41,561 nt of DNA from Paucisalibacillus globulus (GTDB lineage: Bacteria; Bacillota; Bacilli; Bacillales; Amphibacillaceae), in contig NZ_LT855389.1 in assembly GCF_900184735.1 (NCBI RefSeq), forward strand, positions 1 to 41,561. The letters run 5' to 3'. The notes beneath the pieces were generated by a model, which ran no database searches, had not been told where the DNA came from, and saw nothing but the letters and a program-made list of their open reading frames with translations. Of this stretch, positions 1-41,561 are shown piece by piece; positions within the stretch are counted from its first letter, which is position 1, and each line of letters begins with the position of its first letter. The position numbers and the translations under genes are program-made.

Positions 1-1474
<1,474 letters not shown>

Positions 1475-1634
1475 AATTGAAAGAATCAATTAAGTTCTTA
1501 GCACTAAAAGCACGCTAGCTTTTAGAATTTCTTTTTAATAGAAAAAACAGGGTTGTTTTTTCTTACATACTGGTTGTTTTGTTCAGTTTTCAAGGAGCAA
1601 ACACTTTAGCGTCGCTTTAAGAAGCAACTTTCAA

Positions 1635-1663
1635 AGTATATCATTTCGTCAAGATTATGTCAA
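1635..1663 (-). promoter_or_regulatory. rRNA operon promoter P2 (sigma A type)
   Basis: On the minus strand there is a perfect TTGACA at 1658-1663, a 17-nt spacer and TATACT at 1635-1640. It would start a leader of about 150 nt before the 16S gene. That leader holds a CTCCTTGAAAACTGAAC-like segment (about 1578-1600), common in Bacillaceae rRNA leaders and spacers. Confidence 0.85.
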
Positions 1664-1723
1664 CAAGTTTTTAATATAAAATAACTTGTTTCTCTAATCC
1701 TCTAACGATTAGCGACATAAACT

Positions 1724-1752
1724 AATATATCACTTAGAATAGATTATGTCAA
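1724..1752 (-). promoter_or_regulatory. rRNA operon promoter P1 (sigma A type)
   Basis: On the minus strand TTGACA (1747-1752), a 17-nt spacer and TATATT (1724-1729) lie 89 bp upstream of P2. Tandem promoters are normal for Bacillus rrn operons. The rest of 1753-2000 is AT-rich with nothing else I can support. Confidence 0.8.
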
Positions 1753-2000
1753 CTAGTGTCATCTATTTTCTATTGTCTTTCATTGATTACTCTCTAAAAT
1801 AATCAACAACAATAGAATACATATTACACCTCTTTGGAATACTAGTCAATACAATAAAATCAGTACTAACTACCATTTTTCCCATAATAATCCATTAACA
1901 CCGTTTTATTATATTCATATCGACTACAAATGTTCCACTGAATATCAACATTCAACTTACAAATGATAACAACACTATTTAAAGAAAACGAGGAGATATG

Positions 2001-2759
2001 ATGAAAAGAATAGCTTGCACTACTCTACTAATATTATTTATATGCCTGGATATTTATTCCATTCATGCTATAGAAGAAAATACTAATAGTGAATTGCAGA
2101 TTATTAAAACTTACGAAGAAGATGTTACTGGAAATGGATTGAAAGAGATTATAGAGTTAAAAGGAGTATTATTTTCTCCAGATTCAAACTATTACCGTGA
2201 CATTGAAGCAGTAATCACTTCATCTGAAAATAAAGTATGGGAAATTCCATATATGGGTGGATACGATCCTTCTATATCATTTATTGATTTAAACCATGAT
2301 AAAGTAAATGATATTTTCTTTCAAAGTGCAACCGGGGGTAGTGGCGGTTTATATCAATATTATCTTCATACACTTGTTAAAAATAAGCTTTCAGAAATAC
2401 CGTTACCTGAACAACCTTTTGTAAAAGGGAAATTCTTAGATGACTTTAAAATAGAAGTAAAAATCTCACCAGATATGGAACCGAATATTGTGGACCTACA
2501 AACTAGAAGAGACGAATATATTCGTTTAGGCCTTTATAGTAAAGATGGAAAGTTAATAAAAGAAACTTCTGCAATGGTAGACCCAATCGCTTTCTTTGAG
2601 CCAAAATTCATCAGTAAAAGTAAAGGATATGGATTAAAAAGTTACCAACAAGTCAGTGGTGCATATCATGCTGATCAAATAGGTACGGTTGAAACTTTGT
2701 GGTATTACGATAGAGATAAGTGGATTATCCTTCAAACAAAATGGATGCCTAATTATTAA
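2001..2759 (+). CDS. Secreted protein of unknown function
   Basis: A 252-residue protein with a basic-hydrophobic N-terminus ending near SIHA-IEEN, read as a Sec signal peptide cleaved around residue 24. The mature part has short Asp-rich stretches (DVTGNG, DLNHDKVND) that resemble FG-GAP/VCBS-like calcium loops. Such loops occur in secreted beta proteins, but I cannot assign a family. Two ATGs overlap at 1998 and 2001. AGGAG at 1991-1995 is only 2 nt from the first and 5 nt from the second, so 2001 is preferred. The gene stands alone between the rRNA promoters and leuS, and shares a bidirectional terminator with leuS. Function unknown. Confidence 0.8.
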   Translation: MKRIACTTLLILFICLDIYSIHAIEENTNSELQIIKTYEEDVTGNGLKEIIELKGVLFSPDSNYYRDIEAVITSSENKVWEIPYMGGYDPSISFIDLNHDKVNDIFFQSATGGSGGLYQYYLHTLVKNKLSEIPLPEQPFVKGKFLDDFKIEVKISPDMEPNIVDLQTRRDEYIRLGLYSKDGKLIKETSAMVDPIAFFEPKFISKSKGYGLKSYQQVSGAYHADQIGTVETLWYYDRDKWIILQTKWMPNY

Positions 2760-2763
2760 TTGA

Positions 2764-2795
2764 AAGAGGCACTCTCATAATTGAGAGTGCCTCTT
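2764..2795. terminator. Bidirectional terminator between the secreted protein gene and leuS
   Basis: A perfect 14-bp stem (2764-2777 with 2782-2795) and a 4-nt loop lie between two convergent stop codons. The stem starts with AA and ends with TT, so either strand gives a short U-rich 3' flank. Confidence 0.85.
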
Positions 2796-2799
2796 AATA

Positions 2800-5211
2800 T
2801 TAGTTCGCAACTATATTTACTAATTTACCAGGTACTACAACCACTTTTCGAATTGTTTTACCCTCGATCCAATCCTGGATCGACTCATCTTCTAATGCTT
2901 TCTTTTCCAGTTCCTCTTTAGAAATATCTTTTGCTACTTTCAACTTAGAACGAACTTTCCCCATAACTTGAATCACGATTTCCACTTCATCTTCAATCAA
3001 TTTAGATTCATCATATGTTGGCCATTCAGAATAACTGATTGTATGTTGATGACCAAGTCGATCCCAGAGTTCCTCTGCAATATGAGGAGCAATAGGTGAT
3101 AGTAGTTTTACAAAACCTTCTACATATTCTTTTGATATTGAATCTGCTTTGTACCCTTCATTAATGAAAACCATCATTTGAGAAATACCCGTATTAAAGT
3201 GTAGATTCTCAAAATCCTCTGAGACCTTTTTAACAGTCTCGTGGTAAACCTTTTCAAGTTCAGTACTAGCTCCATCTACAATTTTATTAGATAGGCTGCC
3301 ATCTTCATTAATAAATAGTCTCCAAATACGGTCTAGGAAACGACGTGCTCCGTCTAACCCATTGGTAGACCATGCAACAGATGCATCTAATGGTCCCATA
3401 AACATTTCGTAAAGACGAAGTGTATCTGCACCATGGGATTCAATGATATCGTCTGGATTAACAACGTTACCTTTAGATTTACTCATTTTCTCATTACCTT
3501 CACCAAGAATCATTCCTTGATTGAAAAGCTTAGTAAAAGGTTCTTTTGTTGGTACCACACCAATATCATAAAGGAATTTATGCCAGAATCTAGCATATAG
3601 CAAATGTAGTACGGCATGTTCTGCTCCACCAATATAAATATCAATTGGAAGCCATATTTTAAGTAATTCTGGATCAGCTAACTTTTCACTATTATGTGGA
3701 TCAATGTAACGCAAGAAATACCAACAGCTACCTGCCCATTGAGGCATTGTATTTGTTTCACGACGACCTTTCATACCTGTCTTTGGATCTATTACATTCA
3801 CCCATTCACTATTAGCTAGCGGAGATTCACCAGTACCAGAAGGCTTTATTTCCGTCATAACTGGAAGTTCAAGTGGCAATTCTTCTTCAGGCACTGTTGT
3901 CATAGTACCATCTTCCCAATGGATAACTGGGATTGGTTCACCCCAATAACGTTGTCTTGAGAACAACCAGTCACGCAAACGATACGTTATTTTTTTGGTT
4001 CCAACACCTTTTTCTTCTAGCCAAGTAATCATGTTTGTAATTGCTTGTTCTTTATCTAGCCCATTTAGAAAGTCAGAGTTTACATGTTCCCCGTCTCCTG
4101 TATATGCTTCTTTCGTGACATCACCGCCAGCAACTACTTCCACTATTGGCAAATCAAATTTAGTTGCAAATTCATAGTCACGTTCATCATGAGCTGGTAC
4201 CGCCATGATTGCGCCAGTACCATAGGTCATTAGAACATAATCAGCAATCCAAATTGGCATTTTCTCATTATTTACTGGATTAATCGCATAGGCTCCACTA
4301 AACACACCTGTTTTGTCTTTTGCAAGATCTGTTCTTTCAAGATCGGATTTAGTTTGCACGGCATCCAAATACTTTTGTACAGCATCTTTTTGTTCAGTGG
4401 TTGTGATTTTTTCAACTAAAGGATGCTCTGGCGCTAGTACTGCATACGTTGCCCCAAACAATGTATCAGGACGTGTAGTAAATACTGTAAACGACTCATC
4501 AAATCCCTCAATTGGGAATGTTACTTCAGCACCTTCTGAACGACCAATCCAATTACGTTGCATATCTTTTATGCTCTCTGGCCAATCTAGTTCTTCTAAA
4601 TCATCTAGCAGTCTGTCTGCATAAGCAGTAATTTTCAACATCCATTGTTTCATTGGCTTACGAACAACTGGATGTCCACCTCGTTCACTTTTACCATCAA
4701 TTACTTCTTCATTAGCCAGTACTGTTCCAAGTGCTGGGCACCAGTTAACAGCCACTTCATCTATATAAGCTAGGCCTTTTTCATAAAGTTTTGTAAAAAT
4801 CCACTGGGTCCATTTATAGTAGTTTGGATCTGTTGTATTTAGTTCCCGGTCCCAGTCATAGGAGAACCCAAGTTCTTGAATTTGTCTTTTAAACGTGTTG
4901 ATATTTTTTTGGGTAAACTCTGCAGGACTATTTCCTGTGTCTAGTGCATATTGCTCTGCTGGTAGTCCAAATGCATCCCACCCCATAGGATGAAGTACCT
5001 CATATCCCTGCATACGCTTCATACGTGACAGTATGTCAGTTGCCGTATAGCCTTCGGGATGTCCAACGTGAAGCCCTGCCCCAGATGGATATGGGAACAT
5101 GTCTAGCGCGTAGAATTTTTTCTTATCAGATGTTGCATCAGTCTTGAAGGTTTTATTTTCAAGCCAATACTTTTGCCATTTCTTTTCAATATCATGATGG
5201 TTAAAACTCAT
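2800..5211 (-). CDS. leuS: Leucyl-tRNA synthetase
   Basis: This enzyme charges tRNA-Leu with leucine in the cytoplasm. It is 803 residues long, usual for bacterial LeuRS. The class I signatures are intact: HVGH at residues 48-51 and KMSKS at 575-579. Between them lies the CP1 editing domain with a T-rich segment ([12 protein letters not shown]), a zinc-domain region, and the catalytic segment around [12 protein letters not shown]. The C-terminal anticodon-binding and small terminal domains are complete. An AAAGGAGGAG ribosome site lies 6 nt before the ATG. The gene is preceded by a T-box leader, which indicates control by uncharged tRNA-Leu. Its position beside mnmM and ytoA matches B. subtilis. 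Confidence 0.99.
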
Positions 5212-5243
5212 CTATAACTCCTCCTTTATAATTTCAATACAAA

Positions 5244-5478
5244 TAAAAAAGCCTCTCATCCCAAAGAAGGGACGAGAAGCTATTACTCCCGCGGTACCAC
5301 CCAAATTAACGTTTAATACGTTCACTTGTATCCATAACGTGGATTAACGTCACAAGCTACTTTAGTTCACTCGTGCAGCCTTGAAGGCGAGTTCGTAACT
5401 TGTCAGGGGCAATTCACACCAACCATTGCCTCTCTTTACCTGAGCAATTTTACTACTACTCCTTCGCATCGCATTTTA
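5244..5478 (-). promoter_or_regulatory. T-box leader of leuS (tRNA-Leu sensing), with terminator
   Basis: On the minus strand the leader contains the T-box core GGGTGGTACCGCGGGAG (5286-5302). It ends in a terminator hairpin (GCTTCTCGTCCC...GGGATGAGAGGC, 5251-5280) followed by a T-run. The stem I region spans about 5375-5475. A CTC triplet at 5389-5391, followed by a purine, is a plausible leucine specifier. I could not fold stem I fully, so the specifier is an inference. By family knowledge, uncharged tRNA pairing with the T-box bulge disrupts the terminator and turns leuS on. Confidence 0.93.
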
Positions 5479-5491
5479 ATATTTAAATTGA

Positions 5492-5520
5492 ATTTTAATG
5501 AATACTACTAGCTTTGTCAA
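5492..5520 (-). promoter_or_regulatory. Sigma A promoter of the leuS T-box leader
   Basis: On the minus strand TTGACA (5515-5520), a 17-nt spacer and TAAAAT (5492-5497) lie directly upstream of the T-box stem I. Confidence 0.8.
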
Positions 5521-5643
5521 GATATTCCTTTTTTAATCTATTATAATATGAAATAAATCGAAAAGGGTGTATACACTTTTGTTTCCGATAAATTATCATA
5601 AATGCTATTCTTAATACACAGATTGATTTTTAAGGAGAACACA

Positions 5644-6207
5644 ATGAAAACTATTTTAAATTATTCCCATCATTTATTAGAAGAAATTATCGAACCTGGA
5701 GAAACAGTGATTGATGCAACTTGTGGAAATGGTAATGATACCTTATTTTTAAGTAAGCTTGTTGGAGAATTCGGCGAAGTAATCGCTCTTGACATTCAAG
5801 AACAGGCAATTGATAATACCGATCAGTTACTAATGGAACATAACTGCAGCAATGTTTCACTAGTGTTAGATAGCCATGCTAATATTGAAAATTACTTAAT
5901 CAAAGAATTAGAAGGAAACATTGGCGGTGCCATATTCAACCTAGGATATTTACCAAAAAGCGACAAATCTGTTGTCACAGAAGGAGAATCGACAGTTAAA
6001 GCCATTGACACTATTTTACAGTACCTAAAAAAGGGTGGTCGAATTATTCTAGTAGTTTACTACGGCCATGAAGGTGGAGAAGAAGAAAAAAATATTATTC
6101 TAAAACATGTCATGTCCCTAGACCAGAAAAACTATAGTGTCCTACGCTATGGATTTATTAATCAAAAAAATAATCCACCCTTTATCATCGCTATACAGAA
6201 AAAGTAA
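5644..6207 (+). CDS. mnmM: SAM-dependent tRNA wobble-uridine methyltransferase MnmM (YtqB family)
   Basis: A 187-residue class I methyltransferase. SAM motif I is VIDATCGNGNDTLFL, followed by the acidic motif II end (VIALDIQ). NLGYLPKSDK matches the YtqB family catalytic loop. B. subtilis YtqB was renamed MnmM; by family knowledge it methylates the 5-aminomethyl group of tRNA wobble uridine. The start at 5644 is chosen because AAGGAG (5632-5637) lies 6 nt upstream; an earlier in-frame ATG at 5602 has no ribosome site. The next gene begins 14 nt after the stop with its own strong ribosome site, so the two are probably cotranscribed. Divergent from leuS. Confidence 0.92.
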   Translation: MKTILNYSHHLLEEIIEPGETVIDATCGNGNDTLFLSKLVGEFGEVIALDIQEQAIDNTDQLLMEHNCSNVSLVLDSHANIENYLIKELEGNIGGAIFNLGYLPKSDKSVVTEGESTVKAIDTILQYLKKGGRIILVVYYGHEGGEEEKNIILKHVMSLDQKNYSVLRYGFINQKNNPPFIIAIQKK

Positions 6208-6221
6208 AAGGAGGAACATAA

Positions 6222-6749
6222 GTGATCCATCATTATAAAAATATTTCACCCACCATCCATCCTTCTGTCTTTGTAGCAAAGGATGCAGTAATTATCGGTG
6301 ATGTCAAAATTGACGAAGAATCTAGTATTTGGTTTAAAACGGTTATTCGTGGAGATGTTGCACCGACTCGAATAGGAAAAAGGGTTAGTATTCAGGATTT
6401 ATCCATGCTACACCAAAGCCCAAATCATACATTAGTTATTGAAGATGACGTAACAGTTGGTCATCAAGTTACATTACACTCATCTATCATTAGAAAGAAC
6501 GCTTTAGTCGGAATGGGTTCCATCATACTAGATGGAGCTGAGATTGGAGAGAGTGCATTTATTGCAGCAGGGAGTCTCGTACCACCAGGCAAAAAAATAC
6601 CACCACATACTTTAGCTATGGGAAGCCCAGCAAAAGTAGTACGACAATTAACGGAAGAAGATTATAAAGAAATGGAACGAGTTCGTAAATCCTATGTAGA
6701 AAAAGGTCAGTATTATAAGGAACATACCAATTTGGGCTTAGAATTATAG
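6222..6749 (+). CDS. ytoA: Gamma-carbonic-anhydrase-like hexapeptide-repeat protein (YtoA family)
   Basis: A 175-residue left-handed beta-helix protein with repeated hexapeptides (VIIGDVKI, VIRGDVAP, VTVGHQVT, ALVGMGSI). The likely metal-ligand histidines are in LHQSPNH and VGHQVTLHSS. This is the bacterial YrdA/PaaY/YtoA family, often called gamma carbonic anhydrases; enzymatic activity is usually unproven. The start is GTG at 6222, with AAAAGGAGG 8 nt upstream. It is the second gene of the mnmM transcript and is followed by a terminator shared with metK. A C-terminal helix (EEDYKEMERVRKSYVEKG) closes the fold, as in family members. Confidence 0.93.
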   Translation: MIHHYKNISPTIHPSVFVAKDAVIIGDVKIDEESSIWFKTVIRGDVAPTRIGKRVSIQDLSMLHQSPNHTLVIEDDVTVGHQVTLHSSIIRKNALVGMGSIILDGAEIGESAFIAAGSLVPPGKKIPPHTLAMGSPAKVVRQLTEEDYKEMERVRKSYVEKGQYYKEHTNLGLEL

Positions 6750-6771
6750 ATTTCATTGTCGGAATATAAAC

Positions 6772-6812
6772 AAACCGCTTGATGCACATGAACAGCACCA
6801 AGCGGTTTTTCT
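6772..6812. terminator. Bidirectional terminator between ytoA and metK
   Basis: A 10-bp stem, AAACCGCTTG (6772-6781) with CAAGCGGTTT (6799-6808), is followed on the plus strand by TTTTTCTTTG. Convergent genes lie on both sides. Confidence 0.8.
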
Positions 6813-6815
6813 TTG

Positions 6816-8012
6816 TTATTTTGTTAATTCTACTAAATCCCCAACCTTATCGGTCTTTTCCCAAGGGAATTCAATATCTGTCCGACCAAAGTGGCCATAA
6901 GCAGCAGAGTCTTTATATATTGGTCTTTGTAAGTCCAACATGCGAATGATTCCAGCAGGTCGTAAATCAAATACGTCACGAACAGCTTTGACTAATGATT
7001 CTTCCGTAACTTTACCAGTACCAAATGTATTAATAGCAATGGAAACCGGTTCAGCAACTCCAATAGCATAAGCTAATTGGACTTCACAAGAATCCGCTAA
7101 TTTGGCAGCAACAATGTTTTTTGCAACATAGCGAGCAGCATATGCGGCAGAACGATCAACTTTTGTTGGATCCTTTCCACTAAATGCACCACCACCATGA
7201 CGAGCATAACCACCATACGTATCTACAATAATTTTTCTTCCTGTTAATCCAGCATCTCCTTGTGGACCACCAATCACAAAGCGTCCTGTAGGATTAATAA
7301 AATACTTCGTTATATCATCTAATAACTCCCCAGGAACAACTGGCTTGATAACATGCTCCATTAAATCTTTCTCAATTTGTTCTAATGTTGCATGCTGAGA
7401 ATGCTGTGTCGAAATGACAATAGTATCAACACGTATTGGTTGATCCTTTTCATCATATTCCACGGTCACTTGTGTTTTACCATCTGGTCGTAAATATGCA
7501 AGTGTACCATCTTTTCTGACATCACTTAACCTTTTCGCTAATTTATGTGCCAAAGAGATTGGTAATGGCATTAATTCTTCCGTTTCATTACAAGCGAAAC
7601 CAAACATTAATCCTTGGTCACCTGCACCAATTGCTGCGATTTCACCTTCTGTCATTTTACCTTGACGTGCTTCTAGTGCTTGGTTTACACCGCTAGCAAT
7701 ATCAGGTGATTGCTCATCAATTGCTGTTAAGACAGCACAAGTATCAGCATCAAAACCATATTTCGCTCGTGTATACCCAATATCCTTAATAGTTTGTCGA
7801 ACAACAGCTGGAATGTCTACATAGGTTGAAGTGGTAATCTCACCGGCAACTAGAACTAAACCAGTTGTAACGGTTGTTTCACATGCTACCCGAGCTGCAG
7901 GGTCTTTTTTTAATATTTCATCTAAAATGGCATCTGAAATCTGATCACAAATTTTATCAGGATGACCTTCTGTTACAGATTCAGAAGTAAATAAACGACG
8001 ATTATTAGCCAT
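6816..8012 (-). CDS. metK: S-adenosylmethionine synthetase
   Basis: This enzyme makes S-adenosylmethionine from methionine and ATP in the cytoplasm. It is 398 residues, the usual length. Family motifs are intact: [16 protein letters not shown] near residue 17, [13 protein letters not shown] near 128, and the glycine-rich [19 protein letters not shown] near 273. The ATG has a GGGAGG ribosome site. An S-box riboswitch lies directly upstream, so the product SAM represses its own synthesis by premature termination. It sits next to pckA as in B. subtilis. It is also the source of SAM for the neighbouring methyltransferase gene, though no special link is implied. Confidence 0.99.
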
Positions 8013-8082
8013 GTGGCTAAATCCTCCCTCTAATTTCTTGGTACGGAACTCTTATTTATATCAGTATTATTCCCAATTAACG

Positions 8083-8243
8083 TAAAAAAGCCTTTCCTTC
8101 AAGACATGAGGAAAGGAATAACCAGCCTTTCGCTCTTATTGTTCAAGGAAGTTTTCCTTGCATCAGGTTAGCACCTTTTCACCTACGTGATGGTTGCTGG
8201 GCTTCATCGGGTCTGTCCCTCCGCCTGCTCTGAATAAGAGAGT
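8083..8243 (-). promoter_or_regulatory. SAM-I riboswitch (S-box) with terminator upstream of metK
   Basis: On the minus strand the aptamer (about 8132-8243) holds the S-box core GAGGGAC, CCGATGAAGCCC, GCAACC and the AAGGTGCTAA segment. It is closed by a P1 helix of CTCTTATTC with CAATAAGAG. It is followed by a terminator, CCTTTCCT pairing with AGGAAAGG (about 8089-8116), ending in a T-run. By family knowledge, SAM binding favours the terminator and lowers metK expression. Confidence 0.97.
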
Positions 8244-8338
8244 ATCCGCTCATTGTTAAGGTTAACTGAATCTATTGTCCCATGTCAACTGGTTATTTTA
8301 TTGTCACGTAATTTTAATAAAATAATACAATAAAAAAT

Positions 8339-8377
8339 AATAAATAGTATGGACTATTTATTCTAATGTGTTATACT
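8339..8377 (+). promoter_or_regulatory. pckA promoter with a 10-bp dyad over the -35 region
   Basis: TATACT at 8372-8377 is preceded by TGT (an extended -10). A weak -35, TGGACT (8350-8355), sits 16 nt upstream. A perfect inverted repeat, AATAAATAGT (8339-8348) and ACTATTTATT (8353-8362) separated by ATGG, covers the -35 element. This is a plausible repressor site. In B. subtilis pckA is repressed by CcpN, but I cannot claim this is a CcpN box. Confidence 0.5.
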
Positions 8378-8454
8378 ATTAATTAATTTCAGGAAAATAA
8401 TGTATCGAAGGAATCTTTCTTCAGATAATCTCTTTTAAAAGGAAGGTAATTTTA

Positions 8455-10041
8455 ATGAATACGGTAATCAAATCTTCACTATTGGAAGAACTTCTATCAC
8501 AAGAAAATGTAAAGAAAAATCTGTCCGTTGCAACTTTAGTAGAAAAAGTACTTTCACGTAAAGAAGGTGTTTTATCAAACACAGGGGCAGTTCTTGCGAC
8601 AACTGGTAAATACACTGGACGTTCTCCAGAGGATAAATTCATTGTAAAGGATTCCATATCTGAAAGTAAAGTAGATTGGGGTACTGTAAACCAACCTATT
8701 GAGGAAGAAGTTTTTGAAAAGCTGTATGAGAAAGTAATCGCACATTTAAAGAATAATGATGAAATATATGTTTTTAATGGTTTTGCTGGAGCAGATCAGA
8801 ATTACCAATTACCTATTCAAGTAATTAATGAATTCGCATGGCATAACCTGTTTGCAAAACAATTATTTATTAGACCAACTGAGGATCAACTAGCAACTCA
8901 CGAACCTTCCTTTACAGTAATTTCTGCACCAACATTTAAAGCAGATCCCACTATCGATGGAACCAATTCGGAAGCGTTTATCCTTGTATCATTTAAACAT
9001 AGAGTTATTTTAATTGGCGGTACAGAATATGCAGGAGAAATTAAGAAATCCATATTCTCCATTATGAACTACTTATTACCTGAACAAAATATTTTATCCA
9101 TGCACTGCTCAGCAAACGTTGGTAAAGAAGGCGATGTTGCTTTGTTCTTTGGTTTATCTGGTACTGGTAAAACCACCTTATCAGCGGACCCTTATCGCAA
9201 ATTAATCGGAGATGATGAGCATGCTTGGAGTTCAAGCGGTGTATTCAATATTGAAGGTGGATGCTATGCAAAATGTATCAATCTTTCAGAAGAGAAGGAA
9301 CCACAAATTTACAATGCTATTAAATTTGGTTCTGTTCTAGAAAATGTTGTATTGGATGAAGATTCACGCAGACCAGACTTTGATAACACAACCCTAACAG
9401 AAAACACGCGAGCTGCTTATCCATTAGAACATATTGATAATATTGTTAACCCTAGTATTGCCGGGCACCCAAATACAATTATTTTCTTAACAGCTGATGC
9501 TTCTGGCACATTACCACCTATTAGTAAACTAACAAAAGAACAAGCAATGTATCACTTTTTAAGTGGTTATACTAGTAAACTAGCAGGTACGGAAAGAGGA
9601 GTTACAGAACCACAAGCGACTTTTTCTGCTTGTTTTGGTGCACCATTCCTACCACTAGCACCAGCGAAATATGCGAGTATGCTTGGTGAAAAAATTGATC
9701 AGTATAACACAAATGTATTCTTAATTAATACAGGTTGGACTGGTGGTTCATATGGCGTTGGTAGCCGTATTAGATTGTCTTATACCAGAGCAATGGTACA
9801 TGCAGCGCTTGAGGGTGAGTTGAACAATGTTGAAACTACTAAAGATGAAATCTTCGGTTTAGAAATCCCGACTCATGTTGCCGGTGTACCGGATGAAGTA
9901 TTAGTACCAAAGAACACATGGGAAAACCAAGATGATTATGTAGCAGCTGCTAAAGACCTTGCACAGAAGTTTCATGAGAACTTCACGAAATTCACACATG
10001 TAAGTACTGAAATCGCTGAAGCTGGACCAATTTATAAGTAA
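8455..10041 (+). CDS. pckA: Phosphoenolpyruvate carboxykinase (ATP)
   Basis: It converts oxaloacetate and ATP to phosphoenolpyruvate and CO2, the committed step of gluconeogenesis from TCA intermediates. It is 528 residues, as usual for the ATP-dependent family. The kinase P-loop GLSGTGKTT is at residues 233-241. The metal-binding segment GDDEHAW and the conserved [12 protein letters not shown] and TGWTGG segments follow. An AAAGGAAGG ribosome site precedes the ATG at 8455. It is monocistronic with its own promoter and terminator. The dyad over the promoter suggests repression, probably by glycolytic carbon as in B. subtilis (inference). Confidence 0.99.
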
Positions 10042-10098
10042 TATTTTTTTAGTCTTGTCCTCATCCCAAGAGGGTTTATATATTTACTATTATTTATG

Positions 10099-10127
10099 CC
10101 GATCTATTCTTTTAGATCGGTTTTTCT
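10099..10127 (+). terminator. pckA terminator
   Basis: CCGATCTA (10099-10106) pairs with TAGATCGG (10113-10120) around a 6-nt loop, followed by TTTTTCTTT. Confidence 0.85.
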
Positions 10128-10183
10128 TTATGCATTAGTGTTCTGAGATTACTCATTTGATAATTTCTGCTTCAGTTCTTACT

Positions 10184-10351
10184 CCTTGTAACCACACTCC
10201 ATTACCTTGTGCTCGTTCTTTTATTCCTTATGACCGTATTCCAACACCTTATGCCCTATCTCCTCACCTTGTAACTGTATTACATTACCTTGTTCCCACA
10301 TCCGAGAAACTTGTGCTCCTCTCCTCTCCCCTATCCTTATAACCGCAATCA
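10184..10351. repeat. Degenerate 21-bp tandem repeat array
   Basis: About eight diverged units begin with CCTTRTRNC. Unit starts are at 10184, 10205, 10226, 10247, 10267, 10288, 10309 and about 10330, so the period is 21 bp with one 20-bp step. The first unit reads CCTTGTAACCACACTCCATT(A). It lies after the pckA terminator and before the ABC importer genes. A 61-codon open frame crosses it but has no ribosome site and looks non-coding. The rest of 10352-10470 is AT-rich with no riboswitch I can recognise. Confidence 0.75.
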
Positions 10352-10485
10352 TTAATTTCACTCCCTAAACTAAACCCTTTAATCATTTTCTAAACAAATT
10401 CATCCTTATAGGCATTCACACATTTTTTTAACTACGCATAAACTGTCTTGACGAAAAATTCTCGATGTTGAAAGGGTCGGTTAGA

Positions 10486-11481
10486 ATGAAAAAAATAAAA
10501 TTAATCGCAGTGCTCTCCGTGCTTGCGCTTTTACTCCTTTCCGCATGTGGTTCCAATAGCGATACTACAACCATAAAAATTGGAGAGGTAACTCGCTCTC
10601 TTTTCTATGCACCACAATATGTAGCAATTGAAAAGGGATTCTTTGAGGAAGAAGGTTTGAATGTAGAATTACAAACTACCTGGGGTGGAGACAAAACAAT
10701 GACCGCTTTACTATCAGATGGTATTGATGTTGCCCTTGTAGGTTCTGAGACTTCTATTTACGTTTATGCTCAAGATTCAAAAGATTTTGCTGTTAACTTT
10801 GCACAATTAACACAAACGGATGGAACTTTTCTTGTTGCAAAAGAAGACAAACCAGATTTTAATTGGGAAGACTTAACAGACTCCAATTTCCTCGGGCAAC
10901 GTAAAGGTGGTATGCCACAGATGGTTGGAGAATTTGTTCTAAAGAATCACGGAATTGATCCACATAATGATTTATCACTGCATCAAAATATTGATTTTGC
11001 AAATATTCCAGGTGCATTCTTGTCAGGTGACTACGAATATGTACAGTTATTCGAACCAACTGCAAGTGTCTTTGAAAAAGAAGGCAATGGATATGTGGTT
11101 GCCTCATTTGGAGAGGAATCTGGTCATGTACCATACACCGTCTTCATGGCAAAACAAAGTTATATTGACGATAACCCTGAAAATGTTGAGAAATTCACAA
11201 GAGCAATCTATAAAGCACAACAATGGGTACAAGAAACAGACTCTAAAGAAATAGCAGAGACAATCCAAGAATACTTCGAGGATGTTGATTTAGATATTCT
11301 AACTTCATCAATTGAACGTTATAAAAACCAAGATTCCTTTGCAACAGACCCAATCCTAGATGAAGAGGAATGGAATAATTTAAAGGATATTATGAATGAA
11401 GCTGGGGAATTACCAGAAGTTGATATACCTTACGAAGAGCTAGTAAATACAGAGATAGCAGAGGACGTCATTAATAACTAA
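10486..11481 (+). CDS. ytlA: ABC importer substrate-binding lipoprotein (YtlA/NMT1-like)
   Basis: A 331-residue periplasmic-binding-type lipoprotein. The N-terminus MKKIKLIAV has a hydrophobic stretch and the lipobox LLLSAC, so the mature protein starts at that cysteine and is anchored outside the membrane. The mature part begins like the NMT1/THI5, SsuA and TauA group (IKIGEVTRSLFYAPQYVAIEKGFF). The start at 10486 fits AAAGGG 9 nt upstream; an ATG at 10465 lies too early. It is the first gene of a binding-protein, ATPase, permease operon matching ytlA-ytlC-ytlD of B. subtilis. The substrate is unknown: relatives carry pyrimidine thiamine precursors, sulfonates or nitrate. Confidence 0.88.
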   Translation: MKKIKLIAVLSVLALLLLSACGSNSDTTTIKIGEVTRSLFYAPQYVAIEKGFFEEEGLNVELQTTWGGDKTMTALLSDGIDVALVGSETSIYVYAQDSKDFAVNFAQLTQTDGTFLVAKEDKPDFNWEDLTDSNFLGQRKGGMPQMVGEFVLKNHGIDPHNDLSLHQNIDFANIPGAFLSGDYEYVQLFEPTASVFEKEGNGYVVASFGEESGHVPYTVFMAKQSYIDDNPENVEKFTRAIYKAQQWVQETDSKEIAETIQEYFEDVDLDILTSSIERYKNQDSFATDPILDEEEWNNLKDIMNEAGELPEVDIPYEELVNTEIAEDVINN

Positions 11482-11492
11482 GGAGGGAAAAC

Positions 11493-12269
11493 ATGTCCTT
11501 TCTAACCTTAGAACATGTAACACATCATTACTTTAGCAAAGATGACTTTAAGAAGGCATTAGATGATATATCTTTCTCGGTTAAAGAGGGTGAATTCGTC
11601 TCACTTCTTGGACCAAGTGGCTGTGGTAAGTCTACCATTCTCTCCATTGTTTCAGGGATTATGAATCAGACCTCGGGAAGAGTTCTTTTAGATAATAAAC
11701 CAATGATAGAATCTGAATTAGCAATTGGGTATATGCTTCAACAAGATTACCTATTTCCATGGAAAACTATTCTAGATAATGTGCTACTTGGTCCAACAAT
11801 TCAAGATAATGTAAATGAGGAGCTAAAAGAAAAAGCATTAGAGTTATTACGAGAAGTGGGTTTGCAAAATGTAGAAAAACAATACCCTTCCTCCTTATCA
11901 GGTGGGATGCGGCAGCGTGTTGCCTTAGTGAGAACCTTAATAACTGACCCTAAAATACTATTATTGGATGAACCATTTTCAGCTCTAGATTACCAAACTA
12001 AATTAAAATTAGAAGACCTTGTATATAAACTATTACACGCTTACCACAAGACTGCTATTTTAGTTACCCACGATATTGGAGAAGCAATTGCCATGAGTGA
12101 TCGAATAATTGTCATGAGTGCCAACCCTGGTAGAATTTCCAAAACGTTTGAAGTTCCCCTCGAACTCCGAAACGAGATGCCATTTCTAGTTCGCAAGCAT
12201 CCTAAATATCAATCTATTTTTGACAAAGTTTGGGAGGAGTTAAACAAAAGTGAAACTCAAACCGTTTAA
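11493..12269 (+). CDS. ytlC: ABC importer ATP-binding protein (YtlC-like)
   Basis: A 258-residue cytoplasmic ATPase energising the importer encoded by the flanking genes. Walker A GPSGCGKST is at residues 40-48, the Q-loop is near MLQQDYLFPW (81-90), the signature LSGGMRQR is at 135-142, Walker B ILLLDEP is at 155-161 and the H-loop histidine is at 193. This is the nitrate/sulfonate/taurine subfamily (SsuB/TauB/ThiZ). The gap from ytlA is 11 nt, with AAGGAGGG just before the ATG. The permease follows after 27 nt. Confidence 0.95.
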   Translation: MSFLTLEHVTHHYFSKDDFKKALDDISFSVKEGEFVSLLGPSGCGKSTILSIVSGIMNQTSGRVLLDNKPMIESELAIGYMLQQDYLFPWKTILDNVLLGPTIQDNVNEELKEKALELLREVGLQNVEKQYPSSLSGGMRQRVALVRTLITDPKILLLDEPFSALDYQTKLKLEDLVYKLLHAYHKTAILVTHDIGEAIAMSDRIIVMSANPGRISKTFEVPLELRNEMPFLVRKHPKYQSIFDKVWEELNKSETQTV

Positions 12270-12296
12270 TTCTTCCCTAGAAAGGGGGATGTAGCA

Positions 12297-13103
12297 ATGT
12301 CAGATAAAGGAGACCACTTACTATTTGAGAAACATCTACAGGGTTTGAAACGAGAAAAAAGAATTGTATTCATTTGGCAAGCATGTATTCTAGTTGGATT
12401 CTTTGGTTTATGGGAACTTGCTAGTAGAATGAACTGGATTGATCCATTACTGTTTAGTTCTCCAACTAAAGTCTATAATTTATTAACGGTAAAGTTAACG
12501 GATGGATCCATGATATCTCATACGCTCATTACGTTATTTGAAACATTAGCTGGGTTTATTATTGGAACATTACTTGGAATAGTAATAGCATCCTTACTCT
12601 GGTCATCCCCAAGGTTTTCCAATATCTCTGACCCTTATCTTGTTATTTTGAATGCAATGCCTAAGGTTGCTTTGGGGCCAATTATCATTGTAGCTTTAGG
12701 ACCTGGATATGTCGCTATTATCGCTATGGGAGCGATCATATCCATCATTATAACGACCATAGTTGTCTATACCGGATTTCGCGAAGTAGATCCAAACTAT
12801 GAAAAAGTTCTAAAAAGCTTTGGTGCAACTCGATGGCAATGCTTTAAGTCAGCTATATTTCCAGCAAACTTACCAGTTATGATTTCGACCTTGAAGGTAA
12901 ATGTAGGATTATCTTGGGTCGGTGTAATCGTTGGAGAATTCCTAGTTTCTTCAGAGGGATTAGGATACTTGATTGTTTACGGATTCCAAGTGTTTGATTT
13001 CACATTAGTAATGGCAGCCTTAATTCTTATCGCTATCTTTGCTGCTCTTATGTATAAGGTCGTTGAAAGAATTGAAGGTTGGTTGATTAAGCATACAACT
13101 TAG
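12297..13103 (+). CDS. ytlD: ABC importer permease (YtlD-like)
   Basis: A 268-residue integral membrane protein with about six hydrophobic helices, beginning with [20 protein letters not shown] near residue 24. The EAA-type cytoplasmic loop that contacts the ATPase is visible at [25 protein letters not shown]. It is the permease of the SsuC/TauC/ThiX group and the last gene of the importer operon. A GAAAGGGGG ribosome site precedes the ATG. It is followed by a hairpin terminator. Confidence 0.95.
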
Positions 13104-13113
13104 TGAAAAACAT

Positions 13114-13146
13114 AAGGATCACAGGCATTATCTGTGATCCTTTCTA
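13114..13146. terminator. Terminator between ytlD and the APH-like gene
   Basis: AAGGATCACAG (13114-13124) pairs with CTGTGATCCTT (13132-13142) around a 7-nt loop. T-rich flanks occur on both strands, so it can serve both convergent operons. Confidence 0.85.
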
Positions 13147-13173
13147 TATCTAGAACAGTTCCTAAAAGTAAAT

Positions 13174-13926
13174 TTACCTTTTAGATTCTTCACCCCTAAC
13201 AATTTTTAGCAATCTGTTAGCATCTTCGTTTGGTACAATTTCCGATAGTCTAGCTCCAGCTATGATAGATGCCCATTCCATTATTTCTTGCTTTTGAATA
13301 CCACTTTTTTCACTATACAGATTCAAATAAATTTCAGCTAAATCTTTGTCGAATTGAGAGTATAAAAGGTATGTTCGACAAACATCCGCACGTATATCGC
13401 CCATACTCGAATCAACCCAATCAATAACATATATGTTGTCACCTGACAAAATAAGATTGAATAAATGATAATCACCATGACAAAGCCTTTCATCAAAATT
13501 CATCTTATTTAACTTACTTATTTGGTGCGTTTTCTCACTCTCACTTAATAGTTGAGCTGACTGTATTTGACGCTCCAATTTGGTAACCATTGATTCAGTT
13601 GAATTGAGTTTAATGTTATGAATACTTAGCTGGTTATCAACTGAAATATTCATATAGTGTTCTGCCATTTGCATGTTCTCCATTACCATGTTACCTAATG
13701 TTTGGCCCTTTATATATTCCATTATTATGGCTGGGTTTTCATTTATTCTGGTTACATTTATGACACGAGGAACACGAAGGCCACTTGTTCTAGCAGCTTC
13801 TTGTTTTGCCGCTTCTTTTACAGCTTCCCCTTGAGGAAAATAGTCATGAAACACTTTAACTATTTGGTTACCATGGAGATAGATTTTTGCAGTATTTCCA
13901 ACTGCAATCGGGTTTTGTAGATCCAT
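13174..13926 (-). CDS. Aminoglycoside phosphotransferase-fold kinase (APH/choline kinase family)
   Basis: A 250-residue protein kinase-like fold. The catalytic loop HGDYHLFN is at residues 150-157 (catalytic Asp152) and the metal-binding VIDW at 167-170 (Asp169). An N-terminal GNTAKIY loop and VKVF lysine correspond to the nucleotide-binding lobe. This fold covers antibiotic kinases, choline and fructosamine kinases; the substrate cannot be read from sequence, and resistance should not be assumed. ATG at 13926 is preferred over GTG at 13929 because AAAGGAG lies 7 nt upstream of it. It is the last gene of a four-gene minus-strand operon, 30 nt after the DnaN paralogue. Confidence 0.85.
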   Translation of the reverse strand: MDLQNPIAVGNTAKIYLHGNQIVKVFHDYFPQGEAVKEAAKQEAARTSGLRVPRVINVTRINENPAIIMEYIKGQTLGNMVMENMQMAEHYMNISVDNQLSIHNIKLNSTESMVTKLERQIQSAQLLSESEKTHQISKLNKMNFDERLCHGDYHLFNLILSGDNIYVIDWVDSSMGDIRADVCRTYLLYSQFDKDLAEIYLNLYSEKSGIQKQEIMEWASIIAGARLSEIVPNEDANRLLKIVRGEESKR

Positions 13927-13956
13927 CACTCCACTCCTTTACCAAAGATAATAACC

Positions 13957-15072
13957 TTATGTTCTAACAGGTGATACAAGCTGAATATGTGACTCATCCC
14001 CAACAGGTGATAACAAAATCGGTCTCAATGAACCGTTTAAACAGATTCTCACCTCATCTTCACTAATTGCTTGCAGCGCCTCCATCATAAAATTCCCATC
14101 AAAAGTTATGGTGGTTTCCTTAACATCTGACTTGGTCTTAATTCGTTGCTTCTCTTCAATTTGACCATGTTCAGATGTACCTGAAGAGATCGAGATTGTG
14201 TACTCATCCCTCATTTGAAGTGTGATATTGTTATTTTTCATTTCACTTACAAAAATACTGGCTCTTTCTATACCTTGTAATAACTGCTTGGTCTTTAAGG
14301 AAAATTCTGTCTTGAAATTCTGAGAGAGTAAGCCAAATACATTTGGATAGTTTCCATCTATTAACTTAGAATACAAGGAAGTCGTATTTGTTTTGAATAC
14401 GATATAAGAATTGGTTGTAGTGATTAATACCTCTGTTCTTTGTCCCCCTAATAACTTTAGAAGCTCTGTCAATGCATAACTAGGTACGATAAAAGAACCA
14501 AAAACATCAGAACTTATACTTATTTTTCTTAGTGATAATCTTTGTGAATTTGTTGCGATACAAGTAAGGAAATTATCATGAAATAAAAAGTTCACACCTG
14601 TAAGGACTGGCTTAGTTCCAGTTTTTGAAGCAGCAAATACCGTTTGCCTAATAGCAGAAGATAACTCTTCCGAAGAAATACTTATCTCTCCCCCACTCTT
14701 AATTTCCGGTAATGAGGGATATTCTTCAACATGGAACCCATTTATTCTCATTTTGATATCTTCCGATTGCATCTTAACAGCGTTTTTATCAGCTACTTCA
14801 AAATGGATTGGACTTGGTAATTTTTTTATGATATCCCCAAGATATTTTGCTGAAACTACGATACTCCCACTTTGTACTATAGATAGATCCTCTGATACCG
14901 GAATTGTTTTTACGATTGTAATTTCAGTATTACTTCCAATGAGGATTAATTGATCTAACTTTGCCTCGATTTTTATTCCCGTTAGAATAGGCAAAGAATT
15001 TTTGTAAGATATTGCTCTACTCACTTCTGATACAGCTTTTTTAAATACATGGTTATTTATTTTGAATTCCAT
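13957..15072 (-). CDS. DNA polymerase III beta subunit paralogue (second sliding clamp)
   Basis: A 371-residue full-length DnaN homologue. The three-domain clamp pattern is visible: LPILTGIKIEA near residue 28, GSIVVSAKYLGDIIKKLP near 70, IRQTVFAASKTGTKPVLTGVNF near 142, TNSQRLSLRK near 175, and a SPVRT C-terminus like the PVRTY end of B. subtilis DnaN but without the last Tyr. It is not beside dnaA or recF, where the housekeeping dnaN normally lies, so it is probably a second copy. Extra dnaN-like genes are known in some Bacillaceae. It lies in an operon with a DinB-fold protein and a membrane protein upstream and a kinase downstream. The start has a GAGAGGGA ribosome site. Confidence 0.92.
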   Translation of the reverse strand: MEFKINNHVFKKAVSEVSRAISYKNSLPILTGIKIEAKLDQLILIGSNTEITIVKTIPVSEDLSIVQSGSIVVSAKYLGDIIKKLPSPIHFEVADKNAVKMQSEDIKMRINGFHVEEYPSLPEIKSGGEISISSEELSSAIRQTVFAASKTGTKPVLTGVNFLFHDNFLTCIATNSQRLSLRKISISSDVFGSFIVPSYALTELLKLLGGQRTEVLITTTNSYIVFKTNTTSLYSKLIDGNYPNVFGLLSQNFKTEFSLKTKQLLQGIERASIFVSEMKNNNITLQMRDEYTISISSGTSEHGQIEEKQRIKTKSDVKETTITFDGNFMMEALQAISEDEVRICLNGSLRPILLSPVGDESHIQLVSPVRT

Positions 15073-15089
15073 TTTTGTCCCTCTCCCGT

Positions 15090-15569
15090 TTACGGTCCAA
15101 TCTTCATTAATTTATCTATGTAATCATAAGGAAGGATACTATCAACAGACTGATAGTAAAAGCCCTTGTACCTAATCGTATCGTCTGAATTGATGATTAA
15201 TTCCTTTAGCAATTCTCCTTCTTGATCAAATATTTTAGTGTTAAATCGATATCCCAAATAGCCATATGAGGCTTTCCCTTTTTGAAAAGTAACGTCATTA
15301 AGATTATTAATAATATGATTAATATCTGTTCTAGCTGTTACTTCAAAAAAATCTCCTGAGTTCCCATCAAAGATAGCTATTTTCGATACCTTAGTAGGTT
15401 CAATATTAACTATTTTATGTGGTATATAAGTACATGCAAATCCGATAATTAAAAGTATTGGGATACCAATTAGTAATATCCTAAACTTCTTTCTCTTAAT
15501 TAACCAAAAAAGCAATAGTGCCATGACTATAACAACGAAAACATAACCTATTAATAGTTGAATTGCCAT
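15090..15569 (-). CDS. Membrane-anchored protein of unknown function
   Basis: A 159-residue protein with two N-terminal hydrophobic helices (LLIGYVFVVIVMALLLFWLI near 5-24 and ILLIGIPILLIIGFACTYI near 31-49) joined by a basic KRKK turn. A soluble domain of about 105 residues follows, rich in beta-strand pattern (IAIFDGNSGDFFEV, KASYGYLGYRFN, LLKELIINSDDTIRYKGFYY). With a short basic cytoplasmic turn, the domain is probably outside the membrane. I recognise no family. It sits 17 nt upstream of the DnaN paralogue and 13 nt after the DinB-like gene, so it is almost certainly cotranscribed with them. Confidence 0.78.
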   Translation of the reverse strand: MAIQLLIGYVFVVIVMALLLFWLIKRKKFRILLIGIPILLIIGFACTYIPHKIVNIEPTKVSKIAIFDGNSGDFFEVTARTDINHIINNLNDVTFQKGKASYGYLGYRFNTKIFDQEGELLKELIINSDDTIRYKGFYYQSVDSILPYDYIDKLMKIGP

Positions 15570-15582
15570 ATGCTATCCCCTA

Positions 15583-16137
15583 TCACATAACTCTCTGTTG
15601 TTCGTATTTAATTACTAAATTGAAATGGTGTTGTTCATGGATAGCTAATAAATGAACACTTTGAATGACATTTGGGAAGTATGCAATTGGATCTGGATAG
15701 TGAATTTGTCCAGCCACTTTTTCATCGATTTTGGATAGTTTGTTCTTTAACATATTCGTTTCACTAATAAGTAACGTTTGAAGATCCCTGAGGTCATATC
15801 TTTGATGAATGTTTTTCTTTGGGGTTAATAAAAAAGGAGCTCTCATTGCTCGCTTCTTGACTTGGTTGTATTCTTCATAAATGTTGTATGTTTCTTTTTT
15901 ATATGTCCTATTTTTCCGCAAATACCCATACGGAAGCATCAATGGAAGATAAAGGGTTGAGAATCGTCTAACCAGTCTTACCATAAGAATTAAATGGTAG
16001 ATGGTTTCCATTACTGACCACTTTTCGGGCATTGGTCTTTCAGAAGGATTTATTTCTAATTCGATTACCTTTTTATAAAAGTCATTTCTTTGGTTTTCTA
16101 GTAATTGAAAGTAACTCCTCATTTCTTTACTCTTCAA
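15583..16137 (-). CDS. DinB/YfiT-like four-helix-bundle protein
   Basis: A 184-residue protein with the DinB-superfamily pattern. An N-terminal helix precedes KWSVMETIYHLILMVRLVRR, which holds the first putative metal histidine. A long middle region is followed by LLAIHEQHHFNLV with the histidine cluster. DinB/YfiT proteins often bind a divalent metal and include thiol-dependent transferases; a reaction cannot be assigned here. The start is TTG at 16137, with AAAGGGG 9 nt upstream and no better ATG nearby. It is the first gene of the operon with the membrane protein, the DnaN paralogue and the APH-like kinase. Confidence 0.8.
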   Translation of the reverse strand: MKSKEMRSYFQLLENQRNDFYKKVIELEINPSERPMPEKWSVMETIYHLILMVRLVRRFSTLYLPLMLPYGYLRKNRTYKKETYNIYEEYNQVKKRAMRAPFLLTPKKNIHQRYDLRDLQTLLISETNMLKNKLSKIDEKVAGQIHYPDPIAYFPNVIQSVHLLAIHEQHHFNLVIKYEQQRVM

Positions 16138-16276
16138 AATTAAGATCCCCTTTGGAATACTAGTTTACTATTATTTTATTTTACCATGGATGGCTTGAAC
16201 TTTTTATACTATTTAAATATTTATATTGAATGTTTTCAAAAGATTGTTGTTTTTGAGTTTAAACTAGCAAATAATA

Positions 16277-16770
16277 GATAGGAACTGTGCGGTAGCTAAG
16301 GATTATGGTAGCGCATCATACCCGCTACGGAAATACACTCCGCTTTCCGCGGGCGGCTGGTGAGCCTCCTCAGAGCTAAAGCTCTTGCGGGGTCTCACCG
16401 ATGCCTATCCTCCCGCAGGAGTCTCCGTGTATTTCCTTCGCTAGTAATAAGTGATTAAGGGCAATAAACCACTTAAATCCAAAAATATGATCAATAACTA
16501 ACAATAATTAGAATACTAAACCAGCGCAGGCAGAATACGGAGACTCCTCGAAAATAAAGAACAATTTTCTTCGTGCGATGATTAACCTGCCATAGCCTTC
16601 CTTGTCCTACGGGAATAGCACGTGTCCGAAGACCCCTAGAGAGGCGAACTTTCCTCGAGGAGGCTGAGGCCGTGCCCGTGGAAAGCGGAGTATTCTGCCG
16701 GAGCGGAATCATACCACTATACCCATTTATTTTTTGAGAGATTAGCAGTGGTTACCGCACAGTTTCTATC
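16277..16770. repeat. Inverted duplication of a GC-rich intergenic repeat with 18-bp terminal inverted repeats
   Basis: The outer ends match in inverted orientation: GATAGGAACTGTGCGGTA (16277-16294) and its complement at 16753-16770, 17 of 18 identical. Inside are two copies of a GC-rich motif in opposite orientation. Copy one (about 16325-16441) reads ACTCCGCTTTCCGCGGGC, then GAGCCTCCTC, GCGGGGTCT and CAGGAGTCTCCGT. Copy two (about 16530-16710) has the same blocks on the minus strand, but with an extra stretch of about 60 bp. Blocks like these are common intergenic repeats in Bacillaceae (from memory). No protein gene fits 16138-16820; the short minus-strand frame over copy two is an artefact. 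Confidence 0.75.
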
Positions 16771-16808
16771 AATAGCAACATACAAAAACAACCTCTAATA
16801 GTTCCAAA

Positions 16809-16838
16809 TAAAAAACCACCTCAATTTGAGGTGGTTTC
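16809..16838 (-). terminator. ytkD terminator overlapping the last codons
   Basis: On the minus strand AAACCACCTCAA pairs with TTGAGGTGGTTT, then a T-run. The 5' arm is made by the last codons of ytkD (Glu-Thr-Thr-Ser-Asn) and the stop codon lies at the loop. Confidence 0.85.
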
Positions 16839-17291
16839 CAGTTTTTCCATACAATACTTCAGAACGTCATCTTTCATGATAAAACTATAGTTAGGATTAA
16901 ATTTAACATTCCTAGGGATAGCTTCTAGTAAGACAGGGCCTTCTGTTTCATAATATGTTTCCTGTTCTTCTAGCTTTTCTACTTCTGCATAATAAACATT
17001 TTTTACAACATGTCCTGCTTTGCCTGCCACGTGATATTGGCCAATATAATGAATATCTCTTATGACTCCACCAGTCTCTTCCATTACCTCACGTACTGCC
17101 GCTTCTTCTGCGTTTTCGCCTTGCTCTACTTTTCCTCCTGGGAACTCCAAACCACGGTCCCTATGTTTCGTTAATAACCATTTATTATCGTACCGGCATA
17201 TGACCCAGACATGCCTTGGATCATTGGAGAAAGGATGCTTGCTAAAAGAGAGAGAAACTTCATTTTGATAATAATCTCGAAATGTAAACAT
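16821..17291 (-). CDS. ytkD: Nudix hydrolase (YtkD-like)
   Basis: A 156-residue Nudix protein with a complete Nudix box at residues 53-75 (G-x5-E-x7-REVMEETGG). Length and flanking motifs (LTKHRDRGLEFPGGKVEQGE) match B. subtilis YtkD, a nucleoside-triphosphate diphosphohydrolase reported to act on 8-oxo-dGTP and on RNA 5' ends. Its position between the ytl genes and the men operon matches B. subtilis. It follows a small secreted/membrane protein gene by 17 nt on the same strand and is likely cotranscribed. Intrinsic termination is built into its 3' end. Confidence 0.9.
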   Translation of the reverse strand: MFTFRDYYQNEVSLSFSKHPFSNDPRHVWVICRYDNKWLLTKHRDRGLEFPGGKVEQGENAEEAAVREVMEETGGVIRDIHYIGQYHVAGKAGHVVKNVYYAEVEKLEEQETYYETEGPVLLEAIPRNVKFNPNYSFIMKDDVLKYCMEKLETTSN

Positions 17292-17308
17292 ATATCAGCT
17301 ACCTAACT

Positions 17309-17815
17309 TCATCGATGTGTTATTTTTGTGATTTTCCACTCTTGGTTTGCAAAAGTCATTTCGATATCAATACCATATTCTCCGTACAGTTCGGATTGAT
17401 TCTTTTGCTTCACCAAGATTTTATCCTGAGATAATTGTACCACATCATACTCATTCTGTTCATCAAACCAAGGTGGCGTTTCCGTAGGGATAATATATAA
17501 TTCGTTATTCTCTTCTTTATAATAATAATCGAGATATGGTTGTACAACTTCAACTGTCGCAATGTTTCTAAACTCTTTTAACAATGAGTCCTTGTTATTG
17601 TATTTCTTCACCTTATCTAGATTATCTGCTTCCTGAACAAGTTTCTCCATAAAACCATCCGTTAAATTTACAATCTCAGCATGTGTAATAGAATTGGTGT
17701 TGTCTTGTTCTTGACTCATATCTTGTACCGTATATGTACTGTTCATAGAGTTTTCTATTGGTAATAGATAACCAATCCCTATTCCAATAGTCATTAATGC
17801 GATTATTTTTCTCAA
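17309..17815 (-). CDS. Exported or membrane-anchored protein of unknown function
   Basis: A 168-residue protein with a short N-terminal hydrophobic helix (IIALMTIGIGIGYLLPI) and the rest probably outside the membrane. The C-terminal part has the strand pattern ILVKQKNQSELYGEYGIDIEMTF followed by EWKITKITHR, which looks like the end of an NTF2/cystatin-like or DUF-type lipoprotein domain. There is no lipobox. The start is TTG at 17815 with AGGTGG 6 nt upstream. It lies 17 nt before ytkD and is probably in the same transcript. I do not recognise the family. Confidence 0.75.
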   Translation of the reverse strand: MRKIIALMTIGIGIGYLLPIENSMNSTYTVQDMSQEQDNTNSITHAEIVNLTDGFMEKLVQEADNLDKVKKYNNKDSLLKEFRNIATVEVVQPYLDYYYKEENNELYIIPTETPPWFDEQNEYDVVQLSQDKILVKQKNQSELYGEYGIDIEMTFANQEWKITKITHR

Positions 17816-17871
17816 AACTGTCCACCTACCCTCTACTATACTATTCCCTAGAAACTATCTTAGTTAAACAA

Positions 17872-17905
17872 CAAAAAAAGGAATAAGATAATTCATCCTA
17901 TTCCT
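17872..17905 (-). terminator. Terminator downstream of the 104-residue hypothetical gene
   Basis: On the minus strand AGGAATAGGAT pairs with ATCTTATTCCT (one G-U pair) around a 5-nt loop, then seven T. Confidence 0.8.
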
Positions 17906-17913
17906 CTTCAAGC

Positions 17914-18234
17914 CTATATATGATTTTCTCCCAGGATTCCTATACTTTTTATATGATTTTTAGCTGTTTCGTCCCCTAAATCATAGAGCATTTGATAGAC
18001 ATCTACCATGCTTGCATCATAGCTATCATTAGGCTTGTCATTATGATAAGGCATTATTGGAACATGTGCCCTCCAAAAACTATTGTAAGCAGCGCCGTCC
18101 ATATTATTTAGCTTCGCCCTTAACATAGCAACCTCTTCATTGGTTGCATTGATTATAAAGCTATCGTTATTTTGGTACTTTGTTTGTGAAATTTCACCAC
18201 TACCAATATCAACGTAATATGTCTTTTTTTCCAT
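17914..18234 (-). CDS. Small conserved-looking protein of unknown function
   Basis: A 106-residue cytoplasmic protein with no signal or membrane segment. It opens with a beta hairpin pattern (KTYYVDIGSGEISQ). It then has an EEVAMLRAKLNNMD helix, an aromatic-histidine stretch (SFWRAHVPIMPYHNDKPND) and a C-terminal helix with GDETAKNHIKSIGIL. I believe similar short proteins occur across Bacillaceae, but I cannot name the family. ATG at 18234 is chosen because AGGAGG lies 7 nt upstream; the GTG at 18240 touches that site. It is 62 nt downstream of menE and ends in its own terminator, so it may share the menE transcript. Confidence 0.8.
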   Translation of the reverse strand: MEKKTYYVDIGSGEISQTKYQNNDSFIINATNEEVAMLRAKLNNMDGAAYNSFWRAHVPIMPYHNDKPNDSYDASMVDVYQMLYDLGDETAKNHIKSIGILGENHI

Positions 18235-18296
18235 ACACACACCTCCTAACCTTAATTTGTCTAAAATCAGGAAAAGAATGTATGGAGAAAAAATAG

Positions 18297-19748
18297 CTAC
18301 TTTAAAAGATCCAATAATTTGTTGCGTACCAATTTATTGGATGCGTTTCTCGGGAGACTATCAACAAAGTGTATTTCTTTTGGTAGTTTGTATTTTGCTA
18401 TCTTACCTTTCGCATAGTTCAGAACATCTTCTATATGGATTTGTTCATGAGCAGGAACAATAAAAGCAATTGGTACTTGTCCCCAATAATCATCTGGCTT
18501 TCCAGTTACTCCTACTTCCTTAACTCCTTGAAAGCCAGTTAAAACACTTTCTATTTCGGATGGATAAATATTTTCTCCTCCTGAAATGATTAAATCCTTT
18601 CTTCGGTCTACAACAAATAAGAAACCTTCCTCATCCAAATAGCCGAGATCACCAGTAGATAGCCATCCATCATCGAAATTGCTATCATTTGCTTTTTTAT
18701 TATTGTAATATCCGTTTGTTACCATTGGTCCTTTTACCAGTATCTCTCCAATTTCGTTTGGCTCTGAATCTTTAATCTTTATTTGGGCTGGAAATAGAGC
18801 TTTACCAGCTGAACCAATCTTTTGTAATGCATCACGTGAACTAAGGGTAACAATTTGTGATGTTGTTTCCGTCATACCAAATGATTGAAATACTGGAATG
18901 TTTCTTTCACTTGCCTTTTCTAATAAGGGAACTGGTGCTGGACCACCACCTAGTAACATACAACGAAAATGACTTGGGAATTGGTTATCGCCTAAAGTAG
19001 CCAGAATACGTTGAACCATAACTGTTACAACAGAAGCAATGGTTACACCACGATTCACAATGGCATCTAGAACAATTTGTTCATTGAACTTTTCTACTAG
19101 ATATACAGGCATCCCATAGATCGCACTTTTTATAAAGATGGACAACCCACCAACATGAAAATATGGTAAGACCGCAAGCCATTTGTCTGATTCTACTAAT
19201 CCAAGGTTAAGTGCTGAACCAATCGCACTCCACCAGTGATTTCCATAGGTGTGAACCACTCCTTTTGGGAATCCTGTGGTCCCTGATGTGTATATAATCG
19301 TAAATGGTTCACTTAGATCAATCTCATCGATTAGCTCTACTTTTTCTTTAATCCTCTTCTCTACTTCTGAGAAACTCATTGCTATATCCACATCTAATTC
19401 CTTCGCTTGGTAGAGTAGTTCATCTTGAGAAATAACCACCGTAACATTTGCATCTCTAATTTGATAATTTAGTTCTTCATTGGTTAACCTTGTATTCAAT
19501 AACACCGCAACCGCACCAAGATAACTTAATGCATGTATTGCAATAATCATGGTTACATTATTATTCGACAATACCCCGACATGGCTACCTTTTGTTATCT
19601 TTAATTTAGCTAACTTCCTGGCAAACTCCTGACTTTTCTCCTTCAATTCAATAAACGTAATCGTACTACCGTCTACCATCTCAATTGCAGGTTGGTTCGG
19701 AGAAAGAAAAGCCTGTTTTGTTAACCAATGTGGAATTACTTCTGCCAT
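18297..19748 (-). CDS. menE: o-Succinylbenzoate-CoA ligase
   Basis: It adenylates o-succinylbenzoate and joins it to coenzyme A in menaquinone synthesis. It is 483 residues, the usual length for Bacillus MenE. The ANL-superfamily motifs are intact: the P-loop IYTSGTTGFPKG near residue 149, FGMTETTSQ in the middle, GWLSTGDLG, the hinge DRRKDLIISGGENIYPSEIE, and the catalytic-lysine region NASNKLVRNKL at the C-terminus. A GAGGTGA ribosome site precedes the ATG. It lies after menB but is separated from it by a strong hairpin, so its expression may need read-through or its own promoter. menC, which follows menE in B. subtilis, is absent here. Confidence 0.97.
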   Translation of the reverse strand: MAEVIPHWLTKQAFLSPNQPAIEMVDGSTITFIELKEKSQEFARKLAKLKITKGSHVGVLSNNNVTMIIAIHALSYLGAVAVLLNTRLTNEELNYQIRDANVTVVISQDELLYQAKELDVDIAMSFSEVEKRIKEKVELIDEIDLSEPFTIIYTSGTTGFPKGVVHTYGNHWWSAIGSALNLGLVESDKWLAVLPYFHVGGLSIFIKSAIYGMPVYLVEKFNEQIVLDAIVNRGVTIASVVTVMVQRILATLGDNQFPSHFRCMLLGGGPAPVPLLEKASERNIPVFQSFGMTETTSQIVTLSSRDALQKIGSAGKALFPAQIKIKDSEPNEIGEILVKGPMVTNGYYNNKKANDSNFDDGWLSTGDLGYLDEEGFLFVVDRRKDLIISGGENIYPSEIESVLTGFQGVKEVGVTGKPDDYWGQVPIAFIVPAHEQIHIEDVLNYAKGKIAKYKLPKEIHFVDSLPRNASNKLVRNKLLDLLK

Positions 19749-19772
19749 AAAACATCACCTCATTGTTGAAAG

Positions 19773-19802
19773 AAAAACCTTTGCCCGAAAGCAAAGGTTT
19801 TT
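19773..19802 (-). terminator. Terminator between menB and menE
   Basis: A perfect 12-bp stem (AAAAACCTTTGC with GCAAAGGTTTTT), a 6-nt loop and a T-run in the stem end form a good intrinsic terminator between two genes normally in one operon. Confidence 0.85.
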
Positions 19803-19820
19803 ATCTAGAAATCATACTGA

Positions 19821-20639
19821 TCACGGGAAACGTGGGAATTGACCAAAGTCTGGTTTTCTTTTCTCCTTGAACGCGTCTCTTCCTTCTTTTGCCTCATCCG
19901 TTGTATAGTAAAGAAGTGTTGCATCTCCACCCATTTGTTGCAGACCAGCCAAACCATCGGTTGCAGCATTAAATGAAGCTTTTAGGAAACGTAGTGCAGT
20001 TGGTGATTTTTCTAAAATTTCTTCACACCATTGTAATGTTTCTTCCTCTAGTTTTTCTAACGGTACCACTTTATTTACCATACCCATCTCATATGCTTCT
20101 TCTGCATTGTATTGACGGCATAGGTACCAGATCTCACGTGCTCGTTTTTGACCAACCATTTCAGCAAGTAATCCAGCTCCATATCCAGCATCAAAGCTTC
20201 CTACTTTTGGTCCAGTTTGTCCAAATTTCGCGTTATCAGCAGCGATAGTTAAGTCACAAACAACATGTAGCACGTGTCCGCCACCAATAGCATATCCAGC
20301 AACCATTGCAATTACTGGCTTTGGAATAGTACGGATTAAACGTTGTAAATCTAACACATTAAGACGTGGAATGTGATCAGATCCTACATATCCACCATGT
20401 CCTCGAACAGATTGATCTCCTCCAGAACAAAATGCTAAATCCCCTGCACCCGTTAAGATAATAACTCCCACTGATGAATCATCACGAGCATCTGCAAATG
20501 CATCGATCATTTCATTTACAGTTAGTGGTGTAAAAGCATTACGCTTTTCAGGACGGTTAATCGTTACTTTTGCAACACCGTTGTATTTTTCATAAATTAT
20601 TTCTTCGTATTCACGAACTTTCTCCCATTGTACAGTCAT
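19821..20639 (-). CDS. menB: 1,4-Dihydroxy-2-naphthoyl-CoA synthase
   Basis: A crotonase-fold enzyme that cyclises o-succinylbenzoyl-CoA to 1,4-dihydroxy-2-naphthoyl-CoA in menaquinone synthesis. It is 272 residues, the typical length. MenB motifs include [15 protein letters not shown] in the active site, the oxyanion-hole stretch [36 protein letters not shown], and the C-terminal [21 protein letters not shown] precedes the ATG. It is the fourth gene of menF-D-H-B. The 100-nt gap from menH holds a 9-bp inverted repeat (AATATTCCG/CGGAATATT) of unknown role. Confidence 0.98.
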
Positions 20640-20740
20640 GGAAATCCTCCTTCATTACTATGTATTTATAAAGCTTTTGGAAAGACTCACATCCAATATT
20701 CCGTTATGAATGTGGCTGTTTTTTATGCAACCGGAATATT

Positions 20741-21544
20741 TTACCTAATTGCTAAAATAAACTCCTCTACTAGTTTACCAAAAAACCTCGGTTGTTCCAC
20801 ATGAATTGCATGCCCAGTTTTCTCTACAATTAATAATTCGCTATTTTCAATGGAATTCTGCATCCTTTTATTAATGCCTATAAATTTCAGATCCCATTCT
20901 CCTACCACTAGTAACACAGGAATCTTTAGGTTTGGTAGGTCATTCCAGTAACTAGGTTGACTTCCGGTACCCATAGACCTCAACGATAAGGCGAGACCTT
21001 CTTTTGAGTGTGATAATCGTTCCTTTCGAATAGCATTACGAACTTCAATAGGTAATTGTTTTTGTGATTCAAACATGGGAATATTCTCCCAAAAATCAAT
21101 AAATGATTCTAACCCTTCCTGTTCTATTTTTTGGGCTAGCATTTCATCATTTGCCTTACGTGTAATTCTTTCCTCTTCCACTTCAAGACCGGGGGAAGCA
21201 CTCTCTAAGATTAAGGATTTCAACTGTCTTCCATATTTAATTGCAAAGGACAGAGCAGTTCTCCCACCCATAGAGTAACCAACTAAATGAAACGTTTTAA
21301 TATCATGTTTATCTAGTAGGTCATGGATATCTTGGCAACATTGCTCCATCGTTATGGTTGTTGGTGCAATTGTCTTTCCATGCCCAGGTAGATCCACCAC
21401 AAATAGTTTATATTTTTGCTTATAATTATCGATAAATGATGACCAGGTCTTCGTACTTCCAGTAAATCCATGAAATAGTACTATTACCTCGCCTTCCCCA
21501 TGTATCTCATACCAATAACTAGTGCCCCGAATAACATGCCTCAA
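20741..21544 (-). CDS. menH: MenH, 2-succinyl-6-hydroxy-2,4-cyclohexadiene-1-carboxylate synthase
   Basis: A 267-residue alpha/beta hydrolase. The oxyanion segment LFHGFTGSTKTW is near residue 23, the nucleophile elbow GYSMGGR near 89, an Asp-containing VVGEWDLK and the catalytic His in KTGHAIHVEQP near the C-terminus. In menaquinone synthesis it eliminates pyruvate from the MenD product. It matches ytxM (menH) of B. subtilis in place and length. The start is TTG at 21544, overlapping the menD stop in the string TTGA. No strong ribosome site is seen, so translation is probably coupled to menD. Confidence 0.93.
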   Translation of the reverse strand: MRHVIRGTSYWYEIHGEGEVIVLFHGFTGSTKTWSSFIDNYKQKYKLFVVDLPGHGKTIAPTTITMEQCCQDIHDLLDKHDIKTFHLVGYSMGGRTALSFAIKYGRQLKSLILESASPGLEVEEERITRKANDEMLAQKIEQEGLESFIDFWENIPMFESQKQLPIEVRNAIRKERLSHSKEGLALSLRSMGTGSQPSYWNDLPNLKIPVLLVVGEWDLKFIGINKRMQNSIENSELLIVEKTGHAIHVEQPRFFGKLVEEFILAIR

Positions 21545-23286
21545 TCTATCACCGACTTCAAGATTTCTTCCTCAATGTCACGCCAAATATCTCGGTGCCA
21601 ATGAAGATTTTCCGTTCGATCCGTTTTCACTTCAACTATGGATAAACCTTTTTCCTCGTAACTCTTTAGGAGAGCCTCTTTTAACTCATCAATATTCATC
21701 GGATTATGATAGAATCCACCATACATGTTAATCGCCTGTTCAAATTCAATGTTTAATGGAGTTCCAAATAAAGCTTCAAAATGTTTCTCCTGTTTAGCTT
21801 GTGGTAAGAAAGAAAAGATTCCTCCACCATTATTATTTACCACTAAAATCGTGATATTAAGCTTGTAATGCTTAGCTGCAAGTAACCCGTTCATATCATG
21901 GAAAAAGGATAAATCTCCTAATAACAAGGTAACAGGTTGACCAGATGCAGCTGCACCAATTCCACTTGAAACCATTCCATCAATCCCATTTGCGCCACGA
22001 TTAGCTAATAGTCTGAGATTCTTTGGACCAGTTAGCAGGAAAGTATCGACATCACGAATAGCCATACTATTCCCTACATATAAGCTACTATTATTAGGGA
22101 TTACCTCCATCAACTGTTTTACTGTTTCACCTTCTGTTAGTATTTCATCAGAGGCCTTTACTAGATGAGTTTTAGCAATAGCATTTAATTTTTTCCAAAG
22201 TGCTAGCCATTCAGATTCTTCACGTTGTAAATGTGCACCAAACTCTAATAGTCCAGAGCATAATGATATTGGATCAGCAAATATAAATTCTGTTGGATTT
22301 CCAACTGGTTCTCGATAACCCGCACTAGACTCTACAACATATTGAGTAACATCTGGATTTTCTTTCACATAAAAAAGATATGCTTTTGATACAGGCATAG
22401 CGCCAAAGCGGAGAATATAATCTGGTTTTAATGTAGAACGAATCTTTCCACCTCGTAAAAAAGCATCATAACTTTCGATTATATTCTCGGTGGAATGAGC
22501 ACCTGTTCTAATCTGTGATAGTGGGTCCGCAAGTACTGGAACTCCCCAAGCATTCGCAAGTAATGTCACTGCTTCTGCTAAATCTTCATCTACTTGGGGG
22601 CCACAAACAATAATCCCTTTCTTGGTAGAAGTTAATTTATCAGCTAAGAGCTTTACGAACTCTTCAGACAGTTTCTTTTTCCCTTCATGCCAAATTGTAT
22701 ATGGTTCCCGTAATGGCTCTCCCCAAAGATTCTCCAATGAAAAGTCTGGAATTAATGGTTCTCGGAATGGGAAGTTTAAATGAACTGGCCCTGCGTTTCC
22801 GGATAATGCTTGGTTAATTGCACGAGCTGCCCGAGTTCTAACATAGGACAATGAAGTTTCACTTGAATCTGGCAAAGCCATCTCGTGAAAGCTTTTTACA
22901 TAATCCCCAAAAAGCTTAATCTGATCAATTGCTTGTGGTGCACCAACATCTCTAAGCTCATGTGGCCTGTCCGCAGTCAATGCGATTAATGGCACCCTGC
23001 TTTGATGAGCTTCTACAATCGCAGGAAAATAGTTTGCTGCAGCTGTTCCAGATGAGCAAAGAAGTGCCACTGGCCGCTTTGTTTGTTTAGCCAATCCTAA
23101 ACCAAAAAATGCAGCAGAGCGCTCATCTAACACGATCCACTCTCCTATATCAGGATGTTCAGCAAATAATAGTGCAAGTGGTGTGGAACGAGAGCCAGGG
23201 GATATAACAACATCGGTTAAACCACTTTTTGATAGCTCATCTACAAAATTTGCAATATATCTTGTTAAGTGTTCGGTATGATTCAT
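21541..23286 (-). CDS. menD: MenD, SEPHCHC synthase (thiamine-diphosphate enzyme)
   Basis: A 581-residue ThDP-dependent enzyme. It adds decarboxylated 2-oxoglutarate to isochorismate, the first committed step of menaquinone synthesis. The N-terminal SPGSRSTPLALLFA motif, the central GPVHLNFPFREPL segment, and the C-terminal ThDP/metal motif starting GDLSFFHDMNGLL are present. It begins 3 nt after the menF stop; the ribosome site GGGGGA lies within the last menF codons. It overlaps menH by four bases. All this supports one tightly coupled operon. Confidence 0.98.
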   Translation of the reverse strand: MNHTEHLTRYIANFVDELSKSGLTDVVISPGSRSTPLALLFAEHPDIGEWIVLDERSAAFFGLGLAKQTKRPVALLCSSGTAAANYFPAIVEAHQSRVPLIALTADRPHELRDVGAPQAIDQIKLFGDYVKSFHEMALPDSSETSLSYVRTRAARAINQALSGNAGPVHLNFPFREPLIPDFSLENLWGEPLREPYTIWHEGKKKLSEEFVKLLADKLTSTKKGIIVCGPQVDEDLAEAVTLLANAWGVPVLADPLSQIRTGAHSTENIIESYDAFLRGGKIRSTLKPDYILRFGAMPVSKAYLFYVKENPDVTQYVVESSAGYREPVGNPTEFIFADPISLCSGLLEFGAHLQREESEWLALWKKLNAIAKTHLVKASDEILTEGETVKQLMEVIPNNSSLYVGNSMAIRDVDTFLLTGPKNLRLLANRGANGIDGMVSSGIGAAASGQPVTLLLGDLSFFHDMNGLLAAKHYKLNITILVVNNNGGGIFSFLPQAKQEKHFEALFGTPLNIEFEQAINMYGGFYHNPMNIDELKEALLKSYEEKGLSIVEVKTDRTENLHWHRDIWRDIEEEILKSVID

Positions 23287-23289
23287 CTA

Positions 23290-24669
23290 TTATCCCCCTA
23301 GGATGTTTAACATCGGTAAAAATTTAATTCTCGTTTCTTCAAATTCTGCTTGCGGATCTGAATCCTTTACCACTCCACAACCAGCAAATAAGGAGGCCTT
23401 ATTCCCCTGGATTAGACCTGAGCGAATTGCTACTGCAAATTCTCCATTTTGATAACTATCTACCCAACCAAAAGGAGCTCCGTACCAACCACGATCCAAT
23501 AGTTCATATTCCCTTATATAGGTTATAGCTTCTTCCGTCGGCTCTCCGCCTAAAGCTGGTGTCGGATGAAGTTTCTTGATTACATCAAAAATGCTGTAAC
23601 CTTCTTGGAACAAACCTCGAACCGGTGTATACAAGTGTTGTAAATTCCTCAGTTTATACAGAACAGGTTTGTCTGGAATCTGCATATCCACACAAAACTC
23701 CTCAATTGATTTCCTTATCATTTGAACAACAAAATTATGTTCTTCCAAGTTTTTCTGATCGTGTAGTAATTGATATCCTAATTCGCTATCCTCATTCTCT
23801 GTTTTACCTCTTGGTGCGGTACCTGCTAAACAAGTAGATAACAGTTCATTATGCTCAACCTTTACAAGACGTTCAGGTGTAGCCCCAATAAAACAGTTCT
23901 GATCTTTTTCATAAGCAAAAATATAACTGGTTGGTTGTGATTCCATTAAATCTTTTAAAGCTTTCGTTATTCCAATCTTCTCAGAGAATGTTAATCGTAA
24001 TTCTCTAGCTAACACCACTTTTTCGAGACTACTTTCGGAAATATATGATGTGGTTTGTTGAACTAATTTTCTCCATTGTTCAGGTTCAATTTCTTTCTTA
24101 TCAATAATAGTTGGCTTCTGTTGTTTCTTTGCTTGATAGGATACTAACCATTCCTCTTGTTCGGTTAGGATTTGGTCTATTCTATCGGGGTCATCTTTTC
24201 CAGTTACGAGAACTGTCACCGTTAAATAACTTGCTTCCTCATTAACTAATAACATAAAGATAGGAATCCGTAACTCATTTTTAGAAAAAGCATCCCATAA
24301 ATCAGAACGGGGTTTTTCTGGATCAAAGTCCATTCCTCCAATTGCTGATATACCAGTTCCAGGTACCTTATACGGATTATGGATAACTGCATTTGTTAGG
24401 ACTGTGTTCCAATTCTTGTCTAATCCTGAAACCCCAGACTCCGCTGTGATAGTATATGCATTCCCTAATCCTACTAGAGTGAAATCATCTAACGTACTCA
24501 TCCAAAAAGACCGTTCCATATGTAAATGTAAACCCGCTTCAAAAAAATGAAGAGGATTAATTGATTCCATTTTCTTCGTAAAACTTACCAGTTTTGATTC
24601 AGAGGATTGTAAATTACGAATCACTTTATCCAAAGTGGAGCGTATTGTTTCCTCTTTAACCTCTACCAT
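23290..24669 (-). CDS. menF: Isochorismate synthase
   Basis: A 459-residue chorismate-binding enzyme converting chorismate to isochorismate. Family motifs in the C-terminal half: FIGATPERLV, CLAGTAPRGKT, HPTPALGGEPTEEA, and RGWYGAPFGWVDSYQNGEFAVAIRSGLI. The isochorismate reaction, rather than anthranilate or salicylate synthesis, is inferred from its place at the head of the men operon. GGAGGGT precedes the ATG. It is transcribed divergently from menA with a 180-bp gap. Confidence 0.96.
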   Translation of the reverse strand: MVEVKEETIRSTLDKVIRNLQSSESKLVSFTKKMESINPLHFFEAGLHLHMERSFWMSTLDDFTLVGLGNAYTITAESGVSGLDKNWNTVLTNAVIHNPYKVPGTGISAIGGMDFDPEKPRSDLWDAFSKNELRIPIFMLLVNEEASYLTVTVLVTGKDDPDRIDQILTEQEEWLVSYQAKKQQKPTIIDKKEIEPEQWRKLVQQTTSYISESSLEKVVLARELRLTFSEKIGITKALKDLMESQPTSYIFAYEKDQNCFIGATPERLVKVEHNELLSTCLAGTAPRGKTENEDSELGYQLLHDQKNLEEHNFVVQMIRKSIEEFCVDMQIPDKPVLYKLRNLQHLYTPVRGLFQEGYSIFDVIKKLHPTPALGGEPTEEAITYIREYELLDRGWYGAPFGWVDSYQNGEFAVAIRSGLIQGNKASLFAGCGVVKDSDPQAEFEETRIKFLPMLNILGG

Positions 24670-24788
24670 TCCTTACCCTCCAAAAAAACACATAATAGTC
24701 CAACTCTTATTCTATTCCCTTTTTCTTAGTTTCTCAAGAAAACAACTATCTAACCACTAAAACTATCAACTCGAATACTGCTACATCG

Positions 24789-24817
24789 TTGACACCCCCA
24801 TCCTTTTTGCCTAAACT
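24789..24817 (+). promoter_or_regulatory. Probable menA promoter
   Basis: A perfect TTGACA at 24789-24794, a 17-nt spacer and TAAACT (24812-24817, four of six consensus bases). The start would lie about 25 nt before the menA ATG. Confidence 0.5.
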
Positions 24818-24849
24818 GAATATGATATTACGATAAGGAGATTCAGGAT

Positions 24850-25788
24850 ATGGCAACAACAACAGATAAAGACCAAATCAAAGAAGCCTTAAACGAAAAA
24901 AGCGGCTTTCACGTATGGTGGCGTTTACTAAGACCACATACCCTTACAGCTTCCTTTGTTCCAGTTTTTGTAGGAACCATGATTGCATTAAACACAGACG
25001 GCATTCATATATTTGTATTTCTAGCAATGTTAATAGCATCCATGCTAATTCAATCTGCTACCAATATGTTTAATGAATACTATGACTACGTTAGAGGCCT
25101 TGACTCAGATGAATCTGTTGGAATAGGTGGAACTATCGTTCGTGATGGTATCCAACCAAAAACCGTACTACGTCTTGCGCTAATTTTTTATGGCATAGCT
25201 CTCCTACTCGGACTATACATTTGTATGGTTTCTAGTTGGTGGATTGCTGTAGTTGGACTAATCTGTATGTTATTTGGTTATCTCTATACAGGTGGCCCTC
25301 TACCAATTTCCTCTACACCATTTGGAGAGGTATTCTCGGGGTTATTAATGGGGACGGTTATTATTGGGATCAGTTACTTTATTCAAACAGGAACTATTAA
25401 TAGCTTTGTTATCTTCATATCGATACCCGTAGCAATTTTCATCGGATGTATCATGCTCTCTAATAACATCCGTGATTTAGACGGGGATGAAAAAGGTGGA
25501 CGCAAAACACTCGCTATCCTGATTGGAAGGGAGAATGCTGTTCGATTTCTAGGACTATTATTCTTTGTAGCATTCTTCTTCACCCTATATTTAATTCTGG
25601 TTGATGTATTACCATTATGGTCATTCATCACCTTTATTGCAGTAATTCCAGCAATAAAAGTAGTAAAAGGTTTCAAAGGAAAAACAGAACCTTTAGAGAT
25701 GATGCCTGCTATGGTGTTAACAGGAAAAACAAACACAATTTATGGGTTCTTGTTAGGATTATCATTGTTAATTTATTATTTCATCTAA
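24850..25788 (+). CDS. menA: 1,4-Dihydroxy-2-naphthoate polyprenyltransferase
   Basis: An integral membrane prenyltransferase of 312 residues with about eight to nine hydrophobic helices. It attaches the polyprenyl tail to DHNA, giving demethylmenaquinone. The two aspartate-rich motifs of the UbiA superfamily are seen: NMFNEYYDYVRGLDSDE near residue 74 and NNIRDLDGDEKGGRKT near 203. An AAGGAG ribosome site lies 9 nt before the ATG. It diverges from menF, as in B. subtilis, and a thioesterase gene follows after 35 nt on the same strand. Confidence 0.97.
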   Translation: MATTTDKDQIKEALNEKSGFHVWWRLLRPHTLTASFVPVFVGTMIALNTDGIHIFVFLAMLIASMLIQSATNMFNEYYDYVRGLDSDESVGIGGTIVRDGIQPKTVLRLALIFYGIALLLGLYICMVSSWWIAVVGLICMLFGYLYTGGPLPISSTPFGEVFSGLLMGTVIIGISYFIQTGTINSFVIFISIPVAIFIGCIMLSNNIRDLDGDEKGGRKTLAILIGRENAVRFLGLLFFVAFFFTLYLILVDVLPLWSFITFIAVIPAIKVVKGFKGKTEPLEMMPAMVLTGKTNTIYGFLLGLSLLIYYFI

Positions 25789-25823
25789 GAACTACTGAAT
25801 GACACTTATTAGGGGGAATTTAG

Positions 25824-26210
25824 ATGGAATCAAAAGACACGCTTTTAGAATCGCTTGGAATTGAGACAGTATCGTTGGAAAAAGATCTAGTTGTGATGAC
25901 AATGCCTGTAGATAAACGTACACACCAACCATTAGGTTATTTACATGGTGGCGCTAATGTTGCACTAGCCGAATCGGCTGCTAGTGTTGGTGCTTGTTTA
26001 CATGTTGACTTAGACAAATTCCATGTGTTTGGTATTGAAATTAATGCCAATCATATTAAGAGTAAAAAAGACGGAATCGTTACAGCAAAAGCAAAGCCTA
26101 TCCATGTTGGAAAGTCTTCTATGGTATGGGAGATTAATATTGTGGACGAGGAAGAAAACTTAATCTGTATCTCCAGGTGTACTGTTGCAGTAGTACCTAA
26201 AAAAAGCTAA
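25824..26210 (+). CDS. Hotdog-fold thioesterase, probable DHNA-CoA thioesterase (YuxO/MenI-like)
   Basis: A 128-residue PaaI/YbdB-type hotdog protein with the active-site stretch YLHGGANVALAESAAS (residues 38-53), where His40 and Glu50 are typical catalytic residues. Hydrolysis of 1,4-dihydroxy-2-naphthoyl-CoA, the step between MenB and MenA, is inferred from its place directly after menA. Family members also act on other acyl-CoAs. A TAGGGGG ribosome site precedes the ATG. Its stop codon lies inside the stem of the following terminator. Confidence 0.85.
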   Translation: MESKDTLLESLGIETVSLEKDLVVMTMPVDKRTHQPLGYLHGGANVALAESAASVGACLHVDLDKFHVFGIEINANHIKSKKDGIVTAKAKPIHVGKSSMVWEINIVDEEENLICISRCTVAVVPKKS

Positions 26211-26236
26211 TCCATTTATATGGATTAGCTTTTTTT
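26204..26236. terminator. Bidirectional terminator between the thioesterase gene and ribU
   Basis: AAGCTAATCCAT (26204-26215) pairs with ATGGATTAGCTT (26220-26231) around TTAT, with a T-run on the plus strand and an A-run (T on the minus) on the other side. It overlaps the thioesterase stop codon. Confidence 0.88.
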
Positions 26237-26245
26237 TGATAACTT

Positions 26246-26830
26246 TTATGCAAATTTAGCTTGTTGTTGTTCAATCCAGCGACGCATTTTAATATAGATT
26301 GGGACAAATAACAAGGTAACAATTATTCCTTTAATCACATTAAACGGAAGAATGGCAGCTAATATCGTTCCTAGCTTAGCAGCATGAGTCATTTCTCCCC
26401 ATCCCATCATTAATCCATATACCGGTAATAAGATGAAATAATTAAATACACCTAGACCGATAGCCATGATTATTGTTCCAGTAACTAAGCCTGAGACAAT
26501 ACTCTTAACACTCTTATACTTGTGATAAAGAATCCCGATTGGGAGCACAAGTAAAGCACCTGCTAAAAAGTTTGCTGTTACTCCGACAATTTCTCCCCCA
26601 CCTATTGCTAAATAGAGAACATTTTTAATTGCTACTACAACAATACCTGCTACTGGAGAAAAAATAAGTGAAGCCATTATGGCAGGGACATCACTAAAGT
26701 CAATCTTTAAGTAGCTTGGTAATAATGGAAGCGGAAAATTGATAAAGAACAATAATAGAGACACCGCTCCTAATAAAGATAAAATAATAAGTCTTGATAA
26801 ATTCGATGATTGCATGTTAGTTTTTTGCAT
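26246..26830 (-). CDS. ribU: Riboflavin ECF transporter S component RibU
   Basis: A 194-residue membrane protein with about five to six hydrophobic helices. It has the RibU-type N-terminal stretch LSLLGAVSLLLFFINFPLPLLPSYLKIDFSDVP, shown here in part. Charged residues after the last helix (IYIKMRRWIEQQQAKFA) face the cytoplasm. It binds riboflavin outside the cell and works with the shared EcfA/EcfT module, not encoded here. Three ATGs overlap; the one at 26830 is 7 nt from AGGAGG (26838-26843), the others are too close. An FMN riboswitch controls it. Confidence 0.93.
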   Translation of the reverse strand: MQKTNMQSSNLSRLIILSLLGAVSLLLFFINFPLPLLPSYLKIDFSDVPAIMASLIFSPVAGIVVVAIKNVLYLAIGGGEIVGVTANFLAGALLVLPIGILYHKYKSVKSIVSGLVTGTIIMAIGLGVFNYFILLPVYGLMMGWGEMTHAAKLGTILAAILPFNVIKGIIVTLLFVPIYIKMRRWIEQQQAKFA

Positions 26831-26900
26831 CATCATACCTCCTTCATCTAGTTATCGATTCACATCTCGTGATGAAGGAGAGCCTATTCCTTAAAAACTA

Positions 26901-26940
26901 AAAAACCCTAAAGCCAGACCTAATTCGGGGCTTTAGGGTT
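26901..26940 (-). terminator. FMN-riboswitch terminator upstream of ribU
   Basis: On the minus strand AACCCTAAAGCC (26929-26940 complement) pairs with GGCTTTAGGGTT (26904-26915 complement), then a T-run. It lies between the RFN aptamer and the ribU start. Confidence 0.88.
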
Positions 26941-26996
26941 AAATCATCATAGGAAATAAAGGCACACATATAAATGTACCAATGGTTCAGCTCGAC

Positions 26997-27134
26997 ATCT
27001 TCTCCCATCCAGACTTTAACTGTCGGTCCTGGACTCACACCAGGTCAACCGTTTGATGATGTTCAAACAGTTCACGGACTTAGAACGTAATGTTCATTAC
27101 CGCCGGTCGGGAATTGCACCCTGCCCCGAAGATG
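26997..27134 (-). promoter_or_regulatory. FMN riboswitch (RFN element)
   Basis: On the minus strand the conserved RFN segments occur in order: ATCTTCGGGGCAGGGTG, AATTCCCGACCGGCGGT, AGTCCGTGAAC, a variable hairpin, TGGTGTGAGTCCAGGACCG, ACAGTTAAAGTCTGGATGG and GAGAAGATG closing the basal stem. By family knowledge FMN binding promotes the downstream terminator and lowers riboflavin uptake. Confidence 0.97.
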
Positions 27135-27160
27135 GAATCGATATTTAATTGTCAATTATT

Positions 27161-27189
27161 ATTATACATAGGATACGGTAATTTGAAAA
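27161..27189 (-). promoter_or_regulatory. Promoter of the FMN riboswitch leader
   Basis: On the minus strand TATAAT (27161-27166) with a 17-nt spacer and TTTTCA (27184-27189). It lies just upstream of the aptamer and inside an open frame made by the neighbouring repeats, which argues that frame is not a gene. Confidence 0.6.
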
Positions 27190-27239
27190 GGGTTTTGTTT
27201 GAATTCGAGATAAATTATTTCAATAAACCACGTCGGATC

Positions 27240-27443
27240 GGAGTTCTCATAGACATTTTTAACTAAATTCCTCCTAATTTGTCTAAGTGGAAGTGTCTCA
27301 TGAACATTTTTCATGGAATTACTCCCATTCTGTCTTTGAGGAACAGTCTCATGGACATTTTTTATGAAATTTCTCCCAATCTGTCTTTGAGAACTAGTCT
27401 CATGGACATTTTCAGCCATTAACAACGTAAATTGTCTTAGAGA
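27240..27443. repeat. 51-bp tandem repeat array
   Basis: Three well-matched 51-bp units plus diverged partial units at both ends. On the minus strand each unit translates to 17 residues of the form KNVHETVPQRQNGSNSM. A 111-codon open frame (27162-27497) covers it. Its GTG start lies in the terminator of the upstream peptidase gene and its 3' end covers the riboswitch promoter, so I treat the array as non-coding. It fills the gap between the M42 peptidase and the ribU leader. Confidence 0.8.
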
Positions 27444-27473
27444 AAAATAAACCATTATATCATAATTAAAAAA

Positions 27474-27504
27474 GGCGTCAGAACTCACTTCTGCCACCTT
27501 TTTT
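27474..27504. terminator. Terminator of the M42 peptidase gene
   Basis: GGCGTCAGAA (27474-27483) pairs with TTCTGCCACC (27489-27498) with one mismatch and one G-T pair, flanked by A and T runs on both sides. Confidence 0.8.
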
Positions 27505-27516
27505 CTCGGAACATTA

Positions 27517-28572
27517 TTAATCTAAAGGATTCAAACTCTCTTCCCCTGTTAACCCACTGATCATTTCAACTAGCAGTTCAATTTCTTGGTCAATATCAGT
27601 AAAGCTCGCTGTTTCTACCGGGGAGTGCATATAACGCAGTGGTAAAGAAACTAATGAAACAGGAACACCTTTACCAGTATAACGCATTTTATCTGCATCT
27701 GTTCCAGTATGTCTTGGTGTTAGTTCATATTGAACATCCATTTGTATTCTTTTAGCTGTCTTCTCTAATAACTCATTTATTTTACGATTAATTGGAGCAC
27801 CCTTTGCTAGGACAGGACCTTTCTCAAGTCGCACATCACCATGCTTATTTTTATTTACTCCAGGGTAATCCGTTGCAAATGTAACATCACATGCAATTGC
27901 CATAGTTGGATTTATTCCGGCAGCAGCAAAATATGCCCCACCCATATTGGTCTCTTCATTTACAGTACTTGCTGCATAAACTCCAACTCTACACCCTTTT
28001 TCTTTTAACTGGCGAAGAACTTCTGCCACAATAAATGCTCCCGTTCGGTTATCCAATCCGCGTCCAGAAACATAACGGTCCATTAGAATTTCCGGTTCTG
28101 TTTTATAGACGACTAGATCACCAATTTGCACATATTGTTCTGCTTCCCCTTTCGTCTTAAAACCACAATCGATAAATAAGTCCTCTAGGTCAAAATCGTT
28201 TTTCAAACCACCGTGATGTTGTGCATTAACACCAATTACACCCGTGACCGTTCCTCCAAAACCTAATACAATTGTTTTCATACCAACTGCAGCCTTAGGA
28301 TTAATTCCACCCATTTTATCAAAATGCAAAAATCCATTTTCATCAATGCGATTCACAACAAGAGCAATCTCATCGCAATGTCCGGCAAGTAATACTTTAA
28401 ATTCCGCTTCCGGATTTAAAACTCCTATAACATTACCAGCGTTATCTGTTAATACATCATCCGCAAAGCCTTTGTAATAATCACGCATTTTACGTTGAAT
28501 CGCTACCTCATCACTAGATGGTGATGGAGTTCGCAGTATTTCTAATAAAAAATCTCGGTTCGTTTTTTTCAA
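27517..28572 (-). CDS. M42-family metallo-aminopeptidase (YtoP-like)
   Basis: A 351-residue cytoplasmic dinuclear-zinc aminopeptidase of the FrvX/YsdC/YtoP group. Metal-ligand motifs are AGHCDEIALVV near residue 68, the bridging-Asp segment SGRGLDNRTGAF near 169, EETNMGGAYFAA near 207, ACDVTFATDYPG near 228 and a late TPRHTGTDAD. MRYMHSPVETAS-type residues (PLRYMHSPVETAS) close the site. The start is TTG at 28572 with GAAGGAG 10 nt upstream. It diverges from the thioredoxin-fold gene; a similar ytoP-ytpP pairing exists in B. subtilis. Confidence 0.92.
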   Translation of the reverse strand: MKKTNRDFLLEILRTPSPSSDEVAIQRKMRDYYKGFADDVLTDNAGNVIGVLNPEAEFKVLLAGHCDEIALVVNRIDENGFLHFDKMGGINPKAAVGMKTIVLGFGGTVTGVIGVNAQHHGGLKNDFDLEDLFIDCGFKTKGEAEQYVQIGDLVVYKTEPEILMDRYVSGRGLDNRTGAFIVAEVLRQLKEKGCRVGVYAASTVNEETNMGGAYFAAAGINPTMAIACDVTFATDYPGVNKNKHGDVRLEKGPVLAKGAPINRKINELLEKTAKRIQMDVQYELTPRHTGTDADKMRYTGKGVPVSLVSLPLRYMHSPVETASFTDIDQEIELLVEMISGLTGEESLNPLD

Positions 28573-28704
28573 GTCCAGGCAACTCCTTCTTATGTATAAA
28601 ATTCCTTTTTTATCATATCAAAATTTTCTGTATCAAGCACTTTTATTTACCCAAATTTAAATAATGATTACAATCAAATTAACATATCAATAGGAGGAAT
28701 TAAC

Positions 28705-29259
28705 ATGAAATTAAATGATTGGTTTGCAAAAGGAATACCTAGTCAAGAATACGTAGATTCGATGCAAAAGCATAAGGAAGACCTTTTACATATTTATGAT
28801 TCTTATTCACTCCCAGAGGATGAGGAATTTTTCTCTAAACTAAAAGAAAAGAATTTACGTGTTATTGTCATTACAGAAGATTGGTGTGGCGATGCCATGA
28901 TGAATACTCCGGTACTTCTTCACTTAGCTGAAAAAACTGATATGGAAGTTCGCATGATTCTTCGTGATTCAAACCTAGAATTAATGGATCAATATTTAAC
29001 AAATGGAAAATCACGCTCCATTCCGATCTTTATTTTCATCGATGATGCAGGAAATGAAGTAGCGAAATGGGGACCACGTGCTGAACCAGTCCAAAAATAT
29101 GTAGATGAAATAAGAGCAGACCTACCAGACAAAGATGCGGAAGACTATAAAGAAAAATTTGATGACATGATCAAAGTAATGTACGGTGAATACAAATCAA
29201 ACTCAACGTTTTGGAACCATGTATACCAAAGTATTAAAACAACATTAACAAGTAACTAG
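28705..29259 (+). CDS. Thioredoxin-fold protein with a single active-site cysteine
   Basis: A 184-residue protein with a thioredoxin-like core. A strand (RVIVITEDWCGDAMMN, about residues 52-67) ends where a CxxC motif would lie, but the motif is WCGD, with one cysteine. A later SIPIFIFIDDAGNEVAKWGPR matches the cis-Pro region (here Ile-Pro). The fold resembles the small Thioredoxin_9-type family found in Bacillales. Without the second cysteine, ordinary disulfide reduction is unlikely; a monothiol or peroxidase-like role is possible. AGGAGG precedes the ATG. The gene stands alone with its own terminator. Confidence 0.85.
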   Translation: MKLNDWFAKGIPSQEYVDSMQKHKEDLLHIYDSYSLPEDEEFFSKLKEKNLRVIVITEDWCGDAMMNTPVLLHLAEKTDMEVRMILRDSNLELMDQYLTNGKSRSIPIFIFIDDAGNEVAKWGPRAEPVQKYVDEIRADLPDKDAEDYKEKFDDMIKVMYGEYKSNSTFWNHVYQSIKTTLTSN

Positions 29260-29265
29260 TATTGG

Positions 29266-29296
29266 AACCCTATGCCAATTGGTGTAGGGTTTTTCT
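29266..29296 (+). terminator. Terminator after the thioredoxin-fold gene
   Basis: AACCCTATGCC (29266-29276) pairs with GGTGTAGGGTT (29281-29291) around AATT, followed by TTTTCT. Confidence 0.85.
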
Positions 29297-29387
29297 ATGG
29301 GCAAACTCTCCAATCCGAAGTAATATTCAATAGTTTTTACAAAAAACGTGCATACTAATTTAACACGACTAATAATTAGGTGAGAAA

Positions 29388-30389
29388 ATGAATATTGAGC
29401 AGTTCAAACACATCTATTTCCGTCTCCCAATCCTAATCCGATTATTTCTAACAATCTTACTAGTCATGATGTTTTTTGGAACGGTTATTCATTTTATTGA
29501 ACCAAAACAATTCCCTACCATTTTTGACGGTATATGGTGGGCTGTTGTTACGGGAGCAACGGTTGGTTATGGTGATTATGTCCCGCTTACAAAAATTGGT
29601 CGGATATTAGGGATCATACTAATACTTACCGGTGGAGGTTTACTCACGTTCTACATTACCCAATTCGCAGCTGCAACCGTACAACATGAAAATGACTTAT
29701 CGCGAGGTAAAGTAGCATATAAGGGATCTGAGCATATTGTTTTAGTCGGGTGGAATGAACGGACAAGAATTTTAATGGATCGAATCTTAAAGTATGATTC
29801 TAAAGCAGAAATAGTCCTAATAGACCAAACTGTTTCCCAGATATCCTACCAACACTACCCTGTCCATTTTATTCATGGAGATCCTACAGATGATTACTTT
29901 CTACAAAAAGCTAATATTAAAGAAGCGTCTAAAGTAGTTATCAGTGCAGACAATCATAAGAGTGAGAAACAAGCAGATAATCAATCTATACTGACTGTAG
30001 TTGCCATTCGTGGTAATAACAAAGATATTCCTATTATTGTAGAAATTATGACCAAAGGACAAATTGACAATGCCGTTCGAGCTGGTGCTAGTACCATTCT
30101 TAGACCTAATGATTTCATGAGTGCCCTCCTTTATCAGGAAGTGTTAAAAGAAAAAGCAAAACCATTTGAAACAGTCATCCACCTGCTAAAGGAACAACAA
30201 TTTCATCACTTTAAGCTACCTAAAGAATTTGAGAATAAACCATTTATAGAAGTGTTATATAGCTTAAAATTAGACGATCATCTATTATTAGGCATATTAC
30301 GAGAGGAAAAATGGATTTTTAATCCTAGTAAAGATTTTTTGTTGAAAAATGAGGATATATTAATCACATCCATACCATGGAAACCTTAA
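29388..30389 (+). CDS. yugO: Two-helix potassium channel with RCK/TrkA-N domain (YugO-like)
   Basis: A 333-residue channel subunit. Helix one (ILIRLFLTILLVMMFFGTVIHFI, residues about 15-37), a pore loop with the selectivity filter TVGYGDY near 59-65, helix two (ILGIILILTGGGLLTFYIT) and a cytoplasmic RCK domain starting HIVLVGWNERTRILM near 108. This MthK-like layout matches B. subtilis YugO, linked there to K+ release and biofilm formation. The B. subtilis upstream partner mstX is not seen here. AGGTGAG precedes the ATG. yugI follows after 79 nt. Confidence 0.93.
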   Translation: MNIEQFKHIYFRLPILIRLFLTILLVMMFFGTVIHFIEPKQFPTIFDGIWWAVVTGATVGYGDYVPLTKIGRILGIILILTGGGLLTFYITQFAAATVQHENDLSRGKVAYKGSEHIVLVGWNERTRILMDRILKYDSKAEIVLIDQTVSQISYQHYPVHFIHGDPTDDYFLQKANIKEASKVVISADNHKSEKQADNQSILTVVAIRGNNKDIPIIVEIMTKGQIDNAVRAGASTILRPNDFMSALLYQEVLKEKAKPFETVIHLLKEQQFHHFKLPKEFENKPFIEVLYSLKLDDHLLLGILREEKWIFNPSKDFLLKNEDILITSIPWKP

Positions 30390-30468
30390 TATACTTTGCC
30401 CCAATCCAAAATGTATGATAGAATTATTTATTGTGTGAAAAGAAACGAAGGTATAGGAGATGTTCAGC

Positions 30469-30837
30469 ATGACAGAGAAATTAGAAGTAGGTCAAATTAT
30501 TACTGGAAAAGTAACTGGAATTCAACCATATGGTGCATTTGTAGCGCTTAATGATGAAGTTCAAGGTTTAGTGCATATTTCAGAAGTAACTCACGGTTTT
30601 GTAAAGGATATTAACGAGCACTTAACAGTAGGTGATGAAGTTTCTGTTAAAGTATTAAGCATTGATGAAGCAAAGAATAAAGTTTCTTTATCAATTCGTG
30701 CGACTGAAGAGCCACCTAAAAAACAAGCAAAACCCCAAGCAAAGAAATCTGTAAAATTAGAAGAAAACACTTCTGGATTTAATACGCTAAAAGAAAAGCT
30801 AGAAGAGTGGATTGAACAATCAGATCTAAAAAAATAG
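30469..30837 (+). CDS. yugI: S1-domain RNA-binding protein (YugI, general stress protein 13 family)
   Basis: A 122-residue protein with one S1 OB-fold domain over residues 5-73 (VGQIITGKVTGIQPYGAFVALND, then GLVHISEV, VGDEVSVKVLSID and KVSLSIRAT). A basic linker (KKQAKPQAKKSVK) and a short C-terminal helix follow. GSP13/YugI proteins associate with ribosomes. The start at 30469 is chosen because AGGAG (30455-30459) lies 9 nt upstream; the ATG at 30460 touches that site. It lies between yugO and pgi, close to the B. subtilis order. Confidence 0.93.
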   Translation: MTEKLEVGQIITGKVTGIQPYGAFVALNDEVQGLVHISEVTHGFVKDINEHLTVGDEVSVKVLSIDEAKNKVSLSIRATEEPPKKQAKPQAKKSVKLEENTSGFNTLKEKLEEWIEQSDLKK

Positions 30838-30847
30838 TATTTCAGTG

Positions 30848-30910
30848 AGGGGCTTTCCCATCATTATTAGTATCCGATTGCTAATATTGATAGGGGAAGC
30901 CTCTTCTTTG
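30848..30910 (+). terminator. Long hairpin between yugI and pgi
   Basis: AGGGGCTTTCCC (30848-30859) pairs with GGGGAAGCCTCT (30893-30904), extended inward by ATCATTATTAG with CTAATATTGAT. The stem is long and the T-tract (TTCTTTGTTG) is imperfect. It probably ends yugI transcription. Confidence 0.7.
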
Positions 30911-30979
30911 TTGTAAATTAACTGTCGAATTGATTACAATAAGACAAGTACAACAATTCTTACATACAAGGAGGACAAT

Positions 30980-32329
30980 ATGACACATATCAATTTTTCC
31001 TATCAACACGCATTATATTTCCTAAATAAAGAAGAACTAGACAACCTTTCAGAATTCGTATCAGTTGCTCATCAAGCTATACATAATAAGACTGGTCCTG
31101 GAAGTGACTTTTTGGGTTGGGTAGAACTACCAGAAAACTACGACAAAGAAGAATATAGCCGTATCAAGGCTGCTTCTGAAAAAATAAAAAAAGACTCGGA
31201 TATACTACTAGTCATTGGGATTGGCGGCTCATATTTAGGTGCAAAAGCAGCATTAGAAATGTTAAATCATTCATTTCAACAGATGCTATCAAAAGAGCAG
31301 CGCAATGTTCCGCAAATCATCTTTGTAGGCCATCACATGAGCTCTACTTACATGAAAGAGTTATTTGATGTACTAGAAGGAAAAGATTTCTCTATCAACA
31401 TTATTTCAAAGAGTGGAACTACTACAGAGCCTGCAATTGCCTTCCGCATCTTCAAGAAATATTTAGAAGAGAAATACGGTAAGGAAGAAGCTAAAACGCG
31501 TATTTTCGCCACTACTGATAAAGCTAAAGGTGCACTTAAAGGTGTAGCAGATGAGGCTGGTTATGAAACGTTTGTTATCCCAGATGATGTTGGTGGTCGT
31601 TTCTCTGTATTAACAGCTGTCGGATTACTACCAATTGCTGTAAGTGGAATTAATATAGACGATATGATGCAAGGTGCTCTTGATGCAATGAATGACTTCA
31701 ACGATCCGAATCTTGACAATAACATTGCCTATCAATATGCGGCTGTACGGAATGTCTTGTATAACAAAGGAAAAACAATTGAAATGCTTGTGAATTATGA
31801 ACCTAGTCTTCAATATTTCTCTGAATGGTGGAAGCAATTATATGGGGAGAGTGAAGGAAAAGATCAAAAAGGAATTTATCCAACTTCGGCAAACTTCTCT
31901 ACTGACCTTCATTCATTAGGACAATATATTCAAGATGGCCGCCGTGATTTATTTGAAACTGTCATTCATGTAAACCAATCTAAATGGGAACTGACTTTGG
32001 AAGAAGAAGATAATAATTCAGATGGCCTTAACTATTTAGCTGGTAAAACCATTCATGAAATTAATGACAAAGCATATCAAGGTACATTACTAGCACATAT
32101 GGATGGTGGCGTACCAAACCTAATTATTGATGTACCTGCACTTGATGCATATACATTTGGTTATCTGGTATACTTCTTTGAAAAAGCATGTGCATTAAGC
32201 GGATACCTACTAGGAGTGAACCCTTTTAACCAACCTGGAGTAGAAGCATATAAGAAAAATATGTTTGCGTTGTTAGGCAAGCCAGGATTTGAAGCAGAAA
32301 AAGCAGAATTAGAAAAACGCTTGAAATAA
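30980..32329 (+). CDS. pgi: Glucose-6-phosphate isomerase
   Basis: It interconverts glucose 6-phosphate and fructose 6-phosphate. It is 449 residues, the length of Firmicute Pgi. Two SIS-type sugar-phosphate sites are visible: [16 protein letters not shown] near residue 76 and [19 protein letters not shown] near 138. The catalytic region [19 protein letters not shown] is near 196 and the Pgi signature follows ([18 protein letters not shown]). AAGGAGG precedes the ATG. A terminator shared with the convergent sigma-fusion gene follows. Confidence 0.98.
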
Positions 32330-32330
32330 A

Positions 32331-32365
32331 AATAAGACAGCTCTTAATGATAGAGCTGTCTTATT
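32331..32365. terminator. Bidirectional terminator between pgi and the sigma-fusion gene
   Basis: A perfect 14-bp stem, AATAAGACAGCTCT (32331-32344) with AGAGCTGTCTTATT (32352-32365), and a 7-nt loop. Confidence 0.88.
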
Positions 32366-32368
32366 GTT

Positions 32369-34477
32369 TCACTTCATTATTTTCCAAATACCATCCTCTT
32401 TCATCAGCTCAACAGATGCAAGTACATTTCTATCCCATTCAGCAAAGTAAACCGTAGCGGTGTTTTCTGATGTGTAATCTGTTAATCCATAACTACCTAT
32501 ATTCCTCATGTTGAACCAATCCACTTCCAAATTCTGTTCCATATTCATCGAATGATATAGCATACTATACGTATTACTATCCTCTTTCTCATAAGCATAG
32601 GCATATAAGGAGACCACTTCTAATGGATTTAATTCATTTAGTAGGTTAGTATCTAAATTACTGCTATAATCACGGTAGAGTCCTCCAGTATTTACTGTAA
32701 ACGGCCAGCGGTTTAGTTCGACAATATCATCGAGTTTAACATTTTTGAATTGTTCATCCAGTTGAAACCAAAGCTTTTCAACTGAGAAATAATCCTCCTC
32801 TGTTCTTTTCCATTCGTTTTCTTCCCAATCTTTCAAAGTACTGCGGATAATATTCGAATAAATGGAATCTGGATTATTCTCTAGGAACTGATAATATTCT
32901 TCTCTCTCTGTTTCATAAACTGTTGTTTGGCCATCCCATATTTTTAGATATTGATTTAGATAGTTAACCATATCATGATATAAGTACTCCTGAAATTCTT
33001 CAGTATAGTCATCACCATATTGATTAATAAGGGATTCAATTTCCAGTAAGGTATCAGCTACAACTTCCCAATCCGTCCAATCTAGCGAATATTGATTGAC
33101 CGTATAATCCACATAACTTAAATAAGCTTCACTATAACCTTTTTCTGCTAATTTCTCCTTAAATTCCTTCATATCTAGTTTGACCATTAAATAGCTATAA
33201 CCAGGATCGAAACTTACTACGTAGCCTTGTTCATTTATTAATCGTAAAAAGTTTTTAATTTCTTCAGATCCAGTATATTCTACAGGATTATCCTGCGATG
33301 CTACGATTTGCTCATATTCATCTACTGGGATTGAAGTCACTAGTTTTTGTAAATAACCCTCAAATTCCCTCTCATACATAAAAGACACGCCTAATACTTC
33401 CATAAAAGAATAAGGTTCTGCAGCGGATGGGGATTCTAGTTTCTCAACGATGTCTGAAGGTAATGTTAACATCATATCAATATAATTTTTTGTGTCGTCT
33501 ACCCCACCAAACATATCAGGAGAGCGTTTCAACTCATCTATGATGGATCTTACACTCTGAACAACAGGAAAGCTATTCACATCGTCCAATCCAATCTCTG
33601 CTCCAAAGTTTTCGATTGCTTGTTCCATATATTCTACAATTTCCGGATTTAATTCTTCAATATATTCATCAGGTTCTGTAGTAGCTATCGCTTCTGCAGC
33701 TTCTCTCTTTGCTGCTTTCTCTTCCTCTTGCGCTGCTTTTAATTCAGCCTTTTGTTCTTGAATATAGTTTAGACCAAGTAATGCGAATAAGAACAAACCA
33801 AGCACAGCACCAACTGTCGGCACTAGCTTTTTCCATTTTTGAGACTTTCTAGCCTGGTCAATGCTGACCATCACTTCTTGTTTATCCGTAAACTCCGGAA
33901 GCCTTTGAAAGGCATATCGCATTTCCATTAAGCTATCATGAAGAGTTCTTTCTTGTTGTGAGGTTGCTATTTTATTAAACTTATCCGATAGTAACTTTTC
34001 ACCCTGTTGTAACATTTTATTCATGCTTACTTCATTTGTTTTAAGAATGGTTGCAATTTCGTCTTTTGATTTATCAAAGAAATAGTTTAGAATTAGTGGA
34101 ACCTTATACTTGCTACTCATTTCTCGTAAATTCATTTGATTAGAGATATGTTCTACTCGTTCAAAGTAATACCCGTATTGAGTGGAGTCGTTTAAATTTC
34201 CAGCAACCTTTCGGACTTTTTTCTGTCTACGCTCATCTTCCTTTAATGTTTGAATCATTATCTGATGAATAATAGGATGTATGGTATCTTGTTCAAATTT
34301 ATCTGTTTTACGGCCAATATTCACAAAGACTTCTTTGACAACTTCTGAAATTCTGTTAGGCTCAATCCCATATTGAAACACGAACTTCTCTATCTTAGGT
34401 TTATAATAATCAATTAAATATTCGAAAGCCGCTTGTTCTCTATCTTTTAGTCGTTTTGCAAGCTCTTGCTCGTGCAT
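32369..34477 (-). CDS. Membrane-tethered ECF-like sigma factor fused to a large extracellular domain (copy 1)
   Basis: A 702-residue fusion. Residues about 10-90 resemble sigma region 2 (AFEYLIDYYKPKIEKFVFQY, VVKEVFVNI, EDERRQKK). Residues about 115-165 resemble sigma region 4 (LREMSSKYKVPLILNYFF, DEIATILKTNEVSMNKML), but the helix-turn-helix is diverged. A linker with LPEFTDKQEV recalls the cytoplasmic part of RsiX-type anti-sigma factors. One transmembrane helix follows at about 218-239 (KLVPTVGAVLGLFLFALLGL), then a charged EEEKAAKREAAEA stretch and about 430 residues expected outside the cell. The end resembles an NTF2-like domain (ASVELMKEDGIWKI). ATG at 34477 is chosen for AAAGGGGG 6-7 nt upstream. 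It is a diverged paralogue of the next gene. Confidence 0.85.
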   Translation of the reverse strand: MHEQELAKRLKDREQAAFEYLIDYYKPKIEKFVFQYGIEPNRISEVVKEVFVNIGRKTDKFEQDTIHPIIHQIMIQTLKEDERRQKKVRKVAGNLNDSTQYGYYFERVEHISNQMNLREMSSKYKVPLILNYFFDKSKDEIATILKTNEVSMNKMLQQGEKLLSDKFNKIATSQQERTLHDSLMEMRYAFQRLPEFTDKQEVMVSIDQARKSQKWKKLVPTVGAVLGLFLFALLGLNYIQEQKAELKAAQEEEKAAKREAAEAIATTEPDEYIEELNPEIVEYMEQAIENFGAEIGLDDVNSFPVVQSVRSIIDELKRSPDMFGGVDDTKNYIDMMLTLPSDIVEKLESPSAAEPYSFMEVLGVSFMYEREFEGYLQKLVTSIPVDEYEQIVASQDNPVEYTGSEEIKNFLRLINEQGYVVSFDPGYSYLMVKLDMKEFKEKLAEKGYSEAYLSYVDYTVNQYSLDWTDWEVVADTLLEIESLINQYGDDYTEEFQEYLYHDMVNYLNQYLKIWDGQTTVYETEREEYYQFLENNPDSIYSNIIRSTLKDWEENEWKRTEEDYFSVEKLWFQLDEQFKNVKLDDIVELNRWPFTVNTGGLYRDYSSNLDTNLLNELNPLEVVSLYAYAYEKEDSNTYSMLYHSMNMEQNLEVDWFNMRNIGSYGLTDYTSENTATVYFAEWDRNVLASVELMKEDGIWKIMK

Positions 34478-34511
34478 TAATATCCCCCTTTTACCACGCC
34501 TACTCATATAT

Positions 34512-34540
34512 GTAACGTATCTATCTGTATAAAAGTTTCA
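34512..34540 (-). promoter_or_regulatory. Possible ECF-type promoter of sigma-fusion copy 1
   Basis: On the minus strand TGAAAC (34535-34540), a 17-nt spacer and CGTTAC (34512-34517) resemble ECF sigma promoters (TGAAAC, about 16-17 nt, CGT). The TTCTTGAA string containing the -35 also lies upstream of copy 2. Confidence 0.45.
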
Positions 34541-34565
34541 AGAAGTAAGACTATTTTTAATTAAA

Positions 34566-34613
34566 ACAAGTTTATAACTATTGTAACAGTATTTGTAAAA
34601 TTAATTAAGACTT
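34566..34613 (-). promoter_or_regulatory. Conserved upstream block shared with sigma-fusion copy 2
   Basis: On the minus strand AAGTCTTA (34606-34613), 17 nt, then TGTTACAATAGTTATAAAC. The same blocks with the same 17-nt spacing lie upstream of copy 2. TG-T-TACAAT could be an extended -10 for a housekeeping promoter. Confidence 0.5.
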
Positions 34614-34641
34614 AATGCTTAGATAGCTATGGAAAAAACGC

Positions 34642-34676
34642 AAAACAACTCCCCCATTAATTGGAGGAGTTGTTTT
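34642..34676 (-). terminator. Terminator of sigma-fusion copy 2, overlapping its stop codon
   Basis: An 11-bp stem, 34642-34652 with 34666-34676, and a 13-nt loop containing the TAA stop (34657-34659). On the minus strand the stem is followed by TTTTGCGTTTTTT. Confidence 0.8.
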
Positions 34677-36810
34677 TATAAATCCAAGCAACTTGCCATA
34701 TATTATTATCTTTTATCAATTCAACACTGGTAACATGCTCAAGATTCCAGTCAGCTAAATGTACTATTGCATTATTTTCACTTGGATATTCCGTAAAGAC
34801 ATATTCACTTGAATGTCGCCTTAACTCAATTAAATTCAAATCTGTATCTTCCGGAAAGGTTTTTAATGCCTTTAACGAATTGTAAACTTTACCCTCATCT
34901 TTCCCACTTGCATAATCATATAATGAGACCACTTCTAATGGACTTAAGTCTACTAATTGTGATGGATCAAAGTTTTCTTGTAATTCTTTATATATAACAA
35001 TGGAATTCATTTCTTTTGGCCAACGCCGATTAAGTTCAAAGTTTGCTAATTTAATAGTACCGAACCTCTCATCAAACAATGCTTTGATATAAGTAAAATC
35101 AGGAGGGTAAATGGTCTCCATCCACTCACTCGCTTCATATTCCTGTACAGCTGTATGAAAAACATCCCAAAATACTGAATCAGGATTTTCTTCAAGGAAT
35201 TGATAAAATACTTGTCTATCTTCCTCAGGCAACGGCTTAGGTCTAGTATTACCCCAAATTAGATAATGAAGATTAGTATTAATATCCGAAATAATGTATT
35301 CCTTAATTGTTTCAGAATAGAAATGTCCATAATCCACTAGAATAGATTCTAGTTCTAGTAATATTTCATCATGTTCATCCCAAGCCTTTGTGTGAAACTG
35401 ATCCCCATAATCAATAGTGAAATCCAAGTATTTTAAGTAGCCTGGGTTGAAACCGGCTTGTTCTACATTTTCTTTAACCTGGACAAAATCAATCTGAACG
35501 GTGACTTTATCATATTCAGAATTTCTTGTTAAGTAATATCCCTGTTTTTGTAAGGTTTGTATAAGTTCTTTCAACTTTTCAGGCCCATCATAATTGGTTA
35601 GATGGTCCTGAGAGGAAACTATTGAATCATATTCTTCAATAGGAATATTTAATTCTAACAGAAGATTATCCAAGTAATCTTGAAAATTACCTTCATATTT
35701 CGAAAGGGTATACAAGTAGGTCATAAATTTCTCATCACGTTTGTCTGGATTTAATAAATTCTCTTTTGTAATTGACGGGGGTGTTAATTCCATGTCAATA
35801 AACTCTTTCTGGTGATTATGGACAAATTCTCTATTATCAGGATCAGGATTATTCAGCAACATATCCTTTAATACCATTTCGATCATTTGGGTTGAGATTA
35901 ATCCATTAACATCTTCCATTTCAAGTTCTGTTGCTAGTTGTTCTATTGCTTGATTCAAATACGCAACAAGTTCTGGGTCTAATTCAACCTGCTGAACCTC
36001 CGGATTACTATCAGCTTCTGATTGATTCTCTCTTTCTTCTGTTTCCTGTTGTTCTCGAAATGCTTGTTTATCAGATTCATCCTGAATATACTTAACCGTA
36101 AAAGTGGAAAAAAGAAGCAAGCCAATAATCCCTACCGCAGTTGGAAGTAATTTTTTCCATTTATGCGATGCTTTTACTTTCTCTATCCTCATAAGTATAT
36201 CCTGTTTGTTTACCAATGAAGGTAAACGTTCATAGTAGTAATTTATCTCACCTAATAATTCTCTTAGATCTTTCTCATACGAATTTACTTGTAGCACTTC
36301 ATGAAGAATCTTTTCATATTTTTCTTTTAACAATTCTCCCCCACGTTGCAAACTAGATCTGACAGTATCCACTTTTATCTTCAGTATGACAGAGATTTCC
36401 TCAAAAGTTTGATTGTGAAAGTAGTGTAAGATTATAGGTTGCTTCCATTTATTATCTAGCTCTCTAAGACAATATTGCAACAGCATTTCTCGTTTATTCT
36501 CTATGTAATAACCATATCGTCTTTCTATCGATGATAAATCTTCCTTTTTACTTACATCTTTATTATGATAATCTTTCAGGCTATGAAAACTTTGTTGGAA
36601 AACCCATACTGATAATTGCCCAGGTTCCAATTGTTCCATTTTCCGGTAAAAGTTACAGAAGACCTCTTGAACTACATCAGTGATCTCATTTGGTTCGATC
36701 CCATATTGAAAAGCGATTTTTTCCACCAATCTTTTATATTTATCAATTAGTTGTTCGAAAGCTTCTAGATCTTTATCTTTTAGTAATTGTACTAACTGTT
36801 CTACGTGCAC
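34657..36810 (-). CDS. Membrane-tethered ECF-like sigma factor fused to a large extracellular domain (copy 2)
   Basis: A 717-residue fusion. Region 2 lies at about 15-85 (AFEQLIDKYKRLVEKIAFQY, DVVQEVFCNFYRKM) and a well-kept region 4 at about 113-165 (LRELDNKWKQPIILHYF, TFEEISVILKIKVDTVRSSL). The linker ERLPSLVNKQDILMRIEKVK precedes a transmembrane helix at about 219-242 (KKLLPTAVGIIGLLLFSTFTV). An acidic linker and about 450 expected extracellular residues end in VELIKDNNIWQV. The start is GTG at 36810 rather than ATG at 36816: the AAGGGGG site lies 6 nt before the GTG but touches the ATG, and copy 1 has the same geometry. It lies upstream of copy 1 with its own terminator between them. I infer that proteolysis could release the sigma part. 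Confidence 0.87.
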   Translation of the reverse strand: MHVEQLVQLLKDKDLEAFEQLIDKYKRLVEKIAFQYGIEPNEITDVVQEVFCNFYRKMEQLEPGQLSVWVFQQSFHSLKDYHNKDVSKKEDLSSIERRYGYYIENKREMLLQYCLRELDNKWKQPIILHYFHNQTFEEISVILKIKVDTVRSSLQRGGELLKEKYEKILHEVLQVNSYEKDLRELLGEINYYYERLPSLVNKQDILMRIEKVKASHKWKKLLPTAVGIIGLLLFSTFTVKYIQDESDKQAFREQQETEERENQSEADSNPEVQQVELDPELVAYLNQAIEQLATELEMEDVNGLISTQMIEMVLKDMLLNNPDPDNREFVHNHQKEFIDMELTPPSITKENLLNPDKRDEKFMTYLYTLSKYEGNFQDYLDNLLLELNIPIEEYDSIVSSQDHLTNYDGPEKLKELIQTLQKQGYYLTRNSEYDKVTVQIDFVQVKENVEQAGFNPGYLKYLDFTIDYGDQFHTKAWDEHDEILLELESILVDYGHFYSETIKEYIISDINTNLHYLIWGNTRPKPLPEEDRQVFYQFLEENPDSVFWDVFHTAVQEYEASEWMETIYPPDFTYIKALFDERFGTIKLANFELNRRWPKEMNSIVIYKELQENFDPSQLVDLSPLEVVSLYDYASGKDEGKVYNSLKALKTFPEDTDLNLIELRRHSSEYVFTEYPSENNAIVHLADWNLEHVTSVELIKDNNIWQVAWIYKNNSSN

Positions 36811-36837
36811 TGCCATCCCCCTTATTCCAACTGGTTT

Positions 36838-36936
36838 CGTACATCATCCATCTAAAAAAATTCAAGAAATGAAAAAAAGTTTTAATAAACATGTTTATAT
36901 TTATTGTATCAGGGTATAACTAATATCGTAAGACTT
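36838..36936 (-). promoter_or_regulatory. Upstream region of sigma-fusion copy 2 with blocks shared with copy 1
   Basis: On the minus strand AAGTCTTA (36929-36936), 17 nt, TGATACAATAAATATAAAC, then TTCTTGAA (36861-36868) and, about 19 nt further, GTACG (36838-36842). The first blocks match copy 1 in sequence and spacing. The ECF-like -10 is weaker here. Confidence 0.5.
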
Positions 36937-37037
36937 TCTCGTATTCCCCCTGTAGGCAAGGCGTATTTAACGCTTTGCTCTTTTTTTTGCCTTTTTTAAG
37001 GTATACTAGAAGTGGAAAAATAATAGGAGGTTATACT

Positions 37038-38204
37038 ATGGAAATTTTTGAAACAGTACATGACAGAAAAAATACTCGCTCTGTGAAGTGGGATATGGTT
37101 AAAGATCTTTTCCAATCGGAAGATGTCCTACCTATGTGGGTTGCAGATATGGATTTTCAAGCTCCAGATGCAGTAAACCAAGCATTGATAGACAGAGCTA
37201 AACACGGTATTTATGGATATACCATTGTGGATGACAGTGTTAAATCCTCCATTGTTAATTGGATTTCTAAAAGACATCATTGGAATATTAAATCCGAATG
37301 GTTATCCTTTAGTCCTGGTGTTGTCACTACTCTACATATGGCTATCCAGGCTTTAACAGAACCTGAAGACACCATTCTAATTCAAACTCCTGTTTACACA
37401 CCATTCTATAAAGTTATTGAAGCCCACAACCGGACTATAGTGAAGAATCCTTTAGTATTAGAGGAAAACAGATACACCATTGATTTTGATGATTTTGAAG
37501 AAAAATTAAAGCAAGGTGTGAAAGCTTTTATTCTTTGTAGCCCACATAATCCAGTCGGACGAGTTTGGACAAGCGATGAATTAAAGAAAATGGCAGAACT
37601 ATGTCTCGAACATAATGTACTAATTATCTCTGATGAAATTCATAGTGACTTATCATTTCCTAATAAGCAACATATTTCTATCGCTTCCTTATCCGATGAT
37701 ATTGCGAATAACAGTATTACATGTATGTCCCCGTCTAAGACCTTTAATCTAGCGGGACTTCAGGCCTCATATGCCATTACACCAAACCAAGAAATGCGTA
37801 AAAAACTCGAACATTATTTTCTTATACAAGGATTCCACGGGTTGAACACCATGGGGAATACAGCATTAGAAGCAGCATATACCTACGGGGAAGAGTGGCT
37901 TGATGGATTACGTAATATCTTATACAGCCATTATACCTATGTTAAAGAAAAACTAGAAAAACATACCGACTTACGCGTTACGGATGCAGATGGTACATAT
38001 CTAGTTTGGATAGATTGTAGTTCTTTAAAATTAGACGCGAAGAACTTGAATAAATTCTTTAGTGAAAAAGCAAAAGTTGGACTGAACGCTGGAGTAGATT
38101 ATGGTGAAGAAGGCAAACAATATATGCGAATGAATATTGCTTGCCCAAGAGAAACACTTGAAGAAGGTGTTAATCGTATTATTCAAGCGGTACACAATAA
38201 TTAG
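37038..38204 (+). CDS. patB: PatB/MalY-family PLP-dependent C-S lyase (cystathionine beta-lyase type)
   Basis: A 388-residue fold-type I PLP enzyme. The N-terminus (SVKWDMVKDLFQ, LPMWVADMDFQAP) is typical of the MalY/PatB family. SPHNPVGRVWT and IISDEIHSDL line the cofactor, and the Schiff-base lysine is Lys234 in SPSKTFNLAGLQ. It likely cleaves cystathionine or related cysteine conjugates. The start at 37038 fits AGGAGG (37025-37030) 7 nt upstream; an in-frame ATG at 36975 has none. B. subtilis patB lies beside kinB and kapB; here kapB is nearby but kinB is not. Confidence 0.93.
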   Translation: MEIFETVHDRKNTRSVKWDMVKDLFQSEDVLPMWVADMDFQAPDAVNQALIDRAKHGIYGYTIVDDSVKSSIVNWISKRHHWNIKSEWLSFSPGVVTTLHMAIQALTEPEDTILIQTPVYTPFYKVIEAHNRTIVKNPLVLEENRYTIDFDDFEEKLKQGVKAFILCSPHNPVGRVWTSDELKKMAELCLEHNVLIISDEIHSDLSFPNKQHISIASLSDDIANNSITCMSPSKTFNLAGLQASYAITPNQEMRKKLEHYFLIQGFHGLNTMGNTALEAAYTYGEEWLDGLRNILYSHYTYVKEKLEKHTDLRVTDADGTYLVWIDCSSLKLDAKNLNKFFSEKAKVGLNAGVDYGEEGKQYMRMNIACPRETLEEGVNRIIQAVHNN

Positions 38205-38210
38205 ACAAAG

Positions 38211-38236
38211 AAAGCGCGAGAATGCTCGCGCTTTTT
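38211..38236. terminator. Bidirectional terminator between patB and the SOD-like gene
   Basis: AAAGCGCGAG (38211-38220) and CTCGCGCTTT (38225-38234), loop AATG, with T-rich and A-rich flanks. Confidence 0.9.
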
Positions 38237-38238
38237 CA

Positions 38239-38817
38239 TTATTCTTCTTGCTTTTTATTAAATTCGGTTGGATCGGTTGGTGATTCAGTAGCTTCATTAC
38301 CCTTACCCGATTTTATTTCACCACAAATAATTCTTGCGCCTGAGTTTCCACTAGGTTGTGAGACACCATCATCTTGCGTTTCCGTAACAATTAATGCAGT
38401 CCCTTCTCCTCTTAGAAGCGACATTTTTCCTTCTTTCAATGTTGCACCAGGAATCATTAAATCTGCATCTACAAGTCCACCAGCATCTGCTTCTAAATTT
38501 GGCATATCACCTAAATGAGGACCCATAGGATGCATTAATCCATGCTCTTTTCCTTCAGGATCTAAATGATTACCAGCACTTTTAAAATCAGGTCCCTCAC
38601 ATTTGGCATACTCATGCACATGTAGACCATGAAATCCGGGGGTCAATCCTTCTAACTTCAATTGAACTTGTACACCATCAGGACCTTCTAACAATTGTGC
38701 AGTTCCAACCATATCACCTGTTGTATTATACATTTCCACACTTTTGGAAGTTTCTTCTTTACTTTGACAAGCTGTCAACAATAATAATGGTAAAAGGAAT
38801 ACAAATACGAATCGCAT
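38239..38817 (-). CDS. Cu/Zn superoxide dismutase-like lipoprotein lacking one copper ligand
   Basis: A 192-residue lipoprotein with a signal peptide and lipobox LLTAC (Cys17). The SodC fold is clear: GFHGLHVHEYAKCEG with His66 and His68, GNHLDPEGKEHG with His84 and His92, GPHLGDMPN with His101 and Asp104, and the disulfide pair Cys73/Cys165. The last copper histidine, expected in ALVVH, is replaced by Thr145 (ALIVT). B. subtilis YojM is also a SOD-like protein with lost copper ligands, though not necessarily the same ones. True dismutase activity is doubtful. The start at 38817 follows AAAGGAG; an earlier frame start at 38859 has no such support. Confidence 0.9.
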   Translation of the reverse strand: MRFVFVFLLPLLLLTACQSKEETSKSVEMYNTTGDMVGTAQLLEGPDGVQVQLKLEGLTPGFHGLHVHEYAKCEGPDFKSAGNHLDPEGKEHGLMHPMGPHLGDMPNLEADAGGLVDADLMIPGATLKEGKMSLLRGEGTALIVTETQDDGVSQPSGNSGARIICGEIKSGKGNEATESPTDPTEFNKKQEE

Positions 38818-38915
38818 TTCCACTACTCCTTTTTTACGTAATACGAATAGTATTTGCAAAAATCATGACGGTAAACATGATTTATATCCATACTCCCGAG
38901 TGCATTCAAAAATCA

Positions 38916-38942
38916 CAAAAAAAATGACAGGTCTCCCTGTCA
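38916..38942 (-). terminator. Terminator of the small membrane protein gene
   Basis: On the minus strand TGACAGG pairs with CCTGTCA around a GAGA loop, followed by eight T. Confidence 0.8.
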
Positions 38943-38943
38943 C

Positions 38944-39129
38944 CTAATTGGGTTTATTTTGTTTTTCCAATTGATTTTTATATTCCAGGTCAAATTTCTT
39001 TTCCTGTTTTTTGGAGTTCTTGTAAAAAAAATAAAGTGCTACACCTGCTGCAATGATAATAATTGCTAACATGAAAATGGCTGGTATATATTCAGATTTA
39101 TCTTCTGGAAAATATAAAAACGGCATCAT
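38944..39129 (-). CDS. Small single-helix membrane protein
   Basis: A 61-residue protein with one transmembrane helix (IPAIFMLAIIIIAAGVALYFFY, residues about 15-36) and a highly charged lysine-rich tail (KNSKKQEKKFDLEYKNQLEKQ) expected in the cytoplasm. ATG at 39129 is preferred, with AAGGA 10 nt upstream; a GTG at 39138 is too close to that site. It has its own terminator. Family not recognised. Confidence 0.7.
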   Translation of the reverse strand: MMPFLYFPEDKSEYIPAIFMLAIIIIAAGVALYFFYKNSKKQEKKFDLEYKNQLEKQNKPN

Positions 39130-39269
39130 TCTTATCACGTCCTTCTTTTAAACAGTATACCAAATTTAAACCCTTCAATTAAAGTAAGAAGTTAATAGTT
39201 CGCGATTTTGTGATAAATTTGGCAGAATAAATAGTGGATCGATACATTACATATTAGGGAGGTTTATAT

Positions 39270-39662
39270 ATGAGTGAGCTAACAATTGGAGATATAGTAC
39301 AAGCACCAAATAAGTCTGGTATCTATGTAGGAGAACTAGTCGAAGATAGACATGATAAATACTTGGTTAAAGTTCTAGCAGTATTAAAACACCCAATGCA
39401 AGGTGATTTACATCATCCTAAACAAGTTGAAAATGTCGTATTTCATGAACGAAAAGCTTTGGCTCAGTTCGAAAAAGTAAATGTATTAAAAAGTGTTGTT
39501 AAACTTTTTGAAGATGAACTGCCTGAGTATGGTGAATCACTTCAATCTGCTGTTGAAATTTATCGAAAACAACTAGAGAGTAAAGACACTCCATATAATC
39601 AAGAGGCATTAAAAGCACTTAAAGTTGTGGAAGAAAGTTATTATCTTGGCAAATATTATTAA
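39270..39662 (+). CDS. kapB: Kinase-associated protein KapB
   Basis: A 130-residue protein matching the KapB family: an N-terminal beta domain (IGDIVQAPNKSGIYVGELVED, YLVKVLAVLKHPMQGDLHHP) and helical C-terminus (ALKALKVVEESYYLGKYY). In B. subtilis KapB supports KinB, a sporulation histidine kinase, and lies next to it; kinB is not in this window. A GGGAGG ribosome site precedes the ATG. No lipobox is present here despite the family's older name as a lipoprotein. Followed by a terminator shared with ptsH. Confidence 0.88.
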   Translation: MSELTIGDIVQAPNKSGIYVGELVEDRHDKYLVKVLAVLKHPMQGDLHHPKQVENVVFHERKALAQFEKVNVLKSVVKLFEDELPEYGESLQSAVEIYRKQLESKDTPYNQEALKALKVVEESYYLGKYY

Positions 39663-39666
39663 ACAA

Positions 39667-39699
39667 AAAGGCTGTCAACAAATACCGTAGACAGCCTTT
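39667..39699. terminator. Bidirectional terminator between kapB and ptsH
   Basis: AAAGGCTGTC (39667-39676) pairs with GACAGCCTTT (39690-39699) around a 13-nt loop. Confidence 0.8.
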
Positions 39700-39702
39700 A
39701 CA

Positions 39703-39966
39703 TTATTCACCTAGGTTTTCTTTAATTACTTCAGAAATTCCTTGGATAGCTTCTTCTTCATCACTACCATTAGCTGTGATTTTGATATCAGCACCTTTAG
39801 GAATACCAAGTGACATTACACCCATGATAGACTTAAGATTAACTGTCTTATCATTATAAGTTAACTCAATTTCAGATTGATATTGACCAGCTTTATTAAC
39901 TAATAATGTAGCTGGGCGTGCATGTACACCTGTATCTGCAGTGATATTAAATGTTTGTTCTTTCAT
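39703..39966 (-). CDS. ptsH: Phosphocarrier protein HPr
   Basis: An 87-residue HPr. From the ATG at 39966 the active histidine falls at position 15 (TGVHARPAT) and the regulatory serine at 46 ([16 protein letters not shown]), the standard numbering. An ATG at 39972 has slightly better ribosome-site spacing (GGAAGG 5 nt upstream) but would shift these to 17 and 48, so the start is uncertain by two codons. His15 separates it from Crh, which has Gln. It carries phosphate in the sugar phosphotransferase system and, phosphorylated on Ser46, acts with CcpA. ptsI is not adjacent, so it is transcribed alone. Confidence 0.95.
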
Positions 39967-40112
39967 TTCCATTTCATCCTTCCAACAAGAGTTTACTTGT
40001 ACAAATTTTATGTACTTTTACCTCAATTATACAGAAATAATTCGTGAATAACTGAACTAACTCTATTATAACTAATTTCTTAATGAATGAAAACTAAAAT
40101 GCAGATGGATAA

Positions 40113-40140
40113 TTGTTTGTTTTTAGAAGTCTGTTATGAT
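40113..40140 (+). promoter_or_regulatory. Probable deoD promoter
   Basis: TATGAT at 40135-40140 is preceded by TGT (an extended -10), with TTGTTT (40113-40118) 16 nt upstream. The ATG lies about 40 nt downstream. Confidence 0.5.
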
Positions 40141-40180
40141 AACTTTAGAAAAGAACTAGCTTACATTAGGAGGAAATCAT

Positions 40181-40888
40181 ATGAGTGTACATATTGGAGC
40201 TAAGCAAGGAGAAATTGCTGATAAAATACTACTACCAGGAGACCCGCTAAGAGCAAAATATATTGCTGAGACATTCCTAGAAGGAGTATCGCAATATAAC
40301 CAAGTTCGCGGAATGTATGGCTATACTGGTACTTATAAAGGTGAAAAAATATCGGTTCAGGGAACAGGAATGGGTGTTCCATCTATCTCGATTTATGTAA
40401 ATGAATTAATTCAGAGTTATGATGTACAAAAATTAATTCGAGTAGGTACATGTGGTGCCATTCAGAAAGATGTAAAAGTTCGTGATGTTATTTTAGCACA
40501 AGGTTCCACAACAGATTCTAGAATGAACCAGCTGATCTTTAATGGCATTGATTATGCACCACTTGCCGATTTCGATTTATTACGAAAAGCATATGAAGTA
40601 GGAACCGAAAAAGGAATGAATATCCGCGTAGGAAATGTATTTACTAGTGACACCTTCTATCGTGATAATGCGGAAGAAGTAAATGCCTTACTTGCTAAAT
40701 ATAAAGTACTAGCTATTGAAATGGAAACAACTGCATTATATACGCTTGCCGCTAAATTTGACCGCCAAGCACTATCTGTACTGACAGTTTCCGATCACAT
40801 CATTACTGGCGAAGAAACAACTGCTGAAGAACGTCAGACAACATTTAATGAAATGATGGAAATTGCCTTAGAAGCAGCTATAAAGTAG
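40181..40888 (+). CDS. deoD: Purine nucleoside phosphorylase DeoD
   Basis: A 235-residue hexameric-type (NP-I) phosphorylase that splits purine nucleosides with phosphate in salvage. The N-terminus [26 protein letters not shown] holds the phosphate/ribose contacts, [10 protein letters not shown] and [13 protein letters not shown] follow, then [10 protein letters not shown], and the ribose-binding EMETTALYT with catalytic Asp in VSDHI near residue 205. The length matches B. subtilis DeoD (about 233). AGGAGG precedes the ATG. It is monocistronic with its own promoter and terminator. Confidence 0.98.
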
Positions 40889-40906
40889 ATAATGAAATAG
40901 TGAAAG

Positions 40907-40940
40907 AGATTTTAGATTACGATCTAGAATCTTTTTTCTT
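40907..40940 (+). terminator. deoD terminator
   Basis: AGATTTTAGAT (40907-40917) pairs with ATCTAGAATCT (40922-40932), one G-U pair, TACG loop, then TTTTTCTTT. Confidence 0.85.
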
Positions 40941-41015
40941 TATCACTTTGAAAGCTGTATAACAGCAATTATGGGCAGATGACCTATTGGAATCGGGTGG
41001 ATTATTTTTTGATTA

Positions 41016-41440
41016 GGGAGCATCCTTCTCGGTTTTGGGCACATGCTAGTCTGGGTTGGGTGCATCCTTCTCAATTTAGGCACATGCTAGCCTGGGCTGG
41101 GTGCATCCTTTTCGGTTTTGGGCGCATGCTGCATTGGATTGGGTGCATCCTTGTCAATTTTAGGCACATGCTAGCCTGGATTGGGATCATCCTTCTCGGT
41201 TTTGGGCACATGCTAGCCTGGATTGGGATCATCCTTCTTGGTTTTGGGCTCATACTGCATTGAATTGGGTGCATCCTTCTCAATTTTGGGCACATGCTGT
41301 CCTGGGCTGGGTGCATCCTTCTCAATTTTGGGCACATGCTAGCCTGGGTTGGGTGCATCCTTCTGAGCTTTGGGCTCATGCTGCATTGAATTGGGTGCAT
41401 CCTTCTCAATTTTGGGCACATGCTAGTCTGGGTTGGATGA
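41016..41440. repeat. 42-bp tandem repeat array (about ten units)
   Basis: Units start at 41016, 41058, 41099, 41141, 41183, 41225, 41267, 41309, 41351 and 41393, with the next partial at 41435. The period is 42 bp with one 41-bp unit. A unit contains GGGTGCATCCTTCTCAATTT and then GGGCACATGCTAGCCTGG. A second variant has CATGCTGCATTGAATT in its latter half. Its GC content is clearly above that of the surrounding DNA. Open frames cross it on both strands because 42 is a multiple of three; none has a convincing ribosome site, so I call it non-coding. Confidence 0.9.
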
Positions 41441-41476
41441 CGTACAATAGTTTGTGTAAATAAGTATAAATAAAAA

Positions 41477-41534
41477 AGGTAAGGTAAATCCTCTAGTTAA
41501 TAACCACAAAAACCAGAAAGGAAGTACCTTACCT
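41477..41534 (+). promoter_or_regulatory. Hairpin ending at a start codon at the window edge
   Basis: AGGTAAGGTA (41477-41486) is the exact complement of TACCTTACCT (41525-41534). The next pairs, TCCT with AGGA, extend the stem after a small internal loop. The ATG at 41535 follows the 3' arm directly, and the AGGA-like ribosome site lies in the stem. It could hide the ribosome site or be the end of an insertion sequence. Confidence 0.5.
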
Positions 41535-41561
41535 ATGTCTAATAGTATAACTAATAATATC
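41535..41561 (+). CDS. Start of a truncated reading frame, possibly a transposase
   Basis: Only nine codons (MSNSITNNI) are visible before the window ends. AAAGGA lies about 13 nt upstream within a hairpin. An N-terminus of this style occurs in some insertion-sequence transposases, and the flanking hairpin would fit an element end. This is a weak guess. Confidence 0.3.

Follow-up and report, generated by a model that had tools for sequence, protein, structure and literature searches.

Two adjacent genes on the minus strand of the window (the 41,561 nucleotides of Paucisalibacillus globulus DNA that we analysed) encode P0001 and P0002, paralogues of about 700 residues that share 35% identity over their length (Table 1). 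Their homology along the whole chain with two-gene operons of related genomes indicates that both are fusions of an ordinary sigma and membrane anti-sigma gene pair. We lean towards reading the fused, duplicated pair as a membrane sensor in which the sigma part would no longer (P0001) or barely (P0002) be promoter-selective.

Architecture of P0001 and P0002

The one-chain layout proposed by the sequence-only reading proved real, since each protein carries an N-terminal ECF sigma module, an LPxxxxKQ motif (the two versions being LPEFTDKQ and LPSLVNKQ), a transmembrane helix and an outer part. Both features on which that reading had staked its claim, a sigma-70 profile match and a membrane helix near residue 220, were found in the two proteins. 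Pfam detected Sigma70_r2 (28.3 bits, cut-off 24) and Sigma70_r4_2 (34.6 bits, cut-off 25.7) in P0002; in P0001 it detected Sigma70_r4_2 alone, with a score of exactly the cut-off (25.7), and Sigma70_r2 was not listed up to E 1. Full-length ECF models spanned residues 11-174 of P0001, the best being NF007216 (SigY, E 2.1e-10), all under their own curated cut-offs. A hydropathy scan (19-residue window, threshold 1.6) revealed a single hydrophobic stretch above threshold per protein; in P0001 its windows start at 226-232, in P0002 at 223-226. The outer part, put at 430-450 residues in the earlier reading, measured slightly more, about 462 (P0001) and 475 (P0002).

Judging from the position of the ribosome site and from the alignment, the starts are likely shorter than the frames of Table 1: GTG at 36807 for P0002 and ATG at 34477 for P0001, the latter preferred because the upstream ATG at 34507 directly abuts the promoter-like site. 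The neighbouring genes carry the names (e.g. pgi-like) that we presume for them.

Table 1. Features of the P0001/P0002 locus (positions in the window)
Feature	Position	Strand	Remarks
P0002 (upstream gene), fusion of sigma, anti-sigma segment, membrane helix and sensor	34657..36816	-	719 codons
Sigma regions 2 and 4 of P0002 (residues ~4-176)	36289..36807	-	Pfam; model
P0002 putative anti-sigma segment, about residues 181-222	36151..36276	-	aligns with separate anti-sigma N-termini
P0002 predicted membrane helix, about residues 223-244	36085..36150	-	hydropathy; model helix 204-244
P0002 outer (sensor) part, largely helical, strand-containing C-terminal domain	34660..36084	-	
P0001 (downstream gene), layout as P0002, −35 reading helix more eroded	32369..34507	-	712 codons
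Sigma regions 2 and 4 of P0001 (residues ~11-181)	33965..34477	-	Pfam; full-length ECF models
P0001 putative anti-sigma segment, about residues 185-226	33830..33955	-	aligns with separate anti-sigma N-termini
P0001 predicted membrane helix, about residues 228-250	33758..33826	-	hydropathy
P0001 outer (sensor) part	32372..33757	-	
ECF-type promoter-like site 5' of P0001, TGAAAC-N17-CGTTACATA	34509..34540	-	identical in L011
Degenerate counterpart 5' of P0002, TGAATT...TGTA	36840..36864	-	L011: TGAAAC...CGTA
Terminator-like hairpin 3' of P0002	34642..34676	-	
Terminator-like hairpin 3' of P0001	32331..32365	-	listed on opposite strand too, 3' of pgi-like gene

Separate operons in relatives and number of fusions

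In 12 related genomes, a two-gene operon in which the sigma gene overlaps the membrane anti-sigma gene stands in place of the fusion. The pair lies at the P0001/P0002 locus in 10 of them (those of L056 and L058 are found elsewhere), and the overlap is exactly ATGGATGA in eight of the 12 operons. By its alignment with these anti-sigma factors, the LPxxxxKQ segment is the cytoplasmic N-terminus of the anti-sigma. The earlier account was right in placing sigma, anchor and sensor on one chain, in two copies, but it missed the descent from an operon whose two genes have stayed apart in relatives.

Matches at E ≤ 1e-20 were obtained in 23 of the 159 family genomes searched, and the observation is therefore not due to chance. 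All 11 genomes of the genus matched, whether fused or separate, and in five genus-mates the fused gene occurs once. The frames of about 700 codons are open in 12 fused genes, with identity to P0002 down to 22%; the downstream copy of L041 and one copy in L116 are broken and were excluded from all counts, and every sensor count omits the L058 anti-sigma, whose frame has 108 codons. The L059 sigma, truncated at its N-terminus, was used unaltered, and Pfam was run on 10 of the 12 separate sigmas (L052 and L059 omitted). A scan of genome contigs yielded a single relative, L011, which is also the genome labelled G103. Across the order, P0001 matched 3 of 397 genomes at E ≤ 1e-25, a threshold too stringent to reach distant relatives, and the sensor profile matched 104 of 397, many through the C-terminal domain alone. 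Pfam, run on 8 of the 11 full separate anti-sigmas, gave nothing above cut-off, and no match to a zinc-finger anti-sigma domain in P0001, P0002 or those eight.

The trees favour three independent fusions within the order. A single origin of the fused loci in the family was rejected by the neighbour-gene tree (p-AU 2.3e-6; 19 rows, without L045, L056 and L058, whose stretches do not include the gene), and the sensor tree including a third clade (38 rows, quick method) needed three changes and rejected one fused clade (p-AU 2.2e-7). The sensor tree alone did not reject one clade of the family's 12 fused proteins (p-AU 0.12). In two of the clades, the comparison indicates that tandem duplication came after fusion.

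Erosion of the promoter-reading positions

SigW is reported to read the bases of the −35 element with a triple of residues, K/R170, S/T171 and K/R175 (PMC6713349). This triple was kept in 35 of 36 cells in the 12 separate sigmas versus 9 of 36 in the 12 fused proteins, among which P0002 has the sole complete one (3/3), P0001 has none of it (0/3) and the ten others are incomplete. The middle residue was also missing in five separate paralogue sigmas (10/15 cells). A regular expression matched by 12/12 separate and 0/12 fused proteins was set aside, since it is stricter than the structure-based triple, which P0002 passes. Over the whole −35 helix, the fused proteins retained 16 of 84 conserved cells versus 266 of 413 at the remaining conserved positions, which argues for a preferential loss of −35-helix positions after fusion; the reference columns were picked from separate sigmas, which lowers all the fused counts. 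The columns that we take to be the −10-reading region 2.3/2.4 were retained in 54 of 144 cells over the 12 fused proteins, and P0001 and P0002 each keep 3 of 12, not as in separate sigmas. The core-binding helix kept 47 of 72 conserved cells, an erosion no greater than elsewhere. The recognition helices vary between lineages, with no evident new consensus.

Region 2 passed the Pfam cut-off in L043, L049 and L050, and the region 4 scores stayed strong in L049 and L050 (49.5 and 42.8 bits). In the third clade, Pfam left region 2 undetected in 9/9 proteins, and region 4 still passed in 3/9; one predicted model from this clade gave no sigma structure among the 50 matches listed.

Evolutionary rate was compared using orthologue pairs (without L040, whose place among the copies is unsure). 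The sigma/sensor distance ratio was 0.88-1.56 in 17 fused pairs, and the 55 separate pairs gave 0.32-0.80. Relative to patB (without L056 and L058, where the gene is not in the stretch), the mean sigma distance was 3.49 in fused (17 pairs) versus 1.61 in separate proteins (45 pairs), and the mean sensor distance was 3.14 versus 3.53. These values indicate that after fusion the sigma part evolved about twice as fast relative to the neighbour gene, with the pace of the sensor unchanged. Banded identities were dropped because they mixed paralogues with orthologues and overstated the difference. The dN/dS of whole fused chains (0.16-0.33, five pairs) points to purifying selection along the chain; the separate sigma gave 0.073 in the one close pair available. 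In the own_dn/L044 and L011_dn/L044 pairs, the sigma and sensor values were near each other.

Predicted fold of P0002

The AlphaFold model of P0002 had a pLDDT of 87.5; the structure-prediction alignment A2 included 9 of the 12 separate sigmas. The top Foldseek matches, which concern the predicted fold of the sigma part, were RsiW-bound SigW (target TM 0.79-0.81) and CnrY-bound CnrH (0.78); both are complexes of separate proteins, unlike the single chains of P0001 and P0002. The 13 polymerase-bound ECF sigmas among the matches listed reached 0.30-0.41. Other anti-sigma-bound sigmas (E. coli sigma-E, AlgU, BldN, SigK) matched poorly (0.43-0.55), and therefore the modelled likeness would favour two particular complexes rather than the anti-sigma-bound class. 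The anti-sigma segment of P0001 and P0002, of about 45 residues, is under the 50-residue limit described as separating class I from possible class II (PMC7406223). For the outer domain, no convincing match was found among the 50 rows listed.

Promoter-like sites

A GAAAC...CGT site is kept 5' of 9 of the 12 fused genes and is safe in 9 of the 12 separate operons, not 10, because the L059 site sits in the leader of the neighbour, off the aligned place. The exact extended pattern, GAAAC-N15/18-CGTTAYATA, occurs once in the P. globulus genome, 5' of P0001. A regulon defined by the promoter pattern was tried and set aside. Across 156 family genomes, the extended site matched in 34; the 36 places listed comprise 8 at the P0001/P0002 locus and 28 elsewhere, and a reversed-pattern control gave 15 matches. 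P0001 probably remains under the control of an ECF sigma, which may be a different one, for instance SigW.

Proposed origin and alternative explanations

In the reading that we favour, the locus goes back to an ordinary ECF sigma gene that overlapped the one encoding its membrane anti-sigma sensor. Joining of the two frames produced one chain, and tandem duplication of the fused gene followed. With the sigma module permanently tethered to its own anti-sigma segment, the role of a diffusible promoter-selective sigma may have become dispensable, and we propose that the promoter-reading surface eroded because of this permanent junction, in both proteins at the region 2.3/2.4 surface, and at the −35 helix completely in P0001 but only slightly in P0002. 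The remainder would be a membrane sensor with a sigma-derived cytoplasmic module in an anti-sigma-bound fold. We infer that sigma activity was lost and that the module is occluded in the cell.

A comparable case is PhyR of alphaproteobacteria, described as having a sigma-like domain of ECF fold in which the regions that bind promoter and polymerase are degenerate (PMC8103513). In the fused proteins, the promoter-reading positions of the sigma module are eroded (P0002 partly), but the polymerase-binding helix shows no special erosion. PhyR acts as a response regulator by titrating NepR, whereas here the sigma module sits at the membrane, joined to its own anti-sigma segment. Tentatively, fusion and tandem duplication could be a recurrent Bacillaceae route from a sigma/anti-sigma pair to a new type of membrane receptor, its sigma having become a mimic that does not read promoters; this mimic would plug its own anti-sigma segment in cis or, in trans, compete for an anti-sigma belonging to a different ECF sigma, one that still reads the kept promoter. 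Separate sigmas, fused eroding sigmas and sigmas with undetectable region 2 form a natural series in which one can ask what use a sigma module has once promoter choice is gone, and how PhyR-like mimics may arise. The series also calls for caution, since a sigma-factor annotation may cover proteins that are not sigmas.

The main rival, chiefly for P0002, is a working one-piece ECF sigma: an outer signal would trigger site-1 and then site-2 cleavage, and the freed cytoplasmic fragment would act as a sigma at its own promoter and at a few others. Sigma proteins with fused membrane extensions have been described before. IutY of Pseudomonas putida likewise carries an ECF sigma in the cytoplasm, a single membrane segment and an anti-sigma/sensor part outside, all on one chain, and is a proven working sigma that Prc and RseP release during cell-surface signalling for an iron carrier (PMC5411451); P0001 and P0002 similarly derive, by homology, from both a sigma and a membrane anti-sigma gene, but they come from a Bacillaceae host, occur in tandem, have an anti-sigma segment on the cytoplasmic side and show eroded promoter reading. 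The groups ECF48, ECF52 and ECF53 (e.g. SCO4117), with a transmembrane anti-sigma-like extension fused to the sigma C-terminus, are also expected to act by release; as described, they are actinobacterial and carry a zinc finger plus one or two helices (PMC8999054), which sets them apart from P0001 and P0002, where no zinc-finger match was found. The earlier statement that no two-copy version is described in Bacillaceae was not contradicted by the open-access literature listings searched. Consistent with release, the genome encodes PrsW-type and M50 proteases, P0002 retains the complete base-reading triple together with sigma regions 2 and 4, the core-binding helix shows no particular erosion, and autoregulation would simply explain the promoter-like sites 5' of 9/12 fused genes. 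However, release of a working sigma is doubtful because the triple is incomplete in 11 of the 12 fused proteins (all but P0002) and the constraint on the sigma part is weaker after fusion. Region 2.3/2.4 is also poorly retained in both proteins, the site upstream of P0002 is degenerate, and the only exact extended site in the genome is that of P0001. We consider this explanation rather unlikely.

It is improbable that the copies share labour as a two-part sigma or that each reads a new promoter. Tandem duplication after fusion in two clades, the different erosion of P0001 and P0002, and the SigO-RsoA precedent (PMC8103513) would agree with it, but a complementary loss of regions 2 and 4 between the copies was looked for with Pfam and not seen, five genus-mates have one fused copy, and the recognition helices are lineage-variable without an evident new consensus.

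Mere decay towards pseudogenes, suggested by the broken copies in L041 and L116 and by the rapid divergence of the fused genes, is more improbable still, given the low whole-chain dN/dS, the 12 open frames at identities down to 22%, the matches in 11/11 genus genomes and the promoter-like sites retained in 9/12.

A tandem pair of one-chain sigma/anti-sigma fusion proteins

The fused genes P0001 (downstream, 712 codons) and P0002 (upstream, 719 codons) lie on the minus strand, flanked by a pgi-like and a patB-like gene (the neighbour names pgi, yugI and patB are our assumption, by likeness to B. subtilis). Their products are 35% identical over the full length and share the same order: ECF sigma regions 2 and 4, a short LPxxxxKQ segment, a single membrane helix and, last, the outer part (the sensor). 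This bears out the two-copy architecture, with sigma, anchor and outer part on one chain, that the sequence-only reading had proposed. In the Pfam search, P0002 scored over the cut-off for both sigma regions, and P0001 reached it for region 4 alone, with a score exactly at the cut-off. Hydropathy revealed one membrane stretch in each protein near residues 223-250, in agreement with the helix expected near residue 220. The large outer part was also present, at about 460-475 residues instead of the 430-450 anticipated.

Features located in the window
Feature	Position	Strand	Remark
16S rRNA	1-1473		3' end cut off by window start
T-box	5265-5478
SAM riboswitch	8133-8240
FMN riboswitch	26993-27137
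pgi-like gene	30980-32329		neighbour on one side of the fused pair
P0001	32369-34507	-	likely start at 34477
P0002	34657-36816	-	likely start at 36807
ncr1241-like element	36927-36985	+	between P0002 and the patB-like gene
patB-like gene	ORF from 36975		neighbour on the other side of the fused pair

Origin from a two-gene operon

A search of 159 family genomes gave matches in 23, among them 11/11 of the genus. Twelve genomes carry two genes in place of one, encoding a ~182-residue sigma and a ~510-565-residue membrane anti-sigma (L058 is the exception, its anti-sigma being only a short frame). Judged by the neighbours, the pair occupies the P0001/P0002 locus in 10 of the 12 and lies elsewhere in L056 and L058. 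The sigma stop and the anti-sigma start overlap as ATGGATGA in eight of these operons, and in most a ribosome site is found within the end of the sigma gene. Fused genes were found in eight genomes of the genus (two copies in three, one in five; L011 and G103 are one and the same genome) and in two genomes of another genus (L049, L050). One copy is broken in L041, a two-copy genome of the genus, where the downstream gene is split into two frames (L041:7712-9851, minus strand). Because relatives carry the separate operon and the LPxxxxKQ segment aligns to the N-terminus of the separate anti-sigmas, the P0001 and P0002 genes are fusions of a sigma/anti-sigma operon.

Loss of promoter-reading residues after fusion

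The SigW/-35 element crystal structure gives K170, T171 and R175 as base-reading, and K/R, S/T and K/R at these positions in B. subtilis ECF sigmas (PMC6713349). At the aligned positions, the 12 separate sigmas fit this triple in 35/36 cells versus 9/36 for 12 fused proteins; P0002 is the only fused protein with all three residues, and P0001 has none. Because their middle position is V, five paralogous sigmas that are separate and lie elsewhere score 10/15 cells. In the paralogous sigmas L060-L064 the recognition helix is VKVR instead of VKTR, and four of the five next genes encode a similar short anti-sigma segment with differing outer domains.

Of the cells at positions conserved among separate sigmas, the fused proteins keep 16/84 in the -35 helix, 54/144 in region 2.3/2.4 (3/12 columns in both P0001 and P0002), 47/72 in the core-binding helix and 266/413 elsewhere, with region assignments within sigma region 2 that we take to be correct. 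The polymerase-binding helix is no more eroded than the remaining sigma positions; the loss is therefore centred on the promoter-reading surface, whose positions were lost preferentially. To judge from these residues, P0001 would no longer be a sigma factor, and P0002 would be a weak one at most. PhyR shows that a sigma fold whose promoter- and polymerase-binding regions are degenerate can serve as a mimic (PMC8103513).

The sigma/sensor distance ratios, calculated from orthologues only and with pairs that are not independent, did not overlap between 17 fused pairs (0.88-1.56) and 55 separate pairs (0.32-0.80). Relative to the patB-like neighbour, fused pairs had a mean sigma distance of 3.49 and separate pairs one of 1.61, and the mean sensor distances were 3.14 and 3.53, respectively, indicating that the sigma part, and not the sensor, evolved faster after fusion. 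By NG86, in which some dS values were high, the sole close separate pair had a sigma-part dN/dS of 0.073, and five fused pairs had values of 0.498, 0.368, 0.273, 0.212 and 0.142; for the sensor the figures were 0.288 and 0.148-0.252, respectively. Whole fused chains gave 0.16-0.33, and therefore the fused proteins are still under purifying selection.

Predicted fold and possible release of the sigma module

In the predicted model of P0002 (pLDDT 87.5, pTM 0.61), the best structural match of the sigma part was SigW complexed with RsiW (target TM 0.79-0.81). CnrH with CnrY gave a target TM of 0.78, RpoE with NepR 0.66-0.68, the anti-sigma complexes of sigma-E, AlgU, BldN and SigK 0.43-0.55, and polymerase-bound ECF sigmas, among the matches listed, 0.30-0.41. 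The model agrees with a sigma part that has taken up one of the inhibited folds already known, and the sigma module would be in such a fold. Alternatively, the sigma may be released by proteolysis, a possibility most open for P0002; the genome encodes PrsW-type and M50 proteases, and IutY is a precedent (PMC5411451).

Fusions of a sigma to a membrane extension are already known (PMC8999054). The system had been proposed as a candidate for an undescribed one; in the open-access literature searched, we found no description of the P0001/P0002 locus, of fusions that recur and are accompanied by erosion of the sigma, or of fused copies arranged in tandem in Bacillaceae.

Number of fusions and duplications

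A single origin of the family's fused loci was rejected by a tree built from two neighbour proteins (19 rows, p-AU 2.3e-6). The sensor tree (23 rows) needs two changes, yet with the sensor alone a single clade is not rejected (p-AU 0.12). In this tree, the ten fused proteins of the genus form one clade (support 100/100), and most of them sort into two lineages, one upstream and one downstream, with L040 weakly placed. Since both lineages lie inside one fused clade, duplication took place after fusion, a single copy being kept later in some species.

Across the order, the sensor-part profile matched 104/397 genomes, many matches being limited to the C-terminal domain. Tandem fused pairs were present in five genomes of one other genus (L115-L119, the third clade), with a yugI-like gene adjoining in four and one copy of L116 broken into two frames. 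Pfam region 2 was not found in 9/9 third-clade proteins, and region 4 was over the cut-off in three. The predicted model of the shortest, L119 (pLDDT 76.6), has no helix at residues 33 to 59, where confidence is low, and no sigma structure was among its best 50 matches listed. In other families, six genomes were inspected for their separate pairs, of which five adjoin a yugI-like gene. When these and the third clade are included, the sensor tree, made from 38 rows by a quick method and with long branches, needs three fusions and rejects one clade (p-AU 2.2e-7). Fusion followed by tandem duplication probably happened twice.

Profile positions ~390-530, the C-terminal sensor domain, also match many other proteins across the order, among them the product beside the L004 sigma in the genome that carries P0001 and P0002 (G000:C12:439188-439664).

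Promoter-like sites and a small RNA-like element

The pattern GAAAC-N15/19-CGT was found within 150 bases upstream of 9/12 fused genes and 10/12 separate operons, the L059 site among the latter being probably misplaced. The site before P0001 is identical over its full length in L011, and its counterpart before P0002 is degenerate. The exact extended site occurs once in the genome, before P0001, and the genome encodes a SigW-RsiW-like pair (L009) with an intact recognition helix; therefore, another ECF sigma could read the P0001 site. Off the locus, family genomes contained 28 matches versus 15 with a reversed-pattern control (~2x), and several of the 28 have a similar spacer and may represent a repeated coding stretch.

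The ncr1241-like element (Rfam, a Bacillus sRNA) scored 33.5 bits (E 3.2e-4), below the family cut-off of 60. Of the 23 sequences examined, drawn from the window and 19 loci, 20 have its 21-base core exactly, and the element is followed by a hairpin resembling a terminator. Speculatively, GGGGG ribosome sites, also the ones of the fused genes, might base-pair with its CCCCC run.
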